21,788 nucleotides of DNA, taken from assembly GCF_000003605.2 (NCBI RefSeq), contig NW_003120958.1, forward strand, positions 7,430 to 29,217, read 5' to 3'. This DNA is from Saccoglossus kowalevskii (lineage: Eukaryota; Hemichordata; Enteropneusta; Harrimaniidae). Of this stretch, positions 1-21,788 are shown piece by piece (the first letter of the stretch is position 1; each line of letters begins with the position of its first letter). The notes beneath the pieces are model-generated. The model saw only the letters and a program-made list of their open reading frames with translations, searched no databases and was not told the DNA's origin. The position numbers and the translations under genes were made by a program.

Positions 1-38
<38 letters not shown>
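1..38. repeat. (AT)n dinucleotide microsatellite, cut by window edge
   Basis: This is an uninterrupted AT repeat of 19 units that runs off the left edge of the window, so its full length is unknown. No function can be inferred. Confidence 0.97.
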
Positions 39-40
<2 letters not shown>

Positions 41-2026
41 ACAAACAACTCTCTAATGTATAATTACTCAAGCCAAGAAGAGCCGTTTAGAAATCGAAAG
101 ATATTCATTGAAGATATCATAATAGCCATGTCCACTAAGCTTCCTTATTATCTTGTTGAGTCACGTAGCGAAATGCGATCACCAAATACTTATATGCAAA
201 TACGTATATCTAGAAATGAGAACACTTCACGGTATTGTCAAGAATAATCACGAAGAACCAGACTACCCAACGTTAAGTCGAAAATTTTTAAAGTGCAATT
301 GTTTCAAAGTTTAATGTTCATTGAGTTTTTTTTTAAATTATGTTAAAACAATTTTGCAGAATTGTAAATTAAGTTTTAAAAAATGGCAAAACGTTGCCGC
401 AAATGCATTGCGGGTAACATTTTACAGATGGGTGATGGAAACCAAATAAAAGGCTTCATTAATGGTCACTGTCCATTAATAGATTATTACGTAATGATAA
501 TGATCCAATGATCATTAATTTACTAAGCCCTATACTAGGCTTATCAGCTGTAACATTTTGCCTACTAGGCACCACCAACCTTGGAAATATTAAGGTATCT
601 ATACTCTCAAAGAAATTAATTATGCGTAACGCTTCGTCTTGTAGCTCTGGTACTCTACATTCGAAATCCTCACCACATTCTGGTTATCTGTGCGCCATTG
701 CACGTTAAAGCCTTCAATGTTTTTGCTGTTGCATACGGTGATCTGCAAAGAGTTCCCTCCAGGTTGAGCTCTTCACATAGTCAGATACAGACCACTTACC
801 CACACACTCATTACTTTATTGGTTAACAATATAACCGTCATAGCCGATTGAGTACATGTCGGATTAAACGCACACGGTGCAAGATCCATTATGTACTAAA
901 TGACTCCCATTCAAACACGTCAAATTGTCTACCCAAAATACCAATTTTCACAAGGAAATTCAAAATAGTTTGCTTGACCAAACAAGCATACATGTACCTA
1001 GTGCAGAAGCGCACAGTTATGCCGATCCCTCATACATACAATCTGGCCAATAAGTCCAGTCAATGTTCCAGATTTACAACGAACGTCACCAGCCTTAACG
1101 GAATCGATACATTGCTGCAAGCCACCCAATAACATGGTCACACGTAACTGACTTACAAAGATTTTACTCAAACTCGTGCATTCTGCATGACGGTCTGGCA
1201 CCCAATTGCACTTATCGGGCGCCAGTAAAAAAACAAAGTCTTTTTTTCTTCTTCTAAATTATCTTTGATTATACTTATTTCCCTCTATCACACGTAGAAA
1301 AACAAAACATAGTAATATCACTGCACTAAAAATACTTCAAACTATAATTGTTACTACTCAATTCGAGGCTATGAGACGACCAACTCCTGTCATTTCCGTC
1401 AAATATTTTGTCATATATCTCACTGGGTAACTCTGTCTCGCTGTGAGCTAAATGGGTCATATTTCTGGTGCAGTATTAGATCTGTGGGTTGTAATAATAG
1501 AGAACACATTCTTTCACAAACAAACACGTTTTTGTGTCGTTAATTTATACAGACGTGCACGCATTCCTATTATTGTTCAGGTTATTGCATCGACTACTCT
1601 GCACGAACAACCGTTTAAAAAGAGGTACTGGCAATGAACCATAAAGAAGACAATGAGAATAGTTACTACTCTGCAGAAAGTACTATGTGATGCCCTGCAT
1701 CCATCGAATTCTGTATAAACTAAGAAAAAGTAAAAACACGGGAACGCTGATAGCAACCCAAACTACAACTTGATATTTCGTATTGTAAAAAAAAATGTTC
1801 ATTCTTTGAAATTGAAATTGTACATATGAAAGGGCAGTGTTCATTGCCTTCTTATAGTTTGATTTTCCCACATTCCAATACGCTCTTCTAATGGAAATCA
1901 CGAGTACGAGTTTCAATCTGGGCGCGACGTGCATCTCGGTTTGTAGTCATTGGTGCAAACAACAGATGGGATTTGCTCGAAAAGATTTGTGTATGCTTTG
2001 TATATGAACTATTTGTTCGTGTATTC
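39..2026. other. Intergenic stretch with no gene I can support
   Basis: No reading frame here resembles a family I know. The most gene-like part is on the minus strand at about 1000-1225, where 70-odd codons stay open and contain six cysteines, but I see no convincing acceptor or conserved motif. A second minus frame at 1683-1934 holds one hydrophobic, membrane-like segment near its end. Both could be exons of an unrecognised gene or chance frames. Confidence 0.5.
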
Positions 2027-2123
2027 GTATGCAAATTAGTAAACCTACACGGTTAATTTGATATTCAAATTAGCAAATCTTCCAATTGTATTCATCTGTT
2101 AAGGTTTACTAATTTGCATGCGA
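2027..2123. repeat. Imperfect inverted repeat (foldback)
   Basis: The arm at 2027-2047 (cgtatgcaaattagtaaacc plus t) pairs with 2103-2123 with one mismatch over 21 bases. The 55-base spacer contains a smaller palindrome (aatttgatattcaaatt). Similarity extends a few bases beyond the arms if an eight-base insertion in the left arm is allowed. A 17-base stretch of the spacer (2064-2080) recurs exactly, in reverse complement, at 4331-4347. This suggests a short mobile foldback element; I cannot name a family. Confidence 0.6.
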
Positions 2124-2944
2124 ACAATAGGTGATTAATAAACAGTGGACACTTAGAACAATGGTATAAGTGTCAAAACACGTAAACAGTCGCTTCTCAG
2201 CAACACTTTGAAAAGCTACGTATTTTCGCATTGTGTTAAATTTAATATTGTAGAACCTTCAACTTACGATCTTTATTGACAAAATTCTCTTATATATATT
2301 TAAAGAAAAGTATTTTGTACAAAATACGGACAAGTGAAATAGCTGGTAACGTTTTACATGCACGGTTCATGCAGACGAATTTTCGTCTTCTATTTATTGA
2401 AATTACGGAATCACGCAAAAAAGAAAAAAAAGAAGTACGCTAATACTCCTTGCCCAAAAACATCTAGCCTGCCTCTAGTTTAGCTACCCCAACAGAATGA
2501 ATAGCTTATCAACCAACTCCTGTATTAGCCTTCGCCACCTTTTTACAAAATGGATTAAATTACTTTTATCAATAATGATAATAATGATTACCTAGTAAAT
2601 ATTCATCGTCAATGTATGAATACACTGGAAATAACACCAATGTAAAAATAATGGAACCTATTCTCACAAAGGATTAAAATCAGATTGATCTGGGTTTAAA
2701 CGCGTTTTTAAAAACACTATTCTGGATTTAAAGTTCAGTTTTATCTCTGTCGATTTTTTAACTCGGTTATGTGTTCATCTATTTTTGCTATATATAAACC
2801 TATTTATAAACTCGTTATCATCCTTCCTTTGATTAATTATCTATTCATTTATCACTTGATTTATGTATTTATCTGGTTTTTTTTAATTTATAAACTGATT
2901 TATAAATCATCTTTTCTTTGATTAATTATCTATTTATTTGCCAC
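2124..2944. other. AT-rich intergenic sequence, no gene seen
   Basis: This stretch has no open frame with recognisable protein similarity and no RNA gene I can identify. It is AT-rich and becomes increasingly simple in sequence toward the ATTT array. Confidence 0.6.
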
Positions 2945-3007
<63 letters not shown>

Positions 3008-3010
3008 GTT
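2945..3010 (-). terminator. Candidate poly(A) signals of the sulfotransferase gene
   Basis: The microsatellite supplies repeated AATAAA hexamers on the minus strand, 130-195 bases downstream of the stop at 3140-3142. I see no other AATAAA between the stop and the array. Use as a polyadenylation signal is inferred from position only. Confidence 0.4.
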
Positions 3011-3038
3011 AGTTATTTAGTTATTTAGTTATTTATTG
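2945..3038. repeat. (ATTT)n tetranucleotide microsatellite
   Basis: About fourteen clean ATTT units are followed by degenerate units with ATTTAGTT variants. On the minus strand the array reads as AATAAATAAA, so it holds many overlapping AATAAA hexamers about 100-190 bases beyond the sulfotransferase stop codon. It therefore sits where that gene's polyadenylation signal is expected. Confidence 0.95.
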
Positions 3039-3139
3039 TTTTTTGTGTTCCTAATGACAAATAAAAATCATGCTATTATTTTCGAAACGTTATTGATTAA
3101 AAACTAAAATGTTAACAGTTAAATACAACTCGATGTGTT

Positions 3140-4051
3140 TTACATTTTATACACACATGCTACGCCCTTCTCTCTTATCTTCTTATCTATGCTAACTTCA
3201 AACATCTCATTCTCAGCCACAGTGAACTGATTCTTCCAGTCACCAACTACTCCTTTCCTAAAAAAGGCAGCCGCAAATCCAGACATTATCTCTTCGTCCA
3301 TGTCAATTTTTGAAGCAGACTCTGGATTGTTGCGTAAATTATCAATTGAGGTCTTCAAAATTACGCTTTCTATTCGTGATTCCGGGAGAGACCGACCAAG
3401 GAACTCTGTTATTGCGTACACAGTCTTCTTGGTGTATTTTATCATGTCTTCGTAAGTGACGTGAAACACGTTCTCGTCTTGGCCATGTTCCCTCCAACCA
3501 GCTACGTGGTCCACCCACGGTGTGAATGGGAGTTTGTCATTTACGAATTCGCTGAGATGGTCTTCCCAGGTAAGCTTGCCCCGAAGTCTGTTGGTCTTCG
3601 CATGCCAATGGTAACTAGAAACCGCGACATCTTTAGGATTACGAGTGATGTATATCACTTTCGCTCCGACCTGGAATGCTTGTTTAGGAAATACTTCATA
3701 TGGTAGATGCGATTTTATAAGTCGCGGTGAGGGCGTCGCGTCCGGGTCATGCTTAAAAGAAATAACCGTCTTCTGCAGAGGCGTCGGTTCATTAAATGAC
3801 CGTTGCAGCAGCCACATTATCATGGGGGGTATTCTCTTCTCGCCGTGTTCAAACACATTTAAATCGGGGTACAGTTCTTGCAGAAGAAATAACATCCATG
3901 TGTTACCTGACTTGGGGAATCCTGTAACTATAACGTCATCTTGACGAAATTTGAAAGTATTCAGCAGTCCGTCCTCCAGTTTTGTTTTATCAATATATAG
4001 AGGCCATGCGTAACCCTTGTATGTGTAGTTCTTATGTACAAACTCAGCCAT
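3140..4051 (-). CDS. Cytosolic sulfotransferase (SULT1-type), intronless
   Basis: The 303-residue product is a full-length member of the cytosolic sulfotransferase family (usually about 285-305 residues), which moves sulfate from PAPS to a hydroxyl or amine of small molecules. Visible motifs are the 5'-phosphosulfate loop TGFPKSGNTW (43-52, Lys47), the catalytic histidine in KSHLP (His115), the 3'-phosphate site ITRNPKDVAVSSYH (135-148, Arg137 and Ser145), RKGVVGDWKNQF (265-276), and a KxxxTVxxxE dimerisation pattern (Lys273, Thr277, Val278, Glu282). There is no signal peptide or membrane segment, as expected for a cytosolic enzyme. The start is chosen because about 40 residues normally precede the first loop, and the ATG has G at +4 and a TATA box about 60 bases upstream. 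The substrate cannot be read from sequence. The lack of introns could be ancestral or reflect retrocopying. All key residues are intact, so it is probably active. Confidence 0.95.
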   Translation of the reverse strand: MAEFVHKNYTYKGYAWPLYIDKTKLEDGLLNTFKFRQDDVIVTGFPKSGNTWMLFLLQELYPDLNVFEHGEKRIPPMIMWLLQRSFNEPTPLQKTVISFKHDPDATPSPRLIKSHLPYEVFPKQAFQVGAKVIYITRNPKDVAVSSYHWHAKTNRLRGKLTWEDHLSEFVNDKLPFTPWVDHVAGWREHGQDENVFHVTYEDMIKYTKKTVYAITEFLGRSLPESRIESVILKTSIDNLRNNPESASKIDMDEEIMSGFAAAFFRKGVVGDWKNQFTVAENEMFEVSIDKKIREKGVACVYKM

Positions 4052-4111
4052 ACCTTCAAACGCAAGAACGGGGAACGCAAGCTCGTAAAGTTCCCGCTTT
4101 GCTTATAAACG

Positions 4112-4119
4112 TATTTATA
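4112..4119 (-). promoter_or_regulatory. TATA box of the sulfotransferase gene
   Basis: The minus strand reads TATAAATA here, about 60 bases upstream of the start codon at 4051. That would place transcription start near 4085 and give a 5' leader of roughly 35 bases. A second weaker TATA-like string (TTTATAAG) lies at 4103-4110. Confidence 0.55.
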
Positions 4120-4222
4120 AAAAAAATATGTAAATGGCGATCATCAGCTTTCATTGAAATTCAAATAAAATCATTCGCTCAAGTGCTGAACATTGTCTAC
4201 GCCCATAATGCGCGCACATGCC

Positions 4223-4232
4223 GTCACGTGAC
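4223..4232. promoter_or_regulatory. Palindromic E-box (CACGTG) upstream of the sulfotransferase
   Basis: The string gtcacgtgac is a perfect palindrome around the CACGTG core bound by USF/Myc/bHLH-type factors. It lies about 170 bases upstream of the start codon. Function is inferred from motif and position only. Confidence 0.35.
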
Positions 4233-4304
4233 ATAGCCACTGTGATCGCCTTCAAAATGAAGCGTTTGCTGATTGGATAATGTTAATTAATACTAAGTAG
4301 AACT

Positions 4305-4317
4305 ATTGGTGACGTCA
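4305..4317. promoter_or_regulatory. CCAAT box next to a perfect CRE (TGACGTCA)
   Basis: An inverted CCAAT (attgg, 4305-4309) directly abuts a perfect cAMP-response element tgacgtca (4310-4317), about 260 bases upstream of the sulfotransferase start. A second inverted CCAAT is at 4272-4276. The adjoining arrangement is typical of a CREB/ATF plus NF-Y promoter module; use here is inferred. Confidence 0.4.
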
Positions 4318-4834
4318 CAATACAATTTTGGATTTGCTAATTTGAATTCTAACATAAATTTTGATTTATAACAATGTTTATTTATAAAACTTTTATAAAT
4401 ATATCGTTTCATGATCAGTCATGTTTGTGTTTGTTGAGCTGATTAATTATGGTTAGAATATATATGCTTTGAATAACCGTAAATTGCTTGATGAAGACTT
4501 CAAAGAATTCACTTATTTCCTTGACCTAGCTTGTGTTCATGAAACTTGATAGGAACAGTTATTAAAGTAACAAATTTACATAATTTTTAGATGCATTTGA
4601 AATGATTAGAAATGATAGGAAAATTGGTTGCTCAAACAAACAAAAACAAAAAGGGGTGTTGTCGTCAGGTGAAAAAACTAATCAGTACATCACTAGGTTT
4701 CAGGTCGTACTGATTTTTTTTTTATTTGTTGTGAAGTGACAAGGTTATTTATCTCTAGTAATGATTCATTTATCGGTTGCGTTTATATCCCGCCTAAAAA
4801 AAGTCGCTTTTTAACAAGAACAAACACTTATTAA
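4318..4834. other. Intergenic sequence, no gene seen
   Basis: No coding similarity was found. It contains a small hairpin with 9-base arms (4680-4688 aatcagtac, 4707-4715 gtactgatt) and a copy of a 17-base string (4331-4347) related to the foldback at 2027-2123. Confidence 0.5.
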
Positions 4835-5127
4835 AAGGGCGGTGGTCGTCTCGCCACGCAGGTGCGAGATATGGTTGTCATACAAACAAAGATGGCGACT
4901 TTGAATGTTGCGCAGACAAACGAGTACAAACAGAGACGTTACAAGGCTTTGCTTAATTCTTTGGTAATTGGAAGATATCGAAGGAGTCGCCGGCGGTAAT
5001 TAGTGCAAATGGCGCCCAGGCCATAACACGTACTTGTGATTTCATTAGAAAAAGCGCATTGAGTTGTGGGAAAATCAGTGTTTATCAACAAAAGTCGTAC
5101 ATTCGCGTCGCGATGACCACCGCCCTT
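4835..5127. mobile_element. Short terminal-inverted-repeat element (293 bp)
   Basis: The ends are inverted copies: aagggcggtggtcgtc at 4835-4850 and gatgaccaccgccctt at 5112-5127, with one mismatch, plus weaker matching further in. The inside is clearly more GC-rich than the flanks. The plus strand carries a short frame from the ATG at about 4872, beginning MVVIQTKMATLNVAQ and ending in an arginine-rich tail. I see no clear target-site duplication, so the superfamily is undetermined. It looks like a non-autonomous DNA transposon, possibly a deleted derivative. Confidence 0.6.
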
Positions 5128-5188
5128 CAATCTGCTTTAAAATTTGAATTGAAAAGATAATAATTTTAATGCCAGTAAACCTGCTGAC

Positions 5189-5975
5189 GTAGTCAACCAC
5201 AATGTCAACAATCACTTACAACCTCTACTCACGTGACCCTCCAAATTTCGAAAATTCAAATATCATTTGCTTACTCTACGGCGATAGTCATGCTTCCACA
5301 AAAGCAAAGAATGCAAACATGTTTGGACAAACTGTTCACTTAACTTTACTCTCCCTTAAACGCTAAACTGGGTTCAAATCAACATTTAGGCATTTCTCTG
5401 TCTTTGTCACTGTTCGACAAACTTATTAGACCCATTCTTTTGTATGGTTATGATGTTTGAGGAGACGAAATTTCGACAAAATCACCAATTAAAGATACGA
5501 TATGAGCTATTGCCGATTCCGGTGTAACGAAATCTACCTATTATGGGTCCTTACTGCGAGCAGAACTCGTAAAACAGTATTAACTAGCTAATTAAAACGG
5601 GATAAATAATAATATAAAATTAAGCAATTAAATTATTGAAACAACTGTTCATAAATAAGTGGCAACAAGAAATCAACAACGATAATCGCACAGATTCCTC
5701 TCAGATAGGAAGTTTAAATGCAATCTCAAACTAGTGCAAGTTCATATTGAGGATACATTTCATTTTCTAATGGAATGTCATCAATATACAAACCCAACAG
5801 AAATAACAGTTCTCAATGGTTCAAACTGTGATTAAACCTTTTGTCAGCAAGCCACAGGATGTACATTCAAATGGCACAATTTATTTAAAAAACGTTCTCA
5901 CTCGTCGTTAAGCGTCGAAATAAGCAAGTTCGTTGATTTCTTTGTCTATTGTTGAGTGCTTGTTCTAGCCATTTT
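5189..5975 (+). pseudogene. Decayed LINE (non-LTR retrotransposon) reverse-transcriptase C-terminal region
   Basis: In several broken frames I recognise, in the correct order, the end of a LINE ORF2. First comes the catalytic YADD region, here CLLYGDSHASTKAK (about 5268-5309, core changed to Y-G-D-S), followed by MQTCLDKLFT. Next is the post-catalytic LFDKLIRPILLYGYDV at 5410-5457, ended by a stop where a Trp is usual. Then come LKQLFINKWQQEINN at 5636-5680 and the terminal IEDTFHFLMECHQYT at 5746-5790, which matches the conserved E-x-x-x-HFL-x-x-C motif near the LINE C-terminus. Stops, frameshifts and a deletion between the first two blocks make it a dead copy. The clade (RTE, CR1/L2 or similar) is not resolved, and the downstream boundary is approximate. 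Confidence 0.7.
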
Positions 5976-7899
5976 GAATGCTTGTTGGAGTGCTAGGCGG
6001 CAATATTGGATTTAAATTATTATAGGAATTGGCTATTTGAAAAGAAAACAATTTCCACAACAACGGCATATTGTGAAAGAATTGGTAAAAATGTGAATGA
6101 GAAAAATTTACTTCAATCATACATGGCTAAAATATATGCAAAGTACTGCAGAGGATAGCGAAAACAAAACGCATTTGTTTGTTTGTTTTTTGAGAATCAA
6201 TCTAAGTTTGTTTTCAGTGAACTATGCATGAATATTCTCCAGATTTTCGACTTTCCTGCCACTAAAAAGATTACATCGGTGTAATCACGTGATTCATACG
6301 CGACATGTATGAAAGGCTTTAGATTTCACTACCAGTTACCTCTCCTACTACTACAGATTTGCAACAGAATTATCTATACAACTGGATCGAGTCTAATGTA
6401 TGAATTTTTTTTTATTAACAAATAATATAAAAGTACATCACATGTGATGAGGTGTACTAATGTATGAAATTACTAAATGCAGCTTAGAGCCAATAATAAA
6501 GGTGAGAAATCCGAGACATGATAAATCAAAGTGGATAATTAGCTTTAATTAAGTTTGAGCCGAATTTTGATTATATATGTTGAATTGTCTATACTATCGT
6601 AAATGAGAGTCAATGTTACTATACTTATAATATTTTAGTTTTAATTTTTCATGTAATGTGAATTTTTCCTCGTTAGCCACATTCTATATGGGCAGCAATG
6701 CCAGACTTATATAGCACAGACTTTTTCAACATTCATTTTTCAGAAACAATAAACAACCATATACCATTAATAGGAATGATTGGAAACAAAGGTATTTCCT
6801 TTGATGCAAACTGTGCCAGATTTAATTCTACTTTGGTCCTTATTTATATTAATGGTCGTTAAATGCAGCTGACTGACACTCAATGTGCAAAAAAGTAGAG
6901 TGTTTAGAGAAGGGTCTCGAATGAATAGCTAGTTGTTCAGGTACGCAGATCAGAGATCAGCCAATCAAGTGACATGAAATTTAAAGGATGACAGTGCGAT
7001 GTTGTCATCATTCACACATTATTGCACATGGAGATTATTTTGTTAAACCAATTATAGACTACGGTTAGTATAAACCAAACCCTGTCTTCACTGAAATGCC
7101 AAACCCAAAAAGTGCAGCAGTCGGGGGGAAATGAGAGGCTTGTTATCTTACTCGGTTGATAGCCTAAGACCAGAGTGAGTTAAAATAGTCTTGTGCATCA
7201 AATGCTAAACTGTCGCTGATTTAAGCATTTCATAAGTCTAGGACTAGACTGATTCTACATTCTAAGAATTCCTTTAGGAGGCGCATGGCTGGTTGCTGTT
7301 TTGAATATAATGACGCTATCTGTGGATTGGTTTTTTGATTGCGATGGTAAAACAAATGATCGAAAAAAAATCAAAGACACAGAATGGTTTCCAATGGATC
7401 TGCCTGTTGCTCACTGAACCATCTTCATTCGGCGACAGGCAATATTGCCAAGACACTCAAAACAATCTCTCAATTGCCATTTGCATCCAGGTGTTGCATT
7501 TGTATTAGGGGCAGTGGCAGACTCATTGTGGGCTCGCATCAGAAGTGGCAGGTGGTTTGCAACTAACGTATGGTAGTGGAAGCCTACGCCTTGATGGCCA
7601 ATTCGGAATATCAACTGCCATTATGTTACATTATTATATTACTATCCATGTCGCCATTATTTTCTCAAATACAACATGAACCATCGGAAATGAAGGGCAT
7701 GTATACATGTCCAGATTTGCCCATAACGTCCTTTGAATATGCATAATCCAGGTGAAATGACTTACCACTTTAGGCCGAGCTTGGCCCTCGGATACAAGTT
7801 GTTGTTCAAAAACAGGTGTCTCTAAGACATCAAACATGTGCTGCACTGTTTCTGACTGGCTTCTAACAAATGTAAAAAATGCACCAGAGAAACATTTCT
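5976..7899. other. Intergenic stretch; no gene recognised
   Basis: Frames are short and most show no family similarity. Small palindromes occur: gattaca/tgtaatc arms near 6270-6290 and catcacatgtgatg near 6436-6450, the latter inside an imperfect hairpin. The minus frames at 7411-7614 and 7634-7846 lie downstream of the DIRS-type relic and may be its decayed continuation, but I could not match them to an RNase H or tyrosine recombinase. Confidence 0.45.
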
Positions 7900-8430
7900 T
7901 CCCAGAGTAGGGAGTGCTAGTAGCACTTCTTTCTCTGTTCTGATATAAACCAGTTGTTGATATATAAATCTACATTTATTGACCTGCTGTGCAGCCATGT
8001 TTCATGAAAACGTGAGGCTTTTGAACTGCTATCTTAACTGTTTGATCATAAAGCATAGGTATCAACAGCTTTTGGTGTGGATCAGTACATGCAAATATGC
8101 ATCTTTGGGATTGAGTAATGCAAGGCACTCACCATGTTTGCAGTGGTGTATGTAGGCAAGTGGGTTACAATTCTGAAATGATCTGTCGAAATGTACAGAT
8201 TCAGGCATAGATCTATGATAAGTTGCACACCCTCCATCTTTTCTGTCCACATCGAGTAATATAAGGGGAGGCAGTTGGACACTATTGTGATCACGCCCTG
8301 ACAAAAAGTCTCTTGATTAAGCTTACCAGATTTTCCAGCAAAGTCATTGACACAGTTGTTGATGTCAATGGAGTGGTGAACTGGATCTTATAGTCTTGTT
8401 TAATTATGGAGAGGACTCCTGGGTGATGAA
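7900..8430 (-). pseudogene. Decayed DIRS-type retrotransposon reverse transcriptase
   Basis: Several frames on the minus strand give, in order, the landmarks of a DIRS/Ngaro-type reverse transcriptase. GVLSIIKQDYKIQF (about 8345-8430) matches the entry region before the fingers. LPPLILLDVDRKDGG is followed in another frame by VQLIIDLCLNLYISTDHFRI, corresponding to the usual 'KKDGGWRPIIDL...HFKM' block. LLNPKDAYLHVLIHTKS matches the 'LDLKDAYFHIPIHP' block, and then YLCF...QFKSLTF follows. The catalytic YLDDWL block appears as LYINNWFI, with YINN at 7953-7964, so both catalytic aspartates are lost. At least two frameshifts and several in-frame stops separate the blocks. It is an inactive relic; no flanking split repeats or recombinase could be identified. 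Confidence 0.72.
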
Positions 8431-10003
8431 CATCCAGTTGTCGTAAATGTCATGTTTGTGGTCATTGAAAGTGATGACGCTCTACCACTCATATCTGTGA
8501 ATCTTATCTGGAAACACATCTAACTAAACTTCAAATTAAGAAGATTGCGTGTGGGACCTGCAGCAAACCCCTGACCCCTACCATGTTTTTAACTGCTAGC
8601 CCCAGCCACTAGTTGATACTGGGCACCCTGTGCTTAAGTACAGCTGAAAATGACAGATATGTATAGCAGTCTACTGTTTACCGTAGGTCGCTCTGTCTTT
8701 GAGTTTACAAACTTCCAAAAACGGCATTTTTCTTGGATTTTTGGGGCGACCTAAATTATTGTGATGAATTACTATTTGGAAAATTAGAACTGATCACTTG
8801 GGAGTGCCAGGGACCCCAAGGTTGCCGACTTTTTTGGCACCTGGGGTAGCTTACTTCTGAACTAGGGTCAAACTTGGAGGTTTATGCCAGACGAGTTTCA
8901 TTCAATACTCCTTATTAAATGCCAGCAAGGAAAGTAGGACTGAACGTAGTAAAATATTGATCACACCAACACAGTTCAGCAACGGTCAAATCTCAACATG
9001 CAAATGTTAGTAAGATTTATGATATTTCAAGCTCGCATTCTAATGATCTTTATGGATTTGTATCAAAAATTAATCAAAGATGACAAATCACTTCATCAGT
9101 TCTAAATTTCAATCGAGATCAGAAGCTCTTAAAGTATGAGCCTATTCATAAATGCAAATACACCAATTTTATTCATTTTGTAATAAATTGTACTCCCGGC
9201 AATACAAGAATATTGAGTTAAAAAAAGTTGGGGTTTTGAGTTTCGAGAAAATGATGATTGTACTTAAGTGGTCCTTTTGTCAGTATTGTAACGCTTTTAC
9301 CATGGGTTTCTATGGCAGAGATATGTCGTACACTGCATCTCAAATTGTAGGCTGGTGACATAGACTGAAAAAATTGTTAATGATTGGGGTACTTTTTGTT
9401 GACCTGAATCGTTTCAAAAATCTGGGTTTTTAGAAAGTGGCAAAAATTGCAACAAATGGTTCCATGGAATTGTTCACAAAAGAATGCTATTTCATGGTGC
9501 CATGGGACAACAGCTTCATAATTTAATCTAATAGACCAATGAACAGAGTCATGCAATTTATGACAAATTTTCCCAAAAAATTAGGAGTATGCTTCAACAT
9601 AACAGTTTTACCCACAATTAGTGTTTAAATAATTGTCATGCGCAAATGTTATAAAAAGCTTTAATACAGATTTAAAAATGATGTATAATAAAAAAATACA
9701 TATCACTGTTATAAAATAAGAACATATAAATGCTAATAAAACGATAACATGATCAACAATTCCTGCAATTAGTAGACAGGAATAACATATGATGAAAGAT
9801 GGTTCCAACTTCAATGAAGCAAACATACATTTGCAGCAATACCTATGATACTCCGGCAATGAGACCATACTATTCCACTGTATCAATTACAAATTTGTAC
9901 AACTATCATATTACTATCTATATACGAAGAGTTCCTAAGCATATAATACTCCAATTATTATAAAGCATGTACAGGTAAAATCTTGAAAAAATACATCTGG
10001 CAG
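8431..10003. other. Intergenic sequence, no gene seen
   Basis: No recognisable protein or RNA gene is present. The minus frame at 9608-9886 is hydrophobic but has the composition of AT-rich noise. Part of this stretch may lie downstream of the CENP-C transcript end. Confidence 0.5.
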
Positions 10004-10009
10004 TTTATT
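10004..10009 (-). terminator. Candidate poly(A) signal of the CENP-C gene
   Basis: The minus strand reads AATAAA, 185 bases downstream of the CENP-C stop at 10194-10196. Another AATAAA overlaps the stop codon itself (10193-10198) but is too close to be the usual signal. Assignment is by position only. Confidence 0.35.
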
Positions 10010-10193
10010 TTTACAATGCGGTATTCTAGGTTATAAAATATTCTAGACTAAAAACATCCAAGGAAGGAATGGGCAGGATACGGCATAGGGCTTAGACTTG
10101 TTGTCGTACTGGAAGATATCAAAAGTCATTATGCTGCCCACACAAATGAGTGGACAGCTGAATTGGCAGTAATAATTATGTATCAAGTACTTT

Positions 10194-10264
10194 TTATTTT
10201 TTCACAAGAAAAAAAATTATTTCAGCATCCTCATTCTTTAAATTCTGCAAGGAATATGCATTAC
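10194..10264 (-). other. CENPC: CENP-C exon 13: last strands of the cupin and stop
   Basis: The exon begins after the acceptor TTTTTTTTTTCACACCAG and continues the glycine codon split by the intron (CCA CCA G / GT AAT GCA). It encodes NAYSLQNLKNEDAEIIFF followed by LVKK and stop. This parallels the human C-terminus, where GNYYNIKNL is followed by a hydrophobic strand and a basic end. Reading straight through the upstream donor at 10900-10901 would instead give a short tail ending at 10870, which breaks the cupin, so the spliced form is preferred. Confidence 0.9.
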
Positions 10265-13200
10265 CTGGTGTGAAAAAAAAAAGAAAGTGAATTAATTAAT
10301 AGTATTAACCTCTGATGCGCCACTATTCTGGTGACATTCAGTAGCATTGCACTGATTCACTGTATTTGGGAATTGGTTTTGTACACTTGACCAGCAATAT
10401 AGTCAGCTAATTGGCTGACAACACAGCTGTCTTGCAAGCAATGTCACTTTCAGGAAGCCAGCAGAATTGGAGGCAACATGTATTGTTCCCCAATTAAGCT
10501 GGCAATATTGCTGGTTAGGTGTACATAAATTCAAGATCATAGTAATTTAGCACCAGAAATTTATTATCATGAATAACTGTAGGTTTCTTCTGCAGAAAAA
10601 AAAAGTGTCAATCAGATTCATGATCAAGTCTCAAAGAAGCCAGTGATCTAGTTATCAACCTTCTGGCAGTGCGTGTTCGAATTTAATGTAAATAAACAAT
10701 GTATTTTACACGCGTTGTGAACGTCGCTATGAGTCACATATCGAACAGGACACGACACGACGACTGCCGCCCTTTAATGCTTTATGGTCATTAGCCATGA
10801 ATATCACGAGAACTAAAAACAGTGACCAATAAATTGTTACATTCATGTTATAAATGTCATGCGAGAAGCTTAATTTCTTGGGATGCAACAAAAGACAATA
10901 CCTGGTGGAACGAAGAAATGGTCATCAGTTCTGACAAGAAACTCTGTCTCGTGAATCAGTACATTGAGTAGGCCAGTCTTTACAATGAAAGCCAATGTGT
11001 ACTGTCCAACAAGTTGAGCAGGTTTGGACTGTAATGGCCTCAGAATGAGGGAACCAACAGAAAAATCCTTTTCATCTATTGATTTAGAGATGATCAGGGA
11101 ATCGTCTGGGCAGGCTGGCTCACCAGTCGGACCGTGATAGTCAATGGCGAAACTAGGCCTGACACAATCTGTGAATAAAATAAAAGAAAAGATTAAAGAA
11201 ACAGTCAAGAATGGGTTGACAAGCTAAGACTAGATCATGATTCAAACCGCCTTTTGATCTACAACTTTGTTAAGTGTTTTCTGATACTTGATAACCACTC
11301 TACTACTTACCGATATTGATGACACTGTTGGTACTGGTGTCTATGACAGGAATCATTACATCACTGATTTCTTCATAGGTCCCATCAAGCTGCACGTCAT
11401 GAAATACATTACTGGTATATTCTGGAACTATAAAACAAAACAAAGAAGCGTGTATATGTAGAAAAAACTTTTATAAAAATATACAAAGAGCAATTAATTA
11501 ACTAATCATTTACAACAATCATAAAACTACAAAAATAGCAGTGTAGCAGGTTTCAATCCATTTAAGGGAAACTGTTAAAATATAAACAAAGCATGCTGAA
11601 AGTAAATAATTCATAATTAGTATGCAAATTAGCTAATTAATATGTACAGAATAAATTCAAACTAGGATTACACATTCAACTAAACTTGCAGTACGCATGT
11701 ACAAGGTTTCAACTTACAGCAAAAATGTCCTTTCTTAATATTTTATAAGATTAAGAGCTTCAGATTAAGGTAAATAAGAATTAGTATATCAAATGATATG
11801 TTTTAAAAGGAGCTGCTTACAATTTGTTTTCAATTTCTGCCAAAACAGAAATATAAAAGAGAAAAAATAAGAATAAGAAAAAGGTTTAAATTTCATGACC
11901 TGACATTTTTTTTTTCAGCTTTACACTATTATAAATATTGTACAAGTGTGTCCTACAGTGAATCAAAGAGTCCTGCTAAACTAAATGCTATATGTTATAT
12001 ATACAATAAATACTATGATTGTATTTCATGGTGGTACCAATGTTATACTCACTTTTGTTCACAGCTTTCTTGGAGTGTCCTTTTTTTGGAATATTATTGT
12101 TTCGTTTGACCCTTATTTTAGTGGAAGGCGTCTGGATATCGACCAAGGCAAGTCCTCCTGATTGTCGCCTCTCATAGATTGGCTTTTCTAACATCCAGAA
12201 CCGGGTTGGTGGTACTCTATTTCGTCTACTTCGCCGTGTGCCAGGTGTAGGATTGTTACAAGCTGTAACTAAAAGAAAAAAAAATATTACCATAAATATC
12301 ATCATATTGTTCTCAAAGTACATCTACCCTTGTACTGCCAAATATTACATACATGTGCATTAATACAGTTACACCAACATCGCACAATGAAAGAGTGTCT
12401 ATAGTATGTGACGTAATACTAAATATATGGAAATGTGTTAGAACTGTACTAATATATCATTATGACCGACAGTATGCCTCCCTCTATGCCATGAACTTCC
12501 AATCAAATATAACCATTTTATTTGGAATAGTGAACACAATTTGACTGGCAAAAACTAATGTCTAATTGTCATTTTAGACAAACACTCCACATTTTAGACA
12601 GGTTATAAAGCTCCCAAAATTTAAATAATCAACAAAAAATATAAAATAAATAAATAAAAAGACAAACAAGTGATCTAACGGTTGAAATAGCTCCGCTACC
12701 CTACAAGAACATTGTGGTAGCCAAGTCGAGAACAAATTGTTCACAAAAATAATATACACTTCAAATATTAAAGTAATCAGATTGGTAAATAATTGATATC
12801 GTTATTAAATGAACAAATTTCACAGGAGCACCCCAAGGTATTCACATACCAAGTATCAAAGAAATTGAGCAGGTAGTTTTTAGAAGTCGAAAATGCAATA
12901 GTTGATGGACGACGGACAATCACCTACATGAACAGATCTGCTATGTCATCTATGATGACAGCGAAGCTAAATGAAAACTTACTTATTTTTTGTTTCTCGA
13001 CTTTCATTATCTTTTTTCCTGCAGGCGTTTCACTTACAGAGTGAGTAGAAAATGGATGTTTTGTATTTGTCTTTGATTTAGTTCTTGATGAAGCTGTTAG
13101 ATGATAGGTATAAAAGAGAAAGAATATCAAATGAAGTTCTCTATTTGAGGAACACATATCATATAGATGTCCAAGGAGGTGCATAATAAACATGTACTAT

Positions 13201-16200
13201 CACCTACCAGGAATTCAACCATGATTTTCTTTCAAATTACTTACAGAGAGCAGTATTTTTGCAAATACTGATTATTGGGCAATGTTACATTTTGAGATGT
13301 ATGTAAAATTCAACTTAGTTCTATCATTGAATGCTTTTCCAGAAAAATTGGAGGCACCTTGTATATCGTACAATCACAATTTCACTGTAATTTTGTATTC
13401 TCAAAATAAACAGTTTTTAAAAAACTAATCATTTAAAAATCTGGAGTATCGCATAATATTGATAACATAGTTACTAATATCATGATAAAGATCACTATTT
13501 TACAAACTAATGTTCTAGTGTTTTCCAAGAAAAAACAAAACAAGCAACTAACCTTTCTTATTCTTTGGTTGTTTATTCTTGCTTTTTGTAGCATTCTTTG
13601 TCACTTTCTGAATTTTTGCCATGACCTCATAATCACTGTCTCTGTTGTCAGAAGCAGACTGATCTCTTTGTCTTTTCAATGATTCATTCTGAGTATTGAC
13701 TAAGGTGTTTTCACCACTAGATGATGCAGAATCTTCATTTTCATTCACAACACTGTCAAACTCTTGCAGAAGACTACTGTACAGTTCACTGGATTCTATG
13801 CAAGTTGGATGCAAACACATTCAGAATAAGAATAGTGTCATATATGCAATTACTTAATATTTAAAGCCATGGAAGTCATAATAGCTGTTGAAATCTAATG
13901 GTTTGAAGAGAGGTTAGGCAGCTGTCTCAACGAAAAGGACGAGGGTTCAATCACCAAACAATAAATCTATAGAACTCTGTGGTCATTTTTGGATATAAAA
14001 CTCAAACAGAAAACACTTGTTTTAGAAAAATTTGGAAATTTTACAGTATTTTTTTTCACCCCAGTTATATCATATCAAGGAACAATGTCAAAGGCTTTGA
14101 ATATATTTACAAATACAGTTTCAATGAGTCACAGGGCTTGCTATCATGTATCTTATTAAGCCAAGGTTTGTTTATTTTATGAAAGTCAAATAAGCCATCT
14201 CTTGGTAGATTCATGCATTTGTTCATGAGGGTATACGTTTAGATCAACTTTATAGAATCATGTGATTCGAATGATGGCCATCATATGTGCCTTGTGTCTT
14301 CTTCATATGGTTTTGTGAATAGTTAAATACCATTATGGTAGCAAGACACCCTGTTGTATCTACCTGAATATTCACCCACTGATGATTTCTTTTTTTCTGT
14401 CTTTTTTCGATCTGTATTTGTATTATTTTCAACTTTTTCCAATTCAGTCACATTGTTCATTTTGCCTCGACTCTGCTTCGGTTTCTTTTTAGCCTTATTT
14501 GCAGCTTTATTGGATCGTTGTACTTCGCTAGGCCATTCTTTAGGAGTCTGTTGTTCCTTTGGTAAAGTGTTTTCCTTCATCACTGTATCCTGGCCTTGAC
14601 TCTCGTTGAGTACCCAGAATTCAACGGGTGGTATCCGAGACCTATTCGATTTACGTGCCGGTGTAGCTACAGATTGCAACGAGAAGTAAAAAATGATATT
14701 TTTCAATATAACATTTATTTAGAGGTGACTGTTACTGTAGATGTAGAAAAAAAAAACATACACAAAAAACCTTTCTGTTTTCCATGCAACAATATTTGTC
14801 TCAACAATATTTGTCTCTTATGACTGATTTTAAAGGTGTTCACCATAATGATGAGACCCAGAGAAAATATTCATGTTTCTGGTCATGTGTCAGTTAAAAA
14901 TTTATAAATGGGCACATTCAAATTTCTTCAAAAATGTTAATACTTTAAATTAAATGTTAACAGTAATCCCCACACCAAATATTAAATAATTATTAACTGC
15001 AATTGAGGTGAATAATTGTCACATTGGGGAGACAAATCTTCATATACCTCAAAAGCTTAGGAGTTTACTTGTCAAAATCCTGTGGTGATTTGAACGTCTG
15101 TGGTCTCATTGGCAAGTATGCAGCCCAGCATGTAACAACCTAGCACAACAGTCTTGGTAAAACAGTACTGTTATAAGGAGATAATTATCACCGATTCTTG
15201 CAGTAATCTAGTTTGCCGAACCTGTCTGTACTTGGACATTTAGCATTTTGATGTTCAAATTTGATCCAAATTCGGCAGCCAGCATGGTGTTGTGTGGTTC
15301 AACATGAAGAGGCCATTAGAGTAGAATGTTAATGTGATTTGCACGAACTGAGGGGTATATTGTGATTTATTTCATTCCAAATGACCGACTCTCCTCCAAT
15401 CAGCTTTGTGTATTAGAGTATAAGAGATGACAATACTACAAGGTTATTACGAGGATACTACAAAGTATGCATGAAGACAGAACAGCAGGATTATCGACCG
15501 TCGTGCAGCAGAGATTGATATGAATGTGTACTGCCTGAGGGCATATTTTGTGGTATTCTCATAAATAACCTTATTAAATACATCTTTTCCTCTCAATTAT
15601 ATATTATAGGGATGCTGAAATACAAAAAGTAATAGTTTCATATTCGAAATTCGCATTTCCTAATATGGTAGAATGCAAATACCCAGTGCATTACTGCAAA
15701 ATTACGACACACTGTAACTGACAGATGTATAATTAAGCACCAAAAACAATACAATTTCTCGTTCCATTAAAAGCCATATCTGCACTCGTATCGACACTCA
15801 TTCAAATGTTCAAATTTTCCCTTATAAGAGGTAAACTACATCGCCAACTTAGACACACTACAGGTTATTGACATCACATTAGAACAACTTCTCTTTGTTT
15901 ACCTTGGATGTAGAAGTGTGATAGAAATAAAATCCTGACACTCACAAATATGTGCACAGCACAAAACTGCATGATGACCATACTGCCTTTGTGCATACTT
16001 TGCGGTATTCTCATGATAACCTCATAGCATTACATGAAGTAGTATCGGTAGCTCTATTTTTGCTTGCATGTGTCAATACTTCATCTCACAATACCACGTG
16101 TTATTTCTGGTATTTACCGTGATAATCCTTGAATTATTACATGTCAAAGGTTTGAAGAATACACCTTTTAGTACAACGAGAGCCACTACAACTTAGATTT

Positions 16201-19200
16201 CATGATTTCACCTTTATGATTACTGTAAAATACTTTATTTTAGCTGAGCTGGAATCAATTTTTGATGAAAAGACAATTTGGGTGTTTTGTATGGAATTTA
16301 TTTTCACTAATTTTTGAAATGTTGAATGTAAAAAATAGGAAAAAGGGTATATTTGCTGGATTTTATTTTCACTGAATCATGCCTTCAGCAAAAATAGCGA
16401 AAATTAATTCCAAGCAAAAATAAAGTATTTTACAGTACTACATTACAAAAAATGTTAAAAGTTTTACCTACCTGAACTCTTAACAACCATTGATGTCTTC
16501 TTTCTTGTTGTACTTGAATTATTTTTAACATATTCATCTTTTCTAGCAAGCACAGATTCGTTCACCTTTTCCTTATTACTCAGACCCTTCTTGGCTTTCT
16601 TTACATCTTTATTTGATTCTTGCACTTTACCGTGTACTTCATTGAGATTCGGTTGTTGCTTATTTTTTTTTGCTTTCTCTGAGGTACTTTCGTCCAAATC
16701 TGTCCCCTGGTATTGACTGTTGTCGAGTACCCAGAATTCAACTGGTGGTATTCGAGTTCTGTTGGATTTACGTGCCGGTGTAGCTACAGATAGCAACAGG
16801 AAGTAAGAGGCATCAGTAAAAAATAAATGTAAAATAAATTGCTTCTCTCACAGCAACATTCCGACAGTGTTATTACGTCTTTGCTTTCAATATAGATATT
16901 TGTTAACTGGAATTTGTCAGACTCAGACAGAAAAAAAAATTGTACAACATTTTCAGCTATTTTCTAGGTCTTTTCTCTGTCACTTACCTTGTCTATTCTG
17001 AATCTTGCCTTTCTTCTGAGATGTGGTCGCATTTCGCTGAGATTGGGAAGAATTCTGAGACGAGATTACAATTTCAATATTTTCAATATCCACTGTACTG
17101 TCTTTGTAGATATTCAGTTTTTTCTTCTCTGATGTTTTTGCTTTGTACGCCTTCCCTTTAGTTGTGGCTTTCTTTTTGCTCTTCACAGCTGCTGATGAAG
17201 CACTTGGCTTTTCTGCTTCATAATGCCTCTTCTTTTCTGCAACTACACCAGTACCTTTCTTCATTGGACTCTCCTTCAAAACAGTTGCGGCAAGCGCAAT
17301 AATTTCAGAATGTACATCCTCCCCAGTTTCCTCAATATTGTTGTTTATATTCCGATGTGCATTTGTCTTGTTTGGACCTTTCGTTTTGGAACCCTTCCGT
17401 TTTTGCTTCTTTAATTTCTCAGAAGCTACAGGTGCATCATAAAAAGTTATCTCATCATAATGCCTTCTACCAATTGCATCCTGTTTTTTCTGTCTCTGTT
17501 TAGTCTGTCTGTTATCATTTCCACTGTCACTGTCGCTGTAGCTATCTGTATCATCCACCTGCAGATCATCTCTAATTTTCTTATTACGTGATTTATTCCT
17601 TGAGGTTCCTTTAATTGGTCGTCTTGGCGAGTATTTTGCAATGTTTTCAGAGTAGTCAGACTCGTGCATAAAGTTTTCATGCATTGACTGTACATCATGT
17701 TCTGATTCAGGTTCAGAAAGATCTTGACTGTTATTATTAATGTTCTGATCCACAGTTGACCTTTTTGTTTTGGATCCTCTCGTTCCAGACTTCTTCGATT
17801 TCTGAGAAATAACAACTTCATGCTCAGATACATCATCATCATGATACTGTTTTCTAGTAAGCTTCTTCTTTTGTTTGGTCTGTCTATTCTTATTTCTACT
17901 CTCCACGTAACTGGCTGCATCATTTGCCTCCTGCTGAACTTTCCTGTTATGCGATTTATTCACTAAGGGTCTTTTATTTGATTGTCTTGGTGAGTCCATA
18001 GCAATATTTTCAGAGTAGTCTGAGTCACTGCTTTCATGAACAGTTGGTACATCCACCTCCATGTCCGAAAGATCTTGACTATTGTTGTTGATAATCTGAT
18101 CCACAGTTGACCTTTTTGTTTTGGATCCTCTCGTTCCAGACTTCTTTGATTTCTGAGAAATAACTTCATGCTCAGATACATCATCATCATCGTCATACTG
18201 TTTTCTAGTAAGCTTCTTCTTTTGTTTGGTCTGTCTATCCTTATTTCTACTCTCCACGTAGCTGGCTGCATCATTTGCCTCCTGCTGAACTTTCCTGTTA
18301 TGCGATTTATTCACTAAGGGTCTTTTATTTGATTGTCTTGGTGAGTCCATAGCAATGTTTTCAGAGTAGTCTGAGTCACTGCTTTCATGAACAGTTGGTA
18401 CATCCACCTCCATGTCCGAAAGATCTTGACTATTGTTGTTGATATTCTGATGCACAGTTGACCTGTTGGTGCTTTTTGTTTTAGGACCTCTCTTTTTAGG
18501 CTTTTTTGATTTCAGAGTAAAGACGACTTCTTGATCAGAGTCATCATTTTCATCATACTGTTCTCTAACAACGACTTTTTTAATTTGATTCCCCTGATTG
18601 GTCTGTCGGTTGTTATTTTTACTGTCTCTGTTGATGTCTGCATCACCCACCGCCTTGTGCTCACCTTTCCTGTTATGCGATTTATTCATTACGGCACTTT
18701 TAGTTGATTGCTGCGATTGCCTCGAATTGCTAATCTCAAAGCTTTCATTGTCACTTAAAATCACAAACTCGTGAGTTTCACTCGCGTCCGATTCATCATC
18801 TATCTCCAACAGTGTTTTATGAGCAACGACTGGTGAAACAACTTTCTTGAGAAGGGAGAGATTTAAAAAGGATTCTTCAGGTGTATCATGAGGAGCATTT
18901 GCAACTTTTAAGATTGATTTTCGTTTTTTATTGGGAGAAGGAGGAAGAGCCAGTGAGTAGCTTTCAGCGGCCGTTGAGATTGATGTTCTATGTATGTTGG
19001 TATCAGTCTGGTTTATTGCTGGTGACTCTTGACATCTGAAAATAGATGAATTACTGTTAATTACCGGAACTTTGTACATACAAATTCGCAGGCCTCACAC
19101 AAGCAAAAAAAACTTTGCATTCGACATTACAGATAAAGTCAACATACCATAACGATACACATATGTCAGATGTGAATGTTACTCACCTCATGGAATCCTC

Positions 19201-21482
19201 ATCTTCAGTCAGAACTTGTTCATCAGTTTCTACTTCTGTCCCCTGCTGCTCCGCATCACAAGTGGGTAAATTATCCTCAGTTTCGTCATCGGTGACTACT
19301 CTGGAAAACGTGAGCCTACAAAGCCAAGAAATAACATGTTACAGTCCCCTGTACAAGATAAAGAGAAGTTGTGCATCCACCTTGATACAATGTAATATTG
19401 ACACTACAATAGATCAACAAATAAAAGACGGAAATTAGACAGTGAGTAAAATAGTGAAATAAACTAGGTACCGGTACCTAAAATATGAAATGTTGGTATG
19501 ATTTGTCGAAAGGTCAAGCAGCCCTAGCTGCTAGATTATGAGTAAGTTGATTAATTAATTCATGTAATCCATATAGCTCAAGGTGATTTTTTTCTTTCAG
19601 TAAGATCATCAAGATCAAATTGAACTTAACTCCTAATAGTGTGACATCATTCTCTATTGAATTTTATAACAAGTTTTCCTTAGGTAAATACCATGCTCTT
19701 TCCTGAAATACTACTAAAAGGGCATGAACCACTATTAAGTGTCAGTAGATTATATATTCCATTATAATTTGTATTTGTACCAATTTTAAATAAAATTGCC
19801 CCATGCAATTCCACACACACTGCAGAGAGGGAGACATTTCCTGGGTTTAATTTTAAAGGATTTGATGTTGCAGGCATATTCACTGGGTTTTAAATTCACC
19901 AACAGTGATCTCACCGTGCTGGTCGGCCCCGACCGGCACTCAAAATTAGCGATCACCACGGAAATGCTTCCGACCAGGACTATTGTGGATTGTGGAGAAA
20001 ACAGTACATTCTATTGTTAAATTTGAACATTTGAAACCAAGTTAGTAATTAAGCCCTATACAGTACCTGAAAAAGTTTCAGATAAAAAGTGATCACTTTT
20101 AGCCCAACAAACTGACTTCATAAGGATGAATGAATGAATCAAGATAAATACACCTGTCAACCATCCATGATATGAGAGTGCATGCATGAACAGACTGACA
20201 GTCAAAACTCAAATTATAAACTTCTTTCTGAACTTGTTTATATGAAAATTAGCTGCTAAGTATTTGACAAGAGTTGATTGTTGACATCACCTACCAATAA
20301 GATCATTGCTGCATGTAATGATATATTCATTGATTGTTTTAATTTCACAAAAGGTCAGAAGAGAAAACAGCTTTGATATTTGAAAGCAAAACTGAAGAGA
20401 AAATAATTTAACTAAAAATGCTTTTAACAGATGTCAATATTGTTGGTATCATTGGCATACATTTGTAGCATTTGGTTTTACTATACGGTCCAAAAAAAAT
20501 TGAGTGGTTCTGATAACGAGCGATTAAAAAACAGCTTGGGGTAGCATTATTTTCTTTGATCTACCTTGCTGATTAGTTGACACATTTACAGTAAAAGCCA
20601 TTCTAATTTGGCCACCTCCATGTCAGAAAGATCATTCAAGTCACATGATAATCATGTGATTTTATGCAATTTCTTTCATGTTTATACCAACAAAGTTTAG
20701 GGTAAGCAATAAATTTTAGGTGGGGTCAGGGTTAAAGAAACATCACATTTTTTTTTTATTACAACTACCCTAAACACTAATTGAGTCCAACTGAAGTGTG
20801 GATCAAGAAAAGCATAAACTGTATAAAGAAATAGCAACCAACCTTCTTTTCTCCACAATAGTAGTAGTAGTATTTGGACTTTCAACATGCGCTGAAGGAA
20901 CCTTTAAAATTGTACCAGTGATATTCGCTGGACTGCTCGGAAAAATTATATTCTCCTTCTGTACAGGATTGTTATTGTTGGAAACTGAAGCTGACCCACC
21001 AACTGTGCTAGCAGAACGTGGTGAGAAAGTTGGCATTGCTTTTAACGGAGAGCTTCGCTACAAAAAAAATAAACAAAAGAACAAATTAACAACAAAATGT
21101 TGATAAAATTAGAAGCAACTGATTGTTTCATTACTGAGTTTCATTTTATTCAATCATAAATTGACATGCACTCAATTGCTATGGCTATCATAGCTACATT
21201 TTCGCCTGGCAAATAAATGCTTGAGTTTTCTGAAATTTTAAAATATGCATATAAAATGACCTACCTTTTTTTTTGTTACAGTTTTTTTCTGTAACGTCAG
21301 GGTTCTATTAATGTTATCTCCATTATGAGAAGCATAACTCATAACTGACCAGTCATCATCACTCTCTGAGAAATAAAGCATAAATATATCATTTTTTGCA
21401 CTTCTATTGCAGATGCACTTCAAATAGATGTCAAACATGATTGCTCACCATTTTCCACACTTGTATGGTTGTCCTCGATATT
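10194..21482 (-). CDS. CENPC: Centromere protein C (CENP-C) homologue, 13 coding exons, N-terminus not certain
   Basis: CENP-C binds CENP-A nucleosomes at centromeres and links them to the outer kinetochore. Exons from 5' to 3' are 21482-21449, 21365-21265, 21057-20843, 19300-19187, 19035-16988, 16783-16472, 14666-14364, 13795-13553, 13093-12983, 12268-12053, 11427-11311, 11168-10902 and 10264-10194. Every junction is GT-AG and the phases fit (0, 1, 0, 2, 2, then 1 throughout), giving 1383 residues plus stop. Identity rests on the C-terminal cupin ending (VPPGNAYSLQNLKNEDAEII) and the CENP-C motif (RRSRRNRVPPTRFW, then YxxRxSGG). Two more CENP-C motifs lie on separate exons (about residues 838-941 and 942-1042). 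Exon 5 carries four acidic/basic repeats, and the rest is low-complexity Ser/Asp/Lys sequence as usual for CENP-C N-terminal halves. Total size exceeds the roughly 940 residues of human CENP-C. The Mis12-binding N-terminal motif is not seen, so upstream exons may lie outside the window. Exon borders are read by eye. Confidence 0.9.
10381..10524. mobile_element. Foldback MITE-like element in the last CENP-C intron
   Basis: The arm at 10381-10415 (gtacacttgaccagcaatat, then agtcagctaattgg) pairs with 10490-10524 in reverse complement (gtacacctaaccagcaatat, then tgccagcttaattgg). About 30 bases match with few differences. The element can be read as TA-flanked on both sides, which fits a Tc1/mariner-type non-autonomous element. 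It has no coding capacity. Confidence 0.65.
10902..11168 (-). other. CENPC: CENP-C exon 12: main part of the cupin dimerisation domain
   Basis: The exon follows an acceptor TTTATTTTATTCACAG and ends at CCACCAG before GTATTG. It encodes DCVRPSFAIDY, then FSVGSLILRPLQSKPAQLVG, then a strand with LNVLIHETEFLVRTDDHFF and VPPG. These match the human cupin landmarks: VRP, GxLILxPxxxK, QH/LVGQ, LHET, and TGDSFYVPSG. In CENP-C and yeast Mif2 this fold makes the homodimer; it is not an enzyme. The first 30 residues between VRPS and the first strand are less conserved. Confidence 0.92.
11311..11427 (-). other. CENPC: CENP-C exon 11: lead-in to the cupin
   Basis: This 117-base exon lies between TTGTTTTATAG and a strong GTAAGT donor. 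It encodes PEYTSNVFHDVQLDGTYEE followed by a stretch ending NSVINI, which joins directly to DCVRP of the next exon. This corresponds to the segment in human CENP-C just before DLVRP. The spliced join restores an Asp codon (G/AT). Confidence 0.85.
12053..12268 (-). other. CENPC: CENP-C exon 10: third, canonical CENP-C motif
   Basis: This 216-base phase 1-1 exon (acceptor TTTTTTTCTTTTAG, donor GTGAGT) encodes TRRSRRNRVPPTRFWMLEKP and then IYERRQSGG. In human CENP-C the matching signature is an Arg-rich stretch, P-x-x-Y-W, E-R, Y-x-x-R-x-S-G-G. In that family the motif docks an arginine on the H2A/H2B acidic patch while the aromatic pair meets the CENP-A tail. The aromatic pair here is Phe-Trp. 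It sits closest to the cupin, as in other CENP-C proteins, so I take it as the orthologous copy. The exon tail is lysine-rich. Confidence 0.93.
12983..13093 (-). other. CENPC: CENP-C exon 9: short lysine/serine linker
   Basis: This 111-base phase 1-1 exon has acceptor CATCTAACAG and donor GTAAGT. It encodes about 37 polar residues, including RTKSKTNTKHPFS and ETPAGKKIMKVEKQK. No domain was recognised. The call rests on splice sites, matching phase and similar composition to its neighbours. Confidence 0.7.
13553..13795 (-). other. CENPC: CENP-C exon 8: acidic/serine then lysine-rich linker
   Basis: This 243-base phase 1-1 exon encodes SSELYSSLLQEFDSVVNENE, a serine/glutamate region with SASSSGEN, and a basic tail (KIQKVTKNATKSKNK). 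The donor is GTTAGT; the acceptor (ACTTGCATAG) has a weak pyrimidine tract. No known domain is seen. Confidence 0.75.
14364..14666 (-). other. CENPC: CENP-C exon 7: second CENP-C motif
   Basis: This 303-base phase 1-1 exon (acceptor CAATCTGTAG, donor GTAGAT) opens with TPARKSNRSRIPPVEFWVLN, followed by a lysine-rich segment (NKAAN, KAKKKPKQ). The core matches the CENP-C motif: basic cluster, P-P-x-x-F-W, then acidic or polar residues. It is nearly identical in its motif part to exon 6, and the DNA match continues into the upstream intron, so the two arose by duplication. Unlike exon 10 it lacks the Y-x-x-R-x-S-G-G continuation. Confidence 0.88.
15441..15571. mobile_element. Foldback element in CENP-C intron 6
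   Basis: The left end (15441-15470, aggttattac then gaggatactacaaagtatgc) and the right end (15541-15571, gcatattttgtggtattctc then ataaataacct) are imperfect inverted copies over about 30 bases. A third related copy is at 15993-16022. No coding capacity. It is probably a short non-autonomous element. Confidence 0.55.
15993..16022. repeat. Solo copy of the 15541-15571 repeat end
   Basis: The sequence gcatactttgcggtattctc followed by atgataacct matches 15541-15571 with a few changes, in the same orientation. About 25 bases upstream also match, including tactgcct. It lies in the same intron as the foldback copy. Confidence 0.5.
16221..16437. mobile_element. MITE with TA-flanked terminal inverted repeats (217 bp)
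   Basis: The ends tactgtaaaatactttattt (16221-16240) and aaataaagtattttacagta (16418-16437) are exact inverted copies over 20 bases, and the match extends further with few mismatches. The interior is itself partly palindromic (ggaatttattttcact against agcgaaaattaattcc). The TA at each end fits Tc1/mariner-type TA target duplication. There is no coding capacity. It sits in intron 6 about 35 bases beyond the donor of CENP-C exon 6. Confidence 0.8.
16472..16783 (-). other. CENPC: CENP-C exon 6: first CENP-C motif
   Basis: This 312-base phase 1-1 exon (acceptor ATCTGTAG, donor GTAGGT) opens with TPARKSNRTRIPPVEFWVLD and continues into a lysine/asparagine-rich tail with KKAKK. The motif differs from exon 7 at two of 20 residues. 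In vertebrates a single central region shares this R...P-x-x-x-W logic upstream of the canonical motif, and one of the two extra copies may correspond to it. Confidence 0.88.
17310..17600 (-). repeat. Exon 5 protein repeat, unit 4 (diverged)
   Basis: The unit starts at NKSRNKK (NKSHNRK in the others) and keeps NRQTKQ, a basic KGSKTKG, and NINNN in the same order and spacing. It lacks the PTVHESSDSDYSE segment and the acidic run before VVIS. It is the most diverged unit. Confidence 0.65.
17601..17960 (-). repeat. Exon 5 protein repeat, unit 3 (120 residues)
   Basis: It runs from NKSHNRKVQQEANDAASYVE through KQKKKLTRKQYHDDD, VSEHEVVISQKSKK and SGTRGSKTKRSTVDQNINNN to SDYSENIAKYSPR. The first two thirds are almost identical in DNA to unit 2, and the last third has diverged (SEPESEHDVQS). 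Confidence 0.85.
17961..18311 (-). repeat. Exon 5 protein repeat, unit 2 (117 residues)
   Basis: It runs from NKSHNRKVQQEANDAASYVE to SPRQSNKRPLV. It differs from unit 3 by an extra acidic residue or so in the DDDDD run and one missing Val in HEVISQ (VVISQ in unit 3). The C-terminal third is nearly identical to that of unit 1 (DMEVDVPTVHESSDSDYSEN). Confidence 0.85.
18312..18686 (-). repeat. Exon 5 protein repeat, unit 1 (125 residues)
   Basis: It starts at NKSHNRKGEHKAVGDADINR and contains NRQTNQ, VREQYDENDDSDQEVVFTLK, a basic KKRGPKTK segment, then NINNNSQDLSDMEVDVPTVH. Its N-terminal two thirds are diverged from units 2 and 3, while its C-terminal third is nearly identical to unit 2. This mosaic suggests unequal crossing-over or gene conversion. 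Confidence 0.8.
19187..19300 (-). other. CENPC: CENP-C exon 4: acidic segment
   Basis: This 114-base phase 2-2 exon (acceptor CACGTTTTCCAG, donor GTGAGT) encodes 38 residues, about 15 of them Asp or Glu (VVTDDETEDN, QVLTEDEDSM). The donor-acceptor join to exon 5 restores an Arg codon (AG/A). No domain was recognised. Confidence 0.8.
19301..20842 (-). other. CENPC: CENP-C intron 3, 1.5 kb, no exon seen
   Basis: The flanking exons are both phase 2 and join without an extra exon. The intron holds a GC-rich hairpin (19916-19926 against 19929-19939) and a perfect palindrome with 9-base arms around 20640-20660 (tcacatgat/atcatgtga). No gene is seen on either strand. Confidence 0.55.
20843..21057 (-). 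other. CENPC: CENP-C exon 3: serine/proline-rich segment
   Basis: This 215-base exon (acceptor ATTTTTTTTGTAG, donor GTTGGT) starts in phase 0 and ends in phase 2. It encodes RSSPLKAMPTFSPRSAS, then ENIIFPSSPANITGT and a tail VEKRR. SSPLK matches the S/T-P-x-K CDK consensus. No domain was recognised. Confidence 0.8.
21265..21365 (-). other. CENPC: CENP-C exon 2 (of those visible)
   Basis: This 101-base exon lies between TTTATTTCTCAG and a GTAGGT donor. It encodes ESDDDWSVMSYASHN and ends with a lysine run (QKKTVTKKK) from nine consecutive A residues. The phases (1 in, 0 out) agree with both neighbours. Confidence 0.75.
21449..21482 (-). other. CENPC: CENP-C exon 1 (of those visible), 34 bp
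   Basis: This small exon has acceptor CACTAACCTAG, with a good branch-point-like CTAAC just upstream, and donor GTGAGC. It encodes NIEDNHTSVEN and joins in phase 1 to ESDDDW. It starts in phase 0, so at least one more exon must lie upstream. Confidence 0.6.
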
Positions 21483-21588
21483 CTAGGTTAGTGATAGTGT
21501 TTTAAACATGGCTATGAGGCACCTCTTCCAAACAACAAATCTTAAAATTCACAGGGTAACAATAAATATATCTTTACTTCCAAATTAC

Positions 21589-21639
21589 CGTAGTTTTAAA
21601 GTAAATATTGCCTGAGATTGTCGGTAAAGAAAACTCCAT
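21589..21639 (-). other. Possible first coding exon of CENP-C
   Basis: A minus-strand ATG opens a 17-codon frame (MEFSLPTISGNIYFKTT) that ends in phase 0 at a plausible GTAATT donor, which fits the next exon. The peptide does not resemble the conserved basic or Arg-rich N-terminus that binds the Mis12 complex, so this may be a chance frame with the real start beyond 21788. Confidence 0.25.
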
Positions 21640-21788
21640 CCACGACAGATATATCCACGGTCATGTGATGATAATAAGGCAACAGCAAAATACAAGATGG
21701 GGGAAGGTGTTCAAATTATGTAATTTAAACCTTAATTTTTAATGATTTTATTGTGATGATTTTTTTTCAATACTATTATGAACTGTAT

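Follow-up and report, generated by a model that had tools for sequence, protein, structure and literature searches.

Three predicted CENP-C motifs in one hemichordate CENP-C gene, two of them on a tandemly duplicated exon pair

Introduction

The number of nucleosomes held by each CENP-C molecule is central to models of regional centromere clustering and stable inheritance. The mechanism by which the vertebrate CENP-C motif docks has been described (PMC5371998, PMC7475651), and the number of motifs per protein is given as two in human and one in both chicken and budding yeast (PMC9252888), in keeping with the statement of a first-pass annotation of the present locus that one or two are usual. 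A literature search for three, multiple, additional or tandem CENP-C motifs returned no CENP-C with three in the source passages it covered. Here we analyze a stretch of 21,788 nucleotides from Saccoglossus kowalevskii (the window), in which that annotation had placed a CENP-C homologue carrying three motifs.

Results

A single-cupin CENP-C gene on the minus strand

Splice sites and reading frame allowed 13 exons to be modeled on the minus strand between 21482 and 10194, with exons 6, 7, and 10 and the 10 further exons joining into a single open frame:

21449..21482, minus strand, exon 1 of the model, NIEDNHTSVEN
21265..21365, minus strand, exon 2, (E)SDDDWSVMSY...
20843..21057, minus strand, exon 3
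19187..19315, minus strand, exon 4
16988..19035, minus strand, exon 5, 2048 nt, long and charged, with a 351-bp tandem repeat inside
16472..16783, minus strand, exon 6, 312 nt, duplicated CENP-C-motif exon, AG acceptor, GT donor, phase 1-1
14364..14666, minus strand, exon 7, 303 nt, duplicated CENP-C-motif exon, AG acceptor, GT donor, phase 1-1
13553..13795, minus strand, exon 8, linker
12983..13093, minus strand, exon 9, linker
12053..12268, minus strand, exon 10, 216 nt, cupin-proximal CENP-C motif, read as the orthologous one, AG/GT, phase 1 at both ends
11311..11427, minus strand, exon 11
10902..11168, minus strand, exon 12, first part of the cupin
10194..10264, minus strand, exon 13, end of the cupin GNAYSLQNLKNEDAEIIFFLVKK and stop

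Exon 1 has an acceptor, so at least one exon of the gene must precede it; the 5′ end lies beyond an assembly gap, with the further 5′ exons, to which the N-terminal Mis12-binding region of CENP-C would belong, probably hidden by the 3029 N at which the window ends. At the other end, termination of exon 12 at a stop at 10870 was considered and is disfavored; most likely the exon splices at 10902 into the last exon (10264-10194), which completes the cupin. The donor of exon 7, CAG/GTAGATAC (exon/intron), is off the splice consensus. No RNA family reached its gathering score in the window.

The cupin scores 55.4 bits with Pfam CENP-C_C (PF11699), for which the cut-off is 29 (E 7.5e-15), covering positions 4-83 of 85, and in a PDB search exons 10-12 match the CENP-C chains 7xhn (E 2e-18) and 7by0 (E 2.4e-16), which together uphold the assignment as a CENP-C homologue. 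The anchor arginine of exon 10 is residue 1170, C-V-R-P-S follows at 1267, and the Pfam cupin match starts from about 1293; the motif stands roughly 100 residues ahead of the cupin, as expected of CENP-C, and is co-linear with residues 733-923 of 7xhn. CENP-C also has a middle region that binds CENP-HIKM and CENP-LN; for this part, 349 residues from the N-terminal side of the model were searched against the PDB and gave no match, including to solved CENP-C. Across the 572-Mb assembly, PF11699 matches once, in the window itself (best candidates scored; introns split genes), and no second CENP-C gene was found by this search.

Three motif cores in one frame

The motifs read TPARKSNRTRIPPVEFWVL in exon 6, TPARKSNRSRIPPVEFWVL in exon 7, and TPGTRRSRRNRVPPTRFWMLEKPIYERRQSGG in exon 10, and are located as follows:

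16731..16781, minus strand, CENP-C motif copy 1, TPARKSNRTRIPPVEFW, residues 833-849 of the partial model
14614..14664, minus strand, CENP-C motif copy 2, TPARKSNRSRIPPVEFW, residues 937-953 of the partial model
12153..12248, minus strand, CENP-C motif copy 3 with its tail, TPGTRRSRRNRVPPTRFWMLEKPIYERRQSGG, residues 1162-1193 of the partial model

Each of the three exons encodes TP, then a basic cluster, then R....P..FW, an arrangement absent elsewhere in the modeled protein. The pattern R.{4}P..[FYW]W, chosen after the motifs were known and with the published Y/W place widened to F, has three matches in the 1364-aa first model; among 20,000 shuffles, 19,994 had none and six had one. Exons 6 and 7 carry TPARKSNR-T/S-RIPPVEFW exactly as annotated, and with it the core pattern R....P..[aromatic]W, that is, the anchor arginine, the proline, and the aromatic pair, the first aromatic being F rather than Y/W. 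Both are missing the latter half (G-E-R-x-x-Y) of the 24-aa motif, as well as the R-x-S-G-G tail, and so fit the motif core, like the vertebrate central region, without matching the full motif. Exon 10 has the R-x-S-G-G tail, lacks G-E-R, and has R in place of the E of P-L-E-Y-W. The Y-x-x-R-x-S-G-G continuation does occur in exon 10 alone of the three, as the annotation had observed, and by its position and this tail the exon 10 motif is, on sequence grounds, the orthologue that it was proposed to be. As read from the gene model, three CENP-C motifs are encoded in frame in one gene; the original claim of three motifs stands in the form of three motif cores.

An HMM built from the CENP-C motifs of human, chicken, rat, and yeast was run against the 706 ORFs of the window, the profile search that the first-pass annotation had named as a possible refutation of its exon 6 and 7 motifs. 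Both exons obtained CENP-C motif scores, ranking first (exon 6, E 4.9e-4) and second (exon 7, E 8.4e-3). Scored as a whole, the exon 10 ORF reached E 23 and rank 26, and its best stretch, at 4.0 bits, ranked fourth; a profile of known motifs that nearly misses the undisputed orthologue can guide a search in this lineage only incompletely. When the window was shuffled 300 times by dinucleotide, the best-stretch score of exon 6 was never reached and that of exon 7 was reached four times, with no shuffle containing two ORFs at the exon 7 score; once the profile also included the human central region, one and three of 300 shuffles reached exons 6 and 7, respectively. Besides these two exons, none of the 706 ORFs exceeded 5.8 bits with either profile. 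Against the PDB, the CENP-C motif chain of 4x23 was the best of five matches of the exon 6 peptide at a weak E of 0.038 (three of the five are an unrelated capsid protein) and the sole match of the exon 7 peptide at a weak E of 0.4. A genome search with the 23-aa exon 6 motif recovered exons 6 and 7 only; since it missed exon 10, diverged copies would escape it.

An old exon duplication with a constrained motif

The similarity between exons 6 and 7 extends a short way upstream into the introns, within a duplicated block of 119 nt:

16688..16806, minus strand, copy A of the duplicated block, spanning the final 23 nt of intron 5 and the first part of exon 6, with 82% identity to copy B
14571..14689, minus strand, copy B of the duplicated block, spanning the final 23 nt of intron 6 and the first part of exon 7

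Elsewhere the introns share no long match. Over their first 20 codons, the two exons differ by five synonymous changes and one non-synonymous change (dN 0.023, dS 0.404, Fisher p 0.004), compared with a dN of 0.519 and a dS of 0.888 over the remainder (p 0.13). The two exons form a tandem duplication of old date, in which the motif is constrained and the remainder has diverged. The duplication of the motif exon probably arose within this lineage.

A CENP-A-like histone in the genome

All 37 histone-family places in the genome were translated, and one is CENP-A-like (best candidates scored), with a long loop 1 and a hydrophobic tail, LWGYGRGL. It has 174 matches in the PDB, of which CENP-A chains take the first eight places (best E 1.5e-18), the alignment running through loop 1 with no gap; canonical H3 chains follow closely (64.6 versus 69.4 bits). 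Three other odd H3-like pieces (L022, L025, and L038) were considered as a second CENP-A and are read as H3 copies or fragments. A second CENP-A type, which the annotation had entertained as a target of the additional motifs, is hence unsupported among the places scored.

Discussion

We consider it probable, at roughly 0.7, that this locus encodes a one-cupin animal CENP-C in which a phase 1-1 motif exon was tandemly duplicated, giving three nucleosome readers ahead of the C-terminal cupin. Both duplicated exons would enter one mRNA, and the three short readers would be carried on charged, probably flexible linkers. As in vertebrates, each reader would be predicted to contact the H2A/H2B acidic patch through its basic residues and to pack its F-W pair on the hydrophobic CENP-A C-tail. 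Once the cupin dimerizes, the readers could act with avidity, and the threonine-proline ahead of each motif may allow tuning by mitotic kinases. A more speculative extension, which we put forward tentatively and would sooner doubt than expect, is that the main CENP-A reader has shifted from the drifted cupin-proximal motif to the old duplicated pair, with six readers per cupin dimer gathering several centromeric nucleosomes into one particle; exon inclusion would then set the dosage, and the TP site ahead of every motif would gate it.

Exons 6 and 7 are both frame-neutral, so either could be skipped, and they could alternatively be mutually exclusive or stage-specific, leaving two motifs per molecule, as in humans, and a switchable reader. 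The two are adjacent, homologous, and phase 1-1, their likeness covers the motif and the final 23 nt of the intron before each, and the exon 7 donor looks weaker. However, no exclusion device was present among those examined, an intron of 1805 nt separates the exons, both have AG/GT sites, and inclusion of both (312 + 303 nt) keeps the frame; moreover, the motifs differ by one residue, such that a switch would alter the motif little. We regard alternative use as unlikely, and give about the same low credence to a different origin, in which exons 6 and 7 are a duplicated orthologue of the vertebrate central region and the ancestral state was central region plus motif. Their place N-terminal to the cupin-proximal motif would suit such an origin, as would the W-V-L behind the aromatic pair (compare W-V-V in the human central region), the absence of the SGG tail from both, and the report by Kral of two such regions in fish (PMC4830207). 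Yet the 16-residue core of exon 6 scores 60 against exon 10, 44 against the human motif, and 30 against the human central region, 16 residues being a weak basis, and the central domain is described in a review as conserved only within mammals (PMC7333888). In addition, all three window motifs contain I/V-P-P-x-x-F-W-x-L, whereas none of the five known motifs used for comparison does; this pattern speaks for copying within the lineage or convergence between the copies.

The additional copies could also read canonical H3/H3.3 nucleosomes lying beside CENP-A nucleosomes, rather than CENP-A itself. The vertebrate CENP-C motif is described as less CENP-A-specific than the central domain (PMC7333888), and CENP-C has been proposed to bridge a CENP-A:H3 dinucleosome (PMC5371998). 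We nevertheless think this improbable, more so than the two readings above, as no sequence feature favors H3, exons 6 and 7 retain an aromatic pair where the CENP-A tail is read, and they fit the known-motif profile better than exon 10 does. That one exon is an allelic or mis-joined copy would be conceivable in an assembly of 4830 contigs with an N gap adjoining the window, but the genome searches with exon 6 gave exons 6 and 7 alone, and 37% of non-synonymous sites differ between them outside the motif. Such divergence, together with introns that cannot be aligned over their length, argues against alleles and makes an artefact very improbable indeed.

If the three motifs share one protein, as in the duplicated-reader reading that we prefer, it may hold more centromeric nucleosomes than is usual. 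A natural three-reader CENP-C with two near-identical, constrained readers would offer a built-in test of how reader number relates to centromere strength. The gene also shows that the exon bearing the motif is itself open to multiplication.

Human CENP-C resembles the predicted protein in its C-terminal cupin, in a motif shortly before the cupin, and in having more than one nucleosome-reading motif (PMC5371998, PMC7475651), and differs in having two motifs rather than three. The relation among the motifs also differs: the human central region and motif score 21 against each other with BLOSUM62, whereas exons 6 and 7 score 60 and 61 against exon 10. Chicken CENP-C and budding-yeast Mif2 share the cupin-proximal motif, in chicken likewise with a TP ahead of it, but have a single motif (PMC9252888). 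Grass CENP-C has likewise undergone tandem exon duplication, repeatedly and in exons 9-12 (Talbert 2004, PMC549713); there, however, the duplicated exons are acidic and basic ones from the poorly conserved middle, and the CENPC motif itself is called single. For M18BP1/KNL2, an additional CENP-C motif is described that uses the same mechanism to bind CENP-A nucleosomes (PMC13021935; presence, PMC4830207); there it belongs to another protein, whereas in the present gene the additional motifs lie within CENP-C.

CENP-C gene and cupin domain

The gene runs along the minus strand of the window and was modeled with the following exons:

21482-21449, minus, exon 1 of the model, AG acceptor present
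21365-21265, minus, exon 2
21057-20843, minus, exon 3
19315-19187, minus, exon 4
19035-16988, minus, exon 5 (long)
16783-16472, minus, exon 6, motif exon
14666-14364, minus, exon 7, motif exon
13795-13553, minus, exon 8
13093-12983, minus, exon 9
12268-12053, minus, exon 10, motif exon
11427-11311, minus, exon 11
11168-10902, minus, exon 12
10264-10194, minus, exon 13 (last), completes the cupin; missed by a model stopping at 10870

In this gene model, AG/GT flank the exon junctions, exons 6 to 12 each begin and end in phase 1, and 1377 residues are open from exon 2 to a stop ending at 10194. Because the first exon carries an acceptor, the 5' end of the gene must lie further on, and the 5' exons probably fall within the 3029 N directly after the window's last base (L003, 119-3147; the window is C1378:7430-29217 in an assembly of 572 Mb and 4830 contigs). 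Exon 5 contains a tandem repeat (17716-18464; 2.1 copies, 95% matches) whose 351-bp unit, a multiple of three, codes a charged repeat. A sulfotransferase open frame occupies 3140-4102 on the minus strand (PF00685, E 8e-57).

The first-pass annotation had called this gene a CENP-C homologue, an identity borne out by its C-terminus. A PDB search with exons 10-12 hit the CENP-C chains 7xhn (E 2e-18) and 7by0 (E 2.4e-16), which we take to be the human and chicken proteins, respectively. In the first model, the cupin was cut early (Pfam CENP-C_C, E 3.8e-8, positions 4-66). A tblastn search with the human CENP-C C-terminus, a query that was in part approximate, revealed the last exon (E 1e-5), and adding it extends the match over the full cupin (E 7.5e-15, positions 4-83 of 85). 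Since the Pfam match was thereby completed, this exon is backed independently of the query letters. A genome search for the CENP-C cupin found one copy.

Three CENP-C motif cores

Exons 6 and 7 open with A-TPARKSNR-(T/S)-RIPPVEFWVL, and the motif of exon 10 is TPGTRRSRRNRVPPTRFWMLEKPIYERRQSGG. Each of them matches R....P..(aromatic)W, a pattern defined once the motifs had been seen, with F at the first aromatic place; in Kral (PMC4830207), the CENP-C motif has the pattern RxxxxPxxYW and the central region RxxxxPxxWW. The first model, of 1364 residues, has three matches and three of its five tryptophans within the motifs; among 20,000 shuffles, 19,994 had no match and 6 had one.

For exons 6 and 7, the proposal also holds in a profile search. 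When a profile built from the motifs of human, chicken, rat, and yeast alone was run on 706 ORFs of the window, the top two ranks went to exon 6 (E 4.9e-4) and exon 7 (E 8.4e-3), in that order. It barely detected the exon 10 ORF, which came 26th by whole-ORF score (E 23) and fourth when ORFs were ranked by their best stretch (4.0 bits). Of the three, the cupin-proximal motif, the orthologous one, is least typical. Among 300 dinucleotide-shuffled versions of the window, none attained the best-stretch score of exon 6, 4 attained that of exon 7, and none had two ORFs at the latter; a profile that also included the human central region gave 1, 3, and 0. Against the PDB, the top match of the exon 6 peptide was the CENP-C motif chain of 4x23 (E 0.038), three of its five matches being an unrelated capsid protein, and the same chain was the sole match of exon 7 (E 0.4). 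Taken singly, these E-values are weak; the case is built on the CENP-C gene context, agreement, and sequence constraint.

Origin and use of the duplicated exons

The block shared by exons 6 and 7 spans 119 nt at 82% identity (107 nt at 85% in another alignment) and comprises, in each copy, the last 23 nt of the upstream intron and the exon start. When the introns around them were compared by blastn, all matches were short and looked like chance, and the copies are therefore neither alleles nor recent. Inverted repeats in the intron between them (15432-16437; 49 nt at 78%, 25 nt at 96%) are perhaps remnants of small mobile elements.

Over the first 20 codons, a border picked with the alignment in view, the copies differ by five synonymous and one non-synonymous changes (dS 0.404, dN 0.023, Fisher p 0.004; Nei-Gojobori counts, custom script), versus dS 0.888 and dN 0.519 (p 0.13) in the remaining codons. 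Non-synonymous change is far rarer in the motif part (p 4e-7). Both copies have therefore been retained by selection, or else partly homogenized by gene conversion, with which the reduced dS of the motif part would also agree. Across the 16-residue core, BLOSUM62 scores of exons 6 and 7 are 60 and 61 to exon 10, 37-47 to vertebrate motifs, 39-41 to yeast, and 30 and 29 to the human central region. This proximity to exon 10 favors copying within the lineage over central-region orthology, although 16 residues decide little.

Both exons are multiples of three with phase 1-1, so either could be skipped with the frame intact, and the donor of exon 7, CAG|GTAGATAC, looks weaker; alternative use of the two is hence possible. 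However, the frame also survives with both included, AG/GT sites flank each, the intervening intron is 1805 nt, and no feature among those examined forces the two to be mutually exclusive.

A putative CENP-A-like partner

The genome search located 37 histone-family places, all of which were translated; one displays CENP-A features. The CENP-A-like gene has two exons on contig C3233: L042, VREVAMQVAGGLSYNWLSPAIMALQE, a tblastn find outside the 37, and L035, 43 protein letters with the stop; exons upstream of these were not found. CENP-A chains are the best 8 of 174 PDB matches of the protein (best E 1.5e-18), aligning without gaps through its longer loop 1, with canonical H3 next behind (64.6 vs 69.4 bits). 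H2B genes at L023 and L024 have N-terminal tails of SPRKSPTK type, presumably resembling sperm-specific H2B, and H2B variants that start PPKSSPRKSPTKSGK presumably resemble sperm H2B of echinoderms and their kin.

The C-terminal tail of the CENP-A-like protein, LWGYGRGL, is hydrophobic and aromatic. In vertebrate CENP-C, the basic portion of the motif is said to contact the acidic patch of H2A/H2B, and its aromatic pair to read the hydrophobic CENP-A tail (PMC5371998). Three such readers would likely raise avidity and, with cupin dimerization, could provide up to six contacts.

Comparison with known CENP-C proteins

A TP precedes each motif, its T lying 7 residues from the anchor arginine in exons 6 and 7 and 8 in exon 10. 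It may correspond to chicken Thr651, which adjoins the motif and whose phosphorylation by CDK1 induces mitotic binding, according to PMC7475651. All three motifs also have a serine two residues ahead of the anchor. This recalls the Xenopus M18BP1 CENP-C motif, in which a phosphorylated serine close to the anchor is described as blocking binding (PMC13021935); the two serines may occupy the same position.

Human CENP-C is assigned two nucleosome-binding regions and chicken and budding yeast one each (PMC9252888, PMC7475651), in contrast to the three motif cores here. Among abstracts and text passages of mostly open-access papers, no CENP-C with three CENP-C motifs was found, and the accessible text of Drinnenberg 2014 mostly has the CenpC motif in the singular. 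In grasses, CENP-C exons are recurrently duplicated, the motif exon excepted, and the abstract terms the motif single (Talbert 2004, PMC549713); whereas those duplicated exons are described as lacking the motif, exons 6 and 7 carry it.
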